Assembly (NCBI RefSeq): GCF_041821025.1
Contig: NZ_JBGUAY010000002.1
Span: 62,001 to 126,000, forward strand
Reading direction: 5' to 3'
DNA: 64,000 bases
Origin: Egicoccus sp. AB-alg6-2
GTDB lineage: Bacteria; Actinomycetota; Nitriliruptoria; Nitriliruptorales; Nitriliruptoraceae
Made by a program: the position numbers and the translations under genes. How positions within the stretch are numbered: the stretch's first letter is position 1; each line of letters starts with the position of its first letter. The notes beneath the pieces were generated by a model that was not told the origin of the DNA, did not search any database, and worked only from the letters and a program-made list of their open reading frames with translations. Below are positions 1 to 64,000 of this stretch, one piece after another.

Positions 1-831
1 GGCGCGGGCGGTCAGGACGCGCGCGAGGTGGCGGCGGAAGGCGGCGTCGGCGTTGCTGTCGCTGGGGGGCGAGGTGTCGACGTCGGCCAGCGCGGCTGCC
101 GCGGCGATCGCGGCCGGCTCCGCGGGACCACCGCGCAGCGCACCCTCGGTGGCCGTCGCACGCAGGGGTACCTCGCCCATGTGCGTGAGCCCGACGCGAA
201 CGTCGGCGATCCGTCCCTGCTTACGGCGGACGAGCGCGCAGGCGCCGACGACGGCCCACGCGTGCGACACGGGCGCGAACTTCTCGTACGCCCACGACCA
301 CCCGGCGAGGTCGGGCACACGGACGGCCAGCAGCACCTCCTCGGGCGCGAGCACCGTCTGCAGGTGCCCGGTGAAGAAGTCGGCGGCGCGGACCCGGCGG
401 CGACGCTTCTGGCTCGCCAGCACGAACTCCGCGTCGAGGGCACGGGCGAGGGCCGGCAGGTCACCGGCGGCGTCACCGTGGGCCATCGCGCCACCGATCG
501 TCCCGCGGTGCCGGACCTGCGGGTCGCCGATCCGCCGCACGACCGCGGCCAGTGCTCCGCAGCGCGCGGCCAGCACGGGCGCGTCGATCACGTCCTGGTG
601 GGTCGTCGCGGCACCGATCTCGAGGTGGTCGCCGTCGACACGTACGCCGCGGAGGGCCTCGACGCGGCCGATGTCGATCAGCACCCCCGGTGTCGCGAGG
701 CGGAACTTCATCAGCGGCAGCAGGCTCTGCCCGCCGGCGAGGAGCTTCGCGTCGTCGCCGTGCTCGTACAGCGCCGCCACGACGTCGTCGACCGTCTCCG
801 CCCGGTGGTAGTCGAAGGCCGCCGGGAACAC
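1..831 (-). CDS. coxM: Molybdenum hydroxylase (CODH-type) FAD-binding medium subunit, 3' end cut by the window
   Basis: This gene encodes the FAD subunit that passes electrons from the [2Fe-2S] subunit to an acceptor in a CO-dehydrogenase/xanthine-dehydrogenase type enzyme. The frame is open for 277 codons and runs off the left edge with no stop seen. It shows the two FAD-binding signatures of the family, AGGQSLLP at about residues 32-39 and RGTIGGAMAHGD at about 109-120. The family is usually near 280-295 aa, so only the last few residues are likely missing. The start chosen is a GTG one base after the coxS stop, which implies a coxS-coxM transcript. The substrate cannot be told from this subunit. 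Confidence 0.85.
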   Translation of the reverse strand, partial: MFPAAFDYHRAETVDDVVAALYEHGDDAKLLAGGQSLLPLMKFRLATPGVLIDIGRVEALRGVRVDGDHLEIGAATTHQDVIDAPVLAARCGALAAVVRRIGDPQVRHRGTIGGAMAHGDAAGDLPALARALDAEFVLASQKRRRRVRAADFFTGHLQTVLAPEEVLLAVRVPDLAGWSWAYEKFAPVSHAWAVVGACALVRRKQGRIADVRVGLTHMGEVPLRATATEGALRGGPAEPAAIAAAAALADVDTSPPSDSNADAAFRRHLARVLTARA

Positions 832-832
832 C

Positions 833-1321
833 TCAGGCCCCCGGCTGCGCGGCGAGCTCGTCGGCGGCCTGGCGCACCGCCGCCACGATGGGCGCGTACC
901 CGGTGCAGCGGCACAGGTTGCCCTCGAGGCCTTCGCGGATCTCGGCGTCCGAGGGGCGTGGGTTGTGGTCGAGCAGGTCCTTGGCGGCCATGATCATGCC
1001 CGGGGTGCAGTACCCGCACTGGAGCGCGTGGCAGTCCCGGAAGGCCGACTGCAGCGGGTGCCAGGCCGCGGGCTCGTCGGGCGGTGTGAGACCCTGCACC
1101 GTCGTCACCTCGCAACCGTCGGCCTGCACGGCCAGCACCGTGCAGCTCTTCACGCTGCGACCATCGAGGAGCACCGTGCACGCGCCACAGTTGGTCGAGT
1201 CGCAGCCGACGTTGACCCCTGTACGGTCGAGGTCGTCGGTCAGCAGGTGGACCAGCAGCACCCGGGCGTCGACGTCACGGGTCACGGCGTCGCCGTCCAC
1301 GGTCAGTCGAATCGATGGCAT
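833..1321 (-). CDS. coxS: Molybdenum hydroxylase (CODH-type) [2Fe-2S] small subunit
   Basis: This 162-aa iron-sulfur subunit relays electrons from the molybdenum site to FAD. The N-terminal plant-type [2Fe-2S] domain has Cys40, Cys45, Cys48 and Cys60, and the C-terminal helical domain has the second cluster ligands Cys102, Cys105 (QCGYCTPGM) and Cys137, Cys139 (LCRCTGY). Length and cysteine spacing match the CoxS/XdhC-type family. It is the first gene of a leftward coxS-coxM unit and is divergent from the large subunit gene, with about 107 bp between their starts. Confidence 0.93.
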   Translation of the reverse strand: MPSIRLTVDGDAVTRDVDARVLLVHLLTDDLDRTGVNVGCDSTNCGACTVLLDGRSVKSCTVLAVQADGCEVTTVQGLTPPDEPAAWHPLQSAFRDCHALQCGYCTPGMIMAAKDLLDHNPRPSDAEIREGLEGNLCRCTGYAPIVAAVRQAADELAAQPGA

Positions 1322-1428
1322 GCTGCCCCCTCCCGCGTCCGCTTCAGGGCGATGCTAACGTAACGCGCGGTATCAATCGATTGCAACAGGATCTGCCGCC
1401 CACGGCGTGGAGCACCCCAGGAGCAGCG
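1322..1428. promoter_or_regulatory. Divergent coxS/coxL promoter region with 10-bp palindrome
   Basis: This region separates the two divergent parts of the hydroxylase locus and must hold both promoters. At 1374-1383 there is a perfect 10-bp palindrome, CAATCGATTG, inside a locally AT-richer patch, which is a plausible operator. An AGGAG ribosome-binding site at 1419-1423 lies five bases before the chosen coxL ATG. No regulator family is identifiable from the site. Confidence 0.45.
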
Positions 1429-3693
1429 ATGGCGACGGCCCCCGGCACCGCGCCCCACCGGCTCGAGGACGACCGGCTCGTCCACGGGCGGGGCCGGTTC
1501 GTCCCCGACCTGCGCCCGCCGGGCCTGCTGCACGCCGCCTTCGTGCGCAGCTATCTCCCCCACGCCCGGATCGTCGAGGTGGACCGCTCCGACGCACAGG
1601 GGATGACCGGCGTCGCGGGGGTGTTCACCGCCGACGACCTCGACCTGCCGCCGATTCCCGGTGCGACCGGCCGTGGTCCCGAGGTCGCGATGCCCCGGGA
1701 GATCCTGGCGCGCGAGCGGGTGCGCTATGTCGGCGAACCGATCGCGCTGGTGGTCGCCGAGGACCGCTACACCGCGGCCGACGCCGCCGAGATGTGGGTC
1801 GAGCTCGACGAACTGCCGGTCGTTGCCGACCCGGTCGCCGCGCTCGAGGACGCCTCCGTGCTGCATCCCGGGCACGGCTCGAATCTCGTCTCGTCCTCGG
1901 TGGTCGGGGTCGAGGACCCGGCCGACGGTCCCGCCGGTCCGGTCAGCGTCACCGTCCGCGTCGACAACCAGCGGCTGGCGCCCGCGCCGATCGAGCCGCT
2001 GGGCATCCTGTGCGAACCCGGCGAGGACGGCCGGCTGACCGTGTGGTGCGGGCACCAGGCGCCGCACCGCCTCCAACGGCAGCTCGCCGGGCTGCTCGGC
2101 CTCGATGCGGCCCGCATCCGGGTCGTCGTGCCCGACGTCGGCGGCGCGTTCGGCATGAAGGGGATGCTGTTCCCCGAGTACGTGGCCGTCGCGGCCGCCG
2201 CACTCCGGCTCGACCGGCCGGTGCGCTGGGTCGAGAACCGCACCGAGCACTTCCTCGGCGGCACCCACGGACGCGGCCTGCACCACACGGTCACGCTGTC
2301 CGGCGACCCCGACGGTCGGGTGCGCCGCGCCCGCGTCGAGATCGTCGCCGACCTCGGCGCCTACCCGCACAACGGGTCCCAGGTGCCGTTGTTCGCGCGG
2401 TTCGTCGCCGGCGGCCTCTACGACCTTCCCGACCTGTCGGTGACGACCCGGATGGTGGTCACCAACCGGGCGCCGACTGGTTCGTACCGGGGGGCCGGCC
2501 GGCCGGAGGCCGCCTACGCCATCGAACGCGCGATGGAGGCCTACGCCCGTGCCTGCGGCCTCGACCCCGCCGAGGTCCGTCGCCGCAACCTCGTCGCGCC
2601 CGACCGCATGCCCTACCGGGCGGCCACCGGGGCGCTGTACGACAGCGGGGACTATCCGGCCGCGCTCGACCTCGCCCTGCGCCTGGCCGACTACGACGCC
2701 GTGCGCGCCGAGCAGGCACAGCGGCGGGCCCGTGGCGACCACGGACTTGGCATCGGGATCGGCGCCTTCGTCGAGCGGGCCGGCGGCGCCATCGGCTCGG
2801 ACGAGTACGCGCGGGTCGAACTCGCCGACGACGGCCACGTCGTGGTGCGCACCGGCACCTGCGCCACCGGCCAGGGACACCGCACCGTCTGGTCCCAGCT
2901 GACCTCCGCGGTGCTCGGCGTGGCCGCCGACACCGTCGAGGTCGTCGCCGGCGACACGGACGCGGTCGCGGACGGCATCGGCTCCTTCGCGAGCCGCTCG
3001 GCCCAGGTCGGCGGCTCGGCGATCCACCTCGCGGCCGGCCGCCTGCGCGACCGGTTGCGCGACCTCGCCGCCGAACACCTCGAGGTGGACCCCGCGGACC
3101 TGCAGTTCCGCGACGGCGAGGTCGCCGTGACCGGTGCGCCGCAGGTCGCCGTCACGCTGGCCGACCTCGGCCGGCTCGCCGCCGAGCACGGCGTCGCCGT
3201 GCACGAGGAGGAGCGGTTCGACCCGCAGGCGCAGACCTTCCCGTACGGCGTCCACGTCGCGGTCGTCGAGGTGGACGGCGCCACCGGCAGGGTCGAGATC
3301 CGCAAGCTGGTCGCCGTCGACGACTGCGGCAACGTGCTGCACCCCGAGATCGTCGAGGGGCAGGTCGTCGGCTCGCTGATGCAGGGCATCGCCCAGGCGC
3401 TGTACGAGGGACTGCAGTACGAGGACGGCCAACTGCGGACCACCACGTTCGCCGAGTACCACGTACCGACCGCCATGGAGGCGCCACCGATCGTCAGCGA
3501 CCGGCTCGTCAGCCCCGCGCCGTCGAACCCGCTCGGGGTCAAGGGCTCCGGCGAGTCGGGGTGCATCGGCGCGCCACCCGCGATCGTCAACGCGGTCCTC
3601 GACGCGCTCGAGCCGCTGGGGGTCGACGACCTCCAGATGCCGTTGACGGCCCGGACGGTCTGGAGCGCCATCCAGCGCGCCCGTCGGTCGTGA
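1429..3693 (+). CDS. coxL: Molybdenum hydroxylase large subunit, form II CODH-like
   Basis: This 754-aa protein is the molybdopterin-binding catalytic subunit. The active-site loop reads SYRGAGR at residues 352-358, the pattern of form II CoxL and other aldehyde/xanthine-oxidase relatives, not the AYRCSFR of form I CO dehydrogenase, so CO may not be the real substrate. The catalytic glutamate lies in GSGESG near residue 709. The ATG at 1429 was chosen because of its AGGAG site and because homologous sequence (HRLEDDRLVHGRGRF) starts just after it; the open frame extends upstream into the promoter. The GTG start of the next gene overlaps its stop. Confidence 0.9.
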   Translation: MATAPGTAPHRLEDDRLVHGRGRFVPDLRPPGLLHAAFVRSYLPHARIVEVDRSDAQGMTGVAGVFTADDLDLPPIPGATGRGPEVAMPREILARERVRYVGEPIALVVAEDRYTAADAAEMWVELDELPVVADPVAALEDASVLHPGHGSNLVSSSVVGVEDPADGPAGPVSVTVRVDNQRLAPAPIEPLGILCEPGEDGRLTVWCGHQAPHRLQRQLAGLLGLDAARIRVVVPDVGGAFGMKGMLFPEYVAVAAAALRLDRPVRWVENRTEHFLGGTHGRGLHHTVTLSGDPDGRVRRARVEIVADLGAYPHNGSQVPLFARFVAGGLYDLPDLSVTTRMVVTNRAPTGSYRGAGRPEAAYAIERAMEAYARACGLDPAEVRRRNLVAPDRMPYRAATGALYDSGDYPAALDLALRLADYDAVRAEQAQRRARGDHGLGIGIGAFVERAGGAIGSDEYARVELADDGHVVVRTGTCATGQGHRTVWSQLTSAVLGVAADTVEVVAGDTDAVADGIGSFASRSAQVGGSAIHLAAGRLRDRLRDLAAEHLEVDPADLQFRDGEVAVTGAPQVAVTLADLGRLAAEHGVAVHEEERFDPQAQTFPYGVHVAVVEVDGATGRVEIRKLVAVDDCGNVLHPEIVEGQVVGSLMQGIAQALYEGLQYEDGQLRTTTFAEYHVPTAMEAPPIVSDRLVSPAPSNPLGVKGSGESGCIGAPPAIVNAVLDALEPLGVDDLQMPLTARTVWSAIQRARRS

Positions 3694-4769
3694 CGGGCAG
3701 CGGCCGCATCGACCCCGACCCGCGCGCGCCGGCCGCGTCCGACAGGGTGCGTCCCGTCGTGCCCGGCCTCGTCCTGGCCGCCGTGGTCACCGCGGCGGCG
3801 TTCGCGGTCGCGGCGGCCTTCGCACGAGCCGACGGCCCCCGCCTCAGCCCCGTCTTCATCGCCGTGCTCGTCGGACTCCTGCTGTCGCTGTCCGTGCCCG
3901 AGCTCACCGGCGGACGCGCCGTCCCGGGATTCCGCCTGGCCACTCGCGGGCTGCTGCGCCTGGCCATCGTGCTGCTCGGGCTGCGCTTCAGCCTCGGCGT
4001 GGTGCTGGAGGTCGGGGCACGCGGCCTGCTGGTGGTGCTGGCCGTCGTGGCCACCGGGCTCACCTTCGGCGTCGTGGTCGGCCGCCGGCTCGGCGCGTCG
4101 CCGCGTCTGGCCTGGCTCGTCGGAATCGGCACGGCCATCTGCGGCACCAGCGCCATCGCCGCCGCGGCACCCATCGTGGGAGCCGAGGAGGACGAGGTCT
4201 CGGTCGCCTCGGTCATCATCACCGTGTTCGGCACCGCGGCGATGGTGGTGCTGCCCGTCGTGGGGCACCGGCTGGGCATGGACGCCGACACCTTCGGGGT
4301 CCTGGCCGGCGCCGGCGTCCACGACGCCGCGCAGGCCATCGCCGCGGGATTCAGCTTCGGCCCGGAGGCCGGCGGCACCGCCACGATCGTCAAGCTGGCA
4401 CGCACGAGCCTGCTGGTGCCGGTGCTGCTGGTGCTCAGCGTGGTCCACGGTCGGCGCCGGGGCGCCGTGACGGCCGACGGCGGGCGCGTCCGGATCCGGG
4501 TGCCGTGGTACCTCGTCGGGTTCGTCGCCGCCGCGGCGGTACGCACCCTGGGGGACCGGGTGCTCGGTGACGCCGGCGGGTGGGTGGCGCTGTTGGACGC
4601 GGTCGCCACCTCGACCACCGCGCTGCTGGTGTTGGCCATGGCCGCCTTCGGGCTGCAGACGCGGCTGTCCGCGCTGCGCGAGGTCGGCCCCCGCGCCGTC
4701 GCGGCCGGGCTGACGACCGCCGTCGCCTGCGCCGTCGTCGCCACCCTCGGCGCCCTCACCCTGACCTGA
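3690..4769 (+). CDS. UPF0324 (YeiH-type) putative sulfate/anion exporter membrane protein
   Basis: This 359-aa polytopic membrane protein has about ten hydrophobic segments and the family-typical stretches IGTAICGTSAIAAAAPI and GAGVHDAAQAIAAG. Members of UPF0324 (YeiH) are proposed secondary transporters for anions such as sulfate, but the substrate is not settled. The GTG start overlaps the coxL TGA, so translation is probably coupled to the hydroxylase. A structured 3' region and a terminator follow. Confidence 0.85.
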   Translation: MTGSGRIDPDPRAPAASDRVRPVVPGLVLAAVVTAAAFAVAAAFARADGPRLSPVFIAVLVGLLLSLSVPELTGGRAVPGFRLATRGLLRLAIVLLGLRFSLGVVLEVGARGLLVVLAVVATGLTFGVVVGRRLGASPRLAWLVGIGTAICGTSAIAAAAPIVGAEEDEVSVASVIITVFGTAAMVVLPVVGHRLGMDADTFGVLAGAGVHDAAQAIAAGFSFGPEAGGTATIVKLARTSLLVPVLLVLSVVHGRRRGAVTADGGRVRIRVPWYLVGFVAAAAVRTLGDRVLGDAGGWVALLDAVATSTTALLVLAMAAFGLQTRLSALREVGPRAVAAGLTTAVACAVVATLGALTLT

Positions 4770-4812
4770 CCTGCCCCGCCTGACCGCGCCCCGCCGCCCC
4801 GCCTCGCCGCGC

Positions 4813-4894
4813 CATGTCGCGCGAGCAGCTCCGTGTCGCGTATCCGCCGCACGCCTGCGGGATCGGCGCGACAAGGAGCCGGTCCCGCGACATG
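4813..4894. repeat. Long nested imperfect hairpin between convergent genes
   Basis: The outer arms CATGTCGCG (4813-4821) and CGCGACATG (4886-4894) are exact inverted copies. Inside them, CTCC-G-TGTCGCG (4829-4840) pairs with CGCGACA-A-GGAG (4867-4878), and a third, bulged helix closes the middle. The whole element can fold into one long stem of about 80 nt. It sits between the 3' ends of the UPF0324 gene and pckA, so it could stabilise 3' ends or help terminate transcription in both directions. Confidence 0.5.
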
Positions 4895-4896
4895 AC

Positions 4897-4920
4897 GAGG
4901 GGCCCCCGCGGGGGCCCCTC
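4897..4920. terminator. Bidirectional terminator hairpin, 24-bp perfect palindrome
   Basis: GAGGGGCCCCCG is followed directly by its exact reverse complement, giving a 12-bp self-complementary arm pair. It lies between the convergent UPF0324 gene and pckA and can serve both. There is no strong T-tract, as is common in GC-rich actinobacteria. Confidence 0.7.
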
Positions 4921-4941
4921 CCGAGCGTCCCGGTGGGCGGG

Positions 4942-6477
4942 TCAGCCGGCCTTGACGATGCTCTGGTCCAGCGTGGCGAACTTGGCGAGGTACTCCGCGC
5001 GCTCGGTCTCGAGCTTGTCGACCAGGGCGCGGTACTCGTCCATGCGGCCCTGACGCTCGTAGAGCTTGCGCGGCTGCAGCAGTTCCTCGTCGTCGATGCC
5101 CGGCAGCGTCGAGGCGACGAGGTAGCCGAAGTCGGGGTCCTCCTCCCACTCGATCGTGCCGTCGACGATCGCCTCCTGCACGGCCGCCGAGTGGGGGATG
5201 CGGACCTTCTTCGAACGGTCGTCGTCGTCCCCGCCGCCGATCCGGCCGGTGTTGAACAGGTAGACCTCGAGGTCGCAGGTCTCGAGCAGTTCGAGGAACC
5301 GGTTGCCCATCGAGGACTCCTCCTCGAACCAGAACGGGTTGGTGCCGGGCACGCGCAGGTTCTTGCCGGCCTCGTGGGCGCCTCCGGCCGAGGTGCCCTT
5401 CGTCTCGCCGAGCATGAAGTAGTAGGCCGCCTGCTCCGGGTGCAGCTTGGCGACCGCGGGGATCAGGTTCTCGTTGCGGTTGAGGATGAACAGGTAGTGC
5501 GCCTTCGGCAGGTCCTTGGGGTCGCGGTGGCGGATGTTCGCCATCGGGAACGTCACCCGGCCGTTGGCGGTGTAGCTGTCGTCGAAGAAGTCGACCTTGC
5601 CGGTCTCGGGATCGACGGCGACGGACTCGAGCCAGGCGTCGGGCCGCGTCGCGCCGCCGTAGATGGTCGGCTCGTCGTCGGGGTCGAGCCCGAAGGACTT
5701 CGCGAAGCAGCCGTTCTCGGTGGTGTAGACGGTGCCGCCCGGCATCAACGCGATGAAGTCGTCCTGCACGGGCAGCGAGCCCTTGACGTTGCGGAACGTG
5801 GTGGTCGTCTTGCCGGTACCGGAGAGACCGATGATCAGCGCGAGCCGCTCGTTGCCGTCGGGGGTCGACTCGGCCGGGAACGTCTTCGCCCCCGAGTGCA
5901 TCGCCAGCCCGCCACGGTCGTAGACCAGCTTGTTCCACATCCGCAGCGAGCCCATCTTGGACTCACCGAAGTAGTCCGAGCCGAACACCCGGGTGACGTA
6001 GTTGTCGAGGTCGACGAGGATCAGGCACTCCTCGTGGTGTTCGGGCACGCGGAAGCCGGGGGTGTAGATGACGGTGAACTCCGGCGTCCAGTCGTCGTCG
6101 CGGTCGAAGTACAGCTGCTGCTGCATCGCCGGGACGTTGCTGTTGGCCTTCTCCATGAACAGGCGCGTCCCGGTGCGGAACGCCGGGTCGGGGCCGACGT
6201 AGCCCTCGATCAGCACCATGTCCTGCTCGGCGATGTAGGCGTCCTGCTTCTCGGCCCACTGCTGCGCCTCGGCACGGGGCATGACCTGCTTGCCCGTCGG
6301 TTCGTCGGACACGAAGAACGTCGAAGGCGTCAACCGGGCCAGGATCCGCGCCTGGTAGTTGAGGTTCCCGAACTCCGTTTCGGTCACGCGCGGCATGTAC
6401 TCGAGCACCCATTCCCGGAGCTCGGCCTGCGTGGGGTTGGCTACGACGGACTTGGCTTGCGGCAACGCGAACGTCAC
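4942..6477 (-). CDS. pckA: Phosphoenolpyruvate carboxykinase (ATP)
   Basis: This 511-aa enzyme converts oxaloacetate and ATP to phosphoenolpyruvate, the entry step of gluconeogenesis. The ATP-type signature is clear: the P-loop GLSGTGKT at residues 217-224, the metal/substrate region MHSGAKTFP around 193-201 and QDDFIALMPGG around 238-248. Many actinobacteria use the GTP type instead, so the ATP form is notable. The GTG at 6477 is chosen because a GGAGG site lies seven bases upstream; the frame stays open further upstream but that part is not PEPCK-like. GlpX in the same window would act in the same pathway. Confidence 0.93.
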   Translation of the reverse strand: MTFALPQAKSVVANPTQAELREWVLEYMPRVTETEFGNLNYQARILARLTPSTFFVSDEPTGKQVMPRAEAQQWAEKQDAYIAEQDMVLIEGYVGPDPAFRTGTRLFMEKANSNVPAMQQQLYFDRDDDWTPEFTVIYTPGFRVPEHHEECLILVDLDNYVTRVFGSDYFGESKMGSLRMWNKLVYDRGGLAMHSGAKTFPAESTPDGNERLALIIGLSGTGKTTTTFRNVKGSLPVQDDFIALMPGGTVYTTENGCFAKSFGLDPDDEPTIYGGATRPDAWLESVAVDPETGKVDFFDDSYTANGRVTFPMANIRHRDPKDLPKAHYLFILNRNENLIPAVAKLHPEQAAYYFMLGETKGTSAGGAHEAGKNLRVPGTNPFWFEEESSMGNRFLELLETCDLEVYLFNTGRIGGGDDDDRSKKVRIPHSAAVQEAIVDGTIEWEEDPDFGYLVASTLPGIDDEELLQPRKLYERQGRMDEYRALVDKLETERAEYLAKFATLDQSIVKAG

Positions 6478-6731
6478 GCTCGATCCTCCGGGGAAGGTGC
6501 CCGGCCCTCCACCGGGCGGCGACCCTCGTGGACAACGGTAGCCGGCCGGGACGACGGCGGACGAATTGGCGCGTTTGCGGAATTTTGCGGTTGCAATCGT
6601 TGGCAGCACCAAATATCGCGCGCGGACGGGACGATCGGGCGGGTGCGGTCGGCCGCTGCGTCGAGGGCTAGCCTCTGCCGTGGCCGCCGGGTCGTCACCG
6701 CGGTCGGCGCTTCGAGGGAGAGTGCACACGC
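6478..6731. promoter_or_regulatory. Divergent pckA / ABC ATPase promoter region
   Basis: This 254-bp region is noticeably AT-richer at 6565-6620. It contains a direct repeat TTTGCGG at 6574-6580 and 6584-6590, exactly one helical turn apart, followed by GTTGCAATCG at 6590-6599. The reverse complement of the latter also occurs in the coxS/coxL promoter at 1378-1387. A TAGCCT -10-like hexamer near 6669 points toward the rightward ABC gene. These are candidate regulator sites without an assigned protein. Confidence 0.4.
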
Positions 6732-7562
6732 ATGGACGAGTGGGACCAGGCGGTGTCTTTGCGCGGGATCGGCGTCCGCGTCGACGGTGCGACGCTGCTG
6801 GCCGACGTCGACCTCGAGGTTGCCCGCGGCGAGCACCTCGCCGTCCTCGGCCCCAACGGTTCCGGCAAGACCACGCTGTTGCGCGTCCTGTCCACCCACC
6901 GCTTTCCCACGGTCGGCGAGGCGAGCGTCCTCGGCGCCCGGTTCGGACGGACCGACCTGCGGGCGCTGCGCGCCAGGATCGGCTTCGTCAGCACGGCCCT
7001 CGACGAGCTGTTGCACGTGCGCGCACCGGCGCTTCCGCTGGTGGCCGCCGCGGTGACCGGCGGCCTGTGGCCGCCCCCGACGGTGCTCGACGACCCCGTC
7101 GTCGCCGACGCCGCGCAGCGGGCGCTGACGCGGGTGGGCGCCGGGCACCTCGCGCAGCGGCGGGTCGACACGCTCTCGCAGGGGGAGCGGCAACGGGTCC
7201 GGATCGCACGTGCCCTGGCGGCCGACCCGGACCTGCTGCTGCTCGACGAGCCGTTCGCCGGCCTCGACCTCGGCGGTCGCGAGTCGTTGCTGCGCGACCT
7301 CGACGCGGTGCTGGCCGAACCGGGCGGGCCCACCACCGTCCTGGTCACCCACCACCTCGAGGAGTTGCCCCGAGGCGTCCGCTCCGCCCTGTTGCTTCGC
7401 GAGGGGAGACCGGTGGCTTCGGGCGCCGTGGACGAGGTGCTGCGTGACGGCCCCGTGTCGCGGTGCTTCGGGCTCGCGGTGGCGGTCGGCGCGACCCAGG
7501 GGAGGTTCACGGCCCGCGCGGTGGCCGCCGACACGAACCTGGCGCGTTCGACAGACAGGTGA
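6732..7562 (+). CDS. Orphan ABC transporter ATP-binding protein
   Basis: This 276-aa cytoplasmic ATPase has a Walker A motif GPNGSGKTT at residues 40-48, the signature LSQGE at 148-152 and Walker B LLLLDEP at 168-174. The usual Q-loop glutamine is not obvious (the segment reads IGFVST), a trait also seen in ModF-like single ABC proteins. No permease or binding protein is adjacent, so its partner is unknown. Its stop overlaps the left edge of an IdeR-like box that precedes the bacterioferritin genes. Confidence 0.85.
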   Translation: MDEWDQAVSLRGIGVRVDGATLLADVDLEVARGEHLAVLGPNGSGKTTLLRVLSTHRFPTVGEASVLGARFGRTDLRALRARIGFVSTALDELLHVRAPALPLVAAAVTGGLWPPPTVLDDPVVADAAQRALTRVGAGHLAQRRVDTLSQGERQRVRIARALAADPDLLLLDEPFAGLDLGGRESLLRDLDAVLAEPGGPTTVLVTHHLEELPRGVRSALLLREGRPVASGAVDEVLRDGPVSRCFGLAVAVGATQGRFTARAVAADTNLARSTDR

Positions 7563-7573
7563 GGTTCACCTAA
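7555..7573. promoter_or_regulatory. DtxR/IdeR-type iron box upstream of bfd-bfr
   Basis: The 19 bases ACAGGTGAGGTTCACCTAA match the DtxR/IdeR consensus TTAGGTTAGGCTAACCTAA at 14 positions and contain a perfect inverted repeat, AGGTGA-GGT-TCACCT. The site begins inside the last codons of the upstream ABC gene and ends 53 bp before the bfd start. In actinobacteria IdeR activates iron-storage genes when iron is plentiful, which fits the genes that follow. Confidence 0.7.
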
Positions 7574-7626
7574 TCTGGCGTGGTCGCCCGGTTCGCCGGA
7601 ACTGCCTCATCGCCGGAGCACCCGCC

Positions 7627-7899
7627 GTGTACGTGTGCCACTGCAACGTCGTGAGCGACCGCACCATCCGTGCCGCGATCGCCGACGGTGCCGCCGACGT
7701 CGACGCCGTCGGCGCGCGCTGCGGTGCCGGCGACGCCTGTGGGGGATGCGTGCCCACCATCGAGGCATTGCTCGCCGAGGCCGCAGCCGCGATCCGGACC
7801 CCCGAGCTGGTCGGCCTGCGCCAGGCCGCGCGTCGGCGTCTGGCCGGCCACACCTCCTTCAGCCCGGGGCCGGCACTGGCCCGGCCGGCGGCCGGCTGA
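7627..7899 (+). CDS. bfd: Bacterioferritin-associated ferredoxin (BFD-type [2Fe-2S])
   Basis: This 90-aa protein carries the BFD fold cysteines Cys4, Cys6 (VCHC) and Cys38, Cys41 (ACGGC), which hold a [2Fe-2S] cluster. Bfd reduces the ferric core of bacterioferritin so that stored iron can leave. It starts at a GTG placed right at the conserved YVCHCN sequence. The C-terminal 35 residues are low-complexity and longer than in the enterobacterial protein. It is 66 bp upstream of bfr and downstream of an IdeR-like box. Confidence 0.85.
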   Translation: MYVCHCNVVSDRTIRAAIADGAADVDAVGARCGAGDACGGCVPTIEALLAEAAAAIRTPELVGLRQAARRRLAGHTSFSPGPALARPAAG

Positions 7900-7965
7900 C
7901 CTAGGGTCGCGTCCCACCTCCGGGTCGCGTACGGCGGCTCGTCCGACTCTGCACGAGGACACACC

Positions 7966-8445
7966 ATGGCACGTGGCGACGAGCGGATCATCGAACTGCT
8001 CAACGACATCCTCACGTTCGAGCTGACGCTCATCAACCAGTACTGGCTCAACTACCGCATGCTCGACAGCTGGGGCCTGTACGGGCTCGGCGCGGTGTTC
8101 AAGAAGTACTCCCTCGAAGAGATGGAGGACGCCGACCGCTACATCGACCGGATCCTGTTCCTCCAGGGGCACCCCAACCTGCAGCGCATGAACACGGTGC
8201 AGGTCGGCGAAACCGCGCAGGAGATGCTGCAGCTCGCCATGGCCCGCGAGGCCGAAGCCGTCGACAAGCTCAACGCGGGCATCGCGCTGTGCCTCGAGGT
8301 CGGCGACAACGGCACGCGCGAGCTGCTCGCCGAGGCCGTGCGCGAGGAGGAGGAGCACCTCGACTTCTACGAGACCCAGCTCGACGCCATCGAGCTGGTC
8401 GGGCTGCAGAACTGGCTGGCGCAGTTCACCCTCGGTGCGGAGTAG
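7966..8445 (+). CDS. bfr: Bacterioferritin
   Basis: This 159-aa four-helix protein is a subunit of the heme-containing iron-storage cage. It keeps the heme ligand Met53 (EEMEDAD) and ferroxidase ligands corresponding to E. coli Glu18 (FELTLINQY), Glu51 and the C-terminal EEEEHLDF pair. The histidine that normally follows in EMKHAD is aspartate here (Asp55), so one di-iron ligand is changed. The best reading is a genuine Bfr with an altered ferroxidase centre. It follows bfd. Confidence 0.92.
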   Translation: MARGDERIIELLNDILTFELTLINQYWLNYRMLDSWGLYGLGAVFKKYSLEEMEDADRYIDRILFLQGHPNLQRMNTVQVGETAQEMLQLAMAREAEAVDKLNAGIALCLEVGDNGTRELLAEAVREEEEHLDFYETQLDAIELVGLQNWLAQFTLGAE

Positions 8446-8549
8446 GCGCCCCGGCCACCGTGCCCGACCGCGGTGGTGAGGGCGCCAGCCGTTAGCCTTT
8501 CGTCGGGAGCCCGTTCGCCGTCGTCCCCGCTGCGCTGGAGGAACCACCG

Positions 8550-9758
8550 ATGCCCGAAGCCGTGATCGCCGCCGCCGCCCGAACCCCCATCGGTCGCGCC
8601 TTCAAGGGCTCGATGACCGAGCTGCGACCCGACGACCTCACCGCCACCATCATCCAGGCGGCGATGGACCAGGTGCCGTCGCTGTCCCCGTCCGACGTGG
8701 TGGACCTGCACCTCGGCTGTGGCCTGCCCGGTGGTGAACAGGGCTTCAACATGGCCCGCGTCGTCACCACCCTGCTGGGCTGGGAGGTGCCCGGGACCAC
8801 GGTCACGCGCTACTGCTCCTCGTCGCTGCAGACCACCCGGATGGCGTTCCACGCCATCAAGGCCGGCGAGGGCGACGTGTTCGTCTCGGCCGGCGTCGAG
8901 ATGGTCTCGCGCTTCGTCAAGGGCAACTCCGACTCGCTGCCCGACACCAACAACCCCCGTTTCGCCGACGCGCAGGCCCGCACGCAGCGCACCGCCGAAG
9001 CGGGCGCGGACCGCTGGGAGCCGGCCGACGGGCTGCCCGACATCTACATCCCGATGGGCCAGACCGCGGAGAACGTCGCCGCCCTCCGGGGCGTGTCCCG
9101 CGAGGACCAGGACGACTTCGCGTACGCGTCCCAGACCCGCTACGCCAAGGCGGACGCCGAGGGATTCTGGGAGCGCGAGATCACCCCGATCCAGCTGCCG
9201 AACGGCCAGACCCTGGCGAAGGACGACTCGCCGCGGCCGGGCACCGAGCGTGAGAAGCTGGCGGAGCTGCAGCCGGTGTTCCGGCCGAACGGCACCGTCA
9301 CGGCCGGCAACGCCTGTCCGCTCAACGACGGCGCCGCCGCTCTGGTGATCATGAGCGACACCAAGGCGGCCCAGCTTGGCATCCAGCCGCTCGCGCGGAT
9401 CGTGTCGACCGGGGTGTCGGCGCTCGACCCCGAGATCATGGGGCTCGGTCCGGTCGGTGCGATCCGCCAGGCACTCGACCACGCCGGCATGACGATCGAC
9501 GACATGGACATCGTCGAGATCAACGAGGCGTTCGCCGCCCAGGTCATCCCGTCGGCCCGCGAGCTCGGGATCGACTTCGACAAGCTCAACCCGCACGGCG
9601 GCGCCATCGCCGTCGGCCATCCGTTCGGGATGACCGGTGCCCGCATCACCGGCACCCTGCTCAACGGCCTGCGTCACCGCGACGCCACCTTCGGCCTGGA
9701 GTCGATGTGCGTCGGTGGCGGCCAGGGCATGGCGATGGTGGTCGAGCGGCTGGCATGA
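8550..9758 (+). CDS. Thiolase, acetyl-CoA C-acyltransferase
   Basis: This 402-aa enzyme catalyses thiolytic cleavage or condensation of acyl-CoA units. All catalytic residues are visible: the nucleophile Cys89 in TRYCSSSLQ, His357 in AVGHPFGMTGAR and Cys387 in CVGGGQG. Length and motifs are those of degradative and biosynthetic thiolases; which direction is used cannot be decided. A TAGCCT -10-like hexamer lies about 50 bp upstream. Its stop overlaps the start of the next small gene, so the two are probably co-translated. Confidence 0.92.
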   Translation: MPEAVIAAAARTPIGRAFKGSMTELRPDDLTATIIQAAMDQVPSLSPSDVVDLHLGCGLPGGEQGFNMARVVTTLLGWEVPGTTVTRYCSSSLQTTRMAFHAIKAGEGDVFVSAGVEMVSRFVKGNSDSLPDTNNPRFADAQARTQRTAEAGADRWEPADGLPDIYIPMGQTAENVAALRGVSREDQDDFAYASQTRYAKADAEGFWEREITPIQLPNGQTLAKDDSPRPGTEREKLAELQPVFRPNGTVTAGNACPLNDGAAALVIMSDTKAAQLGIQPLARIVSTGVSALDPEIMGLGPVGAIRQALDHAGMTIDDMDIVEINEAFAAQVIPSARELGIDFDKLNPHGGAIAVGHPFGMTGARITGTLLNGLRHRDATFGLESMCVGGGQGMAMVVERLA

Positions 9759-10126
9759 CCGAGCGGCTGGAGCTGCAGCGCTGGGACGGTCCGGCCGGCG
9801 ACGACGCCTTCGCCGGGCTGCGCGCCGACGTCGCGGCGTACGGGCACCTCGATCCGCTCGAGACGCTGCGTGGACTGAGCGAGGCGAGCGGGCTGCCCGT
9901 GGGCGCCCTCGCGCACTACGTCCTGGCGCGCTGGGCGAGCGGGGGGAGCGAGGCGCTGCTCGAACTCGGGGTCTCGGGTGTCGACCACCTTGCCCGCCTG
10001 GTCGCCGAGGCGGAACGGGCGGGGACCGACGCCGCGAGGCTGGCGGCCTACGCCGCGATGCGTGACGTCGTCGCCTGGCTCCGCGCCGGCATCGACGCCG
10101 ACCCGGACACGCCGACGGACGACTAG
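9755..10126 (+). CDS. Small conserved protein, DUF6027-like
   Basis: This 123-aa soluble protein starts at an ATG that overlaps the thiolase stop (ATGA). The central part (LDPLETLRGLSEASGLPVG, then LAHYVLARWASGGSEALLELG) resembles small actinobacterial proteins annotated DUF6027 and reads like a helix-turn-helix-sized helical domain. No catalytic motif is evident. Its stop codon shares the palindrome CTAG with the stop of the convergent regulator gene. The family name is from memory and is less certain than the gene itself. Confidence 0.7.
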   Translation: MTERLELQRWDGPAGDDAFAGLRADVAAYGHLDPLETLRGLSEASGLPVGALAHYVLARWASGGSEALLELGVSGVDHLARLVAEAERAGTDAARLAAYAAMRDVVAWLRAGIDADPDTPTDD

Positions 10127-10857
10127 CGGATCAGGCCCAACCGGAACGCGCGCGCGACCGCCCCGGTGCGATCGGGCACGTCGAGCTTGACCAGCAGGTT
10201 CTGCACGTGGGTCTTGACCGTGCGCGCCGACAGGCCGAGCCGCAGCCCCACCTGCTGGTTGGTCAGGCCCTCGGCGAGCAGCTGCAGCACCTCGAGCTCG
10301 CGGGGCGTCAGGGCCGACGCACCGGACTCGCGCGGTTCCTGCCGCCACGAGCCGGCCAGCTGCATCGCGATCGAGGGGGAGATGATTCGTTCGCCGGCAG
10401 CGGTCCGCGCGACGGCGTCACGCAGCTCGTCCGCGCTGGCGCTGGTGAGCAGGAAGCTGTCGACGCCGGCGATCACGGCCTCGCGCAGGTCGATGACGGT
10501 GGCGCCGTCGGCGACGACCAGCACGCGCAGGTGTTCGTGCAGGGCCTTCGCGGTCGCGACGACGCGGAAGGTCTCGGGGTCGTCGTCGCGCAGGCCCGCC
10601 ACCAGGATCGTCGGACGCAGCAGTTGCAGGTGCTCGACGACGGCGTCGACGCCGCACTCCCCGGCCACCTCCTGTTCGGCGAGCAGGGTCCGTAGGCCGG
10701 CGCGGAACACCGGACGCGCATCACAGACCAGGATCGTCGTGGAGGTCTCGTACTGCGGCGCCGTCAGCAGCAGGTCGCCCGCCGCCGACTCGGCCGCCGG
10801 CTCGATCGGGGGCATGACCGCATCAGGGTCGCCGAGGATGGGACCGCTTCGATGCAC
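10123..10857 (-). CDS. LuxR/NarL-type response regulator with degenerate receiver
   Basis: The 244-aa protein has a receiver-like domain at about residues 40-160 and a LuxR-type helix-turn-helix at about 183-235 (LTPRELEVLQLLAEG, then LSARTVKTHVQNLLVKL). The phosphoacceptor position holds Gly88 (TILVAGLRDDD), the conserved lysine is Thr138 (FLLTSAS), and only one acid of the acidic pair remains (Asp46). It therefore probably works without phosphorylation. No kinase is adjacent. The first 35 residues are variable, and a start at the internal Met15 is possible. Confidence 0.85.
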   Translation of the reverse strand: MHRSGPILGDPDAVMPPIEPAAESAAGDLLLTAPQYETSTTILVCDARPVFRAGLRTLLAEQEVAGECGVDAVVEHLQLLRPTILVAGLRDDDPETFRVVATAKALHEHLRVLVVADGATVIDLREAVIAGVDSFLLTSASADELRDAVARTAAGERIISPSIAMQLAGSWRQEPRESGASALTPRELEVLQLLAEGLTNQQVGLRLGLSARTVKTHVQNLLVKLDVPDRTGAVARAFRLGLIR

Positions 10858-10983
10858 GGGGGAGCCTTTGGGAACCGACAGCGAGCTATCAAACCGGTCC
10901 GCGCCGTTTCCGGCGTGCGGGCCGTGGGTGATCTTCTCGCCGCCGTATGGTCCCCTCGCACTAGCCCCGACGCGAGCGCAGGT

Positions 10984-11448
10984 CTACGGGGTCCGGATCT
11001 CGCGCACCTCGACATCGAGCGTCACGCCGGTCGGGGTCGTGAAGCTGACCTTGTCGCCCTGTTTGGCGCCCACCACCGCCGTCCCCATCGGCGAGTCCGC
11101 CGAGAGGATCTCGAGCTCGTCGTGGTGGTCCTCGCGCGAGCCGACCAGGTAGACCTCTTCGTCACCGTCGACGTCGAGCACCACGACCAGCCCGGGACGC
11201 ACCTCGTCGGTGTCCTTCGGCTGACCGATCTTGGCGTCGCGCAGCAGCGCCTCGAGCTGCCGGATGCGCGCCTCCATCTTGCCCTGCTCCTCCTTGGCGG
11301 AGTGGTACTCGGCGTTCTCCTTGAGATCGCCGTGGCCACGCGCGACCTCGATCTCCGCGGAGATCTGGGGACGACCCTCGGTCTTGAGCGTCTCGAGCTC
11401 GTCCTTGAGACGGTCGAACGCCTCCTGGCTCAGCCACGTCTCGGCCAC
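10984..11448 (-). CDS. greA: Transcription elongation factor GreA
   Basis: GreA enters the RNA polymerase secondary channel and promotes cleavage of backtracked RNA. The coiled-coil tip motif GHGDLKENAEYHSAKEEQ and the downstream domain SPMGTAVVGAKQGDKV are typical. I chose the GTG at 11448 (154 aa, beginning AETWLSQEAF) because a GAGG site is nine to ten bases upstream; a GTG three codons earlier lies almost on that site. As in mycobacteria, greA is near a Z-prenyl diphosphate synthase gene. Confidence 0.92.
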   Translation of the reverse strand: MAETWLSQEAFDRLKDELETLKTEGRPQISAEIEVARGHGDLKENAEYHSAKEEQGKMEARIRQLEALLRDAKIGQPKDTDEVRPGLVVVLDVDGDEEVYLVGSREDHHDELEILSADSPMGTAVVGAKQGDKVSFTTPTGVTLDVEVREIRTP

Positions 11449-11529
11449 GGGGAACACACCTCATCCACGTCGATGACAACAAAGGACGTCGTGGGGTGGC
11501 GGATGCTGCTCCCGGCCCCGCCACGACGA

Positions 11530-11555
11530 ACGCCCGGACCGCGGGGCCCGGGCGT
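11530..11555. other. GC-rich hairpin between divergent greA and uppS
   Basis: ACGCCCGG at 11530-11537 pairs with CCGGGCGT at 11548-11555. The hairpin lies in the divergent region, so it is not an obvious 3' terminator for either flanking gene. It could be a leader structure of greA or simply GC-rich chance complementarity. Confidence 0.3.
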
Positions 11556-11621
11556 GATCAGCTCGGAGCCTACCACGCCGCGGGCCCGGCACGCCAACCC
11601 GGGGGCCGGCGCACCACGGAG

Positions 11622-11627
11622 TAGAGT
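11622..11627 (+). promoter_or_regulatory. -10 hexamer TAGAGT of a likely leaderless uppS transcript
   Basis: TAGAGT ends eight bases before the ATG of the prenyl synthase gene and no ribosome-binding site intervenes. Transcription from this -10 would start at or within a base or two of the ATG, as in many leaderless actinobacterial mRNAs. Confidence 0.5.
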
Positions 11628-11635
11628 CGAGCGTC

Positions 11636-12403
11636 ATGGGTGTTGCTGACGTCGTCTACCGGGTCTACGAGCGACGGCTCGCCGAGGAACTCTCGGGCGG
11701 GCCGCTGCCGCAGCATGTCGGCGTGATCCTCGACGGCAACCGCCGCTTCGCCCGCGAACGCGGCCTCGACGACCCCAGCCGCGGGCATGCCCTGGGGGCC
11801 GCACGGATCGACCCGTTCCTGCGCTGGTGCAGCGAACTCGGGATCCCGTACGTGACGCTGTGGCTGCTCTCCACGGAGAACCTCGCCCGCGACGACGCCG
11901 AGGTCAGCCAGCTGCTGACCATCATCGAGGAGACCGTCCGGCGGCTCGCCAGCAACGGTCGCGGGCTACGACTGACCGCCGTCGGTGCGCTCGACCTGCT
12001 GCCCGAGGACACCCGGCGCGCCCTCGCCGACGTCGAGGCGGCCACCGCCGACAACGACGCGCTGCGGGTCCAGGTCGCGGTCGGCTACGGCGGGCGCCAG
12101 GAGATCACCGACGCGCTGCGCAAGCTGTTGCTCGCCGGCGCCGAGGCTGGCCGCTCCCTCGAGGACGTCGCCCGCGAACTGTGTCCCGAGGACATCGGCG
12201 ACCACCTCTACACCACGGGGCTGCCCGACCCCGACCTGATCATCCGCACCTCCGGCGAGGTCCGCCTGTCCGGCTTCCTGCTGTGGCAGTCGGCCCACAG
12301 CGAGTACTACTTCTGCGACGCCTACTGGCCCGACTTCCGCCGCATCGACTTCCTCCGCGCCCTCCGCGACTACCAGCGTCGATCCCGCCGCTACGGTCGC
12401 TGA
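11636..12403 (+). CDS. uppS: Short-chain Z-isoprenyl diphosphate synthase (UPP synthase family)
   Basis: This 255-aa enzyme condenses isopentenyl diphosphate in cis onto an allylic primer. The family motif ILDGNRRFARERG places catalytic Asp33, and RTSGEVRLSGFLLWQS near residue 205 is the second signature. The N-terminus YRVYERRL and the C-terminus FLRALRDYQRRSRRYGR resemble mycobacterial Rv1086, which makes Z,E-farnesyl diphosphate, more than the decaprenyl synthase Rv2361c. The product length is inferred from that likeness. The last codons are repeated just downstream. Confidence 0.88.
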   Translation: MGVADVVYRVYERRLAEELSGGPLPQHVGVILDGNRRFARERGLDDPSRGHALGAARIDPFLRWCSELGIPYVTLWLLSTENLARDDAEVSQLLTIIEETVRRLASNGRGLRLTAVGALDLLPEDTRRALADVEAATADNDALRVQVAVGYGGRQEITDALRKLLLAGAEAGRSLEDVARELCPEDIGDHLYTTGLPDPDLIIRTSGEVRLSGFLLWQSAHSEYYFCDAYWPDFRRIDFLRALRDYQRRSRRYGR

Positions 12404-12468
12404 GCGACCTCACGGCGGGCGCCCCGAGCACGAGGCGACGCCGATCCCGCCGCTACGGCCGCTGAGCG
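12380..12468. repeat. 27-bp direct repeat at the uppS 3' end
   Basis: The 27 bases at 12380-12406, which encode the uppS C-terminus and stop, recur at 12442-12468 with a single mismatch. The second copy contains the last codons and stop of the leftward permease gene. A local duplication or a convergent repair event could explain it. Confidence 0.6.
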
Positions 12469-13703
12469 GCGCGGGTGACCAGCCAGACCAGCGAGCCGAC
12501 CGCGAGCAGGGCGGCGCCGCCGATGACGGCGACCGGTGGCAGGCTGCCCGCCAGCAGGACACACAGCGCCAGGCCCAGCCGCGCCAGCCACCGCGGCCAG
12601 CGCCGCTCGGCGCCCGTGAGCGTCGCCGCCGAGGCGTTGGTCAGGGCGTAGTAGGTCAGGACCGCGAAGGAACTGAACCCGATCGCGCCGCGCAGGTCGG
12701 CCACCAGCACGATGGCGCACACCGTCGCGGCCGCCGTGAACTCGGCGTGGTGCGGTGTCCGTCGCCGCGGGTGGACGGCATCGAGGAAGCGCGGCAGTTC
12801 GCGACGCCGCGCCATCGACAGCGTGGTCCGGCTGACCCCGGCCAGCAACGACAACAGGACCCCGGCAGCGGCGATCGCGGCCCCCACCCGGACGGCCGGC
12901 GCGGCGGCCGCGAACCGTCCGGATTCCACGGCCGCCACCAGCGGCGCGGGCGCCTCGGCCAGCGCCTGTGGACCTGCCGTCAGCAACGCGGCGCCCAGCA
13001 CGACCGCGTAGACGGCCACGACGATCCCCAGCGCCAGCGGGATGGCGCGCGGAATGGTCACCGCCGGATCCTCGACCTCCTCGCCGAGCGTCGCCAGCCG
13101 CGCGTAGCCGGCGAACGCGAAGAACAGCAGGCCGCCCGCCTGCAGCACGCCGTACGGTCCGGCGGGCAGGGCGGCGTCGAGGTTGCCGGCCGCCGGCCCG
13201 CCGCCGCCGAGCATGGCCGCCACGGCGACGGTCAACGCGGCGAGGACCAGTGCGACGATGACCCGGCTGAGGCGTGCCGTCTTCTCGACGCCGAGGTAGT
13301 TCACGCCGGCCATGACCACGACCGCGGCGATGCCGATCGGGCGTGCGTATGCGGGGGCGACGTAGGCGCCGAAGGTCAGGGCCATCGCGGCCAGGCTCGC
13401 CGTCTTGCCGACGACGAAGGACCAGCCCGCGAGAAAGCCCCAGTAGGACCCGAGTCGTTCGCGCGCATAGACGTAGGTGCCGCCCGCCTCGGGGTGCAGC
13501 GCGGCGAGTTGCGCCGACGAGGTCGCGTTGGCATACGCCACCAGGGCGGCGAGCGCCAGCCCGAGCAGCAGCCACGACCCGGCCGACGCGGCAGCGGGTC
13601 CGGGTGCGGCGAAGATCCCGGCACCGATCATCGCCCCGAGCCCGATGACGACGGCGTCGAACGTGGTGAGACGGCGGGCGAGCGAGGGGGAGGAGTGGTT
13701 CAT
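12453..13703 (-). CDS. APC-superfamily amino-acid/polyamine permease
   Basis: This 416-aa membrane protein has about twelve hydrophobic segments. The first helix region VVIGLGAMIGAGIFAAPGPAA carries the GAGIF motif of the APC family. The substrate cannot be assigned. Its ATG overlaps the stop of the upstream arsC gene (ATGA), so both come from one transcript. That pairing suggests a role in the arsenic or oxyanion response, which would be unusual for this family. Confidence 0.85.
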   Translation of the reverse strand: MNHSSPSLARRLTTFDAVVIGLGAMIGAGIFAAPGPAAASAGSWLLLGLALAALVAYANATSSAQLAALHPEAGGTYVYARERLGSYWGFLAGWSFVVGKTASLAAMALTFGAYVAPAYARPIGIAAVVVMAGVNYLGVEKTARLSRVIVALVLAALTVAVAAMLGGGGPAAGNLDAALPAGPYGVLQAGGLLFFAFAGYARLATLGEEVEDPAVTIPRAIPLALGIVVAVYAVVLGAALLTAGPQALAEAPAPLVAAVESGRFAAAAPAVRVGAAIAAAGVLLSLLAGVSRTTLSMARRRELPRFLDAVHPRRRTPHHAEFTAAATVCAIVLVADLRGAIGFSSFAVLTYYALTNASAATLTGAERRWPRWLARLGLALCVLLAGSLPPVAVIGGAALLAVGSLVWLVTRAAQRP

Positions 13704-14113
13704 GACGACGCTGCGAGACCCAGCTCGTCGAGCAGGCCACGGACGCGGACCTCGATCTCGTCGCGGATGGGGCGCACGGCCGCCGTCCCCAGACCGGCCG
13801 GGTCCGGCAGCTCCCAGTCGAGGTAGCGGGTCCCCGGCACGTACGGACACGTGTCCCCGCAGCCCATCGTGACCACGACGTCGGTGGTCGCCAGCACCTC
13901 GTCGGTCCATCGCTGGGGCGCGTGGCCGGCGATGTCGATGCCCACCTCGCGCATCGCCTCGACGGCGGCCGGGTTGACGGCCTCGGCCGGTTCCGAACCG
14001 GCGGACAGCACCCGAACCCGGTCACCGGCCAGCGTGCGCAGCCAGCCCGCCGCCATCTGCGAGCGTCCGGCGTTGTGGACGCACAGGAACAGCACCGTCG
14101 GGCGCGTGGGCAT
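13700..14113 (-). CDS. arsC: Arsenate reductase, low-molecular-weight phosphatase type
   Basis: This 137-aa protein has the phosphatase loop CVHNAGRSQ with nucleophile Cys11 and Arg17, and a second cysteine pair Cys85 and Cys89 in MGCGDTCP. The arrangement fits ArsC enzymes that reduce arsenate to arsenite with a thioredoxin-like or mycothiol relay. It is the first gene of a leftward arsC-permease unit. A site that matches the operator of the arsenic island at 22 kb lies 31 bp upstream. The electron donor is not evident. Confidence 0.85.
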   Translation of the reverse strand: MPTRPTVLFLCVHNAGRSQMAAGWLRTLAGDRVRVLSAGSEPAEAVNPAAVEAMREVGIDIAGHAPQRWTDEVLATTDVVVTMGCGDTCPYVPGTRYLDWELPDPAGLGTAAVRPIRDEIEVRVRGLLDELGLAASS

Positions 14114-14143
14114 GGCTGGCTCCTCGTCGGGGATGCGCGCAGA

Positions 14144-14163
14144 TTAGCTCAACGATCATCGAG
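14144..14163. promoter_or_regulatory. Putative ArsR operator of the arsC-permease unit
   Basis: The sequence is TTAGCTCA, seven bases, then TCGAG. Read on the opposite strand, the site at 22058-22077 in the arsR-acr3 promoter has the same TTAGCTCA, the same seven-base gap and TTGAG. The core forms an imperfect inverted repeat around CTCA and CGAG. It lies 31-50 bp upstream of the arsC start, where a repressor would block transcription. Confidence 0.6.
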
Positions 14164-14568
14164 ATAAAGATCGCGCTGCGTGACGGGGCGAACTCGCAGC
14201 CGGTGCGCGTCCACCGTGCCGGCCAGCCGGCCGGTCACCGCCGGCCACCGGTCGAGGTTGCGTCGCCGGGAGGGGGCTCGGCGGTACCGTCGGCGACGTT
14301 GGAAGCCACCACCGACGACCGAGACGACCACGGTGCCGCCACTGCCACCAGACCACCTCTCGCGGAACGCCCGGGCCGGACTTCCGCCGACCGGGGATCC
14401 GTCCCCCGAGGTGCCTGACCGGCTCCCGGAGGCGCTCGGCGCCGACCGCCCGGGACCGCGGGCCACCATCACCGCACTGCACACGCCACCCCGTTGGGGT
14501 GGCGTTCGTCGTTCCTGGGCCGGTGACGGGAGCACGTCGCCCCGCTGGCTCTGGCTGGGGAGCTGCTC
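14164..14568. other. 405-bp non-coding stretch upstream of phoH
   Basis: This gap holds the arsC promoter at its left end and otherwise no convincing gene; the short open frames here are low-complexity. At 14483-14505 there is a strong hairpin (ACGCCACCCC, loop GTT, GGGGTGGCGT) followed by a T-richer stretch TCGTCGTTCCT, which looks like a rightward terminator with no gene in front of it. It could end a small RNA or act as an attenuator in the phoH leader. In mycobacteria phoH2 is preceded by a small antitoxin gene, but I cannot recognise one here. Confidence 0.5.
14483..14505 (+). terminator. Terminator-like hairpin in the phoH leader
   Basis: Two perfect 10-base arms with a 3-base loop are followed by TCGTCGTTCCT. 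It ends 63 bp before the phoH start, and no rightward gene precedes it, so attenuation or a short transcript is possible. Confidence 0.5.
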
Positions 14569-15972
14569 ATGTCCACGTTGACCCGTCCCGTCCCGTCGCG
14601 CCGGAAGGGTGCCCGGCGCACCTACGTGCTCGACACCTGCGTCCTGCTCGCGGACCCGAACGCGCTGTTGAAGTTCGACGAGCACGACGTGGTCATCCCG
14701 CTCGTGGTGATCGAGGAACTCGACCGCAAGAAGACGGCGGTGGACGACGTCGGACGCAATGCCCGGCTGGCGCTGCGCGCCATCGAGGACCTGCGGGTGC
14801 AGAGTTCGGGTGGTCTGCGGGATGCGCTCCCACTGCCGACGGGCGGGACCGTGCGGATCGAGTCCAACCACGTCGACGTGGCGTTGCCGCCCTACCTCGA
14901 CAAGGCGAAGGCCGACCACCGCATCCTGTGCGTCGCCATCGGGCTGCAGGGCACGCTCGTCACCAAGGACGCGGGCCTGCGGATCAAGGGCAGCCAGCTC
15001 GGCGTGGAGGTCGAGGACTATCGCGGCGACACGGCGAAGACGACCGAGCACGACGCGGGCGTCGTCGAACTCGACGTCGACGCGGCCTTCCTCGATCTGC
15101 TGCACCGCGACGGCAAGGCGCAGCTCGAGCGCGATCAGGTCGACCTGCGTCCCGCAGGTGGTGAACTGTGGCCCAACGCCTGCCTGGTGCTCAAGGCGGG
15201 CCGGTCCTCCTCGGGGCTCGGCCGGGTCCTCGACGTCGACGAGGACGGCGTCGCGACCGTGCACCGCGTGGCCGGGCACCGGGCGGTCTTCGGCATGGCG
15301 CCCCGCGACGTCCGGCAGACGTTCGCCATCGACCTGCTGCTCGACCCCGACGTCCCGTGTGTGTCGCTGATGGGGATGGCCGGCACGGGCAAGACGTTCC
15401 TGGCACTGGCCGCGGGGCTCGAACAGGTCACCGAGGCGACCGCCTACCGGCGGCTGTCGGTCTACCGGCCGCTGATCGCGGTGGGCCGCCAGGAGATCGG
15501 CTACCTCCCGGGTGACCTCGACGAGAAGCTGGCGCCGTGGATGGCGGCCGTGCACGACAACCTCTACGCGTTGCTGCGGCGCGGTGACACCGGGCCGGCG
15601 GCGGTCGGGCGCGGCGCCCGGGAGCACCGACAGGTCCAGGCGACCATCGACTCGTTGATCGACCGCGGGCAGCTCGAGCTGGCCGCCATCACCTACCTGC
15701 GGGGGCGGTCGATCACCGACGAGTTCGTGATCGTCGACGAGGCGCAGAACATCGAGCTGTCCGCGCTCAAGGTCGTGCTGACCCGGATGGCGACCGGTTC
15801 GAAGGTCGTCTTCTGCGGTGACCTCGGCCAGGTCGACAACCCCTACATCTCGCCCTACGGCGGCATGGCGGCACTGATCGAGAAGATGAAGGGCAGCCCG
15901 CTGTTCGGCCATCTCACGCTGACCAAGGGCGTGCGCAGCCCGCTGGCCGAGCACGCGGCCACGATCTTCTGA
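14569..15972 (+). CDS. PIN-PhoH fusion protein (PhoH2-type RNase/ATPase)
   Basis: This 467-aa cytoplasmic protein joins a PIN-domain ribonuclease (about residues 15-150; VLDTCVLL, then VVIEELD with acidic catalytic residues) to a PhoH ATPase domain. The Walker A motif GMAGTGKT is at 269-276 and Walker B VIVDEAQN is near 387-394. In mycobacteria the same architecture unwinds and cleaves RNA. A long leader with a hairpin precedes it. The ATG at 14569 was chosen as the start of the PIN-containing frame. Confidence 0.92.
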   Translation: MSTLTRPVPSRRKGARRTYVLDTCVLLADPNALLKFDEHDVVIPLVVIEELDRKKTAVDDVGRNARLALRAIEDLRVQSSGGLRDALPLPTGGTVRIESNHVDVALPPYLDKAKADHRILCVAIGLQGTLVTKDAGLRIKGSQLGVEVEDYRGDTAKTTEHDAGVVELDVDAAFLDLLHRDGKAQLERDQVDLRPAGGELWPNACLVLKAGRSSSGLGRVLDVDEDGVATVHRVAGHRAVFGMAPRDVRQTFAIDLLLDPDVPCVSLMGMAGTGKTFLALAAGLEQVTEATAYRRLSVYRPLIAVGRQEIGYLPGDLDEKLAPWMAAVHDNLYALLRRGDTGPAAVGRGAREHRQVQATIDSLIDRGQLELAAITYLRGRSITDEFVIVDEAQNIELSALKVVLTRMATGSKVVFCGDLGQVDNPYISPYGGMAALIEKMKGSPLFGHLTLTKGVRSPLAEHAATIF

Positions 15973-15994
15973 GGACGATCCTCCGCCGCCGACG

Positions 15995-16049
15995 TTGACA
16001 ACGGAGGTGGGTGAGCGCACACTCATCGCTGTGAGTGAGCGCTCACTCA
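15995..16049 (+). promoter_or_regulatory. tetR promoter with two operator palindromes
   Basis: A consensus -35 hexamer TTGACA lies at 15995-16000. A perfect 18-bp palindrome, TGAGTGAGCGCTCACTCA, occupies 16032-16049, and a second copy with two mismatches (16008-16025) covers the expected -10 position about 17 bp after the -35. The two centres are 24 bp apart. The arrangement is typical of a TetR repressor controlling its own gene and the exporter downstream. Confidence 0.75.
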
Positions 16050-16062
16050 TCCCGGAGGCGTC

Positions 16063-16659
16063 GTGGGCGGCATCGAGGAACGGCTGATCGACGCGGCCGC
16101 CCGCGTGCTCGAGCGCGACGGCGTCCGTGGGTTGACCACGCGCGCCATCGCGCTCGAGGCCGGCTGCGCCGAGGGATCGATCTACAACCACTTCGGCAAC
16201 AAGGAGCACCTGCTCGCCGCCGCCGTCAACCGCCGCGTGATGCTGTTCCCGGCGCTGGCCGCCGAGTACGCCGCCACGCCGGGGCAGGAGGACGTCGACG
16301 AACGGCTGCGGGAGCTCGCCACGGCGGCGATGGCGTTCTACCGCGGCGGTTCGGGACACCTGGCCGCCCTGCTCGCCGACCCCCACGCGGTCCGCAACCA
16401 CCTGCGCGAGGTCCACGCCCGTGGCGGCGGGCCCTGGCGCACGCTCGAGAACCTCGCCAACTGGCTCCGCGACGAGCAGGCGCTCGGCCGTGTCGCCCCG
16501 GAAGCCAACCCCTCCGCGGCGATCACGGCCCTGCTCGGCAGCGTCCTCTACCACGTGATCACCAGCACCGTCTGGGACGTCGAGTTCGGCGCGCCCGACG
16601 ACGACACCGCCCTCGACCGGGCCGTGGCGGCGATCTGGTGGGGGCTCGCGCCCACCTGA
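16063..16659 (+). CDS. TetR-family repressor of the adjacent ABC exporter
   Basis: The 198-aa protein has an N-terminal helix-turn-helix (AIALEAGCAEGSIYNHFGNKEHLL, shortened core GSIYNHFGNKEHLL near residues 38-51) and a variable C-terminal ligand-binding domain. The GTG start has a GGAGG site four bases upstream. It is immediately downstream of paired palindromic operators and upstream of a drrA/drrB-like exporter, so it probably senses a toxic compound and relieves repression of export. The ligand is unknown. Confidence 0.88.
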   Translation: MGGIEERLIDAAARVLERDGVRGLTTRAIALEAGCAEGSIYNHFGNKEHLLAAAVNRRVMLFPALAAEYAATPGQEDVDERLRELATAAMAFYRGGSGHLAALLADPHAVRNHLREVHARGGGPWRTLENLANWLRDEQALGRVAPEANPSAAITALLGSVLYHVITSTVWDVEFGAPDDDTALDRAVAAIWWGLAPT

Positions 16660-16726
16660 CCGCCCGTCTTCGCGTTCGGCCTCCCTCCGGCACCCGCGTT
16701 CGTCCGCCTGCCTTCCAGGAGCAGCC

Positions 16727-17737
16727 ATGTCGGCACCCATCGTCGACGTCCACGACGTCCACCACACCTTCGGCAAGGACGTGCACGCGCTGGCCGGGGT
16801 CGACCTCGCCATCGAGCCCGGCATCGTCTACGGCCTGCTCGGTCCGAACGGGGCCGGCAAGACCACCCTGATCCGCGTCCTGGCGACGCTGCTCGTGCCC
16901 TCCCGGGGCCGGGTCACCGTCGCCGGCGTCGACGTGCTGGCCGACCCGGTCGCCGCGCGCACCCGTATCGGCCTGGCCGGGCAGTTCGCGGCGGTCGACG
17001 ACTACCTCAGCGGCCGCGAGAACGTCGAGATGGTCGGGCGCCTGTACGGACTGTCGGCCCGCGACTCACGGCGCCGCACCGCCGAGGTGCTCGAGGGCGT
17101 CGGACTCGCCGCCGACGCGGGCCGCCTCGTGCGTACCTACTCCGGGGGCATGCGACGCCGCCTCGACCTCGCCGCTTCCCTGGTCGGACGGCCGCAGGTG
17201 ATGTTCCTCGACGAGCCCACCACCGGTATCGACCCGCGCAACCGTCTCGACCTGTGGGAGCTGATCCAGGGCCTGGTCCGTGACGGCACCACGGTGCTGC
17301 TCACGACCCAGTACCTCGAGGAGGCGGACCAGCTCGCCAACCGCATCGGCGTCATCGACCGCGGCCGCATCATCACCGAGGGCACCGCCGACGAGCTCAA
17401 GGACACGCTCGAGACCGCGGTGCTGCAGGTCGGGGTCGCCGCCGACGACCGGACGGCCGTCGCCGCCCTGCTCACCGAGTTGACCGGCGACGAGCCGACC
17501 AGCGACGCGAACCGTGGCCACCTGCGGGTGCCCGCGCGCACGGGGACCAGGCTCCTGCTCGAGGCCGTCCGACGCCTCGACGCCGCCGGCATCGAACCGA
17601 GCGACGTCGCGCTGCTCAAGCCCAGCCTCGACGACGTGTTCCTCTCGCTGACGGGCGAGCGCCCCGGCACCGACGACCAAGCCGCAGACACGTCCACGGG
17701 CCACCGCCCGTCACGACGCACCGGAGCCCGCCGATGA
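16727..17737 (+). CDS. Daunorubicin-resistance-type ABC transporter ATPase (DrrA-like)
   Basis: This 336-aa ATPase has Walker A GPNGAGKTT at about residues 39-47, the signature YSGGM and Walker B VMFLDEPTTGID, and the extended C-terminal region of the DrrA family. It should power export by the membrane protein encoded next. Its stop overlaps the start of that gene (ATGA). The pair sits behind a TetR gene with palindromic operators. The exported compound cannot be named. Confidence 0.9.
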   Translation: MSAPIVDVHDVHHTFGKDVHALAGVDLAIEPGIVYGLLGPNGAGKTTLIRVLATLLVPSRGRVTVAGVDVLADPVAARTRIGLAGQFAAVDDYLSGRENVEMVGRLYGLSARDSRRRTAEVLEGVGLAADAGRLVRTYSGGMRRRLDLAASLVGRPQVMFLDEPTTGIDPRNRLDLWELIQGLVRDGTTVLLTTQYLEEADQLANRIGVIDRGRIITEGTADELKDTLETAVLQVGVAADDRTAVAALLTELTGDEPTSDANRGHLRVPARTGTRLLLEAVRRLDAAGIEPSDVALLKPSLDDVFLSLTGERPGTDDQAADTSTGHRPSRRTGARR

Positions 17738-18573
17738 GCGCCATCGCCGCCCACCCGTCCCAGGAAGGCCGCATCGGCCTGCGACGGGCCGTCACCGACA
17801 CGCTGGTCATCGCCCGCAGGAACCTGCTCCGCAACGTCCGGCTGCCGCAGCTGCTGCTGTTCTCCACGATCCAGCCGGTGATGTTCCTGCTGCTGTTCAA
17901 CTTCGTCTTCGGGGGCGCCATCGGCGGGGCCCTGCCGGCGGGCTACGACTACATCCAGTGGCTGATGCCGGGCCTGCTCATCCAGATCGCCACCTTCGGT
18001 GCCGGGCAGACGGCGATGGGGCTGACCGAGGACCTCTCCAAGGGCGTGATCGACCGGTTCCGTTCCCTGCCGATGGCCCGCTCGGCCGTGCTCGCCGGCC
18101 GGACCCTCGCCGACCTCGGCCGCAACGCGGCGGTGCTGTCGTTGATGCTGGTGGTCGGGTTCGCGATCGGTTTCCGCTGGCAGACCACGTTCCTGGGGTT
18201 CCTGGCCGGCTTCGGCATCGCCCTGCTGTTCGGCTACGCCCTGTCGTGGGTGATGGCGACGATCGGCCTGTACGTGCGCAACCCGGAAGCGGCCCAGTCG
18301 GCGGTGTTCCTGCCCGTCTTCCCGCTCGTGTTCGCGTCGTCGGTGTTCCTGCCGACGCAGACGATGCCGGACTGGCTGCGCACGTTCGCCGACCACCAGC
18401 CCATCACCGTGGTGGCCAATGCCCTGCGCGGCCTGATGCTCGGACCCGAGGCGCTGTTGCCGGGGCAGACGGTGGCCGGCCAGGTCGGGGCGGCGTTCGC
18501 CTGGATCGTCGGCATCACGCTGGTGTTCTCGCTGCTTGCCGTCCGCGTCTACCGACGGGTGCAGGCCAGCTGA
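17734..18573 (+). CDS. ABC-2 type exporter permease (DrrB-like)
   Basis: This 279-aa protein has about six hydrophobic segments, beginning near residue 35 (LLLFSTIQPVMFLLLFNFVF). The motif LPMARSAVLAGRTLADLGRN is typical of DrrB/ABC-2 permeases. It forms the membrane half of the exporter whose ATPase gene overlaps it by four bases. It is convergent with the next gene, with only about 10 bp between the stops. Confidence 0.9.
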   Translation: MSAIAAHPSQEGRIGLRRAVTDTLVIARRNLLRNVRLPQLLLFSTIQPVMFLLLFNFVFGGAIGGALPAGYDYIQWLMPGLLIQIATFGAGQTAMGLTEDLSKGVIDRFRSLPMARSAVLAGRTLADLGRNAAVLSLMLVVGFAIGFRWQTTFLGFLAGFGIALLFGYALSWVMATIGLYVRNPEAAQSAVFLPVFPLVFASSVFLPTQTMPDWLRTFADHQPITVVANALRGLMLGPEALLPGQTVAGQVGAAFAWIVGITLVFSLLAVRVYRRVQAS

Positions 18574-18583
18574 CGACGAGGAA

Positions 18584-19399
18584 TCAGTTCAGGCGGGCCC
18601 GCGCACGGATCGCGGCCCGCCTGACCTCCTCGGCGTCGCTGGCGTCGGGGCCGACGAGTTCGAGATAGCTCTCGTAGGCCTGCGCCGCGAGATGGAACTG
18701 GCCGACCTGGGCGAGCAGCTCGCCGTGGACGCGGTGGTCGTCGGGCATCCGGTTGGGCAGCAGCAGCTTGAGCTCGATGGCCCAGCGGGCGTCGAGGTGT
18801 CGTTGCTCGGCGAGGTAAGCCCGCGTGAGGTCGTTGAGCTGACGACGCACGACGTTGACGGCCGGTGACGGGCGCAGCATCGAGCGGCGGAACCCGAGCT
18901 GGCCGGTCGTGGCGCGGTGGACGTGCTGCGCCAACTGGTCGTGGTCGAGGGGCGCACCGCCGCGCGAGGGATCGATGACGAGCGGCCGCTCGCCGGCGGC
19001 GATGCCCACGACCACCAGCCCCGGAAGCGCGATCGGATAGGCCTTGATCCCCACCCGCCGCGCGATCGAGACGTAGAGCATCGTCAGCGTCACCGGGACA
19101 CCGGCCCTGCCGTCGAGCACGTCGGGCAGGAGCACGGTGTCGGGCGCCGGCCCGGGCGCCGCGCGAAACCCGTGCGCGTGCCCGAGATAGGTCCTGAGCG
19201 CGGCGGCCTCGGTGTCGGGGTCGCCGGCCCGGAAGCCGCTGGCGCGCAGGCCGTCGGCCAGGGCGTCGAGGCGGAGCAGCGCCCGGTCGACGTCGAGGTC
19301 GGGATGTGCCTCGGCACCGACGAGCAGGGCGGCCTCGGCGAGGTCCGCGTCGTGGCGGCGGACCAGCGAGACGAGGCGGCTTCTGGTGTGCTGCGGCAT
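18584..19399 (-). CDS. SirB1/transglutaminase-like protein with C-terminal helical repeats
   Basis: The 271-aa soluble protein has the SirB1-type core GVPVTLTMLYVSIARRVG around residues 103-120 followed by helical, TPR-like sequence at the C-terminus (LLAQVGQFHLAAQAYESYL). In many relatives the core continues with PGHF, supplying a catalytic-type histidine; here it reads PGLVVVG, so an enzymatic role is doubtful. No partner is suggested by the neighbours. The function is unknown. Confidence 0.75.
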   Translation of the reverse strand: MPQHTRSRLVSLVRRHDADLAEAALLVGAEAHPDLDVDRALLRLDALADGLRASGFRAGDPDTEAAALRTYLGHAHGFRAAPGPAPDTVLLPDVLDGRAGVPVTLTMLYVSIARRVGIKAYPIALPGLVVVGIAAGERPLVIDPSRGGAPLDHDQLAQHVHRATTGQLGFRRSMLRPSPAVNVVRRQLNDLTRAYLAEQRHLDARWAIELKLLLPNRMPDDHRVHGELLAQVGQFHLAAQAYESYLELVGPDASDAEEVRRAAIRARARLN

Positions 19400-19517
19400 G
19401 CCGCGAGGCTACTGGAGTGGCTTCGAACCCCGGAGGCACCATGACCGCGGGCAAGGCGCCCCTAGGCTCGGGTCCGACCTTCGCCTCGCCGACCTCCACG
19501 CTCCGACAGGAACCGCC

Positions 19518-20294
19518 GTGCCCGATGCCGCCACGCCCGCACCCGTCGGCGTCGAGGTCGTCGAGGTGCCCGCCGGCCGGCTGCGGCTGGTCACGCTGAC
19601 GCGGCCCGATGCGCGCAACGCCATGGACACGGCGCTGCTGATGGCGCTGGCGGACGCGCTGGACGATGCCGACCGGGACGCCGAATTGCGCGGGCTGCTG
19701 GTCACCGGCGCCGCCGGGATGTTCTCCGCCGGTGCCGACGTGCGCGAGCCACTCGGTGACGGTGGCCGCCGCCGGATGGAGCTGTTCACGACGGTCTACG
19801 AACAACTGACCCTGCTGCGGGTCCCCACCGCGGCGGCGGTGGAGGGGTACGCGGTCGGTGGTGGCGCCGAGCTGGCCGCCGCCTGCGACCTGCGGGTGGC
19901 GGCCGAGGACGCCGTCTTCCGCTTCCCCGGCGCCGTCCACGGCATCCCGGTCGGCACCGCACGCACCGTGGGCCAGGTCGGCCTCTCGGTCGCCAAGGAC
20001 TGGGTGCTCTCGAGCCGCGACGTCCCGGCCGCCGAGGCGTTCCGTACCGGATTCGTCCAGCGGCTGGTGGCGGCCGGCGAGACGGTCGCGGTCGCGCGGA
20101 CCTGGCTGGCGCAGGTCGCCGGTCGTGACCCCGACACGGTCGCGCTGCTGAAGCGCCTGTTCAACGACGCCTCGGGGCTGCGCAACCGGGTGGCCTTCGA
20201 GAACGACGCGCTTCGCGCACAGGCGGAGACCGGGCGGCTGGACCCCGGCCTCGACCGCGACCTGCCCCGGACCGTGCGGCCCCGACGGGTGTGA
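19518..20294 (+). CDS. Enoyl-CoA hydratase/isomerase family protein
   Basis: This 258-aa crotonase-fold protein probably acts on an acyl-CoA. The start of the fold (LVTLTRPDARNAMD), the oxyanion-hole segment FSAGADVREPL and the second one EGYAVGGGAELAAACDLR are visible. The position of the usual second catalytic glutamate (HGIPVGTARTVGQVG) differs from classical hydratases, so the reaction is uncertain. The GTG at 19518 was chosen because it begins the family-like sequence; the frame is open further upstream across the promoter. Confidence 0.85.
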   Translation: MPDAATPAPVGVEVVEVPAGRLRLVTLTRPDARNAMDTALLMALADALDDADRDAELRGLLVTGAAGMFSAGADVREPLGDGGRRRMELFTTVYEQLTLLRVPTAAAVEGYAVGGGAELAAACDLRVAAEDAVFRFPGAVHGIPVGTARTVGQVGLSVAKDWVLSSRDVPAAEAFRTGFVQRLVAAGETVAVARTWLAQVAGRDPDTVALLKRLFNDASGLRNRVAFENDALRAQAETGRLDPGLDRDLPRTVRPRRV

Positions 20295-20365
20295 ACGGCC
20301 GCGGTGCGGATCACTAGAGTCATCGGCACTGCACATGCCCCGGTCGGGGGTCGAAGGGAGCCGCG

Positions 20366-21355
20366 GTGAACCCGGAGAAGCCGGATCGCAACCTCGCGAT
20401 CGAGATCGTGCGCGTGACCGAGGCGGCCGCGCTGGCCGCGGCCCGCTGGCAGGGGCTCGGCGACAAGGAAGGCGGTGACCAGGCCGCCGTCGACGCCATG
20501 CGCAAGATGCTCGAGACGATCGAGATGGACGGCACGGTCGTGATCGGCGAGGGGGAGAAGGACGAGGCCCCGATGCTGTTCAACGGCGAGGCCGTCGGCA
20601 CCGGCAACCCGCCCCAGGTCGACATCGCGGTCGACCCCGTTGACGGCACGCGCCTGCTCGCCGACGGTCGACCCGGGGCGCTGGCGGTGCTGGCCGCGGC
20701 CCCGGCCGGGACCATGTTCGACCCGGGCCCGTGCGTCTACATGGAGAAGCTGGTCGTCGGCAACGAGGCGGCCGACCTGGTCGATCTCGACCGCCCGCTG
20801 GCCGACAACCTGCGCATCGTCGCCGACGCCAACGGCAAGGAGATGCGCGACCTCACGGTGATGATGCTCGACCGGGACCGCCACGAGGAGGCCAAGCGTC
20901 AGATCCGCGAGGCCGGCGCCCGGCTGCAGCTGATCACCGACGGCGACGTCGCCGGCGGCATCCTCGCCGCCTGGGACGAGCGCCCCGAGGTGGACCTGCT
21001 GTACGGCATCGGGGGGACGCCCGAGGGCGTGGTGACCGCGTGCGCCCTCAAGGCCCTGGGTGGCCAGCAGTTGGGCCGGTTGTGGGCCCGCAACGACGAC
21101 GAGCGGCGGGCCGCCGAGGAGGCCGGCTACGACCTCGATGCGGTGCTGACGGTCGACGACCTGGTCCGCAGCGACGACTGCTTCTTCTCGGCCACCGGCA
21201 TCACCCCGGGCCAGCTGGTCAACGGGGTGCAGTTCCGCGGGAACGGCGCGATCACCCAGTCGCTGGTGATGCGGGGCAAGTCGGGCACGGTGCGGCTGAT
21301 CTCCGCGCGCCACCGCTTCGAGAAGCTGCGCCGGTACGCGTCGGTCGACTACTGA
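20366..21355 (+). CDS. glpX: Fructose-1,6-bisphosphatase, class II
   Basis: This 329-aa enzyme hydrolyses fructose 1,6-bisphosphate in gluconeogenesis and is the usual FBPase of actinobacteria. Class II signatures are clear: VVIGEGEKDEAPM, the metal site VDPVDGTRLLADG and the substrate region YGIGGTPEGV. The GTG start has an AGGGAG site upstream, and TAGAGT near 20314 is a likely -10. Together with pckA it covers two committed gluconeogenic steps. Confidence 0.95.
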   Translation: MNPEKPDRNLAIEIVRVTEAAALAAARWQGLGDKEGGDQAAVDAMRKMLETIEMDGTVVIGEGEKDEAPMLFNGEAVGTGNPPQVDIAVDPVDGTRLLADGRPGALAVLAAAPAGTMFDPGPCVYMEKLVVGNEAADLVDLDRPLADNLRIVADANGKEMRDLTVMMLDRDRHEEAKRQIREAGARLQLITDGDVAGGILAAWDERPEVDLLYGIGGTPEGVVTACALKALGGQQLGRLWARNDDERRAAEEAGYDLDAVLTVDDLVRSDDCFFSATGITPGQLVNGVQFRGNGAITQSLVMRGKSGTVRLISARHRFEKLRRYASVDY

Positions 21356-21373
21356 CCGTGCCGGTGCGTCGGG

Positions 21374-22054
21374 TCACGCGGCGGCGGCACGCGCCAGGCG
21401 GTCGATCCTGACGCGAAGCTCGTCGAACGCGTGCTGGAAGTCGGCCCGGGCTCCCGCGGCGGGGTCCGGGATCGACCAGTGCAGGACCGGCGCGTCGAAG
21501 GGCACCCGGCGTTCGTGCGCGCGGTCGCAGACCGACACGACGAGGTCGGTTCCCGGAGGGACGGCGTCGAGTGGCCGCGGGGTGGCGCCCGAGAGATCGA
21601 GGCCGTTGCGCCGGGCGACGGCGACGGCGCCGCGGTGCACCCGGGCGGCCGGCGTCGTTCCGGCCGAGTGCGCCTCACGGCCGGTCCGCGCCTGCCACAG
21701 CGCCGCCGCCAGCTGCGAACGCGCCGCGTTGGCCGTGCAGACGAACAGCACCCGCTCGGCCCCGGTGTCCAGCGGAGGAGGCGGCCACAGGTGGGCGACC
21801 CGGTCGTAGCGCAGGCTCACGTAACGGCGTCGGTGGTCGCCCTGGGAGGGCCGGCGTCGCACGAGTCCGGCCTGCTCGAGCGTGTTGAGGTGGAAGGCGA
21901 GCAGGTTCGCGGACACGCCCGCGATCGTGCCCAGTTCCTTCGGCGCGCGGTCGGTCAACTGCAGCGCATCGACGATCCGCAGGCGCGTCTCGTCACCGAG
22001 CGCGCGGTGGATCGCGGCACGGACGGCGAGATCGGTGGTCGTGGCATCGGTCAT
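21374..22054 (-). CDS. ArsR-type repressor fused to a low-molecular-weight phosphatase/arsenate reductase domain
   Basis: This 226-aa protein has a winged helix-turn-helix of the ArsR fold (about residues 8-90; LGDETRLRIVDAL, VSANLLAFHLNTLEQAGLV) followed by an ArsC/LMW phosphatase domain (about 100-220). That domain has the loop VCTANAARSQ with Cys106 and Arg112 and a second cysteine, Cys176, in VSVCDRAHE. The DNA-binding half contains no cysteine, so it lacks the usual ArsR arsenite site. It is divergent from acr3, and a putative operator lies three bases upstream of its ATG. It may both sense and reduce arsenate. Confidence 0.88.
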   Translation of the reverse strand: MTDATTTDLAVRAAIHRALGDETRLRIVDALQLTDRAPKELGTIAGVSANLLAFHLNTLEQAGLVRRRPSQGDHRRRYVSLRYDRVAHLWPPPPLDTGAERVLFVCTANAARSQLAAALWQARTGREAHSAGTTPAARVHRGAVAVARRNGLDLSGATPRPLDAVPPGTDLVVSVCDRAHERRVPFDAPVLHWSIPDPAAGARADFQHAFDELRVRIDRLARAAAA

Positions 22055-22057
22055 TCG

Positions 22058-22077
22058 CTCAAGAATAACTGAGCTAA
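22058..22077. promoter_or_regulatory. Putative ArsR operator between the arsR fusion and acr3
   Basis: CTCAA, seven bases and TGAGCTAA form an inverted repeat (GCTCA/TGAGC). On the minus strand this reads TTAGCTCA-N7-TTGAG and matches the site upstream of arsC at 14144. It abuts the start codon of the arsR fusion and lies 63 bp before acr3, so one repressor could control both directions. Confidence 0.6.
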
Positions 22078-22139
22078 CCTGCGAGCGCCGACGACCGCGG
22101 CGCCAGCACGTCGCGAGCCCGCCCCTGCCGGAGCCCCGC

Positions 22140-23246
22140 ATGCCATCCGAGACCCCTTCGACCGCCGCGGCCGTCGACGCGCGTGACGCCGCCGTGACGG
22201 GGCGACTGTCGCTGCTCGACCGCTTCCTCCCGGTGTGGATCGGCGCCGCCATGCTCGGCGGGCTGCTCCTCGGCCGCCTGGTCCCAGGTGTGGGCGAGGC
22301 ACTCGAGGCGCTCGAGATCGACACGGTCTCGCTCCCCATCGCCGTCGGGCTGCTGGTGATGATGTACCCGCCGCTGGCAAAGGTCCGTTACGGACAACTG
22401 CGCGAGGTGACCGCCGACCGGCGGCTGGTGGTCACCTCGCTGGTGCTGAACTGGCTCGTCGGGCCGGCGTTGATGTTCGCCCTGGCGTGGACGTTCCTGC
22501 CGGATCTCCCCGAGTACCGGACCGGGTTGATCATCGTGGGCCTGGCCCGCTGCATCGCGATGGTCCTGATCTGGAACGACCTCGCCTGCGGCGACACCGA
22601 TGCCGCCGCGGTCCTGGTCGCCATCAACTCCGTGTTCCAGATCGCGGCCTACTCGCTGCTCGGCTACTTCTACCTGTCGGTCCTGCCCGGCTGGCTGGGC
22701 TGGGAGCAGCAGACACTCGACGTCTCCCTGTGGCAGATCACCCGGGCCGTCCTGGTCTTCCTCGGCATCCCCTTGCTCGCCGGCTTCCTCACCCGCACGC
22801 TGGGGGAGAAGCGCAGGGGCCGGGCGTGGTACGAGGGCACGTTCCTGCCGCGCATCGGGCCGTGGGCGCTGTACGGCCTGCTCGCCACGGTGGTCATGCT
22901 GTTCGCATTGCAGGGCGACCAGATCGTCGCCAACCCGCTCGACGTGGGTCGGATCGCGATCCCGCTGCTGGTGTACTTCGCGCTCATGTTCGGCGTGTCG
23001 TTCGCGCTCGGCAGGAAGGTCGGCCTGGGCTACGAGCGCAACGCCACGCTGTCGTTCACGGCGGCCGGCAACAACTTCGAGCTCGCCATCGCCGTCGCGA
23101 TCGGCGTGTTCGGCGCCACTTCGGGGCAGGCGCTCGCGGGCGTGGTCGGACCCCTCATCGAGGTGCCGGCCCTGGTCGGGCTGGTCTATGTCGCCCTGTG
23201 GGCCCGGCGCCGCTTCTACCCGGGATCGCCACCTCCGCGTAGATGA
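22140..23246 (+). CDS. acr3: ACR3-family arsenite efflux permease
   Basis: This 368-aa membrane protein has about ten hydrophobic segments and expels arsenite from the cell. The essential cysteine of the family is Cys138 in GLARCIAMVLIWNDLACGD, and the NNFELAIAVAIG segment near the C-terminus is also typical. The start at 22140 follows the divergent arsenic operator; an open frame further upstream is not family-like. It is followed at 20 bp by the convergent second arsR gene. Confidence 0.93.
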   Translation: MPSETPSTAAAVDARDAAVTGRLSLLDRFLPVWIGAAMLGGLLLGRLVPGVGEALEALEIDTVSLPIAVGLLVMMYPPLAKVRYGQLREVTADRRLVVTSLVLNWLVGPALMFALAWTFLPDLPEYRTGLIIVGLARCIAMVLIWNDLACGDTDAAAVLVAINSVFQIAAYSLLGYFYLSVLPGWLGWEQQTLDVSLWQITRAVLVFLGIPLLAGFLTRTLGEKRRGRAWYEGTFLPRIGPWALYGLLATVVMLFALQGDQIVANPLDVGRIAIPLLVYFALMFGVSFALGRKVGLGYERNATLSFTAAGNNFELAIAVAIGVFGATSGQALAGVVGPLIEVPALVGLVYVALWARRRFYPGSPPPRR

Positions 23247-23265
23247 CGTTCGTGCGGCCGCCGTC

Positions 23266-23598
23266 TCATCGGAGGGCGAGCGCCTCGCGGAGCACCTCGA
23301 CACGGTCCGCGGCCACGCGGAAGTAGGCCCAGCGGCCGCGCTGCTCCCGCTCGAGCAGCCCCGCCGAGGTGAGCGCCGTCAGGTGGTGGCTGATCGTGGG
23401 CTGGGACCGGTCCAACGGGGCGGTCAGGTCGCAGACGCAGGCCTCGCCGTCGGGTGCGTTGGCGATCAGGGACAGCAGCCGCAGCCGGATCGGATCCGCG
23501 AGGAGCTTGAACGCGGCGGCGAGCTGCTCGGCCTCCTCGGCGCTCAGCGCGGCCTGCATGACCGGGGCGCAGCACGGTTCGATCGTCTGGACGTCCAT
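23266..23598 (-). CDS. arsR: ArsR-family arsenic-responsive repressor
   Basis: The 110-aa repressor has a winged helix (LLADPIRLRLLSLI, SQPTISHHLTALTSAGLLE). Its metal-site cysteines are in ACVCDL (Cys54, Cys56) at the start of the recognition region, with an additional pair, Cys9 and Cys10, at the N-terminus (EPCCAP). This is the classical arsenite-sensing layout. It is divergent from arsI, and a three-site operator array lies between them. Confidence 0.92.
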   Translation of the reverse strand: MDVQTIEPCCAPVMQAALSAEEAEQLAAAFKLLADPIRLRLLSLIANAPDGEACVCDLTAPLDRSQPTISHHLTALTSAGLLEREQRGRWAYFRVAADRVEVLREALALR

Positions 23599-23670
23599 GG
23601 CGGTCTCCTGGCGGCGAAGGCGTGCCTGGCACGGCGTCGCGTCGGGGGGCGAGCCGCATCGTGCCGGTCA

Positions 23671-23768
23671 CATCGACGCACGTCAATGCGTTGTGCGCAC
23701 GGTTCCGCACCACGCATCGACGGACGTCGATGAGACGTCTATGGTTTCCATATCGACGCCGATCGATA
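23671..23768. promoter_or_regulatory. Three-site operator array between arsR and arsI
   Basis: Site B at 23715-23732 is a perfect inverted repeat, CATCGACG-GA-CGTCGATG. Site A at 23671-23688 matches it except for one base in the right arm. Site C at 23751-23768 keeps the left arm TATCGACG and a weaker right arm. Centres are 44 and 36 bp apart. The layout suggests cooperative binding of the ArsR dimer encoded at 23266-23598. Confidence 0.65.
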
Positions 23769-23810
23769 CGGGCCGACGGGGCCCACCGGCGTCACCCGAG
23801 GAGCACGACC

Positions 23811-24206
23811 ATGTCCCGTGTCCAACTCGCCCTCGACGTCACCGACCTCGACGCCGCCGTCGCCTTCTACACCGCGCTCTTCGGCGTCGGACCGGCGAAG
23901 CGCAAGCCGGGTTACGCCAACTTCGCGGTCGAGGATCCACCGCTCAAGCTGGTCCTGCTGGAGGGCGCCACCGGCGGCACCCTCAACCACCTCGGCATCG
24001 AGGTGGTCGACCGCGACGCCGTGAACTCCGCCGCCGGGCGGCTCGCCGCCGAGGGCCTCGCCACCGACGAGCGCGCCGGCGAGACCTGTTGCTACGCCAC
24101 CCAGGACAAGGTCTGGGTCGGCGACCCCGATGGCGCGCGCTGGGAGGTCTACACCGTGCTCGCCGACGCCGACACGTTCGCCGAACCGTCCCTTACCTGC
24201 TGCTGA
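23811..24206 (+). CDS. arsI: ArsI/CadI-type C-As lyase (glyoxalase fold)
   Basis: This 131-aa vicinal-oxygen-chelate protein closely resembles mycobacterial CadI and the organoarsenical lyase ArsI, which removes methyl or aryl groups from trivalent arsenicals. The metal ligands Gln5, His60 (LNHLGIEV) and Glu112 and the arsenic-binding pair Cys93-Cys94 (TCCYATQDKVWV) are present. A further Cys-Cys pair ends the protein. It follows the ArsR operator array. Cadmium induction is reported for CadI, so more than one metal may be involved. Confidence 0.92.
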   Translation: MSRVQLALDVTDLDAAVAFYTALFGVGPAKRKPGYANFAVEDPPLKLVLLEGATGGTLNHLGIEVVDRDAVNSAAGRLAAEGLATDERAGETCCYATQDKVWVGDPDGARWEVYTVLADADTFAEPSLTCC

Positions 24207-24243
24207 ACCGCTGGCACGTCCACACGAAGAGCGAGGAAGAACC

Positions 24244-24423
24244 ATGGACCCGATCACCCTGCTGCAGATCACCCACGTCGAACAGCGCGTCGCCCGGGCC
24301 ACCGCGGCCGCGCACAACGCCGCCGTACGCCAACGTCGGGCCCGGGCGCGCGCACGTCGCTGGTCGCTGGGCGACCTCATGGTGACGCGCCGGGCGGCCC
24401 CGCCGGCCTGCGCGACCTGCTGA
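24244..24423 (+). CDS. Small arginine-rich protein next to arsI
   Basis: This 59-aa protein begins with an ATG preceded by an AGGAAG site at 24233-24238. It has a helical, Arg/Ala-rich middle (RQRRARARARRW) and ends with the cysteine pair CATC. It is 37 bp downstream of arsI in the same direction. It resembles the many small basic proteins of actinobacteria, and no function is known. The terminal CxxC could bind a metal, but this is a guess. Confidence 0.5.
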   Translation: MDPITLLQITHVEQRVARATAAAHNAAVRQRRARARARRWSLGDLMVTRRAAPPACATC

Positions 24424-24463
24424 CGGCGAGTCGGCGGGCCACGGGCGCGGGCGCCCGGTGCGG

Positions 24464-25384
24464 TCAGCCGAAACGGCCGGTGATGTAGGCCTCGGTCCGC
24501 TCGTCGGCGGCCTCGGTGAACAGCGTCTCCGTGCGGTCGAACTCCACCAGTCGCCCGGTCCGCTGCCCGTCCTCGTCGTCGATGTCGACGGTGAGGAACG
24601 CGGTCCGGTCCGAGACCCGCGCCGCCTGCTGCATGTTGTGGGTCACGATCACGATCGAGTACTGACCGCGCAGTTCGCGCATCAGGTCCTCGATCTTCAG
24701 CGTCGCGATCGGGTCGAGGGCCGAGCACGGCTCGTCCATCAGGATCACGTCCGGCTCCAGCGCGATCGCCCGGGCGATGCACAGCCGCTGCTGCTGGCCG
24801 CCCGACAGCGAGGTGCCGGGGGCGTTGAGCTTGTCCTTCACCTCGTCCCACAGCGCCGCGCCACGCAGGGCCTGCTCGACCCGGTCGCCGAGTTGGCGGG
24901 TCATACCGTGCAGCCGCGGCCCGAACGCCACGTTGTCGTAGATCGACATCGCGAACGGGTTCGGTTTCTGGAACACCATGCCGATGCGGCGGCGGACCTC
25001 GGCGGCGTCGACGGCGGGGTCGTAGATGTCCTCGCCGTGGTAGGTGACCGAGCCCTCGACCGTGCAACCCTCGATGAGGTCGTTGAGACGGTTGAGCGTC
25101 CTCAGCAGCGTCGACTTGCCGCAGCCGGACGGGCCGATCAGCGCCGTGATCTCGCCGGTCGGGATCCGCAGGTCGATGTCGGCGACGGCGGCGTCGCCGC
25201 CGTAGCGCACCGTCACGCCGCGGATCTCGAACACGGCGCCGTCGATCTCGGACGGCACGGTCGGTTGGTCGCGGCCGTCCAGGTGTGGCCTGGTCGTGGA
25301 CGCGCCGCCCGCGGATTCGGTCACCGACAGGGTCGCGTCCGGGGTGCGCACGCCCAGGTCGGTGGGGAGGGGGTTGTCGGTCAT
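24464..25384 (-). CDS. pstB: Phosphate ABC transporter ATPase PstB (first copy)
   Basis: This 306-aa ATPase energises high-affinity phosphate import. It has Walker [10 protein letters not shown] at residues 84-92, the Q-loop MVFQKPNPF, the signature LSGGQQQR and Walker B VILMDEP. The first 50 residues are a variable extension. It is the last gene of a leftward pstS-pstC-pstA-pstB unit. A second pstB lies at 29.8 kb. The ATG at 25384 starts the open, family-compatible frame 17 bp after pstA. Confidence 0.95.
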
Positions 25385-25401
25385 GTTCGAAGACCTCGCG
25401 G

Positions 25402-26301
25402 TCAGCGGCGGGTGCCCCAGCGCGCCGTGACGAACCGGGCAGCCAGGGTGAGGATCAGCACGACCAGCATCAGGAACAGCGCGCCGGCCCAGGCACGCTG
25501 CTGGCCGGCGGGAAAGGGCTGGCGGGCACCGCGATAGATCAGCAGCGTGAGGGAGGCGATGGGCGTCCCCTGCAACTGGCTGACGACCTGCAACGAGCCC
25601 AACGCGGTCAGCAGCAGCACGGCCGTCTCGCCGGCGGCCCGGGCGACCGCAAGCATCGCGCCGGTCACCAGTCCCGGCGCCGCACTCGGCACGACCACGC
25701 GCAGGATCGTCTGCCACTTGCGTGCGCCGAGGCCGATCGAGGCCGCCCGCTGGTCCTCGGGGACCAGCTTGAGCATCTCTTCGCTGGAGCGGACGATGAT
25801 CGGCAGCATGAGCACGGCGAGTCCGGCGGCCCCGACGATCGCTCCGAACCCGAAGGCGCCGCGGACGAGCAGGGCGTAGATGAACAGGCCGACGAAGACG
25901 CTCGGGACCCCGGTCATCACGTCGGTGAAGAACCGGATGACGCGCGGCAGCCAGCCCCGCCCGTACTCGGTGAGGTAGATCGCCGCGAGAATGCCCACCG
26001 GCACCGAGACCAGGGTGGCGAACCCGACCATGTAGGCCGAGCCGATGATGCCGTGGACGTAGCCGCCGCCCTCGCGGCGCGCGCCCGGCTGAATCTGGGT
26101 CAGGAACTCCCCGTCGAGCGCCGGGAGTCCGCGCCGGGTGACCTCCGCGAGGATCAGCACCAGCGGAACCACGGCCACGACCATGCCGAGCGAGAGCAGC
26201 AGACGGGCCAACGAGGACCGGCCGCGGCGTCGGCGCGTGTGGGCGTCGACCTCGCGCAGGCTGACACGCGGCCGGTCGGGCCGGATGAGGGTGTCGCTCA
26301 C
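25402..26301 (-). CDS. pstA: Phosphate ABC transporter permease PstA
   Basis: This 299-aa inner-membrane protein has about six transmembrane segments and the permease motif [15 protein letters not shown] near residue 225. It forms the membrane channel with PstC. The GTG start overlaps the pstC stop (GTGA). The arginine-rich N-terminus is cytoplasmic. Confidence 0.94.
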
Positions 26302-27302
26302 AGCGCGGCGTCTCCTGCGACGCGCCCGATCCGCCACACGAGCAGCCGGGCGAGGACGTTGACGATGACGGTGATCAGGAACAGCCCGACCCCGACGGCG
26401 ATCAGGGCGTCCACGGTCTCGGGCGCGGCGTCCTGGAAGGTGCTGGCGATGTGGCCCGCCATCGACTGACCGGCGAAGAACAGGCTCGCGCCCCAGCGCT
26501 GCTGGCCGCCGATGAGCATCGCAACGGCGATCGTCTCGCCGAGGGCACGGCCGAGGCCGAGCATGGTGGCGCCGACGATGCCCGGGAACGAGCGCTTGAC
26601 GATGACGCGGCGCATCACCTCCCAGTCGGTCGCGCCCATCCCGTAGGCAGCCTGGATCTGGTCTTCGGGGGTCTGCGCCATGACCTCGCGGGCGATCGCC
26701 GTGATGATCGGCAGGATCATGATGGCGAGCACGTTGCCCGCGATGAAGTAGTTGACGTTGCGGGCCGGGCCCTCGAACAGCCACCCGATGAGCGGGACGT
26801 TTCCCAAGGTGGCGATCAGCACCCGCGAGATCGGTTGGAGCACGACGGGGGAGAAGAACAGCAGGCCCCACAGCCCGTAGACCACCGAGGGAATCGCGGC
26901 GAGCAGCTCGACGGTGGCGGACAGCGCCTGACGGAACCGCCTCGGCGCGATCCGGTTGATGTAGAGCGAGATGGCCAGTGCCAGCGGGAGCGCGATCGCG
27001 ATCGCGATCGCGGAGCTGATCAGCGTGCCGTAGATGAACGCGAAGGCGCCGTACGCGCCGGTGAACTCGTCCCGGCTCGACCCCGCGTCCCACTCGCTGC
27101 TGGTGAAGAAGCTGACGATGCCCTGGTAGTCGAACACCGGCCAGGCGTCGCGCGCGGTCGAGCCGATCATCAGGCCGAGCACGGCCAGGACCGACACGCC
27201 CGCCGCAAGGGCGATCGCGCGGAACAGCGGATCGGCCCAGCGGCCGGAGCCGGTGGGCCGCAGGTCGGGGCGTCGGTCGGGGGACGTCGAGGTGATGCTC
27301 AC
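26298..27302 (-). CDS. pstC: Phosphate ABC transporter permease PstC
   Basis: This 334-aa membrane protein has about six transmembrane segments and the permease motif [17 protein letters not shown]. It pairs with PstA. The GTG start is 72 bp downstream of pstS, and its end overlaps pstA by four bases. Confidence 0.94.
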
Positions 27303-27374
27303 CCAGGGCCTCCTGCGTGGTGCGACGAGTGGCTGGTGGGCGCCGCAGGACGGCGACGCCCACCAGCCGGGAGA

Positions 27375-28514
27375 TCAGTTCTGCGCGTTGATCCGCTCGA
27401 TGGCGGCGAGCACGTCGGGCTTGACGTCATCGGCCAGCGGCGCGTAGCCGAGTTCCAGGGCGAGGTCGTCGCCGTTCTCGACCGCCCACGTCCAGAAGTC
27501 GATCAGCAGGTCCGCCGTCTCCTGGTCGTACCCGCACTCCCAGGCGAAGATCCAGTTGGTCCCCGCGATCGGATAGCCGTCGCCGCCGACCCCGAGGATG
27601 TCGAACCGGAAGTCGTCGGGGATGTCGATCGCCGACAGCGCGGCGGAGGTGGCCTCGAGGGTCGGCTGGACCGCGTTGCCGTCGCGGTTGACCACCGAGG
27701 CGGTCTGCAGCCCGAGTTCGAGCGCATAGGCCTGGTTGATGTAGCCGATGCCGCCGTCGTTCTGCGTGATGCCGGCGGACACGCCCTCGTTGCCCTCACC
27801 ACCGATGGTCCCCGACGGCCACTGCACCTCGGTGCCCTCACCGAGCGTCCAGGTGTCGGTGTCGGCGTCGAGGTACTTGGTGAACACCGAGGTGGTCCCC
27901 GAGCCGTCCGAGCGGTGGACGGGGATGAACTCCTTGTCGGGAAGGTCGACGCCGGGGTTGAGCTCCGCGATCGCGGGGTCGTTCCACATCGTGATGCGTC
28001 GCTCGAAGATGTCGGCGATCAGGTCGCCGGTGAGCACCAGCTCCTCGATCTCTGGCTCGTCGTAGGCGATGGTCACCGCGCCGAAGACGACCGGGATCTC
28101 GATGGGGTCGCAGCCACGCTCGGTCGCGGCCAGCTGCAGGTCGTCCTCCGCCAGCACGCGTTCGGACGAACCGAAGTCGACGGTCTGGCTGAGGAACTGC
28201 TCGATCCCGCCGCCCGAACCGATCGACTGGTAGTTGATGAGGGCGTTGGGGTTGACGTCGTCCGCGTACGCGAAGATCCACTCTTCGAAGACCGGCGTCG
28301 GGAAGGTGGCGCCGGCCCCGTCGAGCGCGCCGGCCGGCCCGCCGGCGGTGGCCGGGTCGTCGCCGTCCTCGGCGGCCGGTTCGTCAGCGGTTGCGGGAGC
28401 GTCCTCGTCGACCGCCTGCGCGGTCGGGTCGCCGATGTCGGGGTCTGCACCGCAGGCGGAGACCAGGAGGGAGGCAGCCGCGAGGACGGCGGCTCGCCGG
28501 GTGAACGTACGCAT
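27375..28514 (-). CDS. pstS: Phosphate-binding lipoprotein PstS
   Basis: The 379-aa precursor has a signal peptide with a lipobox ending in Cys21 (SLLVSAC), so it is tethered to the outer face of the membrane. After an acidic linker it has the phosphate-binding features YQSIGSGGGIEQF and FGSSERVL, and the HRSDGSGTTSVF segment. It heads the pstSCAB unit. Pho-box-like repeats lie 73-131 bp upstream of its start. Confidence 0.95.
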   Translation of the reverse strand: MRTFTRRAAVLAAASLLVSACGADPDIGDPTAQAVDEDAPATADEPAAEDGDDPATAGGPAGALDGAGATFPTPVFEEWIFAYADDVNPNALINYQSIGSGGGIEQFLSQTVDFGSSERVLAEDDLQLAATERGCDPIEIPVVFGAVTIAYDEPEIEELVLTGDLIADIFERRITMWNDPAIAELNPGVDLPDKEFIPVHRSDGSGTTSVFTKYLDADTDTWTLGEGTEVQWPSGTIGGEGNEGVSAGITQNDGGIGYINQAYALELGLQTASVVNRDGNAVQPTLEATSAALSAIDIPDDFRFDILGVGGDGYPIAGTNWIFAWECGYDQETADLLIDFWTWAVENGDDLALELGYAPLADDVKPDVLAAIERINAQN

Positions 28515-28586
28515 CGAGTGTCACTCCAGGAGCGTGGCAGCGGAAGGGCGGAACGACGGTGACGCTACGAAGCCCGTCTTCCGGTG

Positions 28587-28645
28587 CCGTGACCTGCGGT
28601 GGAACGGAAGGTGAACGATCCCGAGTCTGGGTCACCCAGGTGAAC
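28587..28645 (-). promoter_or_regulatory. Pho-box-like repeats upstream of pstS
   Basis: Read on the minus strand, the region holds GTTCACCTTCC directly followed by GTTCCACCGCA and GGTCACGGCAC, three 11-base units. They correspond to the actinobacterial PhoP/RegX3 direct-repeat pattern. Another GTTCACC lies 29 bases further upstream (28639-28645). The location just ahead of pstS and the phosphate genes nearby support the reading. Confidence 0.65.
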
Positions 28646-28698
28646 CCGCGGTTGCGGACAGGCGACGTCGAGCTGACCATCGCGGCCCGAGGCGCGCG

Positions 28699-29730
28699 TC
28701 AGTGCCTGCGCAGCGCGGAGACGCGTCCCGGCCGACCGCGGGTGGGCGCAGCCGCGCACCCCAGGCGGCGGTGGAGGAAGTCCGCGATCGCGTCGTGGAT
28801 CTCGTCGGGGAACTCGAGCAGCGCGCCGTGGGTGGCGTCGTGGACCACGCGCAGCTCGGCATCGGGGATGGCCGCCAGCATCTCCTCGCCGACCTCCTTC
28901 GGGGACCAGGGGTCGGCCGAACCCACCAGCACGTGCGTCGGGACGTCCACCTCGTGCAGCCACGGCCCGGCGTCGAAGTCGTGCATGCCCCTGGCGACCT
29001 CGACCGCGACGGCGGGGTCGCACGCGGCGAGGTGGCGGAAGTAGTCGTCCATCTCCTCGACCGGGGTGTAGGGGCCCAGCGCCCGGATCGCACGCGCGAC
29101 CGGCATCGCCACGGGCAGACGGGGAGCGAGCGCGGCCAGGCGGCGGATCGGCCCCGGCACCAGCGGTACCGCGTGGTAGAGCAGCGGGAACAGGCGACTG
29201 CCGAGATCGGTGCCGTAGAAGGTCCGCATCGGCGACGAGAAGGGGCCGGTGACCAGCACCAGGCCGGCGACGAGGTCGGGGCGCTGTCGCCACAGTGCGA
29301 GCGCGACCTCGCAGCCCATCGAGTGGCCCAACGCCACCGTGCCCGTCAGGCCCTCGGCGTCGAGGACGGCGGCGACGTCGCCCGCGAGCCGCTCGATGGT
29401 GTAGTCCTCGGCCCGGGCGGGTCGCAGCCGGCTGCCGCGGTCCGGAGGGCAACCCGACGCACCGACGCCGCGGTAGTTGAGGACGACCACCGGGTGGCGT
29501 TCGGCGAGCGCGCCGGCGACACGCGCCCAGTGGTTGTCCGGACACAGGTACCCGGCGCAGAGCACCAGGGGGATCGTGTCGTCGTCGCCCCCGAGCACGG
29601 TGTAACGGATCGTCACCCCGTCGGCACTGACGGCCTCGCGGTCCTTGGTCCACACGTGACCGCCCCGGTCGCGATCGGGCCGTGCACGCGAAAGGCCCAG
29701 CGCCGCACCCAGCGTTCGCCCGGCGTTCAT
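28699..29730 (-). CDS. Alpha/beta-hydrolase family protein
   Basis: This 343-aa protein has the alpha/beta-hydrolase nucleophile elbow [10 protein letters not shown] (serine nucleophile near residue 144), the oxyanion segment [13 protein letters not shown] and a late catalytic-type HGALLEF. The substrate is unknown. It is located inside the phosphate block between pstS and the second pstB, with a Pho-like repeat just upstream of its start. The ATG at 29730 was preferred over an earlier GTG because an AGGGTGA site lies about ten bases before it. Confidence 0.8.
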
Positions 29731-29735
29731 CGGAC

Positions 29736-29768
29736 GTTCACCCTGACCTCGCACACTTCGTCACGACC
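29736..29768 (+). promoter_or_regulatory. Possible Pho box between the hydrolase and the second pstB
   Basis: GTTCACCCTGA at 29736-29746 is followed in 11-base register by weaker units CCTCGCACACT and TCGTCACGACC. It lies between divergent genes, 57 bp before the pstB2 start. Only the first unit is a good match, so confidence is moderate. Confidence 0.4.
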
Positions 29769-29802
29769 GCCGACCGTAGCCCCCACCGGTGCAGGAGAAC
29801 GC

Positions 29803-30666
29803 ATGCGAGCCCCGACCGCCGCCGTCGCGCCCCGTCCCGCGCCGGTCGCCGAGCCGCGCGGCGCCGTCGCCACGGACGGCCCGTCTGCGCCGCCCGTGCT
29901 CCGCCTCGAGCAGGTCGGCGTCAGCTACGGCGCGGTAGCAGCCGTCTCTGGCGTGTCCTTCGACGTGCGCACCCGCGAGATCACCGCGCTGATCGGACCG
30001 TCCGGATGCGGCAAGTCGACGCTGCTGCGGGCGATGAACCGCATGAACGACCTCGTCGACGGCGCCCGGGTCGAGGGTCGCGTGACCTACCACGACCGGG
30101 ACCTGTACGCCCCCGACGTCGACCCGGTGGAGGTCCGTCGCCGCATCGGCATGGTGTTCCAGAAGCCGAACCCGTTCCCGAAGTCGATCTACGACAACGT
30201 GGCGTTCGGTCCCCGCCTGCTCGGGCGCGTCGACGACCTCGACGACGTCGTCGAGCACGCCCTGCGTGCCGCCGCGCTCTGGGACGAGGTCAAGCACGGT
30301 CTCGACGCCTCGGGTCTCGCCCTCTCGGGTGGCCAGCAACAGCGGCTGTGCATCGCCCGGGCCATCGCCACTTCGCCGGACGTCCTGCTGATGGACGAAC
30401 CCTGCTCCGCCCTCGATCCGATCGCCACCCTGAAGATCGAGGACCTGATGCGCGAGTTGCGCGAGCGGTACACGATCGTGGTGGTGACCCACAACATGCA
30501 GCAGGCGGCGCGGGTGTCGGACTGGACGGCCTTTCTCTCGGTCGACGTCGACGGGACCTCGAGGAGCCGGGGCGGCACGCTGGTGGAGTTCGACCGGACC
30601 GAACGGCTCTTCACCCAGGCCGCGGACGAGCGCACGGAGGCCTACATCACCGGACGGTTCGGTTGA
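29803..30666 (+). CDS. pstB: Phosphate ABC transporter ATPase PstB (second copy)
   Basis: This 287-aa paralogue of the PstB at 24.5 kb has Walker [10 protein letters not shown] at residues 65-73, the Q-loop [12 protein letters not shown], the signature LSGGQQQR and Walker B VLLMDEP. The two proteins share long identical stretches, including the C-terminal end [13 protein letters not shown]. The ATG has an AGGAG site five bases upstream. It is translated with phoU through a TTGA overlap, without its own permeases, so it may swap into the single PstCA channel. Confidence 0.93.
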
Positions 30667-31319
30667 CGGCCCTGCTCCGCGGGGCCTTCCAGGCCCGGCT
30701 CGACGACGTCGACGACGAGCTCGTCGGGGCCGCGCTGGTGGTCGCGGAGGCGCTGCCACGCACGGCGAGGGCGCTGCTGCAGGGGGAGGCCGCCGTCGCC
30801 GACGTCGTCCGCTCCATGGCCCGCGACGTCAACGAACGCTGCCGCTGGGTCGAGGAACAGGGGTTCGTGCTGCTCGCGCGCGAGGCACCGGTCGCGGGGG
30901 ACCTGCGGCGGCTGGTCGGCATCCTGCGGCTGGTCACCTCCGTCGAACGCTCGGCCGCCCTGCTGCGGCACATCGGTGAGGCGGTCGAACGCGTCGACAC
31001 CACGGCGTTGCCCGACGAGATCCGCGCCATCATCGAGGCGCTGGGGACCTCCGCCGGCGAGGTGTTCCGTCAGGGGGTCGATGCCTGGCGACGCCGGGAC
31101 GCGCTCGCCGTCCACGAGGTCGATCGGGAGGACGAGATGGTCGACCGGCTCCAGCAGCGGTTGCTCGGCCGGGCCCGTGAGGTCGTCGACGCGCCGGCGG
31201 AGTTGTTGCTGCTCGGACTGCTGGCCCGGTACTACGAACGCATCGCCGACCACGGGGTCTCGTTCGCGCAGCACGCGGCGTTCGCGGTGACGGGAGCGCG
31301 GATCGACGTGGGCCGGTGA
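30663..31319 (+). CDS. phoU: PhoU-family phosphate regulator (first copy)
   Basis: This 218-aa all-helical protein has two PhoU repeats ([24 protein letters not shown] is shortened here to [16 protein letters not shown]; later [18 protein letters not shown]). PhoU proteins bind metal clusters and link the Pst transporter to its two-component system. The TTG start overlaps the pstB2 stop. It is convergent with another phoU gene 20 bp away. Confidence 0.88.
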
Positions 31320-31339
31320 GGCCCGTCGACGCTGCCCGC

Positions 31340-32005
31340 TCAGCGCTCGGACGCGGACAGTTCCACGGTCCGGCCGGTCGCGACGAAGACCGTCTGTTCG
31401 GCGATGTCGACGCCATGGTCGGCGAACCGTTCGAGCAGCCGGGCCAGCTGGATCATGTGGGTCGCCCATTCGAGGCGGTGCTCGTCCTGGGACGCCAGGC
31501 GCACCAGCCGGTGGAAGATGCCGAGGTTGAGCCGGTCGACGTCGTCGTCGAGGCGCGCACACGCCCTGGCGTGCTCGACGTCACGGTGCACGAACGCCTG
31601 CATGGCCGCGTGGGCCACCTCGCGGGCACGAGTGCCCATCTCGAGCAGCTGCCCGGTCAGTGCCTCGTCGGCCGGCAGGTCGCGGACCCGCTCCACGGTG
31701 CGGGCCACGCCGGACGCGTAGTCGCCCATCCGCTCGAGGTGGAGGCTGACGTGGATCAGCGCCGTCAACAACCGCAGGTCACCGGCGACGGGGCCGTGCA
31801 GCGCGACGACGGCCAATACGCCCTGCTGCACCTGCTCGTAGGCACGGTCGAGTTCGTCGTCGGCGACCACGACCCGTCGGGCGGCTTCGAGGTCGGAGAC
31901 CTCCAGCGCCTGCAATGCTTCACCCAGCATCGCGTCGGCACGCTCGCTCATGGCCACGACGCGCGTCAACAGCTGGTCGAGCTGGGCCTGCAGGTCGTGC
32001 CGCAT
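31340..32005 (-). CDS. phoU: PhoU-family phosphate regulator (second copy)
   Basis: This 221-aa helical protein shows both PhoU repeats, with GPVAGDLRLLTALIHVS and LERFADHGVDIAEQTVF. It is divergent from the response regulator at 32061, with 55 bp between the starts. That matches mycobacterial phoY genes near senX3-regX3 in role, though not in exact order. Two PhoU proteins beside two PstB proteins suggest separate signalling states. Confidence 0.9.
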   Translation of the reverse strand: MRHDLQAQLDQLLTRVVAMSERADAMLGEALQALEVSDLEAARRVVVADDELDRAYEQVQQGVLAVVALHGPVAGDLRLLTALIHVSLHLERMGDYASGVARTVERVRDLPADEALTGQLLEMGTRAREVAHAAMQAFVHRDVEHARACARLDDDVDRLNLGIFHRLVRLASQDEHRLEWATHMIQLARLLERFADHGVDIAEQTVFVATGRTVELSASER

Positions 32006-32060
32006 GACGGACCCCCTTCGCCCTCCGTAGCGTAAGACCCAGGACAAGGAACCACCACCG

Positions 32061-32747
32061 ATGCCGAAGCTGTTGCTGGTCGAGGACGAGCAGGCGATCG
32101 CCGCGGGGCTGGCGATCACGCTCGAGGCCGAGGGATTCCAGGTCGTCTGGGTCAAGGACGGGCTCGAAGCCATTCCGGCCTGGGAGCGCATCCGCCCCGA
32201 TCTCGTCGTGCTCGACCTGATGCTGCCGGGCATGTCCGGTACCGAGATCTGCCGGGCGATCCGGGCCCGTTCCGACGTCCCGATCATCATGCTCACGGCC
32301 CGTGAGGCCGAGGTCGACCGGGTCGTGGGGCTCGAACTCGGCGCCGACGACTACGTGACCAAGCCGTTCTCGACCCGCGAACTGATCGCCCGCATCAAGG
32401 CCGTGCTGCGTCGCGCCCCGTTGCACGACCTCGGCGGGGACGATGCTCCCGTCGAGGCGTCCGGCGTCCGCGTCGACCGCGCCCGCCACGAGGTCCGCGT
32501 CGACGGGGTGGCGGTCGAGCTGCCGCCGAAGGAGTTCGAACTGCTGGCCTACCTCGTCGAACACGCCGGGCGGGTGCTCACGAGAGGACAGCTCATCGAC
32601 GAGGTGTGGGGCAGCGACTACGTGGGGGACACCAAGACGCTCGACGTCCACATCCGTCGCCTGCGCATGCGCGTCGAACGGGAACCGGACGCGCCGACCC
32701 GGATCCAGACCGTGCGGGGCGTGGGCTACCGGTTCGCCGACTCGTGA
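32061..32747 (+). CDS. OmpR-family response regulator (RegX3/PhoP-like)
   Basis: This 228-aa regulator has a receiver domain with the acidic pair Glu8-Asp9 and phosphoacceptor Asp52 (VVLDLMLPGMSG), the conserved lysine in DYVTKPFS, and a C-terminal winged helix ending TIQTVRGVGYRF-like (RIQTVRGVGYRF). Its context of pst and phoU genes suggests it reads phosphate limitation and binds the Pho boxes in this window. Its stop overlaps the kinase start (GTGA). Confidence 0.92.
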   Translation: MPKLLLVEDEQAIAAGLAITLEAEGFQVVWVKDGLEAIPAWERIRPDLVVLDLMLPGMSGTEICRAIRARSDVPIIMLTAREAEVDRVVGLELGADDYVTKPFSTRELIARIKAVLRRAPLHDLGGDDAPVEASGVRVDRARHEVRVDGVAVELPPKEFELLAYLVEHAGRVLTRGQLIDEVWGSDYVGDTKTLDVHIRRLRMRVEREPDAPTRIQTVRGVGYRFADS

Positions 32748-34048
32748 ATCCGCGCCCGCTGTTGCTCGCGCTGGCGTATGGCGTGCTGGCGTACGCCGCG
32801 ACCCGGATGCTGTCGGCCGGCGCCGCGATGGCGGTGGTGGTGGCGGGGGCGATCGGGGTGTGGATCGTCGCCGACACGTTCGAGTCGCGCCGTCTCAGCC
32901 GACTGACGGGCCGGGTCGGCGCCTGGCTGGTCGAGGAGGACCACCGTCCGGTGCAGCTGCGCGGAGGCCCCGAGTGGCGCGAGCTCGGGATCGCGCTGAA
33001 CACGCTCGGAGCCGAATACCAGCGCCGCGGGGAACGCATCGCCCGCGAACGCCCGTGGCGTCGGGAGCTCGTCGACTCGCTGGTGCAGCCGGCGCTGCTG
33101 TTCTCCGGTGACGGCCGGATGCTCGCCGCCAACGCTCCCGCCCGCGACCTGCTCGGCATCCCGGTCGACGCGGAGCGCATGACCGTCGTGCAGGCCGTCG
33201 GCAGCACCGCCCTCGCCGAGTCGGTCCACGAGGCCAGGATCTCGCGCCAGCCGGTCACCATCGACGCCGAGCATCGTGGCCACGAACTGCGTGCAACCGT
33301 CTCGCTCGTCGGCGACGAGACCCTGATGATCATCGTCGACCGCACCCGCGAGCGCCGGACCGAGGAACTGCGTCGCAACTTCGTGGTCAACGCCTCGCAC
33401 GAACTCAAGACCCCGGTGACGGGGATCCAGACCCTGGCCGAGGCGATGCGGGTCACGCTCGACCGCGATCCCGGGCGGCTGCCGTCGCTGATCAACCAGC
33501 TCGGTGACGAGGCCGAACGGCTCGCCCGGCTGGTCAACGACCTGCTCGACCTGCGGCGGCTGGAGGAGCGTGGCCCGCTGGAGCGCGTCCCGGTCGACCT
33601 CGCCGAACTGGTGCGGCAGGTGGTCGTCGGTCTGCTCGCCCGGGCCGAGGAGCGCGAGGTCGAGCTGGTGGTCGACGCTCCCGACCGCGCCCGCGTCGCA
33701 GGGGTGCCCGGCGACCTCGAGGTGATCGTCAAGAACCTCGTCGGCAACGCCGTGCAGTACAACCGACCCGGCGGCACCGTCGTCGTCCGTCTCGCGCCCG
33801 AGGACGGCGGCTACCTGCTGACCGTGCGTGACACGGGCATCGGCATCCCGCAGCAGGACCTGTCGCGGGTCTTCGAGCGGTTCTACCGCGTCGACACCGC
33901 CCGCTCGCGCGAGACGGGCGGGACCGGCCTCGGCCTGTCCATCGTGCGTCACGCCGTCGAGCGGCACGGCGGCAGCGTGCGCGTCGACAGCCTGCTCGGC
34001 GAGGGCACGACGTTCACGGTCCGGTTGCCGGTGGCGCCTCCGCCCTGA
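32744..34048 (+). CDS. Phosphate-type sensor histidine kinase (SenX3/PhoR-like)
   Basis: This 434-aa kinase has two N-terminal transmembrane segments (about residues 5-45) with almost no external loop, a PAS-like domain (about 108-200), the HisKA box NASHELKTPVTG with His219, and an ATPase domain with DTGIGIPQQDL and GTGLGLSIV. The short external loop implies it does not bind phosphate itself and instead takes its signal from Pst-PhoU. The GTG start overlaps the stop of its regulator. Confidence 0.93.
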   Translation: MNPRPLLLALAYGVLAYAATRMLSAGAAMAVVVAGAIGVWIVADTFESRRLSRLTGRVGAWLVEEDHRPVQLRGGPEWRELGIALNTLGAEYQRRGERIARERPWRRELVDSLVQPALLFSGDGRMLAANAPARDLLGIPVDAERMTVVQAVGSTALAESVHEARISRQPVTIDAEHRGHELRATVSLVGDETLMIIVDRTRERRTEELRRNFVVNASHELKTPVTGIQTLAEAMRVTLDRDPGRLPSLINQLGDEAERLARLVNDLLDLRRLEERGPLERVPVDLAELVRQVVVGLLARAEEREVELVVDAPDRARVAGVPGDLEVIVKNLVGNAVQYNRPGGTVVVRLAPEDGGYLLTVRDTGIGIPQQDLSRVFERFYRVDTARSRETGGTGLGLSIVRHAVERHGGSVRVDSLLGEGTTFTVRLPVAPPP

Positions 34049-34134
34049 GCCCACGCCCCTTCGCTCAGCGCACGACCAATTCGCGTTTCAGGAGGCAGAC
34101 GATTGGCTGCGCCCGGAAAGAGGGTAGGCAGCCG

Positions 34135-34833
34135 ATGGACGACGACGAGCAACGGGACCTGTGGGAGGCGACCGCCGCGGCGGTGGCCCACGAACTCGCG
34201 ACGCCGCTTGCGGCGACCCAGGCCGCCATCCGTCTGCTCGCCGCCGCCGAGAGCGACGACGAGCGGGAGCAGCTGAGCGACGCCGCCCTGCGCAACCTGC
34301 AGCTGCTGGAACTGCAGGTGCGCCGGCTGCAGCAGTTGGACGCGGCCGCGCCGGCGCCGGCGGTGCAACCGGGCGTCGACCTGGCCGCCCTGGTGCGGGA
34401 GACCGTCGAGGACCTCGCGCTGACGACGCTCGGTGACCACCCCACCACGGTGGAGGCGCCCGGGCAGGTCGTGCTCGAGGCCGATCCGAACCAGCTGCGG
34501 CAGGTGCTGTTCAACCTGCTCTCCAACGCCGCCAAGTACTCGCCGGCCGGACGCGACATCGTGATCGACGTCGAGCCGGGCGCCGACGAGGTGATGCTGC
34601 GGGTACGCGACCGCGGGGAGGGCGTCGCCCCCGAGGACGCCGACCGGATCTTCGAGCGCTACGAGCGTGCCGCGACCGACCACCAGGGCGCCGGCCTGGG
34701 CCTGTACCTCTCGCGGCGGATCGCCCGCGCGCACGGTGGCGACCTGCACCTGGTGCCCGCCGAGGGCGAGGGCGCCGTCTTCGAGCTCGTGCTCCCGACC
34801 CGCCAGGGCGGCGGGGCGACACGCGGGGAGTGA
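34135..34833 (+). CDS. Soluble histidine kinase without a sensor domain
   Basis: This 232-aa protein consists only of a HisKA dimerisation domain with His19 (VAHELATPLAATQAA) and an ATPase domain (NLLSNAAKYSP, RDRGEGVAPEDADR, GAGLGLYLS). It has no membrane segment and no receiver gene beside it. It follows the phosphate two-component pair by 86 bp in the same direction and could feed phosphate into that regulator or into another orphan. Confidence 0.85.
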   Translation: MDDDEQRDLWEATAAAVAHELATPLAATQAAIRLLAAAESDDEREQLSDAALRNLQLLELQVRRLQQLDAAAPAPAVQPGVDLAALVRETVEDLALTTLGDHPTTVEAPGQVVLEADPNQLRQVLFNLLSNAAKYSPAGRDIVIDVEPGADEVMLRVRDRGEGVAPEDADRIFERYERAATDHQGAGLGLYLSRRIARAHGGDLHLVPAEGEGAVFELVLPTRQGGGATRGE

Positions 34834-34851
34834 CCGACGCGGGCCCGCCAC

Positions 34852-34857
34852 TAGCCT
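34852..34857 (+). promoter_or_regulatory. -10 hexamer TAGCCT of a likely leaderless nth transcript
   Basis: TAGCCT ends seven bases before the nth ATG with no ribosome-binding site in between, so the message probably starts at the ATG itself. Confidence 0.5.
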
Positions 34858-34864
34858 GCCGGCC

Positions 34865-35545
34865 ATGAACCCTCCAGACCTCACACGCGAGCGGGGCAAG
34901 ACGCTGCGTGCTCCCGCGATCCTCGACGCGCTCTCGCACGAGCTGCCCGATGCCACGATCGCCCTGGAGTTCTCGAATCGGTGGGAACTGCTGGTCGCGA
35001 CCATGCTGTCGGCCCAGTCGACCGACGTGAAGGTCAACGAGGTCACCCGCGTGCTGTTCCGCGAGCTCCCCGGTCCCGAGGCGTTCGCCGAGGCGCCGCT
35101 GGAGCGCATCGAGCAGCTGATCGGCGCCCTCGGGCTGTTCCGCCAGAAGGCGAAGAACGTCCAGGCCACCGCCCGGCTGCTGCTCGAGCACCACGGTGGC
35201 GAGGTGCCGGACACCATGGAGGAGCTGCTGGCGCTGCCGGGTGTCGCGCGCAAAACGGCCAACGTCGTGCTGTCGAACGGGTTCGGTGTCCACGTCGGTG
35301 TGGTCGTCGACACCCACGTCGCGAGGCTCGCCAGGCGCCTGCGGTTCACCCGCGAGGAGGACCCGAAGAAGATCGAGCGCGACCTGATGCGGTTGTTCCC
35401 GCAGCAGCGGTGGCTGGACGTCTCGGACCTGCTCATCCACCACGGTCGCCGGACCTGCCATGCCCGGCGTCCCCGCTGCGAGGACTGCGTGATCGAGCCG
35501 CTGTGTCCGTCGTCGCAGGAGGCGGGGCTCAGCGACAAGCGGTAG
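34865..35545 (+). CDS. nth: Endonuclease III
   Basis: This 226-aa DNA glycosylase/AP lyase removes oxidised pyrimidines. The helix-hairpin-helix LPGVARKTANVV supplies catalytic Lys130, and VDTHVARL supplies Asp149. The [4Fe-4S] ligands Cys198, Cys205, Cys208 and Cys214 have the normal 6-2-5 spacing. The start is probably leaderless. It is convergent with the TrkH-linked gene, with two bases between the stops. Confidence 0.96.
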   Translation: MNPPDLTRERGKTLRAPAILDALSHELPDATIALEFSNRWELLVATMLSAQSTDVKVNEVTRVLFRELPGPEAFAEAPLERIEQLIGALGLFRQKAKNVQATARLLLEHHGGEVPDTMEELLALPGVARKTANVVLSNGFGVHVGVVVDTHVARLARRLRFTREEDPKKIERDLMRLFPQQRWLDVSDLLIHHGRRTCHARRPRCEDCVIEPLCPSSQEAGLSDKR

Positions 35546-35547
35546 CG

Positions 35548-36273
35548 CTAGCGGCGACGCACCCGGCGTGACCAGATGACGCTCGCGACGGCGATCAACG
35601 CCAGCATGCTGGCGACGACGGCCTGCACCGCGTGGAAGGGCTCGACGACCTCGACGGTCGGCGACACGATCTCGAGGTGATCGGCGCGCAGGGTGATGCC
35701 CCCGCCGTCCTGCGGGTCCGCCCGGTGCAGTACCCCCTCGAGCTGGAGGATGTCGCCGCGGCGCCCCGGTCGACCCACGCCCTCGATCTGCTCGTGCAGC
35801 CCGTCGGGCAGCCACACCGACAGGCCGGTGTTGAACCCACGCAGCTCGCGGTGCCCGCCCAGCGGGCCGACCTCGAGCGCGTAGTCGTCGTCGTTGACCT
35901 GCAGCCACGCGCCACCCTCGCGCGGCAGGACCTCGCCGATCGCCTCGCCGACGAACACGACCCGAAGGCCGTCGAAGGCGCTCGGACAGGCATACACGTG
36001 CCCCGAGGTGATGCGGCGGCCGCCGACGAGCGTCTCGCCCATCGCCTGCAGGAAGTGCTCGTCGGCGCCCCGCCGACAGATGCCCGGGTCCTCCTCGATG
36101 CCGATCGGCGGCAGGTTCTCGACCAGGAACGGGGTGGTGTCGAGCAACGGCTTGGTACGCAACAGCAGCTCGGCACCCCCGAGCAACGTTGCGACGGCGA
36201 CCACGGCGGCGACCAGCAGCCGGCGCGTCGGTCGACGGCGGTGGCGGCGGGGGTTGGACACGGCGCTGCTCAT
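35548..36273 (-). CDS. TrkH-linked two-span membrane protein with extracytoplasmic OB-like domain (copy 1)
   Basis: This 241-aa protein has an Arg-rich N-terminus, a membrane span at about residues 19-38, an external domain of about 170 aa and a second span at about 215-234. The external part has short beta-strand-like segments (RVVFVGEAIGEVL, GAWLQVNDDDYALEVGP, RRGDILQLEGVLHRADPQD) that read like an OB fold, plus Cys66 and Cys96, which could form a disulfide. A paralogue at 43439-44173 keeps these segments and both cysteines. Its ATG overlaps the trkH stop. I do not recognise a named family; a role as a TrkH accessory subunit or sensor is inferred from context. Confidence 0.85.
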   Translation of the reverse strand: MSSAVSNPRRHRRRPTRRLLVAAVVAVATLLGGAELLLRTKPLLDTTPFLVENLPPIGIEEDPGICRRGADEHFLQAMGETLVGGRRITSGHVYACPSAFDGLRVVFVGEAIGEVLPREGGAWLQVNDDDYALEVGPLGGHRELRGFNTGLSVWLPDGLHEQIEGVGRPGRRGDILQLEGVLHRADPQDGGGITLRADHLEIVSPTVEVVEPFHAVQAVVASMLALIAVASVIWSRRVRRR

Positions 36274-37784
36274 CGGGACGCCCGTCCGCGGGCGAGCGAG
36301 ATCAGGTACCCGATCAGCGCGAACACGGCCACGAACTCCAGGCGGCCGAGCCACATCTGGACCAGGTAGACCGCCATGAGGCCACGCGGCATGTCCGGCT
36401 CGGTCACGCCGATCGACAGGCCCATGTTCGCCGCCGCGGAGACCGACTCGAACAGGGTCTGGGTGATGTCGTAGCCGCCGTAGGCGAGCCCCACCATCGC
36501 CCCGAGCAGGTACGTGACGACGAACAGCAGCAGCACCGTCGTCGCGGCCCGTGCCATGTCGTCGCGCAGGATCGTGCGGCGGCCGGCGTTGTAGGTCGTC
36601 ACCACCACCGCCGACTCCGGGTTGAGCAGCTTGCGGACGTCGTGGACCAGGGTCTTGGCGGCGATGCCGACGCGGATCGCCTTGATCCCGCCCGCGGTCG
36701 ACGATGCCATCCCGCCCAGCGCCATGGTCGCCACGATCGCCGCGGGCGCCATCACCCCCCAGTCGGTCAGATAGGTGTCCCCGACATTGACCTGGAATCC
36801 GGCGCTCGAGACCGCCGAGATCATCGTGAAGAACCCCTTGCGGATGAGCGCCGGCAGGGTGTCATAGGTGCCCGACCGCACGAGACCGAAACAGATCACC
36901 GCGAACAGCACGCTCGACGACAGCGCGAGCGTGCGCGTCTCGATGTGCCGCAGCACCTGCCGTGGGTCCCCGTGCCACATCTGGAAGTGGAGCCCGAACG
37001 AGATCGCCCCGGCCAGCATCAGCACCAGCAGGACCGCCTCGACGGCGAACGAGTGGTAGTAGATGACCGAGGCCTGCATCGGCGAGAAGCCGCCCGTGTC
37101 GAACGCGGCCAGGAACAGGTTGACGCCGTGGTAGAGGGCCCGGGCGGGAGTGAAGCCGGCGACCAGCAGGGTCACCGTCACCGCAAAGGTCCCGACCACC
37201 AGGTAGGTGGCGGCGACCTTGTAGATGAAGCGTGACGTGCGGATGAAGTTGGGCAGGATCCGCTCGTCCCGGGCCTCCGCGAGATACAGGGTCCCGATCC
37301 GCCCGCCGCCGGCGGCGAACAGCGACAGCACGACGATGATGATCCCCTGGCCGCCGGCGAAGTGCGTCAGATGGCGGTACAGGTCCATCGAGTAGGTGGT
37401 GTGGTCGAGGTCGCTGATGACCGACAGCCCCGTGGTGGTCAGGCCCGACATCGCCTCGAACACCGCCGAGAGCAGATCGGCGTAGTGCCCGGACAGATAC
37501 ATCGGAACGGCGGCGAAGATGGCGCCGATCAACCACGCCAGAGCGACCGTGACCATGCCATGGGCCCAGGTCAGCGGCTGGCGGGTGGCCAACCGGGCCT
37601 CGGCGACGGAGCCGGCGATGGCGGTCAGCGCCGCGCCGATCACCAGTGCGGACAGCGTGTTCCACTCGCCGAGCACGAGCGCCACGACGGCCGGGACGAG
37701 CATCAGCAGCGAGAGGCCGAGCAGGACCTTGCCGAGGTAGAAGCCGATGAGGCGCAGGTCGTCGGCGCCCGGACGCAGCAGCAC
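36270..37784 (-). CDS. trkH: Trk/Ktr-type potassium channel subunit TrkH (copy 1)
   Basis: This 504-aa membrane protein imports potassium. Four selectivity-loop regions are visible: SGLTTTGLSV, AAFDTGGFSP, SAVSSAGFQV and SAAANMGLSIG. It is the fourth gene of a tight leftward unit trkA-trkA-small protein-trkH-OB protein, joined by GTGA and ATGA overlaps or gaps of three bases. The GTG start follows the stop of the 44-aa gene by three bases. The two TrkA proteins should gate it from the cytoplasm. Confidence 0.94.
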   Translation of the reverse strand: MLLRPGADDLRLIGFYLGKVLLGLSLLMLVPAVVALVLGEWNTLSALVIGAALTAIAGSVAEARLATRQPLTWAHGMVTVALAWLIGAIFAAVPMYLSGHYADLLSAVFEAMSGLTTTGLSVISDLDHTTYSMDLYRHLTHFAGGQGIIIVVLSLFAAGGGRIGTLYLAEARDERILPNFIRTSRFIYKVAATYLVVGTFAVTVTLLVAGFTPARALYHGVNLFLAAFDTGGFSPMQASVIYYHSFAVEAVLLVLMLAGAISFGLHFQMWHGDPRQVLRHIETRTLALSSSVLFAVICFGLVRSGTYDTLPALIRKGFFTMISAVSSAGFQVNVGDTYLTDWGVMAPAAIVATMALGGMASSTAGGIKAIRVGIAAKTLVHDVRKLLNPESAVVVTTYNAGRRTILRDDMARAATTVLLLFVVTYLLGAMVGLAYGGYDITQTLFESVSAAANMGLSIGVTEPDMPRGLMAVYLVQMWLGRLEFVAVFALIGYLISLARGRASR

Positions 37785-37787
37785 GGC

Positions 37788-37922
37788 TCAGCCGACCAAC
37801 GCGAGCATGACCAGCGCGATCAGGCATGCGGCGGCGAGCGCGCTCAGCGCCATCAGGGCCAGCACGCCGATCCCGCGAGCCGCGGCACGCCCGGTCGGTT
37901 CGGGAGCGCGGTCCTGCCTCAC
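37788..37922 (-). CDS. 44-aa single-span membrane protein upstream of trkH (copy 1)
   Basis: This short gene encodes a polar, Arg-containing N-terminus of about 17 residues and one hydrophobic span (GVLALMALSALAAACLIAL). Its GTG start overlaps the trkA stop (GTGA), and its stop is three bases before trkH, so the spacing supports translation. A gene of nearly equal size and layout precedes the second trkH at 45694-45831. It may be a small TrkH-binding subunit, comparable in kind to KdpF, but that is inference. Confidence 0.7.
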   Translation of the reverse strand: MRQDRAPEPTGRAAARGIGVLALMALSALAAACLIALVMLALVG

Positions 37923-38581
37923 CTGCGGCCCAGCAGCGTGTGGGTCAGACGTTCCTCGAGTTCGGGGCTGGTCAGCACGACCACCTCGTCGCCCGGCAGC
38001 AGCTGGGCGCCGCCTCGGGGGATCACGGTCTCGCTGCCCCGGAAGATGGCGACCAGGACCGCCTCATGGGGCAGGTCGAGGTCCTCGATGGCGCGCGGGC
38101 CCGGTGCCCGTGGTCCGTCGGGGATGCGCAACTCGACCAGGCTCACGCGGCCGCCCTTCAGGCTGGTGAGGTGGATCAGTTCGCCGATGGAGAACTCGTT
38201 CTCCAGCAGCTCCGAGATCAGCCGCGTCGAGGACACCGGCTCGATCCCGAGCCGCTCGAAGATCTCGACGTTCTTGGGGGTGTTGACCCGGCTGATGGCG
38301 CGCTTGACGCCGAACTCGATCTTGGCGAGCTGACACGCCACGAGGTTGTCGTCGTCCTCGTGGGTGGTCGCGACGAACACGTCCGCGCGGTCGGTGTGCG
38401 CCTGCTCGAGGTAGCGGACGTCGCAGGCGTCGCCCTCGATGACGAGCACGTTGGTCTCGGCGACCAACTGCTCACAGCGGGATCCGATGCGTTCGACGAC
38501 GGTGACCTCGTGCCCCTTGTCGATCATGTCCTTGGCGATGTAGCGGCCGATCTTGCCGCCGCCGGCGATCACGACGTACAC
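37919..38581 (-). CDS. trkA: TrkA-family potassium regulatory protein (first of pair)
   Basis: This 220-aa cytoplasmic protein has an N-terminal RCK/TrkA-N domain with the nucleotide-binding motif VIAGGGKIGRYIA and a C-terminal TrkA-C domain (GAQLLPGDEVVVLTSPE). Such subunits form gating rings under TrkH and respond to NAD(H) or nucleotides. It is three bases downstream of the second trkA gene and overlaps the 44-aa gene. The paired layout resembles mycobacterial ceoB-ceoC. Confidence 0.93.
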   Translation of the reverse strand: MYVVIAGGGKIGRYIAKDMIDKGHEVTVVERIGSRCEQLVAETNVLVIEGDACDVRYLEQAHTDRADVFVATTHEDDDNLVACQLAKIEFGVKRAISRVNTPKNVEIFERLGIEPVSSTRLISELLENEFSIGELIHLTSLKGGRVSLVELRIPDGPRAPGPRAIEDLDLPHEAVLVAIFRGSETVIPRGGAQLLPGDEVVVLTSPELEERLTHTLLGRR

Positions 38582-38584
38582 GAG

Positions 38585-39271
38585 CTACTCCTGACCCATG
38601 TGGATGCGCTCGCGGTCGAACGGATCGCGGACGAGTTCCTGGATGCGGCGGTGTGCCGCGGGCTTCATCGCCGCGGTCAGCACGTCGTCGCGTTCCAGTC
38701 GGTCGGTCCGGTCGGGGATGAAGACGCGCGTGCCGCGACGAACGGCGGCGACCCGCAGCTGGCCGTCGACCTCGAACTCCTCGACGGTCATGCCGTGACC
38801 ACGCGTGTCCACCTCGAGGTCGACGATCGAGACCTCGGTGTCCGTGAAGGCCACGTGCAGCGGGTAGCTCTCGTCGCGGAACTCGTTGAGGAACAGCTTC
38901 GCGATCAGGCCGGTGCCCGACACGTACCGCACGCCGAGCTTGCGGTAGACGTCCTCGCGCTCGGGGTTGAACAGCCGCGCGATCGTGCGGGGGACGTCGT
39001 ACAGATGGGTCGCGATCTCGACCGCCATGAGGTTGGCGTTGTCGAAGCGGGTGACCGCGATCAGTCCGTCGGCGCGGTGGACACCGGCCTGTTCGAGCAC
39101 GTCGCGGTCGGTGCAGTCGCCGACCACGGTCTCGCCGTTGAACGCCGAACCGAGCCGGTCGAACGCCAGCGGGTCGACGTCGCAGACGACGACGTCGGTG
39201 TCGGCGTCCTCGGACAGGCGGTCGGCGATCTCCGCCCCGAGACGGCCACAACCACCGATGATGATGTGCAC
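38585..39271 (-). CDS. trkA: TrkA-family potassium regulatory protein (second of pair)
   Basis: This 228-aa RCK protein begins with HIIIGGCGRLGAEIADRL, a variant dinucleotide-binding motif, and ends with a TrkA-C domain. The GTG at 39271 is chosen because it starts the Rossmann fold; upstream sequence in the same frame belongs to the promoter region. It is the first gene of the five-gene potassium unit and is divergent from ispH. It probably forms a mixed ring with the adjacent TrkA. Confidence 0.92.
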   Translation of the reverse strand: MHIIIGGCGRLGAEIADRLSEDADTDVVVCDVDPLAFDRLGSAFNGETVVGDCTDRDVLEQAGVHRADGLIAVTRFDNANLMAVEIATHLYDVPRTIARLFNPEREDVYRKLGVRYVSGTGLIAKLFLNEFRDESYPLHVAFTDTEVSIVDLEVDTRGHGMTVEEFEVDGQLRVAAVRRGTRVFIPDRTDRLERDDVLTAAMKPAAHRRIQELVRDPFDRERIHMGQE

Positions 39272-39362
39272 GACGGGTTCTTCCCACGACGACCAAGCCG
39301 TCCGACCTGGCCAACGCGACAGTATGCCAAGGCCGGGCACGGGCGCGGTAGGCAGCCGTCGG

Positions 39363-39368
39363 TACGCT
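39363..39368 (+). promoter_or_regulatory. -10 hexamer TACGCT of a likely leaderless ispH transcript
   Basis: TACGCT ends six bases before the ispH ATG and no Shine-Dalgarno sequence lies between them. Confidence 0.45.
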
Positions 39369-39374
39369 CGTGGC

Positions 39375-40385
39375 ATGCCTCCTACCACGCTCCTGCTCGC
39401 GGCGCCGCGCGGATTCTGCGCGGGCGTCGACCGTGCCGTCCTGATCGTCGAGAAGGCGCTCGAGTCGTACGGCGCGCCCGTCTACGTCCGCCACGAGATC
39501 GTCCACAACACCCACGTGGTCGAGTCGTTGCGCCGCGAGGGCGCCGTCTTCGTCGAGGACGAGACCGTGGTGCCCGAGGGTGCGGTCGTGGTGTTCTCGG
39601 CGCACGGCTCGCCGCCCGAGGCGTTCGCCAACTCGAAGCGGCTCGGCCACAGCCTGATCGACGCGACGTGCCCGTTGGTGACGAAGGTCCACAACGAGGC
39701 CCGCCGCTTCGCCGAGGCCGACATGGACATCGTGCTGATCGGTCACGAGGGCCACCAGGAGGTCATCGGCACGATGGGGCAGGCGCCGCGTTCCATCCGC
39801 CTGGTCGAGACGCCCGACGACGTCGACGCGCTCGAGTACGACCACGACGCGAACATCGCCTACATCACCCAGACCACGCTGTCGATGGACGAGACCAGCG
39901 CCGTGGTCGGCCGGCTGCGGGAGCGCTTCCCGATGCTGCACCAGCCGAAGAAGGACGACATCTGCTACGCGACCCAGAACCGCCAGGACGCGGTGAAGGA
40001 CCTCGCGGGCGCGTGTGACGTCATCCTCGTGGTCGGCTCGCAGACCTCGTCCAACAGCAAGCGGCTCGTCGAGGTGTCGCGCGACCGGGGCACCCCGGCA
40101 CACCTGATCGACTCGGCCGCCGACATCGACGAGGCCTGGGTCCGCGACGCCACCACGGTCGGGCTGACCTCGGGCGCCTCCGCGCCCGAGGTGCTGGTCG
40201 AGGGGGTCATCGACTGGTTCCGTGACCGCGGGCTGCAGAAGGTGCGCACGGTCACGACCGTCGAGGAGGACGTCGAGTTCGCGATGCCGTCGGTGCTCAC
40301 GCGCCGGCTTCAGGGCAGCGGCGCCTCGTCGACCGACGGGTCGGGTTCGTCGGCGCCGTCCGCGTCGGCGCGCGCCCGGACGTAG
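39375..40385 (+). CDS. ispH: 4-hydroxy-3-methylbut-2-enyl diphosphate reductase
   Basis: This 336-aa iron-sulfur enzyme makes IPP and DMAPP in the last step of the MEP pathway. Cluster cysteines are visible at Cys15 (PRGFCAGVDRAV), Cys99 (DATCPLV) and later in the protein, and the active-site region GLTSGASAPEVLVE is present. The last 25 residues are a Ser/Ala-rich tail that overlaps the 3' end of the convergent RNase D gene by 76 bp, which explains its odd composition. It supplies substrate for the uppS product. Confidence 0.95.
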   Translation: MPPTTLLLAAPRGFCAGVDRAVLIVEKALESYGAPVYVRHEIVHNTHVVESLRREGAVFVEDETVVPEGAVVVFSAHGSPPEAFANSKRLGHSLIDATCPLVTKVHNEARRFAEADMDIVLIGHEGHQEVIGTMGQAPRSIRLVETPDDVDALEYDHDANIAYITQTTLSMDETSAVVGRLRERFPMLHQPKKDDICYATQNRQDAVKDLAGACDVILVVGSQTSSNSKRLVEVSRDRGTPAHLIDSAADIDEAWVRDATTVGLTSGASAPEVLVEGVIDWFRDRGLQKVRTVTTVEEDVEFAMPSVLTRRLQGSGASSTDGSGSSAPSASARART

Positions 40386-41512
40386 GCGTCCCACAGCGAC
40401 GGGGCGAGCACCTCGGTCTGCCACGGTCGCAACTCGACGAGCGCGCACAATTCGGCGGCATCCTGCGGCTGCCCGGTGATCGCCCGCCACAGCGGCTTGG
40501 ACGGACACAGCACGCCGGCGTCGACGCCGAGCTCGTCGGCCACCTCGGTGCGGGCGCGACGCAGCGCGTCGAAGACGCGGCGATCGCCGTCGGACCAGCG
40601 GTGCCCGGACGTCTCGCGCGGTTCGGGAGCGGCCTCGAGCCCCCGCTCGACGGCCGCGAAGAGGTCCGCGGCGTGGCGGCGCAGCAGGTTGCGCCGGCGC
40701 TGGCTGCGCCGGACCAGCTGGGGGACCGTGCGCGGTGGCTCGGTGGCGATCGAACGCAGCACGTCGTCGTGCAGCAGCCGGTTCGGAGCGATGTCGTGTT
40801 CCTGGGCCAGCCGCTCGCGCTCCTCCCAGACGGCGCGCAGCACGGCGCGCTGCTCCGGTGCGAGGCGCCCGCTGCCCTTGACCCGGGTCCAGTCGCGCGT
40901 CGACTCCCCGGCCCGGGCCACGGTGGCGGTCAGCTCCTGCTCGTACCAGTGGCGTCGTCCCGCGGCGTCGAGCCGGTCGGCCATCTCCCGCCACAGGGCC
41001 GGGAGATGGACCACGTCGCCGGCCGCGTAGGCGGCCATGCCGTCGGAGAGCGGCCGCTCCTCCCAGTCCGCGCGCTGGTAGGCCTCCTTGTCGGCGGTCA
41101 GCTGGACCCCGAGCACCTCGTCGAGCAGTGATCCCAGCCCGGTCGGCAGACCCAGGACCGCCGCCGCCACGGCGGTGTCGGCGACCCGGTCGGGGACCAC
41201 GCCCTTCGCGGCGAGCGGTTCGAGGTCGTTCTCGATCGCGTGCAGCACCGCGACGCGGTCGGGACCGAGGAAGGCGTCGAGGTCGGGCATGGCCGGCAGC
41301 GTGACGCCGTCGAGCAGCAGGCAGTGCCCGGCGACGCCGACCTGGACCAGGGCCGCCCGGCGGAAGTAGCTGTCGGCGTCGGCACGTTCGACGTCGACAC
41401 CGACCACGTCCGCTGCCACGGCCCGCAGCCCGTCGGCGACCTCCTCGTCGCGGTCCACGAAGCGCACGCTGAAGGCGTCCAGCGCCGCTGGCGGCTCGGT
41501 GACGCGGCTCAT
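40310..41512 (-). CDS. rnd: Ribonuclease D-type 3'-5' exonuclease
   Basis: This 400-aa nuclease has the DEDD exonuclease motifs VGVDVERADADSY, HAIENDLEPLAAKG and the third motif MAAYAAGDVVHL, followed by an HRDC domain (SDGDRRVFDALRRARTEVA). It trims the 3' ends of structured RNAs such as tRNA. The ATG at 41512 is chosen because an open upstream extension is not family-like. Its end overlaps ispH in antisense by 76 bp. Confidence 0.9.
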   Translation of the reverse strand: MSRVTEPPAALDAFSVRFVDRDEEVADGLRAVAADVVGVDVERADADSYFRRAALVQVGVAGHCLLLDGVTLPAMPDLDAFLGPDRVAVLHAIENDLEPLAAKGVVPDRVADTAVAAAVLGLPTGLGSLLDEVLGVQLTADKEAYQRADWEERPLSDGMAAYAAGDVVHLPALWREMADRLDAAGRRHWYEQELTATVARAGESTRDWTRVKGSGRLAPEQRAVLRAVWEERERLAQEHDIAPNRLLHDDVLRSIATEPPRTVPQLVRRSQRRRNLLRRHAADLFAAVERGLEAAPEPRETSGHRWSDGDRRVFDALRRARTEVADELGVDAGVLCPSKPLWRAITGQPQDAAELCALVELRPWQTEVLAPSLWDAYVRARADADGADEPDPSVDEAPLP

Positions 41513-41604
41513 GTGGCCTCGGAGGACGACGGCCGGCAACCCTACCTCGCGTGGTCGCCGTACCCCGATGTGGCACCATGCCCCGATCACGCGAGGAGCT
41601 GGCG

Positions 41605-42480
41605 TTGACGGTCCCGACGCTGTTGTGCGTCCACCCCCATCCCGACGACGAATCGATCGCCTGTGGCGGGCTCTTGGCCCGCAGCGCGGCCGAGGGCCGG
41701 CGGGTCTTCGTCGTCACGTGCACCGGCGGCGAGGAGGGCGAGAACCTCGCCGGTATCGACCTCGGCGACGAGGACCTGGTCTCGCACCGCCGGCGGGAAC
41801 TCGCCGACGCACTCGCGGCCCTCGGCGTCACCGAACACGCCTACCTCGGCTACCGCGACAGCGGGATGGCCGGCAGCGAGGCCAACGGCCACCCCGACAG
41901 CTTCCACCGCGCGGACCTCGACGAGGCGGCCCGCCGACTGGCCGCGATCCTGCGCCGGGTGCGACCGCACGTCGTGGTCTCCGACGACGAGCGTGGCACC
42001 TACGGCCACCCCGACCACGTGAAGGCCCACACCGTCACCGTACGGGCCGTCGAACTCGCGGCGGACCACGGTGCCGACGTGCCAGGCGAACCGTGGCAGG
42101 TGGCCAAGCGCTACGTGCACGCCATCGGCCGCAGCCGACTGTGGCAGCTGCACCGGGCCCTGGTCGCCGCGGACCTCGTCTCGCCGTTCGGTGCGGCGGA
42201 CACGCTGATGGAGGACCTGCCGTTCGGCGTCGACGACGAGGTCATCACCGCCGAGATCGACGTCGAGGAGTGGATGCCGCGCAAGCGTTCGGCGATGGCG
42301 GCCCACCGCAGCCAGATCGCCGACGACAGCTTCTTCCTGAACCTGCCCGACGGTCTGATGCGGCAGACACAGGCGATCGAGCAGTTCGTCCTCGAGCAGG
42401 GCCCGCCGAGCCCCGAGGTGCCCGAGACCGACCTGTTCGCCGGCATCGCGAGCAACGATGGGACGGTCGTCGCTGGGTAG
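41605..42480 (+). CDS. PIG-L deacetylase, mycothiol-type (MshB/Mca-like)
   Basis: This 291-aa zinc amidase has the metal motif HPHPDDES, a conserved LGYRDSGM and the second metal region GTYGHPDHVKAH. In actinobacteria MshB deacetylates GlcNAc-inositol during mycothiol synthesis and Mca cleaves mycothiol conjugates; the two cannot be told apart here with certainty. The TTG at 41605 is chosen because a GAGGAG site is six bases upstream and the fold starts at once; an ATG at 41578 has no such site. Mycothiol could serve the ArsC reductases in this window. Confidence 0.82.
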   Translation: MTVPTLLCVHPHPDDESIACGGLLARSAAEGRRVFVVTCTGGEEGENLAGIDLGDEDLVSHRRRELADALAALGVTEHAYLGYRDSGMAGSEANGHPDSFHRADLDEAARRLAAILRRVRPHVVVSDDERGTYGHPDHVKAHTVTVRAVELAADHGADVPGEPWQVAKRYVHAIGRSRLWQLHRALVAADLVSPFGAADTLMEDLPFGVDDEVITAEIDVEEWMPRKRSAMAAHRSQIADDSFFLNLPDGLMRQTQAIEQFVLEQGPPSPEVPETDLFAGIASNDGTVVAG

Positions 42481-42519
42481 GGTGGCGGGTCAGCATCCCG
42501 AGCACAGGACGACACCCGC

Positions 42520-43059
42520 GTGTCCGAGCCGCTTCCGCGCCACGCCCCGGCGACCCCGGACGGGACCGCCGACGGCGGTCCCGACGACGCGGCCTTCCGC
42601 GCGGCGCTCGGCCGTTTCGCCACCGGGGTGGCGGTGATGACGGCCGTGACCGACGGCGTGGCCCACGGGATGACCGCCAACGCGGTGTCGTCGGTGTCGC
42701 TCACGCCGCAACTCGTCCTGGTCTGCGTCGAGCGAACGGCCGTCATGGCCGAGCGTGTGCGCACGGCCGGCAGTTTCGCGCTGAGCTTCCTCGCGGCCGA
42801 CCAGGTCGCGCTGTCCGCCTGGTTCGCCGACCCCACCCGGCCCGACGAGGCCCAGTTCGCCGAGGTGGCGTGTCGGACCGAGGCCAGCGGCGCACCCGTG
42901 CTCGAGGGCACGGTCGCCTGGGTCGACTGTCGCGTCGAGGCGATCCACACGGCCGGCGACCACGACATCGTCGTCGGCGAGGTGCTGGCCCTCGGCACCG
43001 GCCCGGCCGACGACCCGCTGCTGTACTACGCCTCCGACTACCGCCGCCTGCAGGGCTGA
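42520..43059 (+). CDS. Flavin reductase-like (DIM6/NTAB) FMN-binding protein
   Basis: This 179-aa protein has the flavin reductase fold: FATGVAVMTA, then GMTANAVSSVSLTPQLVLVCV, and a later segment DHDIVVGEVLAL. Relatives reduce FMN or FAD with NAD(P)H, often for a monooxygenase partner, but none is adjacent. It starts at a GTG, with a TAGGGT -10-like hexamer about 40 bp upstream. The next gene begins two bases after its stop. Confidence 0.87.
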   Translation: MSEPLPRHAPATPDGTADGGPDDAAFRAALGRFATGVAVMTAVTDGVAHGMTANAVSSVSLTPQLVLVCVERTAVMAERVRTAGSFALSFLAADQVALSAWFADPTRPDEAQFAEVACRTEASGAPVLEGTVAWVDCRVEAIHTAGDHDIVVGEVLALGTGPADDPLLYYASDYRRLQG

Positions 43060-43060
43060 C

Positions 43061-43465
43061 GTGCACACCCGCCGACACACGCTGCGCACCGGTGACCGGC
43101 GCATCACCGACGTCACCGACCTGTGCGCGGCGTTCGTGGCCGAGATCGGGACCGACGGGCTGTTGCACGTCTTCCTGCCCCATGCGACCGCCGGGCTGGC
43201 GCTGCTCGAGACCGGCGCGGGATCCGACACCGATCTCGCGGACCACCTGGACGCCCTGCTGCCGCGCGACGACCGGTGGCGACATGCGCACGGGGCACCG
43301 GGGCACGGCGCCGACCATGTGCTGCCGGCACTGATCAGCCCCAGCCTGGTGGTCCCCGTGGACGCCGGACGTCTGGCGCTCGGGACGTGGCAGAGCATCG
43401 TCGTGGTGGACACCAACCCCGACAATCCCGAACGGACGCTACGGCTGTCGCTGCTCGCCGGTTGA
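43061..43465 (+). CDS. YjbQ/UPF0047 family protein
   Basis: This 134-aa protein has the family segments FLPHATAGLALLE and LALGTWQSIVVVD. E. coli YjbQ has weak thiamin phosphate synthase activity, but its true job is unclear. The GTG start lies one base after the flavin reductase stop. The 3' end overlaps the stop of the convergent OB-domain gene by 27 bp. Confidence 0.87.
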   Translation: MHTRRHTLRTGDRRITDVTDLCAAFVAEIGTDGLLHVFLPHATAGLALLETGAGSDTDLADHLDALLPRDDRWRHAHGAPGHGADHVLPALISPSLVVPVDAGRLALGTWQSIVVVDTNPDNPERTLRLSLLAG

Positions 43466-44173
43466 GCCGTGCGGAACGGCGTGGCCCTCGGCCCGTCGGC
43501 GCAACCAGATCCCACCGGCGAGCAGGCACGCGCCGACCGCCAGCGCGAGCTGGGCGTGGTCGAGAGGAGACTCCACGTCCACCGGCTCCGCCACGATGAC
43601 CACCTCGTCGGCGCGGAGCGTCAACCCGCCGGCGTCCTGAGGGTCGGCCCGGTGCACCACACCGGTCAATTCCACGACGTGCCCCCGGCGTCCGGGACGG
43701 CCGGGCCGGAGCCCGTCGAGGTGCTCCTCGGGGATCCAGACCTGCAGGCCGCTGTTGACGCCCCGATGTTCGCCGTGCGCCGGCAGCGGCCCGACCTCCA
43801 GCGCGTACGCGTCGTCGTTGACCTGGGTCCACGCACCGCCACGGCGCCGGAGCAGGTCACCCACGATCTCGCCGACGAAGACCACCCGGTGACCGTCGAA
43901 CGCCCGCGGGCAGGCGACCACCATCGCGGTCGTCACCCGGCCGGCGGCATCGAAGCGTTCGGCGAGTCGTTCCGCCGGTTCGGTGTCGGGGTGCTCGCGT
44001 TGGCACCGGACCACCTCCCCGGCCTCGGGGGCCAGCTCGGGGACGAGCAGCAGGGCCGGGTCCGCGGGGCGGGACACGGCGCCCTGCAGTGCCTGCAGCC
44101 CGACGACCAGCACGAGCAGCGACACCACCGGCACCAGCACCAGGCGGGCGGCGGGGGCACGACGGGACGCCAT
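43439..44173 (-). CDS. TrkH-linked two-span membrane protein with extracytoplasmic OB-like domain (copy 2)
   Basis: This 244-aa paralogue of the 35548-36273 product has a membrane span at about residues 11-30, an external domain and a second span at about 207-225. The shared core includes ACPRAFDGHRVVFVGE, GGAWTQVNDDAYALEVGPL, then GRPGRRG and HRADPQDAGGLTLRAD, while the N-terminal linkers differ. Cys57 and Cys88 match the two cysteines of copy 1. Its ATG overlaps the trkH2 stop by one base. The function is unknown; the constant pairing with trkH suggests an accessory role. Confidence 0.85.
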   Translation of the reverse strand: MASRRAPAARLVLVPVVSLLVLVVGLQALQGAVSRPADPALLLVPELAPEAGEVVRCQREHPDTEPAERLAERFDAAGRVTTAMVVACPRAFDGHRVVFVGEIVGDLLRRRGGAWTQVNDDAYALEVGPLPAHGEHRGVNSGLQVWIPEEHLDGLRPGRPGRRGHVVELTGVVHRADPQDAGGLTLRADEVVIVAEPVDVESPLDHAQLALAVGACLLAGGIWLRRRAEGHAVPHGSTGEQRQP

Positions 44174-45681
44174 CAGTGCCTCCTCGCCAGCAGGGAGACG
44201 CCATAGCCGAGGAAGGCGAAGGCGGCCATGAACTCGAGCCGCCCGAGCCACATCTGCAGGATGTAGGTCAGCTGCAGCAGGCGGGGCATGTCCGGGTCGG
44301 TGATCCCGACCGACAGCCCCACGTTCGCCGCCGCGGACACCGACTCGAACAGCGTCTCGGTGACGTCCCAGTTCCCGTAGAGCAGCCCCACCAGGGCGCC
44401 ACCGAGGTAAATCACCACGTACAGCAACAGGATCGTGGTCGCCGCGATCAGGGTGGGGGGCCGCAGGATGCGTCGCTTGCCGGAGTGGTAGGTCGCAACC
44501 GTCACGGCCGACTCCGGCTGCAACAGCCGGCGCACCTCCCGCAACAGCCCCTTGGCCGCGAGACCGATCCTGAGCGCCTTGATGCCGCCAGCGGTCGACC
44601 CCGCCATGCCACCCAGCCCCATGACCGCCACGACGGCCGCCGGCGCGAGCACCCCCCAGTCGGTGACGAACAGGGTGCCGTTGTTGACGGCGAATCCGGT
44701 GCCGGAGTGGGCCGAGAGCAGGGTGAAGAACCCCTTTCGGAACAGCGGTTCGGTGCTCGTGTAGGCGCCCGAACGTGCCAGTCCGTACAGCGCGAGCACG
44801 CTGAAGGCGCTCAGCGTGACGAGCAGCGTGCGGACCTCGAGGTTGCGCAGCAGCTCACCGCGTGCGCCGGTCCACAGCAGGTAGTGCAGACCGAACGAGA
44901 TCGTCCCGGCCACCATCAGCACCATGAGGACGGCCTCCACCCCCGCGGAGTGGTAGTAGGCGATCGACGAGGAGGCCGGCGAGAAGCCGCCGGTGTCGAA
45001 GGCGGCGAAGAACAGGTTCACGGCGTGCCACACGCCGCGCCAGCCGCCGAGACCCGCGACCGACAGGCTGAGGAACAGGGCGAGGGTGCCGGCGAGCAGG
45101 TAGGCGCCGGCGATGAGGTAGATGAACCGTGCGGTGCGTACCACGCTCGGCACGATGCGCTCGTCGCGGCCTTCGGCGACGTAGAGGGTGCCGATGCTGG
45201 AACCACCCGCCGTGAACAGCGACAGGGCGACGATCACGATGCCCTGCCCGCCGGCGAAGTGGGTCAGGTGCCGGTACAGGTTCATCGCGTACGACAGGTG
45301 GTCGAGGTCCTGCGCGACCGACAGTCCGGACGTGGTCAGGCCCGACATCGCCTCGAACCAGGCATCGAGGAAGTCGCCGAAGTGCCCCGAGAGGAACAAC
45401 GGCACGGCGGCCAGGACCGAACCGAGCAGCCAGGCGACGGCGACCACGACGGTGCCGTGGGCCCACGTCAGCGCGGCGCGGGTCTGCAGGCGCCACTCCG
45501 CCGCCTGCCAGATCGACGCCGCGATACCTGCACCGGCGAGCAGAGCGGTCGCGGCGTCCCACTCGCCCACCACCACGGCGACGGGCACCGGGAGCGCCAT
45601 CATCAGCGCCAGGGCCATCGCGACCTTGCCGAGATAGAACCCGATGATGCGGAGGTCGCGACCGTCGGGACGCAGGAACAT
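44173..45681 (-). CDS. trkH: Trk/Ktr-type potassium channel subunit TrkH (copy 2)
   Basis: This 502-aa paralogue of TrkH1 shares nearly all helices with it. Its first filter loop reads SGLTTSGLSV, where copy 1 has TTTG, and the third reads SAHSGTGFAVN. These differences may alter ion choice or gating. No trkA gene accompanies it, so it may share the RCK pair at 38-39 kb. It lies between a 45-aa single-span gene and the OB-domain gene in a leftward unit downstream of upp. Confidence 0.93.
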   Translation of the reverse strand: MFLRPDGRDLRIIGFYLGKVAMALALMMALPVPVAVVVGEWDAATALLAGAGIAASIWQAAEWRLQTRAALTWAHGTVVVAVAWLLGSVLAAVPLFLSGHFGDFLDAWFEAMSGLTTSGLSVAQDLDHLSYAMNLYRHLTHFAGGQGIVIVALSLFTAGGSSIGTLYVAEGRDERIVPSVVRTARFIYLIAGAYLLAGTLALFLSLSVAGLGGWRGVWHAVNLFFAAFDTGGFSPASSSIAYYHSAGVEAVLMVLMVAGTISFGLHYLLWTGARGELLRNLEVRTLLVTLSAFSVLALYGLARSGAYTSTEPLFRKGFFTLLSAHSGTGFAVNNGTLFVTDWGVLAPAAVVAVMGLGGMAGSTAGGIKALRIGLAAKGLLREVRRLLQPESAVTVATYHSGKRRILRPPTLIAATTILLLYVVIYLGGALVGLLYGNWDVTETLFESVSAAANVGLSVGITDPDMPRLLQLTYILQMWLGRLEFMAAFAFLGYGVSLLARRH

Positions 45682-45693
45682 CGCCGCCCCGGC

Positions 45694-45831
45694 TCAGGCG
45701 AGCTGGGCGGCGGCCGCCGCGAGCCCGAGGCCGGCGACGGCCAGGGCGGCGGCGGCGAGGGCCACCAGGGTGATCCCGCGCAGCGCCCCCCGCCAGCCGG
45801 GTGGCGCGTTGCGCGATGCTGCCGGATGCAT
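45694..45831 (-). CDS. 45-aa single-span membrane protein upstream of trkH (copy 2)
   Basis: This gene encodes about 19 polar residues (MHPAASRNAPPGWRGALRG) and one long hydrophobic span rich in alanine. It starts with ATG 40 bp after the upp stop and ends 12 bp before trkH2. The counterpart upstream of trkH1 has the same size and topology but little residue identity, as expected for a tiny membrane subunit. The coding call rests on position and symmetry of the two loci. Confidence 0.6.
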   Translation of the reverse strand: MHPAASRNAPPGWRGALRGITLVALAAAALAVAGLGLAAAAAQLA

Positions 45832-45871
45832 CAGCGACACCTTCCGGCCGACGTGGCCGCCGTCGAACGCC

Positions 45872-46516
45872 TCAGTGTGGCGTGCCGAACAGCCGGTCGC
45901 CGAAGTCGCCCAGGCCGGGGTTGATGTAGCCGTTCTCGTCCAGGCGCGGGTCGATCGCCGCGGTGACGATCCGGACCCCGGGATTCTCGTCGAGGATGCG
46001 GTCCACCCCCTGCCGGGTCGCGACGACCGAGAGCACCGTCACCTGTTCGGCACCCTCGGCGTCGAGCGCCTTCACCGCGTCGGAGGCGGAACCACCGGTG
46101 GCCAACATCGGTTCGAGGACGAGCACCCACGCGCCGTCGAGGGGCGGCACCTTGAAGTAGTAACGGCGTGCCTGCAGGGTGGCGGCGTCGCGCTCGAGCC
46201 CGATCATGCCGACCAGTGCGGTCGGGAGGACGTCGTGGACGCCGGCGAGCAGGCCGAGCCCGGCGCGCAGCACCGGTACCGCGACGATCGTGCGTCCCGG
46301 ACCCGTGGCCGGCGAGGGGCCGAGCGGCGTCTGCACCGTCGAGGTCGCGCCCGGCAGGTCGGCGACCGCCCGCAGCGCGAGCATGGAGCCGAGGCGCTGC
46401 GCATGGTGGCGGAAGTGCTCGGGGGTCGTGCGCTCGTCACGCAGCGAGGCCAACTGGATCCCGGCGACCGGGTCGTCGAGGACGGTGACTGCGGACACGG
46501 GCGCACTCCGATGCAC
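45872..46516 (-). CDS. upp: Uracil phosphoribosyltransferase
   Basis: This 214-aa salvage enzyme makes UMP from uracil and PRPP. Visible signatures are GRTIVAVPVLRAGLG, the PRPP-binding VLVLEPMLATGGSAS and the uracil-binding C-terminus ENGYINPGLGDFGDRLFG. It is the first gene of the unit leading to the second trkH cassette. The second codon region offers a GTG (SAVTVLDD) as an alternative start. Confidence 0.93.
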   Translation of the reverse strand: MHRSAPVSAVTVLDDPVAGIQLASLRDERTTPEHFRHHAQRLGSMLALRAVADLPGATSTVQTPLGPSPATGPGRTIVAVPVLRAGLGLLAGVHDVLPTALVGMIGLERDAATLQARRYYFKVPPLDGAWVLVLEPMLATGGSASDAVKALDAEGAEQVTVLSVVATRQGVDRILDENPGVRIVTAAIDPRLDENGYINPGLGDFGDRLFGTPH

Positions 46517-46653
46517 GTTCGGGACTCGGCCGGTTCGCTGCCGGCCGGCGGTAGCCTACGCCTGCGCGCGCCGCTGCCAACCGCGGCTCCCGGGCGTGCG
46601 GCCCGCCGAGCGCCGTGGCCGCCCCGTCCGGGCCCGAGCCACCAGGAGGGCCG

Positions 46654-47763
46654 ATGTCGTCGCGACCCCGCGGCCGGGCGGTGCTCGCCCTGCTCGTGCT
46701 GGTCGCCATGCTGGCCTGCACGTCCGAACAGCCGGCACCGGCGCCGACGCCGGCGCCCGAACCCTCGGTGGCGCCGACCGGCCCGGCGGGCCTGCGCGCC
46801 GGGATCGTCCTGCCGCCGGCGTCGGGCCCCAACGATCCGCAGTCGGCCCAGCTCGCGGCGGCCATGCGTCCCCTGCAGTCGATGCTGCCCGACGAGGTGA
46901 CCCAGCTGCGGCCCGTCACGCCCGACGGCCCCGAGTTCGTCGGCGACCTCGCGCGCTTGCTCGTCGACCGTGGCACCGAGCTGGTCTGCCTGGTCGGCGC
47001 CGACGTCATCCGGGTCGCCAACCAGCTCGCGTCCCGCCATCCCGAGCGGACGTTCTGTGCCGTGCCGGGCGCAGGGGTCGAGCGCCCCGAGAACGTGCGG
47101 GTCGTCGACGTCCGCTTCGAGGAGCTCGGACACGTGGCGGGGGCCGCGGCCGCCGGGGCCGTCGACGACGGCCCGGTTGCTCTCGTCGTGGCTCCCGACC
47201 GTCTCGGCACCCAGCGGTTCCGTGCGGGCGTCCGTGCGGGCGTGGGGGACACGGTCCTGCTCGAGTGGTTCCCCCAGTCGGCCGAGGCGGCGCGCACCGC
47301 CGTCGAGGAGGCCATCGCGGCGGAGGCGCGCGTCCTGATCCTCGACGTGGGCTGGCAGCCGAGCGAGTTGCTGGCGACGGCCCACGAGGCGGGCCTGCTG
47401 TTGGCGGGCCCGATGACCGCGCTGGCGGGCCGACAGTTCGAGGCGTCCAGCGTGCTGGCCTGGACGATCCGGTGGGAGTTGGTCCTGGGGCCGGTCGTCG
47501 CGCGGTTCGCCGACGACGAGACCGACGTCCGCGACTCGGTCGGGCTCGCCGACGACGTCTTCGTCGTGACCGTCGGCGCCGGCGCCGATCGCGGTGCGCT
47601 GGACACCGTCATCACCGAGCTCCGGGACGGTCGCCGCGATGCCGCGCCGGGCGCGGTGCCGCCACCCGCGACGGCGGACGAGGATCCCGGCGCGTCCGAT
47701 CGCGACGCCGGGCGGGAGGGCACCGGGGACCCGCCGGTCGAGGACGACGACGACGGGGCGTAG
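46654..47763 (+). CDS. BMP-family periplasmic-binding-type lipoprotein
   Basis: The 369-aa precursor has a signal peptide with lipobox cysteine Cys22 (LVAMLAC) and a proline-rich linker. A type I binding-protein fold follows, with segments GAGVERPENVRVVDVRFEEL and AGAAAAGAV as in BMP-type nucleoside-binding lipoproteins. The acidic C-terminal tail (about 50 residues) is low-complexity. No ABC transporter genes flank it, so its role may be sensing rather than import. The ligand is unknown. Confidence 0.8.
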   Translation: MSSRPRGRAVLALLVLVAMLACTSEQPAPAPTPAPEPSVAPTGPAGLRAGIVLPPASGPNDPQSAQLAAAMRPLQSMLPDEVTQLRPVTPDGPEFVGDLARLLVDRGTELVCLVGADVIRVANQLASRHPERTFCAVPGAGVERPENVRVVDVRFEELGHVAGAAAAGAVDDGPVALVVAPDRLGTQRFRAGVRAGVGDTVLLEWFPQSAEAARTAVEEAIAAEARVLILDVGWQPSELLATAHEAGLLLAGPMTALAGRQFEASSVLAWTIRWELVLGPVVARFADDETDVRDSVGLADDVFVVTVGAGADRGALDTVITELRDGRRDAAPGAVPPPATADEDPGASDRDAGREGTGDPPVEDDDDGA

Positions 47764-47817
47764 TCGGCGCTCTACGATGCGCCCTTCCACTTCCGCTCCC
47801 AAGCACCTGAGGCTCTC

Positions 47818-49254
47818 GTGCGTCGTGCCAAGATCGTCGCAACACTGGGTCCTGCGCTCGACGACCCCGACCGCCTGCGCGCGGCCATCGCCGCGGGCGT
47901 CGACGTGGTCCGGCTGAACTTCTCCCACGGCACCAAGGAGGACCACAAGCGCCGGCTCGACCGCATCCATGCCGTCGCGGCCGAGGTCGGGCGGAACGTG
48001 GGCAGTCTCGGCGACCTGCAGGGCCCGAAGATCCGGCTCGGGATGGTGCCCGACGACGGCGTGGTGCTCGAGGACGGTGGCGAGGTCGTGCTCGTCACCG
48101 GGGTCGAGACGCTCGACCGCTACGAGGAGCGCGACGGTGTCCCGGTCCTGCCCGTGGTGTACGAGCACCTCGCCGAGGACGTCGAGCCCGGTGCCCTGAT
48201 CCTCATGGACGACGGCCTGCTGCGCCTGGTGGTCTCGCGCGTCGACGGTGACCGGGTCCACGCCCGCGTCGTCTCGGGGGGGCCGGCCAAGTCGCGAAAG
48301 GGCGTCAACCTGCCCGGCGTCGCGGTTTCGGCGAAGTCGCTGACCGACAAGGACCGCGAAGACGTCCAGACCATGGTCGAGATCGGCGTCGACTGGATCG
48401 CGCTGTCGTTCGTGCGCCGTCCCGAGGACGTCCGCGAGATCCGCGACCTCGTGCGCAGCCTGGGCGGCGAGCAACCGATCGTGGCGAAGCTTGAGCGTCC
48501 CGAGGCGGTCGACAACCTCGAGGACATCATCAAGGAGACCGACGCGGTCATGGTCGCCCGCGGCGACCTCGGTGTCGAGGTGGGTCCCGAGAAGGTGCCC
48601 GCCATCCAGAAGCAGATGATCGACCTCGCCAACCGCTACAGCAAGCCGGTGATCACGGCCACCGAGATGCTCGACTCGATGATCCGCAACCCGAGGCCGA
48701 CCCGCGCCGAGGCGTCCGACGTCGCCAACGCCATCTTCGACGGCACCGACGCCGTGATGCTCTCGGGCGAGACCGCCGCCGGCCGCTTCCCCGTCGAGGC
48801 GGTCCGCACGATGGCACGCATCATCGAGGTCGCCGAGTCGGCTCCCGAGCGCATCCACACCGTCCCTCCGATGACGGGCCAGGTGCTCGGGCGCGTGGTC
48901 GCCAAGGCGGCGAAGCAGGTCGCCGACGACGTCGACGCCACCGCGATCCTGGTGTTCAGCTTCTCCGGCAGGTCGGTGCAGCTGGTCTCGAAGTTCCGGC
49001 CGACCCAGCCGGTCATCGGGCTGACCACCGAGCACGCGACCGTGCGGCGGTTGGCGCTGATGTGGGGCACGACCGGAACGGTGGTGCCGATGAAGGACCA
49101 CTCCCGTGACCTGATCCTGGCGGCCGAGGAGGTCTGCCTGGAGAAGGGCTACGGGGTGCGCGGCGACACCGTCGTGATCGTGTCGGGGATCCCCGGTGGG
49201 CACGGTGGTACCAACCGCGTGATGGTCCACCGCCTCGGCCAGGCACCCGACTGA
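47818..49254 (+). CDS. pyk: Pyruvate kinase
   Basis: This 478-aa glycolytic enzyme makes pyruvate and ATP from PEP. It has the N-terminal KIVATLGPALDD, the substrate region VVRLNFSHGT, the active-site segment VMVARGDLGVEVG and the ITATEMLDSM motif. The GTG start was chosen at the family-typical RRAKIVATLGP. A TACGAT -10-like hexamer lies about 45 bp upstream. It acts in the opposite direction to pckA elsewhere in the window. Confidence 0.95.
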   Translation: MRRAKIVATLGPALDDPDRLRAAIAAGVDVVRLNFSHGTKEDHKRRLDRIHAVAAEVGRNVGSLGDLQGPKIRLGMVPDDGVVLEDGGEVVLVTGVETLDRYEERDGVPVLPVVYEHLAEDVEPGALILMDDGLLRLVVSRVDGDRVHARVVSGGPAKSRKGVNLPGVAVSAKSLTDKDREDVQTMVEIGVDWIALSFVRRPEDVREIRDLVRSLGGEQPIVAKLERPEAVDNLEDIIKETDAVMVARGDLGVEVGPEKVPAIQKQMIDLANRYSKPVITATEMLDSMIRNPRPTRAEASDVANAIFDGTDAVMLSGETAAGRFPVEAVRTMARIIEVAESAPERIHTVPPMTGQVLGRVVAKAAKQVADDVDATAILVFSFSGRSVQLVSKFRPTQPVIGLTTEHATVRRLALMWGTTGTVVPMKDHSRDLILAAEEVCLEKGYGVRGDTVVIVSGIPGGHGGTNRVMVHRLGQAPD

Positions 49255-49262
49255 CCAGCGGG

Positions 49263-50225
49263 TTGCGGACGATCGCCGCCCTCCACGCGCTGCTCACCGT
49301 GGTCATGCTCGTGCTGTGGCTCGCCGTGGGCGACACGCCGTGGACGGCGCTGGCGAACCTGGCCACGTTCTGGTGGACCGTGCCGGCCCTCGGGCTGATG
49401 CTCGTGGCGCTGCTGCGGCGCGACGGCCGAGCGTTGGCGCTGTTCGCGGTACCGGGCCTGTTGTGGCTGTGGGCCTACGGCAGCGCGTTCACCGGTGGAC
49501 CGGTCGAGGCGGCGGCGGACCTGCGCGTGGCCAACTTCAACACGTTCGTCCACGCCGAGGGCGAACAGCACGTCCTGGACCTCGTCGAGGAGACCGATCC
49601 GGACGTGCTCGTGCTGCAGGAGGTGTTCCCGCCCCGTCAGCAGGCACTCGAGCTGGCACTGGCCGGGGACCTGCCCTACCACCACGTCGAGCAGAGCCCC
49701 GGCGTCGGTGGTGTCGGCGTGTGGTCGCGTCATCCCATCACCGACGTCCGTCTCGTCGACGAGGCGTCGCAGGTGTCGCGCACGACGTTCGTGGTCACGA
49801 TCGACGTGGACGGCCGCCCGCTGCAGGTCGTGCCGGCCCATCTGATCTCGCCCTGCCCGACCTGTGGCGCGTCGATCCTCGAGCGGCTCGAGCTCGAGGG
49901 CGACGTGCGCCGGGCCGAGATCGGCAACGCGCTCGCGGCGTTGTCGCCCGGCACCCCGGTGGTGGTCGCGGGCGACCTCAACTCCAACGAGCGCTCGGTC
50001 GCCTACCGGCGCCTGACCGCGGCCGGCTTCCGCGACCCCCAGCGCGAAGTCGGCGAAGGGATGGGGTTCACCTGGCCGGCCGACCGTCGGGTCCCTGCGC
50101 TCGTGCGGATCGACTGGATACTGGTGCGCGACCTCGACCCGGTCGCAGCCTGGGTCGACGAGGCGCGCGGCTCGGACCATCGGCCGGTCGTCGTCGACCT
50201 CGCCTTCCCGACACAGGAGGGATGA
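49263..50225 (+). CDS. Membrane-anchored endonuclease/exonuclease/phosphatase family protein
   Basis: The 320-aa protein has about three N-terminal membrane spans (residues 5-75) followed by an EEP domain. It shows VANFNTFVH, the metal-site glutamate in VLQEVFPP, GDLNSNERS and the C-terminal GSDHRPVVVDL. It is probably a phosphodiesterase acting outside the membrane on a lipid, nucleic acid or phosphoester. The TTG at 49263 is the only nearby start compatible with the first span; it follows the pyk stop by eight bases. Confidence 0.82.
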   Translation: MRTIAALHALLTVVMLVLWLAVGDTPWTALANLATFWWTVPALGLMLVALLRRDGRALALFAVPGLLWLWAYGSAFTGGPVEAAADLRVANFNTFVHAEGEQHVLDLVEETDPDVLVLQEVFPPRQQALELALAGDLPYHHVEQSPGVGGVGVWSRHPITDVRLVDEASQVSRTTFVVTIDVDGRPLQVVPAHLISPCPTCGASILERLELEGDVRRAEIGNALAALSPGTPVVVAGDLNSNERSVAYRRLTAAGFRDPQREVGEGMGFTWPADRRVPALVRIDWILVRDLDPVAAWVDEARGSDHRPVVVDLAFPTQEG

Positions 50226-50229
50226 CACG

Positions 50230-50601
50230 GTGGACGTGCCGGCAGAGCTGCTCGACGAGCACTACTGCCTGCTGTCGACGCAGGGGCGGGTCACCGCCAG
50301 GCGGCACACGGCCGAGTTGTGGTTCGTGCCCGCCGAGGGCGGTGTGTACCTGATGTCGGGCTCGGGTGGGCTGACGCAGTGGTGCCTCAACCTGCAGCAC
50401 GAGGAACAGGGTGTCCTGCGCATCGACGGGCAGGGCTGGCTCGGTCGCGCCTCGTTCCTGCCGCCCGACGACCCACGCCGCGAAGAGGCGCTGCGCGCCT
50501 TCCACGACAAGTACGACCCGCCCGGCAAGGACCGCGTCGAACCGTGGATGCGCAACGCCACGGTCGCGACGCTGGTGCTGACCCGGAAGCTGGAACCGTG
50601 A
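50230..50601 (+). CDS. Deazaflavin-dependent nitroreductase-like (DUF385) split-barrel protein
   Basis: This 123-aa protein has the split-barrel pattern of F420-dependent reductases: LLSTQGRVTARRHTAELWFV, YLMSGSGGLTQWCLNL and VLRIDGQGW. Relatives use F420 or flavin. F420 use is inferred from the family and not visible directly. It starts at a GTG four bases after the preceding gene, and its end overlaps the next gene (GTGA). Confidence 0.72.
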   Translation: MDVPAELLDEHYCLLSTQGRVTARRHTAELWFVPAEGGVYLMSGSGGLTQWCLNLQHEEQGVLRIDGQGWLGRASFLPPDDPRREEALRAFHDKYDPPGKDRVEPWMRNATVATLVLTRKLEP

Positions 50602-51230
50602 TCGTCCCCACCTTCCTCGCGACGGCCGGGGTGGCCGGGCACCTCCTCGGCGACGACGCCGTCGCCCGCCGATGGCACGAGGACAGCGCCCTGACGGGCT
50701 ACACGGTCGGTGGCCTGGCCGCCCACCTGTCGCGGGCGCTGCTGACGGTCGCGGTCTACCTCGACACCGCCACGACGGACGTACCGGCCTCCACCGATGC
50801 CGTCGGCTACTTCCTGGCCGTGCTCGGCGACCACGACCCGGTGGCGAGCGCGTTCCACCGCGCGGTCCGCGAGCGCGCCACCGCGTCGGCCGACGCCGGA
50901 CCGCAGGCGGTGCACGCCGCGTTCACCGAGGCGCACCGGAGCCTGGCCGAGCGCCTGTCGCCGGAGACGGTGGCGGCCACGGTCACGGTGCTCGACGGCG
51001 TGACGCTGCAGGTCGGCGACTACCTGCGGACCCGCCTCGTCGAACTGGTCGTGCACCTCGACGACCTGGCGGTGAGCGTCGACCTCGAGCCGCCGGCCGT
51101 TGCCGAGGATGCCTACGAGGTCGTCGCCGCGACGCTGGCGCGCCTCGCGGCCCGTCGGCTCGGCGGGCTCGACGTCGTCCGCTCGTTGGCGCGTCGCGAA
51201 CGACACCCCGACGCCGTCCGCGCCCTGTGA
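50598..51230 (+). CDS. Maleylpyruvate isomerase/DinB-like mycothiol-type protein
   Basis: This 210-aa helical protein belongs to the DinB-fold family with a maleylpyruvate isomerase N-terminal type (GYTVGGLAAHLSRAL and RTRLVELVVHLDDLAVS). The conserved histidines in these two helices can bind a metal. Mycothiol-dependent transferases have this fold, which suits an actinobacterium, but the substrate is unknown. The GTG start overlaps the previous stop, and its own stop overlaps the next start. Confidence 0.78.
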   Translation: MIVPTFLATAGVAGHLLGDDAVARRWHEDSALTGYTVGGLAAHLSRALLTVAVYLDTATTDVPASTDAVGYFLAVLGDHDPVASAFHRAVRERATASADAGPQAVHAAFTEAHRSLAERLSPETVAATVTVLDGVTLQVGDYLRTRLVELVVHLDDLAVSVDLEPPAVAEDAYEVVAATLARLAARRLGGLDVVRSLARRERHPDAVRAL

Positions 51231-51577
51231 CACCGCCCGACCGGCACGCCGCGGACGCGCCCCCGCTGCCGCCGGGCGGGCACCCCGACCCGCCGGACCG
51301 GCTCACCCCGTTCCAGCAGGCCGTCGTGGCCCTCGTGCGCGACCTGGCACCGGGCGAGGTCGTGACCTATGCCGACGTCGCCGCGGAGATCGGCCGACCC
51401 GGGAGCGCGCAGGCCGTCGCCAACGTCCTGCGACGGGTTCCCGGCCTGCCGTGGTGGCGCGTGATCCCCTCGACCGGGCGGGTCTACCGCACGCATGCCG
51501 ACGTGCAGATACCACTGCTGCGCGCCGAGGGGGTCGAGGTCGACGACGGCCGCCACGTCGCGCCGACCCTCCGGTAG
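51227..51577 (+). CDS. Alkyltransferase-like protein (ATL, MGMT fold without cysteine)
   Basis: This 116-aa protein has the DNA-binding MGMT fold (GEVVTYADVAAEIGRPGSA, then AVANVLRR). The active-site PCHR of true O6-alkylguanine transferases is replaced by PWWRVI, so it cannot accept alkyl groups. Alkyltransferase-like proteins of this kind bind damaged bases and hand them to nucleotide excision repair. The GTG start overlaps the previous gene. Confidence 0.85.
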   Translation: MTPPDRHAADAPPLPPGGHPDPPDRLTPFQQAVVALVRDLAPGEVVTYADVAAEIGRPGSAQAVANVLRRVPGLPWWRVIPSTGRVYRTHADVQIPLLRAEGVEVDDGRHVAPTLR

Positions 51578-51604
51578 GCCAAGCACGCCCCGGTGCGGTT
51601 TCCG

Positions 51605-52354
51605 TCAGTGGCCGACGTCGACGGGCTCGGGTGGCAGGCCCTCGGCGCGCAGGGCGACCAGGTGCTCGGGCAGCGCCGACGGGGCGAGCAGTTCGCGGGT
51701 CGTCGACAGCTCCTCGAGGGTCCACCAGCGGGCCTCGACGGCGCCGAGGTCGTCCAGCGGCGCGGCGGCCACGTCCACCTCGGCCCGGGCCAGGAACCAC
51801 CGTTCGTCCTGGTCGAGCCACACGCCCCGGAACGGGAACTGCACCCGTCGGCGCCAGATCCAGGGTCCGAGTTCGGGCATGAGTCCGAGTTCTTCGCGTA
51901 GTTCGCGCACGGCCGCCTCCTCGTGGGTCTCACCGGGCGTCAGCCCGCCCCCGGGAGCGGTCCACACGCGGCGGGTCGAGGACGGCGCGTGCGCGACCAG
52001 CAGCACACGCTCGAGCGGGTCGAGCAGCACGACCCGAGCCGCCCGGCGGACCAGGGGCCGCTCCTGCGTCCCGACCCCCTCCGGTTCGGGCGGCAGTCGC
52101 GGATGCGGCGGCACGACGCGCGAGGCCACCACCGCCGTCGCGTCGACGACCACGAGCTGACCATCGCGGTCGACGAGCAGCAGGACGTCGTCGTCCATCA
52201 CCAGCAGCCGTCCCACGACGTCGGTCGGCGTCGGGCCCCGGTCGGGATCGGGCACCAGGTGACGGACGGAGACACGCGAGCCCACGTCGTCGGGGGTCAC
52301 GCGCCGGACGTAGTGGGCGCGCAGGCCGGATCGGGGGCGGGGTGGATCGGTCAT
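51605..52354 (-). CDS. Nudix hydrolase with N-terminal SH3-like (Rv0428c-type) domain
   Basis: The 249-aa protein has an N-terminal beta-rich region (VGSRVSVRHLVPD, then DVVGRLLVMDDDVLLLVDRD) like the accessory domain of mycobacterial Rv0428c. A Nudix domain follows, with the catalytic box beginning GGGLTPGETHEEAAV and ending RELREELGL. The substrate is unknown. It is the last gene of the leftward ppk-sixA-ppx-Nudix unit. In mycobacteria a Nudix domain and a histidine phosphatase are fused in MutT1 near ppk; here they are separate genes. Confidence 0.85.
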   Translation of the reverse strand: MTDPPRPRSGLRAHYVRRVTPDDVGSRVSVRHLVPDPDRGPTPTDVVGRLLVMDDDVLLLVDRDGQLVVVDATAVVASRVVPPHPRLPPEPEGVGTQERPLVRRAARVVLLDPLERVLLVAHAPSSTRRVWTAPGGGLTPGETHEEAAVRELREELGLMPELGPWIWRRRVQFPFRGVWLDQDERWFLARAEVDVAAAPLDDLGAVEARWWTLEELSTTRELLAPSALPEHLVALRAEGLPPEPVDVGH

Positions 52355-52375
52355 GCCCCGACCGTAACGCAGGGC

Positions 52376-53908
52376 TCACACGAGTTCGTCGCCGGTCTCG
52401 GCGTCGACGAGCCGGATGTCGCGGTCGTACACCCGCCGGAACCACCCCGCGCGGCGCTCCACGTCGGACGCGGCCAGGTGGGGGTCGCCGGCCACGGCGA
52501 CGGTCACGCGTCGCCCGTCGTCGTCGGCGTGCACGTCGTGGACCGCCTGGTCGCGCGCCGCGTCGAGCACGTCGGCGAGCTGCAGCAACGTCAACAGCCG
52601 CTCGACGCGTCCACGGCGCGCCGGGTCCAGGCCGGCGGCCGGCGGGAACTTGCCGTCGAGGCCGCGCGCGCCGTGGAAGCGCACCATCGTGGTGAGGGCC
52701 GCCACCTCGGCCGGCGCGAAGCCCCGCAGCTCGGCGTGCTCCAGCAGGTAGGCCCCGTGACGGTGCGAGCGGCGGAGCGCCAGCGCCTCGCCGATGGTGT
52801 GCAGGCGTGCGGCGTGCTGCAGCAGCTCGCGGTCGTCGTCGCCCAGCGCGTGCAGGTCGACGAGTTCGTCGAAGAGCAGCCCCGCCAGGGTGGCGACGTG
52901 TTCGGGGTGGGCGTCGTCGGCGGCGAGGAAGGTGGTCGCGACCCGCTCGATCTCGCGCTCGCGCAACCGGGAGGCAGAGACGACCTCGGCCGCGGCGGCG
53001 TCGAGGAGGATGCCCTCGCGCAGCCCCGCGTCGGCGACCGTCGCCTGCGTGATCCCGAGCCGATCGAACACCTCGACCAGGACCACCGCGGCGACGTGGA
53101 TGTGGTCGGCGCGGCTGTCCTTCATCGCGGGCACGTCCAGTCGTCCGGCATCGTCGAGTTCGAGCAGCCGGTCACGCATGCGGCGCAGGGCGTCGACCGC
53201 CATGGTGAACTGGTTGGTCACCGTGTCGGCGGGCAGCCAGCGACCGTCGTCCGCGGCGAGCACCCGTGCCAACGCCCGGACGGTGCCGCCCACCGCGACC
53301 ACCCCGGCTGGTGCGTGTGCGGCGACCTCGGCGACGAGGGGGTCCAGCGCGTCGGCGACGGCCGCCCGCAGGTGCCGCAGGTCGGCGTCACGGGGTGGGT
53401 CGTGCTCGAGCAGCGCGCTCAGGCGGCTCGCGCCGAGGGGCGTCGACGCCGACCAGCCGACCTCGGCGCCCCGGCCGACCGCCAGCTCCAGCGAACCGCC
53501 GCCGAGGTCGAGGACCAGCAGCGGCTCGGCGTCGACGGCGACCGCCGAACGCACCCCGAGGTAGGACAGCCTCGCCTCCTCGAGGCCGGGCAGGACCTGC
53601 ACCGCCACCCCGGTGGCCGCCTCCATCGCGCGCAGGACCTCGGCCCCGTTGCCGGCATCGCGGATCGCCGCCGTCGCCACCGCGGTCAGCTGCTCGGCAC
53701 CGCTGCGGTGCGCGAGGTCGGCGAGGTGGCCGGCGGTGGCGGCCGCCGTGGCCAGGGCGTCGGCGGGGACGTCGCCGTGCCTCGCCACCACCGCGCCGAG
53801 GTGGAGCATCTCGCGCTGTCGCATGACGGGGACGACCCGGCCGTCGGCGACGTCGGCGACCAGCACGTGGAAGGAGTTGCTGCCGAGGTCGAGGACGGCG
53901 GCGCGCAT
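52376..53908 (-). CDS. ppx: Exopolyphosphatase/guanosine pentaphosphatase (Ppx/GppA)
   Basis: This 510-aa protein has the ASKHA ATPase-like Ppx domain (VLDLGSNSFHVLVAD at the N-terminus, LDLGGGSLELAVG near residue 130) and a C-terminal HD-like helical domain (LQHAARLHTIGEALALR). It degrades polyphosphate from the end or hydrolyses pppGpp. Its ATG is two bases after the sixA stop. Position in the ppk unit favours a polyphosphate role. Confidence 0.92.
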   Translation of the reverse strand: MRAAVLDLGSNSFHVLVADVADGRVVPVMRQREMLHLGAVVARHGDVPADALATAAATAGHLADLAHRSGAEQLTAVATAAIRDAGNGAEVLRAMEAATGVAVQVLPGLEEARLSYLGVRSAVAVDAEPLLVLDLGGGSLELAVGRGAEVGWSASTPLGASRLSALLEHDPPRDADLRHLRAAVADALDPLVAEVAAHAPAGVVAVGGTVRALARVLAADDGRWLPADTVTNQFTMAVDALRRMRDRLLELDDAGRLDVPAMKDSRADHIHVAAVVLVEVFDRLGITQATVADAGLREGILLDAAAAEVVSASRLREREIERVATTFLAADDAHPEHVATLAGLLFDELVDLHALGDDDRELLQHAARLHTIGEALALRRSHRHGAYLLEHAELRGFAPAEVAALTTMVRFHGARGLDGKFPPAAGLDPARRGRVERLLTLLQLADVLDAARDQAVHDVHADDDGRRVTVAVAGDPHLAASDVERRAGWFRRVYDRDIRLVDAETGDELV

Positions 53909-53910
53909 CG

Positions 53911-54375
53911 CTACGCCGGGGGTGGCAGGTAGCGGACGGCGGGGGTTCGGAGGTCGCCCTCGAGCACCCACGTGCTGCCCTTCTGCCACCGCGGGCCGCC
54001 CGCGCCGTCGACGTCGACCCCGCGCACCTGCAGGTCCTGTACCAGCGCGCCGATCACGTCCCCGTGCGAGCACAGCACGACGTCGCGACCCTCGAGGCGC
54101 CGCAGCAGACCGTGCACGACGTCGAGCGGCGTGCCCTCCGCCAGAGCCTCCTCCTCCTCGACGTCGAGTCCGCGTGCCGCCGCGAGCGGCGAGACGCTGT
54201 CGACACAGCGGGTGTAGGGACTCGACAGGACCCGTTCGACGGGCAGCCCGGCATAGGCGTCGATCAGCGCGGCGGCCTGGCGGCTCCCGCGCTCGGAGAC
54301 GGGACGTCGCCGGTCGTCGCCGGTGTAGTCGCCGCGCTCGCCCGCGTCGACGTGGCGGAGCAGGAGCAGGGGCAC
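53911..54375 (-). CDS. sixA: SixA-type histidine phosphatase
   Basis: This 154-aa protein has the phosphohistidine motif LLRHVDAGERGDY (RHVDAG where most have RHAxAG) and the second histidine in LCSHGDVIGAL. The family removes phosphate from phosphohistidine or small phosphoesters. It lies between ppk and ppx in one unit with a 28-bp gap after ppk. PPK uses a phosphohistidine intermediate, so a link to that state is possible but unproven. Confidence 0.85.
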   Translation of the reverse strand: MPLLLLRHVDAGERGDYTGDDRRRPVSERGSRQAAALIDAYAGLPVERVLSSPYTRCVDSVSPLAAARGLDVEEEEALAEGTPLDVVHGLLRRLEGRDVVLCSHGDVIGALVQDLQVRGVDVDGAGGPRWQKGSTWVLEGDLRTPAVRYLPPPA

Positions 54376-54403
54376 GCACAGGCCTTTCGGTTCCGGGACG
54401 TTT

Positions 54404-56503
54404 CTACCGCAGCCGGCTGCGGGCGCGCTGCTGGAGCACCTCGTGGGTGTCCACCCCGGCGGCCGGCGCCACCCGTTCCCAGGCGCTGTCGGGCCGCAGC
54501 CGCCAGGCGAGCCGGTCGTCGTCCAGGCAGGTCTGCAGGATCTCCTCGAGGCGCTCCTGCAGCGCCGGGTCCTCGATCGGCACCAGCGCTTCGACGCGGC
54601 GATCGAGGTTGCGGGGCATCCAGTCGCCGGAACCGATCACGTAGTCGAGGCCCCGGTCGGCGCTGCCGAACCGGAAGATGCGCGAATGCTCGAGGAACCG
54701 TCCGACGATCGAGCGGACGCGGACGTTGTCCGACATGCCCGGGACCTCCGGGCGCAGACAGCACACGCCGCGAACGATCAGGTCGATCCGTGTGCCGGCC
54801 TGTGAGGCGGCATACAGCGCCTCGATGATCCGGGAGTCCACCAGGCTGTTCATCTTGGCCACGACGTGGCCGTCCTCCGCCTGCGCCTCGCGTTCGATCA
54901 GTTCGAGCATCCGCTGCCGGTAGGTGGCGGGCGCCACGATCAGCTTGCGGTACTCGGCCTGGCGCGAATAGCCGGTCAGGACGTTGAACAGGTCGCTGAG
55001 GTCGGCGCCGATGTCGGGGTCCGCGGTCAGCAGGCCCAGATCCTCGTAGATCCGGGCCGTGCGGTCGTTGTAGTTGCCGGTGCCGATGTGGGCGTAGCGA
55101 CGGACGCGGTCCCCCTCCTGGCGCACGACCAGGCAGATCTTGGTGTGCGTCTTGAGCCCGACCACGCCGTAGGCGACGTGCACGCCGGCTTCCTCCAGCG
55201 CGCGCGCCCACGCGATGTTGGCCTCCTCGTCGAAGCGTGCCTTGAGCTCGACGAGGGCGACGACCTGCTTGCCCGCCTCGGCGGCGTCGAGCAGGGCCCG
55301 CGAGATCGGGCTGTCGCGTCCGGAGGTGCGGTACAGCGTGATCTTGATCGCCAGCACCTGCGGATCGGTGGCTGCCGCCTCGAGGAAGGCCCGCACCGAG
55401 GTCGTGAACGAGTCGTAGGGATGCTGTACCAGCACGTCGCCCTCACGCAGGGCGGCGAACAGGTCCGGGTGCTCGCCGCCCGTCGCCGCCGCCAGGCGCG
55501 GCTGGGTGACCGACGCCAGCGTCGGATGCTTGAGGTCGGGGCGGTCGAGTGCGTACAAGGTGTCGAGGCCGGACAGGTCGAGCGGCCCCGGCAGGGCGAT
55601 CATCTCGGCGGGGGTGATCTCGAGTTCGCGCAGCAGCAGGCGCTGGACGGCCTCGGACATGCCCGGTTCGACCTCGAGCCGCACCAGGCTGCCGAACCGG
55701 CGACGGGTCAGCTCGCTCTCGATCGCCAGCAGCAGGTCGTCGGCCTCGTCCTCCTCGATCTCGAAGTCGGCGTTGCGGGTGACGCGGAACACGTGGTGCT
55801 CGACGACCTCGAGTCCCGCGAAGAGCCGCCCGAGCTGCGACGCGATCAACTGCTCGAGCGGGACGAACCGTTCGCCGTCGGGGAGGGCGACGAAGCGGGG
55901 GAGCAGCGGCGGGACCTTGATGCGCGCGAACCGCTGCTCCCCGTGCTCGTGGTCCTGCACGATCACGGCGAGGTTGAGCGAAAGGTTGGACAGGTAGGGG
56001 AAGGGATGGGCCGGATCGACCGCCAGGGGCGTCAGCACGGGGAAGATCTGGTCATCGAAGACCTGCGCCAGGTGGCGTCGGTCGGCCGCGTCGAGGTCGT
56101 CGACGTCCAGGAACCGGATGCCCGCCTGGCGCAGCGCCGGCACCAGTTCGTCGCCGAACAGCGCGGCCGCGCGACGGGAGAGCGCCGTCGCCATCTCGGC
56201 GATCACCCGCAACTGCTCCGACGGGGGCATGCCGTCGGCGCCCGAGCCGGTCACGCCGGCCGCCACCTGCTCCTTCAGGCCCGCCACGCGCACCTGGTAG
56301 AACTCGTCGAGGTTCGCGGCGAAGATGGCAAGGAACTTGGCGCGCTCGAGCAGCGGCAGCGTCGGATCCTCCGCCAGCGCCAGGACGCGCTCGTCGAACT
56401 GCAGCCACGACAGCTCGCGGTTGAGGTGGCGCACCTCGTCGTCGGCCGGCGGGTGCGATGCCAGGATCGACATCGTCGGCGTACCGGGACGTGGGTCGGT
56501 CAT
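54404..56503 (-). CDS. ppk: Polyphosphate kinase 1
   Basis: This 699-aa enzyme polymerises the gamma-phosphate of ATP into polyphosphate. It has the N-terminal LNRELSWLQFDERVLALA, the ATP region LYRTSGRDSPISRALLDAA and the phosphohistidine segment YAHIGTGNYNDRTARIY with His472. It is the first gene of a four-gene leftward unit. Pho-box-like repeats lie about 60-90 bp upstream of its start. An internal ATG (MSILASHPP) ten codons in is an alternative start. Confidence 0.95.
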   Translation of the reverse strand: MTDPRPGTPTMSILASHPPADDEVRHLNRELSWLQFDERVLALAEDPTLPLLERAKFLAIFAANLDEFYQVRVAGLKEQVAAGVTGSGADGMPPSEQLRVIAEMATALSRRAAALFGDELVPALRQAGIRFLDVDDLDAADRRHLAQVFDDQIFPVLTPLAVDPAHPFPYLSNLSLNLAVIVQDHEHGEQRFARIKVPPLLPRFVALPDGERFVPLEQLIASQLGRLFAGLEVVEHHVFRVTRNADFEIEEDEADDLLLAIESELTRRRFGSLVRLEVEPGMSEAVQRLLLRELEITPAEMIALPGPLDLSGLDTLYALDRPDLKHPTLASVTQPRLAAATGGEHPDLFAALREGDVLVQHPYDSFTTSVRAFLEAAATDPQVLAIKITLYRTSGRDSPISRALLDAAEAGKQVVALVELKARFDEEANIAWARALEEAGVHVAYGVVGLKTHTKICLVVRQEGDRVRRYAHIGTGNYNDRTARIYEDLGLLTADPDIGADLSDLFNVLTGYSRQAEYRKLIVAPATYRQRMLELIEREAQAEDGHVVAKMNSLVDSRIIEALYAASQAGTRIDLIVRGVCCLRPEVPGMSDNVRVRSIVGRFLEHSRIFRFGSADRGLDYVIGSGDWMPRNLDRRVEALVPIEDPALQERLEEILQTCLDDDRLAWRLRPDSAWERVAPAAGVDTHEVLQQRARSRLR

Positions 56504-56563
56504 GACACCTGCCGCCTCCGGTCGGTCCTGCGCCTGGTGGGTTCGGGGAACCTACGTCACCGA

Positions 56564-56590
56564 GGTGACGGGAAGGTGACCGTTCGCCTA
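56564..56590 (-). promoter_or_regulatory. Pho-box-like repeats upstream of ppk
   Basis: On the minus strand GGTCACCTTCC is followed in exact 11-base register by CGTCACCTCGG. The first unit differs from the pstS unit GTTCACCTTCC by one base. It lies 60-87 bp before the ppk start, where a PhoP/RegX3 activator would bind. Confidence 0.6.
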
Positions 56591-56732
56591 CCGAGGTGTC
56601 CGCTGGCCGTGTCGTGGTCGGCGGGTGCGGCGCACTAGGTTGTCGCCACTCGGTCGACCGGCCCCGCTGCGGCAGGGCGCGACCGGGAACCAGCGCCTAC
56701 CGTGCGCCCCCGAGCACCCCAGGAGGTCCGCG

Positions 56733-57056
56733 TTGACGTACACCATCGCCGAGCCCTGCATCGACGTGAAGGACAAGGCCTGCGTCGAGGAGTGCCCCGT
56801 CGACTGCATCTACGAGGGTGAGCGGATGCTCTACATCCACCCCGAGGAGTGCATCGACTGCGGCGCCTGCGAGCCGGTCTGCCCCGTCGAGGCCATCTTC
56901 TACGAGGACGACGTCCCGGACGAGTGGCAGCTGTTCACCCCCGTGAACGCGGAGTTCTTCGCCGACAGCGTGACCGGACTGGGGTCACCCGGCGGTGCGG
57001 CGACCGTCGGCGCCGTCGACAAGGACCACCCGACGGTGGCCGGCTGGGACGCCTGA
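56733..57056 (+). CDS. fdxA: FdxA-type 7Fe ferredoxin (first of tandem pair)
   Basis: This 107-aa electron carrier has the seven-iron layout CIDVKDKACVEECPVDC for the 3Fe-4S/4Fe-4S pair and CIDCGACEPVCPVEAIF for the second half. The TTG start has a perfect AGGAGG site at 56721-56726. TAGGTT at 56636-56641 is a likely -10. It is followed 92 bp later by a close paralogue. The redox partner is not visible in the window. Confidence 0.93.
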   Translation: MTYTIAEPCIDVKDKACVEECPVDCIYEGERMLYIHPEECIDCGACEPVCPVEAIFYEDDVPDEWQLFTPVNAEFFADSVTGLGSPGGAATVGAVDKDHPTVAGWDA

Positions 57057-57148
57057 GCGCGCTCCATTGGCTCGATCCCGGGCGTGATCGTTAGACTCGT
57101 TCGGTGGCCCGACGAGGGGCCCGGGGTCGACCTCGCGAGGAGAGCCGC

Positions 57149-57484
57149 GTGACGTACGTCATCGCCGAACCGTGCATGGATGTCAAGGACACCGCCTGCG
57201 TGCAGGAGTGCCCGGTGGACTGCATCTACGAGGGTGACCGGATGCTCTACATCCACCCCACGGAGTGCATCGACTGCGGCGCGTGCGAGCCGGCATGTCC
57301 GGTCGAGGCCATCTTCTACGCCGACGACGTGCCCTCGGAGTGGCAGCAGTTCACGCCGATCAACGCCGAGTACTTCGAGCCCAGCGTCACCGGGCTCGGC
57401 TCGCCCGGCGGCGCCAGCAACGTCGGCGTCAGCAACGTCGACCACCCGAAGGTCTCGGCCTACGAGATCCCAGACGCGACCTGA
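57149..57484 (+). CDS. fdxA: FdxA-type 7Fe ferredoxin (second of tandem pair)
   Basis: This 111-aa paralogue has the same cysteine pattern (CMDVKDTACVQECPVDC and CIDCGACEPACPVEAIF) and a longer, Asn/Val-rich C-terminal tail. It has its own TAGACT -10-like hexamer near 57092 and an AGGAG site at 57138-57142, so it can be expressed separately. The pair arose by tandem duplication. Confidence 0.93.
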   Translation: MTYVIAEPCMDVKDTACVQECPVDCIYEGDRMLYIHPTECIDCGACEPACPVEAIFYADDVPSEWQQFTPINAEYFEPSVTGLGSPGGASNVGVSNVDHPKVSAYEIPDAT

Positions 57485-57501
57485 GTCGCCGGTCGCGGTC
57501 C

Positions 57502-58197
57502 GTGCCCCGCTTTCTGCGCCGGCAGCCCCCGCCCGCCGATCCACGGGTTCTCGTCGAGGAGCACCTCGAGGCCGGGCGGCCGACCGGGTGGTTCGAGCCC
57601 CTCTACGCCCGCGCGCGGGGGGATGCCGGCGCGGTGCCCTGGGCCGAGCTGACCGCCCACCCCTACGTCGTCGACTGGCTCGACGACCCGGTCGTCGCGC
57701 CGCCCGGCCGCCGGGCGGTCGTGGTCGGCTGCGGTCTCGGTGACGACGCCGCCGAACTGGCTCGGCACGACTTCGAGGTGGTGGCGTTCGACGTCGCGCC
57801 CACCGCGGTCGCCTGGGCGCAGAAACGCTTCCGCCGGACGCCGGTCGAGTGGCGCGTCGCCGACCTGCTCGACCTGCCCGACGACCTCGTCGGCGGCTTC
57901 GACCTCGTCGTGGAGGTCCGTACGGTCCAGTCCCTGCCCGGGGTGGTGCGTGACGCGGCCATGCACGCGGTCGGCACGCTGTGCGCCCCGGGAGGCGTGG
58001 TCGTCGCCGTGACGCTGGTGGCCGGCTCGGACGCCGTGTCGCGGACGTGGCAGGGGCCACCCTGGGTCCAGTCGCCCAGCGAGCTGGCGGCCTACCGTGC
58101 CGCCGGGCTCGAGCGGGTCGCCCTCGAGCATCCCGACCCCGACGAGCGCGGGGTGATGGAGGTCCGCCTGACGATGCGGCGCCCCGGGCCCGCCTGA
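57502..58197 (+). CDS. Class I SAM-dependent methyltransferase
   Basis: This 231-aa protein has the SAM-binding motif VVVGCGLGDDAAELARH near residue 73, followed by the acidic residue of motif II in VVAFDVAPTAVAWA, and motif IV-like GGFDLVVEVRTVQ. The substrate is unknown. The GTG at 57502 is 17 bp after the ferredoxin stop, so it may share that transcript. A small-molecule or thiopurine-like methyltransferase is possible. Confidence 0.82.
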   Translation: MPRFLRRQPPPADPRVLVEEHLEAGRPTGWFEPLYARARGDAGAVPWAELTAHPYVVDWLDDPVVAPPGRRAVVVGCGLGDDAAELARHDFEVVAFDVAPTAVAWAQKRFRRTPVEWRVADLLDLPDDLVGGFDLVVEVRTVQSLPGVVRDAAMHAVGTLCAPGGVVVAVTLVAGSDAVSRTWQGPPWVQSPSELAAYRAAGLERVALEHPDPDERGVMEVRLTMRRPGPA

Positions 58198-58228
58198 GGG
58201 TGGACAGCCCGTGGCTGCCGGTGGGGGC

Positions 58229-58927
58229 TCAGTGCGGGAGGTGGGCGGTCAGCGCGACGATGTCGGCGTCCAGGCCTGCCAGCACCGCGTCCGCGTCGGC
58301 CTGACGGAGCCGACGCTTGGTGCCCGCGTACGCGCGCGGTGGGAGTTGGGCCAGCTCCGCCGCACGTGAGCGCGCCACGGTCACCACGTCGTCGGCGGGT
58401 GCCAGTTCGTCGGCGAACCCGGCCTCCACCGCGGCGGCGGCGTCGATCCGCCGTCCGGGCAGCACCAGGTCCTCGAGTCGGTCGCCGCGCAGGTTGTGGC
58501 GCGCCAGGGCGATGCCGAACTCGGGGAGTTCGAAGTCGATCTGGGTCTCGGTCAACCCCCACCAGCCGCCCCCGGCCGCCACGGCGTGGTCGCAGGCCAT
58601 CGCGAACATCGTCCCCGCCGCGATGGCGTGACCCGTCGCCGCGCACACCGTCGGACGTGGCTCGGTCCACAGGCGCATCAGGCAACGCCCGAACAGCACG
58701 AGCAACCGCTCGACGCCGGCGCCGCCGTTGGCCGCCATCCACTTCACGTCGAGGCCGGCGGTCAGGATCCCCTCGCGGCCCGCGAGCACGATCGCGCGCG
58801 CGTCGGCCGCCTCGTCGAGCGCCTCGATCAGGCCCTCGAACACCTCGGGGACGAGCGCGTTCTTGTTGCCGTCGTCGAGGGTGAGGGTCAGGACGCCCGC
58901 GTCGTCGAGGTCGGTGCCGATGTCCAT
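58229..58927 (-). CDS. Enoyl-CoA hydratase/isomerase family protein
   Basis: This 232-aa crotonase-like protein has LTLDDGNKNALVPE, the oxyanion-hole GLDVKWMAANG, and GHAIAAGTMFAMACDHAVAA. The two glutamates of true hydratases are not obvious, so the reaction is unclear. It is convergent with the methyltransferase gene and 46 bp downstream of the MocR gene in the same direction. Confidence 0.85.
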   Translation of the reverse strand: MDIGTDLDDAGVLTLTLDDGNKNALVPEVFEGLIEALDEAADARAIVLAGREGILTAGLDVKWMAANGGAGVERLLVLFGRCLMRLWTEPRPTVCAATGHAIAAGTMFAMACDHAVAAGGGWWGLTETQIDFELPEFGIALARHNLRGDRLEDLVLPGRRIDAAAAVEAGFADELAPADDVVTVARSRAAELAQLPPRAYAGTKRRLRQADADAVLAGLDADIVALTAHLPH

Positions 58928-58973
58928 ACGTCTCCCGGTCGCCGGTGCGCGCTGATCCTAGGCCGCTCGCGAC

Positions 58974-60482
58974 TCACACCAGCAGACGGGCCGGTGCACG
59001 CGAGGCGAGCGGCTCGTAGGCCTGCCACGCCGTCGCAAGCCGTCGCACGCCTTCGCGCAGGAGGGGTTCGGGACGGGCGAACACCAGCCGCAGGCAGCGC
59101 CGGTTGCCCTCGTCGACCGACAGGGCCGGACCGGGAACGACCGAGACCCCGTGCCGCAAGGCCAGTTCGGCGAACTCCTCGGCGTTGCCGGACGGCAGGG
59201 TCACCCACAGCGACAGACCGCCCGGAGGCCGGGTCCACTGCCACGACGGCAGGTGCTCGGCGAGCAGCGCGCACAGCAGGTCACGTGCCGGGACCAGCTC
59301 GGCCCGTCGCTCGGCCAGGATGTCGTCGGCGTGTTCGAGCAGCCGGACCGCGAGCAGTTGGCTCAGCAGCGGGGTGCCGAGGTCGGCGACCGTCTTGGTC
59401 GCCAGCATCCGCACCGCCCAGCTCGTCGGGGAACGGACCCAGCCGACGCGAACGCCGGCCCAGAACAGCTTCGCCGTCGAACCGAGCGTGTGGATGGCCC
59501 CCGCGCCGTTGGAGAAACCGGCGATCGGCGGCGGCAGGGTCGCGTCGTCGAGCGCGACGTCGCCCATCGCCAGGTCCTCGACGATGACGATCCCGGACGT
59601 GTCGGCGAGCTCGGCCAGGACCCGACGCCGGTCCTCGGGCAGCACCGCACCGGTCGGGTTGTGGAAGTTGGGGGAGAGGTAGACCAGCTTCGGTTCGGTC
59701 CGGGCCACCAGGTCGGCGATCACGTCGGTGCGCACGCCATGCTCGTCGACCGGCAACGGCACCATCCGCGCACCGAACCGGCGGAAGACGTCCAGCGCGC
59801 CGGGGAAGGTCGGGCTCTCCACGAGCACCGCGTCCCCGCGCTGCAGCGTCTGGCGGGCGACCAGCGAGATCGCCTGGTGTGCGCCGGTCGTGATCACGAT
59901 CTGGTCGTCGGTCGAGGGCAGACCGGCGGCGGTGAACCGCGCCGCGACGATGTCGCGCAGGGCGCGCAGGCCGTGGGGCACGTAGCCGTGGTGGGCGACC
60001 AGCGAGCCGACGTCCTCGGGCGAAAGGGAGCTGAGGACGGCCACGACCCCGGGGGATCCGGTCACGGCGGCGACCGACAGCTCCACCACGTCCTCGTCCG
60101 ACCGGGCCGGTTCCTCGCCCGGTCCGCTGCGCTGGTCGGCGCGGTCGTCCGAGAGGAACAACCGGGCCGTGGCCACCGCATCGACGCCCCCCCGCTCCTC
60201 GCCGGCCGGACGGCGGACCCAGGTCCCCGACCCCTGCCGGCTCTCGAGCCAACCCTCCGCCTTCAACCGGTCGTAGGCGGCCACCACCGTCGCGCGGCTG
60301 ACCGTCAGCGACCGCGCCAGGATCCGCTCGGGAGGGAGCACGGTGCCGAGGGGGATCTCGCCCCGGTCGACCGCGCGCTTGAGCCCGTCCGCCAGCTGTC
60401 GGTACAGCGGTCCCTCGCCGCCCAGCGTGTCGGCGAGGATGCCAGCGAGATGCGGACCACTTTCGCGGATTGGCTCATCCAA
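58974..60482 (-). CDS. MocR-type regulator (GntR helix-turn-helix plus aminotransferase domain)
   Basis: This protein of about 502 aa has a GntR-type DNA-binding domain near its N-terminus (GPLYRQLADGLKRAV, then LPPERILARSLTVSRATV) and a PLP-binding aminotransferase-fold domain. The PLP-lysine region is HTLGSTAKLFWAGVRVGW. MocR proteins usually control vitamin B6 or amino-acid genes. The start is uncertain: a TTG at 60482 begins the first plausible helix, and a GTG at 60647 would add an unlikely 55-residue extension. No target gene is obvious. Confidence 0.85.
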   Translation of the reverse strand: MDEPIRESGPHLAGILADTLGGEGPLYRQLADGLKRAVDRGEIPLGTVLPPERILARSLTVSRATVVAAYDRLKAEGWLESRQGSGTWVRRPAGEERGGVDAVATARLFLSDDRADQRSGPGEEPARSDEDVVELSVAAVTGSPGVVAVLSSLSPEDVGSLVAHHGYVPHGLRALRDIVAARFTAAGLPSTDDQIVITTGAHQAISLVARQTLQRGDAVLVESPTFPGALDVFRRFGARMVPLPVDEHGVRTDVIADLVARTEPKLVYLSPNFHNPTGAVLPEDRRRVLAELADTSGIVIVEDLAMGDVALDDATLPPPIAGFSNGAGAIHTLGSTAKLFWAGVRVGWVRSPTSWAVRMLATKTVADLGTPLLSQLLAVRLLEHADDILAERRAELVPARDLLCALLAEHLPSWQWTRPPGGLSLWVTLPSGNAEEFAELALRHGVSVVPGPALSVDEGNRRCLRLVFARPEPLLREGVRRLATAWQAYEPLASRAPARLLV

Positions 60483-60675
60483 TAGCAGTCCAATACTGAG
60501 GGTCGTCCGGGTTGGACTGGAAGAACGGTCGTGGTACCGTACCTCGTACCAGGCCAAAGGGCACGGTTCGGCCTCCCACCGAATCGAGTACCGGGCCAAC
60601 CGGAGACACACTTCGCGGCCCTCGGGCTCGGTCTTCGCCGAACCCACCGCGCGGCTCCGGACAACTTCATACGTA

Positions 60676-60865
60676 CGCGAGGCGGCACGCTCCCTCTCCC
60701 AGCCACCTCGCGTCCCGCTCGAGCAACGACGGGTTCGCCACCTCTCCCCCCGGCGGCTCTCCCACCGCCCGGATGCTCTCCTCTCCCAAGTTCAGCGCAT
60801 CCCGCGAACCCCGAGCTCGAGCCCACGACGTCCCCCCGGTTCTCCCACCGGGGGGACGCTTCGTT
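60676..60865 (+). ncRNA. Candidate multi-hairpin small RNA with repeated CUCUCCC loops
   Basis: Four helical elements follow in order. Hairpin 1 pairs CGCGAGG (60676) with CCTCGCG (60706). A junction stem pairs GGGTTCGC (60731-60738) with GCGAACCC (60804-60811) and encloses two hairpins, GGCGG/CCGCC (60752-60769) and GGATGC/GCATCC (60771-60802). Last is a terminator hairpin (60830-60857). CTCTCCC sits in three hairpin loops and in the junction strand (60694, 60742, 60757, 60781), and the terminator loop has TTCTCCC. These unpaired C-rich stretches are complementary to GGGAGAG-like ribosome-binding sites. The pattern recalls actinobacterial 6C-type and other C-rich sRNAs. The promoter is not identified. 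Confidence 0.55.
60830..60857 (+). terminator. Strong terminator hairpin ending the candidate RNA
   Basis: GTCCCCCCGG pairs with CCGGGGGGAC over ten perfect base pairs with an 8-base loop TTCTCCCA. It is followed by GCTTCGTTTCG, a T-enriched tail on the plus strand, so it points rightward. Confidence 0.65.
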
Positions 60866-60925
60866 TCGCCGGTCCTTTTCAGGAGCGCTACCGCTCCGCT
60901 CGGGTCGCCGGCCCGCTCCCGCTCC

Positions 60926-61033
60926 GCGGCCCGGGGATCGCCTGCGCAGGGGGCGTTCCGCCCCGACCCACGCTCCACTCGTGAGCGTCGCTTCGCTCGC
61001 TCACAGCCCCTGCTCCGGCGATCCCCGGGCCGC
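60926..61033. repeat. Long inverted repeat 3' of the dCMP deaminase gene
   Basis: The 17-base arms GCGGCCCGGGGATCGCC (60926-60942) and GGCGATCCCCGGGCCGC (61017-61033) are exact inverted copies. Pairing extends inward to 27 bases per arm with two mismatches. The interior contains a further hairpin with the dispersed 22-base repeat. The element lies 75 bp downstream of the leftward dCMP deaminase gene and may act as a 3' end structure. Confidence 0.65.
60983..61004 (-). repeat. Dispersed 22-bp repeat, copy 1
   Basis: On the minus strand these 22 bases start GTGAGCGAGCGAAGCG and end ACGCTC. An identical copy on the plus strand lies at 61684-61705, so the two face each other across the dCMP deaminase gene. 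Confidence 0.7.
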
Positions 61034-61107
61034 TCCGCTCCGCTTGCCGTCGCTCTCCCGTCGCTCCGCCGCTCTCCGCGGACCGGGCTCTGCTTCTGCG
61101 GCGGGGG

Positions 61108-61587
61108 TCAGGTGAAGGGGAGGCTGGGGGTGCCTTCGTGGCCGTCGAGGAGGCGGACGCGGACGCTGCAGGCGCGGAGGAAGTCGCGGACGTCGTCCCA
61201 GCCGTCGTAGCGGCCGCCGGCGGCGACGACCTCGCCCAGGCCGGAGTTGGCGATCAGCTTGGCGCAACCGAAGCAGGGTGCGCCGGTGCAGTACAGCGTC
61301 GCGCCGCTGCGTTCGGCGGGGGAGGAGTACAGCAGCGCGTTCGCCTCGGCGTGGATGGCGATGCAGCGCTCGTAGTCGTGCCCCTGCGGCGCGTTGGAGG
61401 CGGCCCGCGGACATGCGCCCTCGTCGCAGTGTCCGAACCCGGACGGCCCGCCGTTGTAGCCCGTGGCCACGATCCGCCGGTCCTGGACGATCACCGCCCC
61501 GTGCTTGCGTCGCGCGCAGGTGGCCCGACTCGCCGTCGTCCGCGCCAACTCGAGGAAGTACTCATCCCAAGACGCCCGCTGCCCCAC
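61108..61587 (-). CDS. Deoxycytidylate/cytidine deaminase family protein
   Basis: This 159-aa zinc enzyme has the ligands His in AIHAEANALL and the cysteine pair in APCFGCAKL, and an additional Cys/His-containing insert (HCDEGACPRAA). These are typical of dCMP deaminases that supply dUMP for thymidylate. The GTG at 61587 begins the family-like WDEYFLELARTTASRA. A 22-base repeat lies on both sides of the gene. Confidence 0.88.
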   Translation of the reverse strand: MGQRASWDEYFLELARTTASRATCARRKHGAVIVQDRRIVATGYNGGPSGFGHCDEGACPRAASNAPQGHDYERCIAIHAEANALLYSSPAERSGATLYCTGAPCFGCAKLIANSGLGEVVAAGGRYDGWDDVRDFLRACSVRVRLLDGHEGTPSLPFT

Positions 61588-61683
61588 GACAACCTCCCAC
61601 GACGCGCGGAGCCTACCCCGACGCGCCGTCCACCCGACGTGCGGTAGGAGAGCGGAGGCGGGGTGGTCGCCGGAGCATGGGCG

Positions 61684-61709
61684 GTGAGCGAGCGAAGCGA
61701 CGCTCGCTC
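61684..61709 (+). repeat. Dispersed 22-bp repeat, copy 2, forming a 9-bp hairpin
   Basis: The copy at 61684-61705 is identical to copy 1 in the opposite orientation. Within it GAGCGAGCG (61686-61694) pairs with CGCTCGCTC (61701-61709). It directly follows the stop of the leftward CHAP gene, so it may be that gene's terminator. Confidence 0.6.
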
Positions 61710-61713
61710 CTCG

Positions 61714-62445
61714 TCACTGCCGGGCTCGCCACGCACGTGCGGCCCGCAAGGTGATGGAGCCGACCTCACCGTCGTCGTCGACCCCGAGCGCACGCTGGAA
61801 CGCCTTCGTCTCACCGACGGTGAGTTCCAGGAAGTTGCCCTTGGGGACGATGACCTGTGGGCCGCCGGCCTGCTTGCGCCACGGGACCAGGAAGTCGCGC
61901 TGCCACTCGAGCACGTCCTCGCCGTGCAGATGCGGCGTGCGCAGCTTGAGGAGGCGGTCCCCCAGCTTGCGTGGGGCCTCGACCTGATAGGCCGGTCGGG
62001 CGAAGCCGGCGATCTTCGTACGTCGATTCTTGCGCATCACGCGGCCACCGCTTCCGGAGCCGGCCGCGTTGGTGTTGCCCTCGATCGTCGTGACGACCCC
62101 GCCCTCCCCGACCTTCTCGACGAGGCCGACGTGGGCGATCCCGAGTGGCCGCTTCGGGCTGGGCTTCTCGAAGCTGAAGAGGACCAGGTCGCCGCTGCGG
62201 GGACTGGTGTGCCAGCGGCCCGCCGTGTTCGCCGCTGCGTAGATGCCCGGCGTCCACGCGGTGAAGGTCATGCCGTTGCGCGGGGCGCCGACCTGCGCGA
62301 AGCACCAGGACGTGAACATCGCGCACCACAGCTGACCGTTCAGGCCGTACCACTTGCCGTACTTGGTTCTGCGGCCGGGGGCCTCGACGACGCCGATCTC
62401 GGCTCGGGCGACCTCGAGGACGCTCGCCGCCGTGAAGCCGTTCAC
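61714..62445 (-). CDS. CHAP-domain peptidoglycan hydrolase-like protein, no signal peptide
   Basis: This 243-aa protein has a CHAP amidase/endopeptidase domain with the catalytic cysteine in GQLWCAMFTSWCF and the histidine in IAHVGLVEKV. The C-terminal part (VLEWQRDFLVPW, ETKAFQRALGVDDDGEVG) resembles a peptidoglycan-binding repeat. No signal peptide is visible, as in phage endolysins, though no other phage gene is present. The GTG start follows the stop of a 54-aa gene without a gap. Confidence 0.82.
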   Translation of the reverse strand: MNGFTAASVLEVARAEIGVVEAPGRRTKYGKWYGLNGQLWCAMFTSWCFAQVGAPRNGMTFTAWTPGIYAAANTAGRWHTSPRSGDLVLFSFEKPSPKRPLGIAHVGLVEKVGEGGVVTTIEGNTNAAGSGSGGRVMRKNRRTKIAGFARPAYQVEAPRKLGDRLLKLRTPHLHGEDVLEWQRDFLVPWRKQAGGPQVIVPKGNFLELTVGETKAFQRALGVDDDGEVGSITLRAARAWRARQ

Positions 62446-62610
62446 TTAGCCGTCACCGTCCGGATCCTGCGTGGGCTGCGGGCCGTCCTCGGGCCGTTCG
62501 GTGTTGTCCGTCGGCTCGAGCAGTTCGTTCTCGAGTTCGCGGACCCGGTCCCAGTCCTCGAGCTCGACCGCCCTGCGGTGTGCCGCGGCCGCCGGGTCGA
62601 TGTCGCTCAT
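62446..62610 (-). CDS. Small acidic helical protein upstream of the CHAP gene
   Basis: This 54-aa protein has an ATG start and a predicted helix (AAAHRRAVELEDWDRVREL) followed by an acidic, proline-rich tail. Its TAA stop touches the GTG of the CHAP gene, which supports real coupled translation. No family is recognised. It could be an accessory or holding partner for the hydrolase, but nothing in the sequence shows this. Confidence 0.55.
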   Translation of the reverse strand: MSDIDPAAAAHRRAVELEDWDRVRELENELLEPTDNTERPEDGPQPTQDPDGDG

Positions 62611-62711
62611 CGCCGACCTCCTCTCCGCCCCGCCCCACACATCAATGTCCGCTCGGGTTCGGCGGTCGTCAAGGAACGCCGCCGGGAGCCCGACGAGTCG
62701 GTCGGAGCGGG

Positions 62712-63806
62712 TCAGAGGTTGCCGCGGCGGGCCTGGGCGCGTTCGATCGCTTCGAACAGCGCCTTGAAGTTGCCGGCGCCGAAGCCGCGCGAGCCGTGCC
62801 GCTGGATGATCTCGTAGAAGACCGTCGGCCGGTCCTGGACCGGCTCGGTGAAGATCTGCAGCAGGTAGCCCTCCTCGTCGCGGTCGACGAGGATGCCGAG
62901 GGCGGCGAGGTCGTCCCAGGACTCGCCGACGTCGCCGACGCGTTGCCTGGCGTCGAGGTAGTACTCGTCGGGCACGGGCAGGAACCCCACGCCCCGGCGC
63001 TGCATCGCCCGCACGGTGCCCACGATGTCGTCGGTGGTCAGCGCCAGGTGTTGGACGCCGGGGCCGTCGTAGGCGTCGAGGTACTCCTCGATCTGGGACC
63101 GCTTGCGTCCTTCGGCGGGCTCGTTGATCGGCATCTTGATGCGGCCGTCGCCGTCCCACAGCACCTTGGACATCAGGGCGGAGTACTCGGTCGAGATGTC
63201 GTCCTCGCCGAAGTGGCGCAGCTGCGAGAAGCCCAGGATGCGCTGGTAGAACTCGGCCCAGGTGTCCATCTCGCCGTAGGCGACGTTGCCGACCACGTGG
63301 TCGATGGTGGCGAGCCCGAGTTCTGCGGCGACGGGGTCGTGCGCGACCTCGCGGTAGCCGGGCAGGTGCACGCCCGAGTAGTCGTCACGTTGCACGAAGG
63401 TGTGGATGGTGTCGCCGTAGGTGCGGATGGCGGCGCGCTGCACCTTGCCGTGGTCGTCCTCGTCGACGCGTGGACGGGCGTGCGGGCGGGCTCCCCGCTC
63501 GACCGCGAGTTCGAACGCGTCGGCGGCGTCGGCCACGCGGAAGGCGACATCGCGGATGCCGTCGCCGTGGCGCGTGACGTGGCGGGCGATCTCGTGGTCG
63601 GCGCGCAGCGCCGAGGTGAACACGAACCGGATCGCGCCCTGCTGCAGCACATACGAAGCGCGGTCACGGACGCCGGTCTCGGGGCCGGCGTAGCCGACGA
63701 GGCGGAAACCGAAGGCCGAGCGGTAGAAGTGGGCCGCCTGCTTGGCGTTGCCGACCCAGTACTCGATGGCGTCGTAGCCGAGCAGCGGCAGGTCACGGTG
63801 GGTCAC
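62712..63806 (-). CDS. hpd: 4-hydroxyphenylpyruvate dioxygenase
   Basis: This 364-aa non-heme iron enzyme makes homogentisate in tyrosine breakdown. The iron ligands are visible as His in TIDHVVGNV, His in VQHLALTTDDI and Glu in VFYEIIQRHG, and the C-terminal GFGAGNFKALFEAIE is typical. The GTG at 63806 is chosen because it has a GGGAG site upstream and begins the fold; longer upstream frames lack similarity. No homogentisate genes follow within the window. Confidence 0.95.
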   Translation of the reverse strand: MTHRDLPLLGYDAIEYWVGNAKQAAHFYRSAFGFRLVGYAGPETGVRDRASYVLQQGAIRFVFTSALRADHEIARHVTRHGDGIRDVAFRVADAADAFELAVERGARPHARPRVDEDDHGKVQRAAIRTYGDTIHTFVQRDDYSGVHLPGYREVAHDPVAAELGLATIDHVVGNVAYGEMDTWAEFYQRILGFSQLRHFGEDDISTEYSALMSKVLWDGDGRIKMPINEPAEGRKRSQIEEYLDAYDGPGVQHLALTTDDIVGTVRAMQRRGVGFLPVPDEYYLDARQRVGDVGESWDDLAALGILVDRDEEGYLLQIFTEPVQDRPTVFYEIIQRHGSRGFGAGNFKALFEAIERAQARRGNL

Positions 63807-64000
63807 GTCGAGGCTCCCTCCTCTCGCGGACGACGGGTGACGTCGTGCGCGACTGTGGGACGGCACTGCACCGTGGCGCGGGTCACGCACCGGGGACGCT
63901 GCGATCAACGATCCGGACGAACCGGGCGTTTCGCCCGACCGGCGACGTTGACGTGCCGGAAGGCAGGGTACGGATTCCTCCCCCGGCGCCCGGCGTTCCG
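63807..64000. other. Region upstream of hpd, no gene seen
   Basis: Only a short hairpin, CGGGCG-TTT-CGCCCG at 63923-63937, stands out. The hpd promoter should lie here, but no clear hexamers are recognised. Confidence 0.4.

Follow-up and report, generated by a model that had tools for sequence, protein, structure and literature searches.

The fusion gene and its surroundings

The window discussed here (the whole stretch of 64,000 nucleotides from Egicoccus sp. AB-alg6-2 that was analysed) contains, on its minus strand, a gene in which an ArsR-type winged helix and an ArsC/LMWPc domain are encoded as a single polypeptide, which is the composition of an ArsR-ArsC2 fusion (Table 1). With a Cys-type ArsR located behind acr3 alongside the fusion and its Cys-free winged helix, the window's arsenic gene cluster holds both kinds of repressor. 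Adjoining that cluster is a phosphate island (24464-34048); besides pstSCAB it holds another gene for a PstB-like ATPase (29887-30666), two genes with PhoU domains and a response regulator/kinase pair.

Table 1. Coordinates of the features discussed in the text (positions in the window)
Feature	Position	Strand	Remarks
Stand-alone arsC, thioredoxin-type	13700..14113	-	GCGDTC pair present; predicted regulon member
Second candidate operator, palindromic CTCAACGATCATCGAG	14142..14169		core 14148-14163; 34 bp upstream of arsC start codon
ArsR-ArsC fusion, putative repressor, 226 aa	21374..22054	-	single open frame; start codon 22052-22054
ArsC/LMW-phosphatase-fold domain, proposed sensor, residues 101-220	21395..21754	-	Pfam, structural matches
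Cys176 codon	21527-21529	-	fusion ArsC-like domain
Cys106 codon	21737-21739	-	fusion ArsC-like domain
Winged-helix DNA-binding domain, residues 1-95, Cys-free	21770..22054	-	sequence, AlphaFold2, structural matches
Candidate operator AGCTCAGTTATTCTTGAGCGAATG	22052..22075	-	overlaps fusion start codon; intergenic region shared with acr3; 24.0 bits
TATTCT, -10-like hexamer	22062..22067	-	within candidate operator, 7 bases before ATG
acr3, arsenite efflux transporter	22140..23246	+	divergent from fusion; TIGR00832 443.8 bits, cut-off 282.8
Second ArsR, Cys (CVC motif) in winged helix	23266..23598	-	HTH_metalloreg 89.5 bits, cut-off 55
ArsI/CadI family enzyme	23811..24206	+	NF041414 183.8 bits, cut-off 116
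pstSCAB, phosphate uptake	24464..28514	-	PstS, PstC, PstB by NCBIfam; middle permease by Pfam BPD_transp_1

An earlier note on this DNA had described a fused LMW phosphatase/ArsC domain bearing Cys106, Arg112 and Cys176, and a winged helix (residues 1-95) that is devoid of cysteine and therefore lacks the known ArsR arsenite sites. Each of these points was confirmed, the first by translation and by the Pfam LMWPc match (residues 102-220, 62.2 bits), and the others by translation of the minus strand of 21374-22054, in which the winged helix offers no cysteine for an As(III) site and Cys106 and Cys176 are the only cysteines of the entire fusion. The P-loop reads C106-TANAA-R112-S, with Arg112 in place, and the ArsC-like domain also retains Asn109 and an acid, Asp197. 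In the N-terminal half, the Pfam families HTH_20 (residues 19-68) and HTH_5 (residues 21-66; 26.9 bits against a cut-off of 22) each score above cut-off, and the NCBIfam metalloregulator model NF033788 gives the fusion 44.8 bits, below its cut-off of 55.

An AlphaFold2 model of the full-length fusion, computed with 79 sequences, displayed a mean pLDDT of 95.7 and a pTM of 0.91, and the latter value implies, for the model, a defined packing of the two domains. One structure alignment (A2) took 78 of the 80 fusions from named loci and another (A3) took 45 N-terminal parts. Since matches to the ArsC domain took up the whole list of structural hits to the full model, a separate prediction (pLDDT 88.8) and alignment were made for the winged helix; its last helix is short, spanning residues 83-86 in the full model and 83-89 in the model of the domain alone. 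Its best matches were effectively tied between SrnR (Z 13.9, 88 residues aligned, 2.4 A), the As(III) repressor 6j05 (Z 13.6, 86 residues aligned, 2.0 A) and 2oqg (Z 13.4). The fold is thus shared with classical As(III)-responsive ArsR proteins (6j05 and also 6j0e, Z 12.1), which are auto-regulated from a divergent operator, as is predicted for the fusion. Classical ArsR repressors bind As(III) through cysteines of the winged-helix protein, whereas the fusion has none there. For the ArsC-like domain the top match was pI258 ArsC (Z 21.2, 125 residues aligned, 1.7 A), followed by D. indicus ArsC2 (Z about 20); the arsenate reductase matches include 1lk0 (Z 20.4) and the arsenate co-crystal 8p5n, and Wzb and other phosphatases (Z 17-20) fall only 1-2 Z units under the arsenate reductases.

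A known kind of fusion, its family and its gene neighbours

ArsR-ArsC2 fusions are an already known actinobacterial kind of protein, and are common in related bacteria. In Microbacterium A33, ArsRC2 reportedly represses its own operon. ArsR-ArsC fusions have been described in print (PMC6205960), and two actinobacterial fusion clusters (C4 and C7) have been distinguished, with loci of R. erythropolis PR4 and Microbacterium A33 being named (PMC6514093). The window fusion shares its domain order, phylum and arsenic gene neighbourhood with these ArsR-ArsC2 (ArsRC2) proteins, and is 49.1% identical over 98% to the R. erythropolis PR4 plasmid protein RER_RS00775 (match H4). In its available portion, PMC6514093 names the ArsR-ArsC2 fusion and is silent on its cysteines, operator and effector. 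The ArsRC of Leptospirillum ferriphilum, which belongs to another phylum and is likened here by description only, similarly joins ArsR and ArsC in a single gene, and its expression is described in excerpts of two reports as shifting under As(III) (PMC4443643, PMC6205960). Also comparable is TtSmtB of Thermus thermophilus, a repressor of the ArsR/SmtB fold that was proposed as an 'arsenate sensor' controlling arsC; as far as the accessible text of that study goes, it has three cysteines and no reported ArsC domain (PMC5658604), whereas the window fusion has an ArsC domain and two cysteines. A search of the open literature turned up nothing on what ArsR-ArsC fusions respond to, nor on their cysteines or operator, and how they sense arsenic appears not to have been described so far.

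At E <= 1e-25, 38 of the 66 genomes searched within the class contain a fusion. At E <= 1e-20 the same holds for 53 of 396 within the phylum, a few of the phylum matches being partial or belonging to a second subfamily. Scanning named genomes with sequence patterns confirmed at least 577 relatives, the best 80 of which constitute the named-locus set; their flanks are near-full in 53 of the 80 and cut in 27. The main clade was defined by identity above 44% and, after removal of identical proteins, comprises 131 fusions, drawing on those best 80 of at least 577. A FastTree analysis of phosphatase domains placed all 45 sampled main-clade fusions together (support 0.88), apart from the second fusion subfamily (8 of 10 grouped, support 0.91) and from stand-alone ArsC. 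One candidate, L012_2210, proved to be an ArsC with an N-terminal extension; it is counted in the set of 142 and among the 11 labelled 'div', and was excluded from the tree.

The absence of cysteine from the winged helix of a single protein means little, since at the cysteine frequency of the window (26 in 5055 residues from 15 genes) a Cys-free stretch of 95 residues is expected by chance with P=0.61, and its significance in that one protein was accordingly rejected. At the level of the family, unlike the single protein, the Cys-free winged helix is meaningful: residues 1-95 contain no cysteine in 119 of the 131 unique main-clade fusions (12 cysteines in 12,353 residues), and the few that do occur lie at unshared sites, with no shared-cysteine column in the winged helix among the 131. 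Cys106 and Cys176 are both present in every one of the 131, and are the sole cysteines in 103. As the scan for the 80 named loci used two patterns that contain Cys106 or Cys176, the conservation of these residues in that set is partly selected. Protein searches free of such patterns contributed 51 unique main-clade fusions, all of which carry Cys106, Arg112 and Cys176; in 45 of the 51, residues 1-100 lack cysteine.

The neighbours of these genes were tabulated for the best 80 of at least 577 relatives. Within 1.5 kb of the fusion were found a stand-alone ArsC (59 loci), an aquaglyceroporin (54), a Cys-type ArsR (21) and an ACR3/SBF transporter (5); within 6 kb the corresponding counts were 65 for a separate reductase, 36 for a Cys-type ArsR, 11 for ACR3/SBF and 4 for Pst, so that 15 of the 80 have no separate reductase within that distance. 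An aquaglyceroporin lies within 1.5 kb in only 6 of 30 Cys-type ArsR loci, and the comparison with the best 80 of at least 577 fusion loci (54/80 versus 6/30) gives a Fisher P of 1e-5 and an odds ratio of 8.3, uncorrected for relatedness and with the two sets sampled differently. A published account of AqpS describes this channel as causing sensitivity to external arsenite and resistance to arsenite made internally (PMC6205960). On that description an aquaglyceroporin would be useful as an exporter only where the cell itself reduces arsenate to arsenite, a situation compatible with an arsenate trigger. As strict proof of As(V) sensing the linkage was rejected, since Cys-type ArsR loci also show it (the 6 of 30).

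A putative operator and a predicted regulon

A motif with the consensus aTTnaCTCAGtnAnnATTGAGTCAATGA is common to the upstream regions of the 131 fusions, where it often ends at the fusion start codon (at the same distance in 63 of 122). It exceeds 12 bits in 122 of 131 upstream regions as compared to 0 of 131 shuffled ones, these being in-sample values; a matrix built from the 80 named loci, when applied to the 51 other fusions, gave scores above 10 bits in 38 and above 15 bits in 30. In the window, the score of 24.0 bits was obtained with a 24-base matrix trained on 80 other loci, and the core of the same site was also recovered independently by a pattern search. The earlier note had placed a site at 22058-22077; that site is real, and the conserved operator extends over 22052-22075. 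A conserved putative operator that overlaps the start of the fusion is new here. Of the 118 family sites that score above 10 bits, 96 keep A and T at the positions of the hexamer, so the predicted operator probably covers the -10 element of a leaderless transcript.

Among 30 Cys-type ArsR loci, a site above 10 bits was found in 4, of which 3 hold a fusion. A 15.4-bit site in locus L180 was not accepted as a fusion operator; it lies inside arsI_CadI in a locus with no fusion, and is attributed to chance or to another ArsR.

A matrix scan of the window gave one other site above background, upstream of the stand-alone arsC gene and 8 kb from the fusion (16.0 bits on the plus strand, 13.7 bits on the minus strand); the next best site in the window reached 3.0 bits, and ten shuffled windows reached at most 6.4. 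Since the only other such site precedes arsC, the fusion, acr3 and the distant arsC are predicted to belong to one regulon, a grouping that is also new here. A search of the organism's own genome with the core pattern, allowing up to one mismatch, returned 9 matches at 8 places, including both ars sites; the other 6 places are probably chance occurrences, because no labelled genes lie within about 1.5 kb of them and a reversed control pattern gave 3 matches. In a genome of the same genus (G003), an 8.3-bit site is centred 36 bp before an arsC located on another contig. Across fusion-bearing genomes, arsC loci without a nearby fusion carry the site in 2 of 7 cases (3 have none, and 2 have no upstream sequence owing to a contig end), and in fusion-less genomes, some of them incomplete, a site above 8 bits was found at 0 of 15 arsC loci.

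The same scan bears on the suggestion that the fusion might sense phosphate or a phospho-ligand (phosphate itself or a phosphorylated protein) and thereby tie the arsenic genes to phosphate supply. Such a role would account for the pstSCAB, PhoU and response regulator/kinase genes that adjoin the window's cluster, and for the pst genes beside the fusion in R. erythropolis PR4, where pstSCAB is divergent from it on a plasmid, and on plasmids of M. lentiflavum and M. crocinum, where pstS comes after it. Against it, no operator was found in front of pstS in the window, just 4 of the best 80 of at least 577 relatives have Pst genes within 6 kb (on which count pst was rejected as a general partner of the fusions), the neighbours are overwhelmingly arsenic genes, and the top structural matches are arsenate reductases, even though phosphatases follow closely. 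We consider this explanation very improbable. On the mycobacterial plasmids represented by L144 (5001-10657) and L148 (4953-6831), pstS is located directly 3' of the fusion and on the same strand, which suggests that phosphate uptake may be part of the regulon on those plasmids.

Sensor and effector

The earlier note further proposed that the catalytic domain is the sensor, and this is very probably correct: the winged helix has no cysteine, the conserved cysteines are found in the ArsC-like domain, and the predicted operator and the arsenic gene neighbours are those of an autoregulated repressor. Both the assignment of the fusion as an autoregulated repressor of arsenic genes (supported by the candidate operator and the neighbours) and the placement of the sensor function in the ArsC-like domain (well supported by the sequence comparisons) leave the effector to be considered, and sequence does not discriminate between arsenate and arsenite in that role.

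The comparison with true arsenate reductases is instructive in this regard. The mycothiol-coupled type has a single catalytic cysteine, and a second conserved one is absent; the fusions depart from it in that Cys176 is conserved in 131 of 131. In thioredoxin-coupled ArsC, as summarized in the accessible part of one study, arsenate is attacked by C10, a disulfide between C10 and C82 follows, and C89 then resolves this bond and relays it to thioredoxin; collective motions are seen in the C10-C82 state, and over the cascade the segment from C82 to C89 turns from helix into loop (PMC6193951). With these reductases (S. aureus pI258, B. subtilis, D. indicus ArsC2) the fusion shares the fold, the CX5RS P-loop with its Asn, the Asp-Pro acid and the first two cysteines, Cys106 and Cys176 aligning with C10 and C82 of pI258 ArsC; it differs in lacking the third redox cysteine and in carrying a DNA-binding domain. 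A cysteine between positions 177 and 197 occurs in just 2 main-clade fusions, so that 129 of 131 lack the third ArsC cysteine; by contrast, the CxDxC-type pair is present in 86 of the 89 stand-alone ArsC proteins from fusion neighbourhoods. By its title, the structure 1lk0 shows the C89L variant of pI258 ArsC as the disulfide intermediate that links C10 to C82, and by analogy the fusions would naturally resemble that trapped, C89-replaced form. The fusion scores below the cut-offs of the reductase models TIGR02691 (39 versus 174.3) and NF010053 (43.2 versus 215), but the ordinary arsC of the window falls short of both as well (84.3 and 92.4), which makes this a weak criterion.

These observations weaken that part of the earlier note in which the protein was cast as a single-protein sensor-reductase, and leave its sensor half standing. 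A truly bifunctional protein would be a working reductase, coupled to mycothiol/mycoredoxin or thioredoxin and fused for co-production, with regulation following turnover or redox state. The full P-loop, the Asp and two cysteines are indeed retained, 15 of the best 80 of at least 577 loci have no separate reductase within 6 kb, and the loss of the third cysteine could be compensated by another reductant (mycothiol/mycoredoxin, or thioredoxin acting directly). However, that third, thioredoxin-type cysteine is the one that nearly all fusions lack, the second cysteine, which the fusions invariably keep, is absent from the small LMW proteins with a single Cys found at these loci, and a separate reductase is present in the remaining 65 of those best 80; a bifunctional enzyme therefore appears improbable. 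With the third cysteine missing and a separate reductase usually near, the fused domain looks more like a sensor derived from a reductase than like a working reductase. New here is this combination, in which an arsenate-binding P-loop and the first disulfide partner are kept and the resolving cysteine is absent, in genes that have a separate reductase nearby in that same proportion of the best 80 of at least 577 relatives.

The reading that we favour, while regarding the case for it as evenly balanced, is that the fusion represses its own gene and detects arsenate through its ArsC-like domain, likely by way of a stalled Cys106-Cys176 disulfide. In the absence of arsenic, a fusion dimer would occupy the operators and block the fusion, acr3 and arsC. 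Arsenate would enter the P-loop and be attacked by Cys106, in a presumed covalent As(V) step, and attack on the adduct by Cys176 would then yield the Cys106-Cys176 disulfide and arsenite. Because the cysteine that relays to thioredoxin is missing, the disulfide would not be passed to the surface, and the domain would be held in a rearranged intermediate, whose state would be transmitted across the packed domain interface such that the winged helix leaves the DNA. Bulk reduction would then be carried out by the stand-alone ArsC, and Acr3, replaced in most relatives by an aquaglyceroporin, would let arsenite leave the cell.

The main alternative is that the protein is an arsenite sensor with a relocated site, in which As(III) from the stand-alone ArsC or from uptake is chelated by Cys106 and Cys176, the DNA is released, and the retired reductase serves as a dithiol trap. 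Two conserved active-site cysteines are what an As(III) site would require, and both are invariant in the fusions; a separate reductase is usually present nearby; and the well-known ArsR repressors, in the available text of one survey, answer to As(III) (PMC6514093). A plain arsenite trap, however, would have no need of Asn109, Arg112, Asp197 or the oxyanion loop; among the fusions, the P-loop Asn and Arg as well as the Asp-Pro acid show little or no variation, as oxyanion binding would demand; in addition, an aquaglyceroporin induced by As(III) (54 of the best 80 of at least 577 loci) would admit external arsenite. Arsenite sensing at these cysteines is thus unlikely, although it deserves more weight than either the bifunctional or the phosphate explanation.

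If arsenate sensing through the stalled disulfide is true, the fusion would sense arsenate as a one-component system, with an enzyme's covalent intermediate as the signal. A large repressor family that has no cysteines in its DNA-binding half but carries an arsenate-reductase pocket would explain how some bacteria distinguish arsenate from arsenite and would supply an arsenate-specific biosensor part, and the conserved operator makes the effector question immediately testable. Extended to the whole actinobacterial family (at least 577 relatives), the proposal that arsenate is sensed by a reductase without its last step, with the Cys106-Cys176 disulfide intermediate as the signal and a common operator for acr3, aquaglyceroporin and arsC, is tentative and somewhat doubtful.

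Not all fusions work alike, to judge from the smaller second subfamily (34-39% identical; L043:5091, L044:5295, L045:5230, L046:5013, L047:4854, L048:3550 and L102:3631), which mostly retains the third ArsC cysteine together with a cysteine at position 86, where the winged helix ends, and may sense arsenic in a different manner. Fusions of both subfamilies occur together at L043:5091-7283, with an aquaglyceroporin in between and an ArsC beside them. Two related fusions (L041:5620 and L042:5280) keep the P-loop Cys and Arg and replace Asn109 by His and Cys176 by Ser; a catalytically dead sensor or one for another ligand is possible. At L036:1471-2655 the fusion frame continues free of stop codons into the next arsC region, possibly as a frame artefact or as a longer fusion.

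Follow-up and report, generated by a model that had tools for sequence, protein, structure and literature searches.

A conserved structured RNA with repeated unpaired CUCCC motifs, divergent from a MocR-type regulator gene in Nitriliruptoraceae and putatively anti-Shine-Dalgarno

Introduction

Why would a short stretch of DNA present the same motif in one hairpin loop after another, and on what might those loops act? The question is raised by positions 60676-60865 of the window (the whole 64,000-nucleotide stretch of Egicoccus sp. AB-alg6-2 DNA analysed here), which a preliminary description, made from the letters alone, proposed to be a rightward small RNA with up to five anti-Shine-Dalgarno (anti-SD) loops. 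Here we consider its fold, its conservation among relatives, its strand and genomic neighbourhood, and the sites with which its loops could pair.

Results

Fold and repeated motif

The stretch 60676-60865 folds with a minimum free energy of -96.2 kcal/mol (z = -6.0), and none of 200 shuffles was equally stable; folding of a stretch near-identical to the predicted full transcript gives z = -6.6. The expected chain of hairpins, with one stem enclosing two of them, is present and consists of P1, then P2/P3 around P4 and P5, and finally P6 (Table 1). All five sites described previously are found in the fold: the junction strand and the P1, P4 and P5 loops each leave a CTCTCCC unpaired, and the P6 loop is made up of TTCTCCC. 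A sixth had been missed, a CUCCC in the loop of a leader hairpin, and similar leader hairpins fold in three other loci (L003, L018 and L021). Some details required revision. The stems are not perfect throughout, as P1 and P5 are imperfect; the description of a strong terminator suits the P6 stem but not its tail, in which the U-tract (GCTTCGTTT) is modest; and the boundaries move slightly, with the core starting at 60675 and the terminator stem ending at 60858. The full predicted transcripts of the 28 loci described below are 262-333 nt long and contain a mean of 5.75 unpaired CUCCC motifs, compared with 0.6 in shuffles, and a mean of 4.0 hairpin loops with CUCCC, compared with 0.2; the earlier view that this pattern exceeds chance is thus borne out.

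Table 1. Features of the RNA locus in window coordinates.
Feature	Coordinates	Strand	Basis
MocR-type regulator gene (GntR and aminotransferase domains; probable TTG start)	58974..60482	-	Pfam, NCBIfam
Two direct TCCAAT boxes, 11 bp apart	60478..60494	+	conserved in most loci
Sigma-70-like promoter, TTGGAC-17-TACCGT	60512..60540	+	conserved promoter pattern
Predicted full transcript, ~320 nt	60547..60868	+	start placed ~7 nt past the -10; end past the terminator tail
Leader hairpin TTCGG-CCTCCCA-CCGAA, additional CUCCC loop	60567..60583	+	folding
Conserved structured core, P1-P6	60675..60858	+	covariance model and paired changes
P1 hairpin, CUCCCUCUCCC in loop	60675..60713	+	fold; 10 of 11 pairs changed on both sides
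P2 enclosing helix (60717-60724 with 60815-60822)	60717..60822	+	fold; 8 of 8 pairs changed on both sides
P3 inner enclosing helix (60731-60738 with 60804-60811)	60731..60811	+	fold; 8 of 8 pairs changed on both sides
Junction strand, CUCUCCC unpaired	60741..60751	+	fold of the window and of relatives
P4 hairpin, loop CUCUCCCA	60752..60769	+	fold and paired changes
P5 hairpin, CUCUCCC in loop; two structural types in relatives	60771..60802	+	folds of relatives
P6 intrinsic-terminator-like hairpin, loop UUCUCCC, then GCUUCGUUU	60829..60858	+	fold and paired changes
Convergent deoxycytidylate-deaminase-family gene, under the ComEB cut-off	61108..61587	-	Pfam, NCBIfam

Distribution among genomes

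A blastn comparison with 61 related genomes gave 30 matches, two of which (L028 and L030) are short, lie in unrelated surroundings and are not copies of the RNA. The remaining 28 genomes each carry a single copy and all belong to one family, the Nitriliruptoraceae. The structure-based covariance search that had been suggested as a check finds the same 28 loci: a model built from the window's genus alone (four sequences) recovers all of them, including 24 that lie outside the genus and were not in the model. With a second covariance model the RNA was detected in 28 of 35 genomes from the family, and the 31 genomes from elsewhere in the class gave no match. There were two weak extra model matches (L082 and L083), and L082 looked unrelated on reading. 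Across 396 genomes sampled from the phylum, no member outside the family was found, in a search where distant members could be missed because few candidates are scored under strict filters. Public records that share the terminator are likewise from Nitriliruptoraceae, mostly metagenome-assembled genomes from sediment; the carriers form a small group of actinobacteria from salt and soda lakes. Our search of open-licence papers returned no description of this RNA and, within its limits, none of any regulatory RNA from this deep-branching actinobacterial family.

Covariation of the stems and conservation of the loops

Folded singly, 27 relatives each give the same layout as the window, with P1, P2/P3 around P4 and P5, and P6. 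An alignment made with MAFFT and RNAalifold recovers 24 pairs, nine of which already show changes on both sides; we adopted a covariance model because stem lengths vary and the plain alignment recovers only those 24. In the model-fitted alignment (29 rows, one being a spurious second match in L006), 43 of the 51 base pairs have changed on both sides and 95% of cells are paired, figures to be read with the caveat that fitting biases an alignment in favour of the model. Covariation scores 0.339, a value that falls to 0.102 once the 3' letters are redealt and to 0.03-0.06 once the partners are slid. A lack of compensatory stem changes in relatives had been named beforehand as grounds for abandoning the proposal, and such changes are abundant. 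UCUCCC, by comparison, is fully unpaired in 91 of 100 copies among the 28 cores. Given the double changes and the common layout of the single folds, the stem sequences therefore turn over while UCUCCC is kept unpaired. A P5 loop of CCCCCC is seen only in two members of a divergent genus, g12 (L024 and L025). Just 5' of P1, a GACAAC-like stretch at 60660-60665 is conserved in most members.

Strand, promoter and terminator

Covariation gives no information about the strand, and the strongest indication comes from the upstream region. The pattern TTGnnn-16..18-TAnnnT is present there on the plus strand at 27 of the 28 loci, on the minus strand at none, and in 1.4% of shuffles; its -10 lies 82-143 nt 5' of P1. 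The promoter therefore favours the plus strand for the predicted transcript and, with the compensatory changes, supports the earlier reading of a rightward, stand-alone structured RNA. The terminator alone would not settle the strand, because the plus-strand tail beyond P6 has only a moderate share of T (4.5 of 14 positions, compared with 3.2 on the other strand) and the minus strand has a partly T-rich stretch of its own after P1. Flanked G-U pairs occur at 16 positions and flanked A-C at 10, a weak difference that leans to the strand of the model.

A divergent MocR gene with operator-like boxes

The preliminary description overlooked the most telling part of the context, an invariant MocR-type regulator gene that is divergent from the RNA and separated from it by operator-like boxes. 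It has this position in all 28 loci, though the downstream neighbour varies, the deaminase gene being present in 22 of them. The closest NCBIfam model is that of YczR, which the protein matches with 458 bits, just below the cut-off of 487. An inverted TTGGAC at the -35 together with the two direct TCCAAT boxes makes an arrangement of the MocR operator type, in which two direct boxes and one inverted repeat are common (PMC5320631); most loci retain both the inverted TTGGAC and the second of the direct boxes. The locus thus has the organization of a YczR-type MocR divergon, with a divergent GntR and aminotransferase regulator and both direct and inverted boxes between the genes. The usual divergent partner of a YczR regulator is yczE, with half-sites of the GTCCA/GGCCA type (PMC4944035). 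The window shares with those divergons a YczR-like MocR facing a divergent partner, but the partner is an RNA gene instead of the gene for the YczE membrane protein.

Presence of the regulator also follows that of the RNA. No MocR match at E <= 1e-60 was found in six of the seven family genomes that lack the RNA, and the seventh (G004) has one match of 44% identity; the regulators encoded beside the RNA are at 57-100%. With G004 counted as having MocR, the Fisher p value for co-occurrence is 4e-6, which is descriptive only, because the genomes are related and some are incomplete. Because of the boxes between the genes and the typical divergence of YczR-type regulators, control of the RNA by MocR is likely.

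The loops could also serve as anti-SD elements with no control by the neighbouring MocR, the linkage reflecting inherited gene order. Coding constraint could account for part of the conservation of the first TCCAAT box, which overlaps the probable start codon of mocR, and genomes lacking the MocR ortholog may just have lost the locus as a whole. The other two boxes are nonetheless retained in most loci, the linkage holds despite a changing downstream neighbour, and MocR regulators are often divergent from the genes that they activate (PMC5320631); we regard inherited gene order as an unlikely account, though one to be taken seriously.

Complement of the loops at ribosome-binding sites

If the loops act on mRNAs, their complement should be found at ribosome-binding sites (RBSs). 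Whole-genome k-mer counts around ATG were too noisy and were therefore replaced by gene calls: with RBS signals left out of the calling, the window's genome gave a set of 381 genes, and at their positions -20 to -3 GGAGAG is seen 11 times (0.22 expected) and GGGAGA 11 times (0.65 expected). GGAGAG is enriched 33-50 fold at RBSs in three genomes with the RNA (47 in G002 and 33 in G010), compared with 5.6-fold and 6.4-fold in two without it (G005 and G038), all from small counts. GGGAGA/GGAGAG is thus a genuine RBS variant in these genomes, which agrees with the anti-SD character ascribed to the loops. Predicted duplexes of the P1 loop with four such RBSs have energies of -16.9 to -21.6 kcal/mol, and those of the 16S tail with the same sites -8.8 to -9.8 kcal/mol; the short P4 and P6 loops are predicted to give -7.7 to -13.4 kcal/mol. 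On this evidence, anti-SD repression by the RNA is likely.

Individual targets look more diffuse. None of the few ortholog pairs compared has a candidate site in both genomes, and genomes that have the RNA do not exceed those that lack it in the number of genes with loop complements of at least 8 nt near the start. No functional class of genes stood out reliably: a lean towards ABC-transporter genes in the window's genome (p = 0.053) did not recur in G002.

Loops that are near-identical while their targets look diffuse would also suit an RNA that binds a protein, such as Rho, a KH-domain or a cold-shock protein, through its C/U-rich loops and acts as a sponge for that protein instead of pairing with mRNAs. 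Another binding partner is possible, since no Hfq match was found in the four genomes searched. The loop sequence nonetheless complements an RBS variant that these genomes genuinely have, and mRNA pairing is how the closely similar C-rich loops of sX13, NfeR1 and B11 work; we consider a protein sponge improbable.

Comparison with known RNAs

No family in Rfam 15 matches the RNA. A relation to 6C (RF01066) had been suggested, and covariance-model searches of the window, genome and genus lend it no support: there is no match in the window at the gathering score or in a local search up to E = 10, and none in the genome or genus at E <= 0.001, and we reject membership of 6C. The two 6C hairpins with loops of about six C have no counterpart here, where the loops are CUCUCCC/UUCUCCC; a C-rich loop in an intrinsic terminator is shared, with UUCUCCC in the loop of P6. 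Five weak 6C matches were found among relatives. L049 and L052 (genomes G047 and G048, from f3, another family of the class) have hairpins with CCCCCC loops and by eye resemble true 6C; the others look by eye like plain terminators.

In its putative working the RNA is most like sX13, NfeR1 and 6C/B11, and it shares with these C-rich-loop antisense RNAs an anti-SD motif that is conserved and unpaired in several of its loops. B11, the mycobacterial 6C, pairs its C-rich loops with G tracts near RBSs and makes use of its terminator loop (PMC12395582). The window RNA likewise has C-rich loops, including one in the terminator, but it is ~320 nt long, folds into a branched structure, shares its locus with MocR and has CUCUCCC in its loops where 6C has C runs. 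The sX13 RNA of Xanthomonas has three stable stems whose apical C-rich loops act, independently of Hfq, on G-rich motifs, many of them at RBSs (PMC3771888); it differs in its length of 115 nt, its fewer loops, with CCCC, its unrelated lineage and its lack of MocR linkage. Rhizobial NfeR1 (alpha-r14) has highly variable stems and one unpaired anti-SD motif in each of three hairpins, the three being redundant, and is activated by LsrB and repressed by NtrC (PMC10746234). Its motif, CCUCCUCCC, is absent from the window RNA, which accordingly lacks three hairpins of that kind; NfeR1 is alphaproteobacterial, with three copies and no nested junction.

A different relationship would hold if the functional transcript were the minus strand, whose GGGAGA loops would offer CsrA a set of GGA motifs and titrate it, in the manner of CsrB/RsmZ with their short motif repeated in hairpin loops. 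The minus strand folds well (z = -4.45) with GGA in its loops, it has the T-rich stretch 3' of P1 noted above, and CsrA is encoded in the window's genome (G000:C7:8955-9110) and in 11 other family genomes, with none found in the other 23. Judged by the promoter pattern, the GGA loops lie on the promoterless strand, and the weak excess of flanked G-U pairs leans the same way. Nor does CsrA track the RNA, being present in 11 of the 28 genomes with it and in one of the seven without (Fisher p = 0.38), and several genomes that are 96-97% complete and carry the RNA have no CsrA match. The promoter and the distribution of CsrA make this reading very improbable.

We give slightly less credence still to a structured RNA whose loops are not its main base-pairing seeds, such as an RNA-polymerase-binding RNA like Ms1 or 6S, for which a length of ~320 nt and a single copy per genome are within range, as the layout here is branched with repeated loops and there is no Rfam match. 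Homology to Ms1 by neighbourhood is rejected, the flanking genes being a HAD hydrolase and an oxidoreductase there (PMC9130861) and MocR and the deaminase in the window.

Discussion

This is very likely a real, new family of conserved structured RNA of a known functional kind, with strong covariation, from a deep-branching actinobacterial family. A multivalent, trans-acting anti-SD repressor under probable MocR control is the best explanation, because the complement of its loops is a real RBS variant, and on balance we think it probable. A plausible scenario is that an RNA of ~320 nt is transcribed rightward from the sigma-70-like promoter and ended by the intrinsic terminator, and that its rigid, covarying stems display CUCUCCC or CUCCC in one junction strand and some five to six loops. 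By pairing with GGGAG(AG) at the RBSs of certain mRNAs, each loop would prevent translation from being initiated, and the many copies could allow one RNA to bind several mRNAs or to re-bind quickly. The divergent YczR-like MocR would act through the TCCAAT/TTGGAC boxes that overlap the promoter, with a PLP- or amine-related signal setting the level of the RNA.

We put forward only tentatively the fuller proposal of a MocR-sRNA module, in which a PLP-binding regulator and a conserved divergent noncoding RNA with about six anti-SD loops would together set the translation of mRNAs with a GGGAGAG RBS. Should MocR control prove true, a noncoding RNA would join the known targets of MocR regulators, and a PLP-type sensor would be linked to the translation of a class of RBSs, a link that is directly testable. 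The RNA also lends itself naturally to asking why many copies of one seed should be carried by a single regulatory RNA.

Two further features of the locus may be noted. A 27-nt inverted repeat (60926-60952 and 61007-61033, 93% complementary, with 54 nt between the arms) sits between the RNA terminator and the deaminase gene, of which it is possibly the terminator, and letters similar to it occur near the L002 copy. Directly after mocR, an enoyl-CoA-hydratase-like gene (58229-58927, minus strand) has GGGAGA at its RBS and is a possible local target of the RNA.
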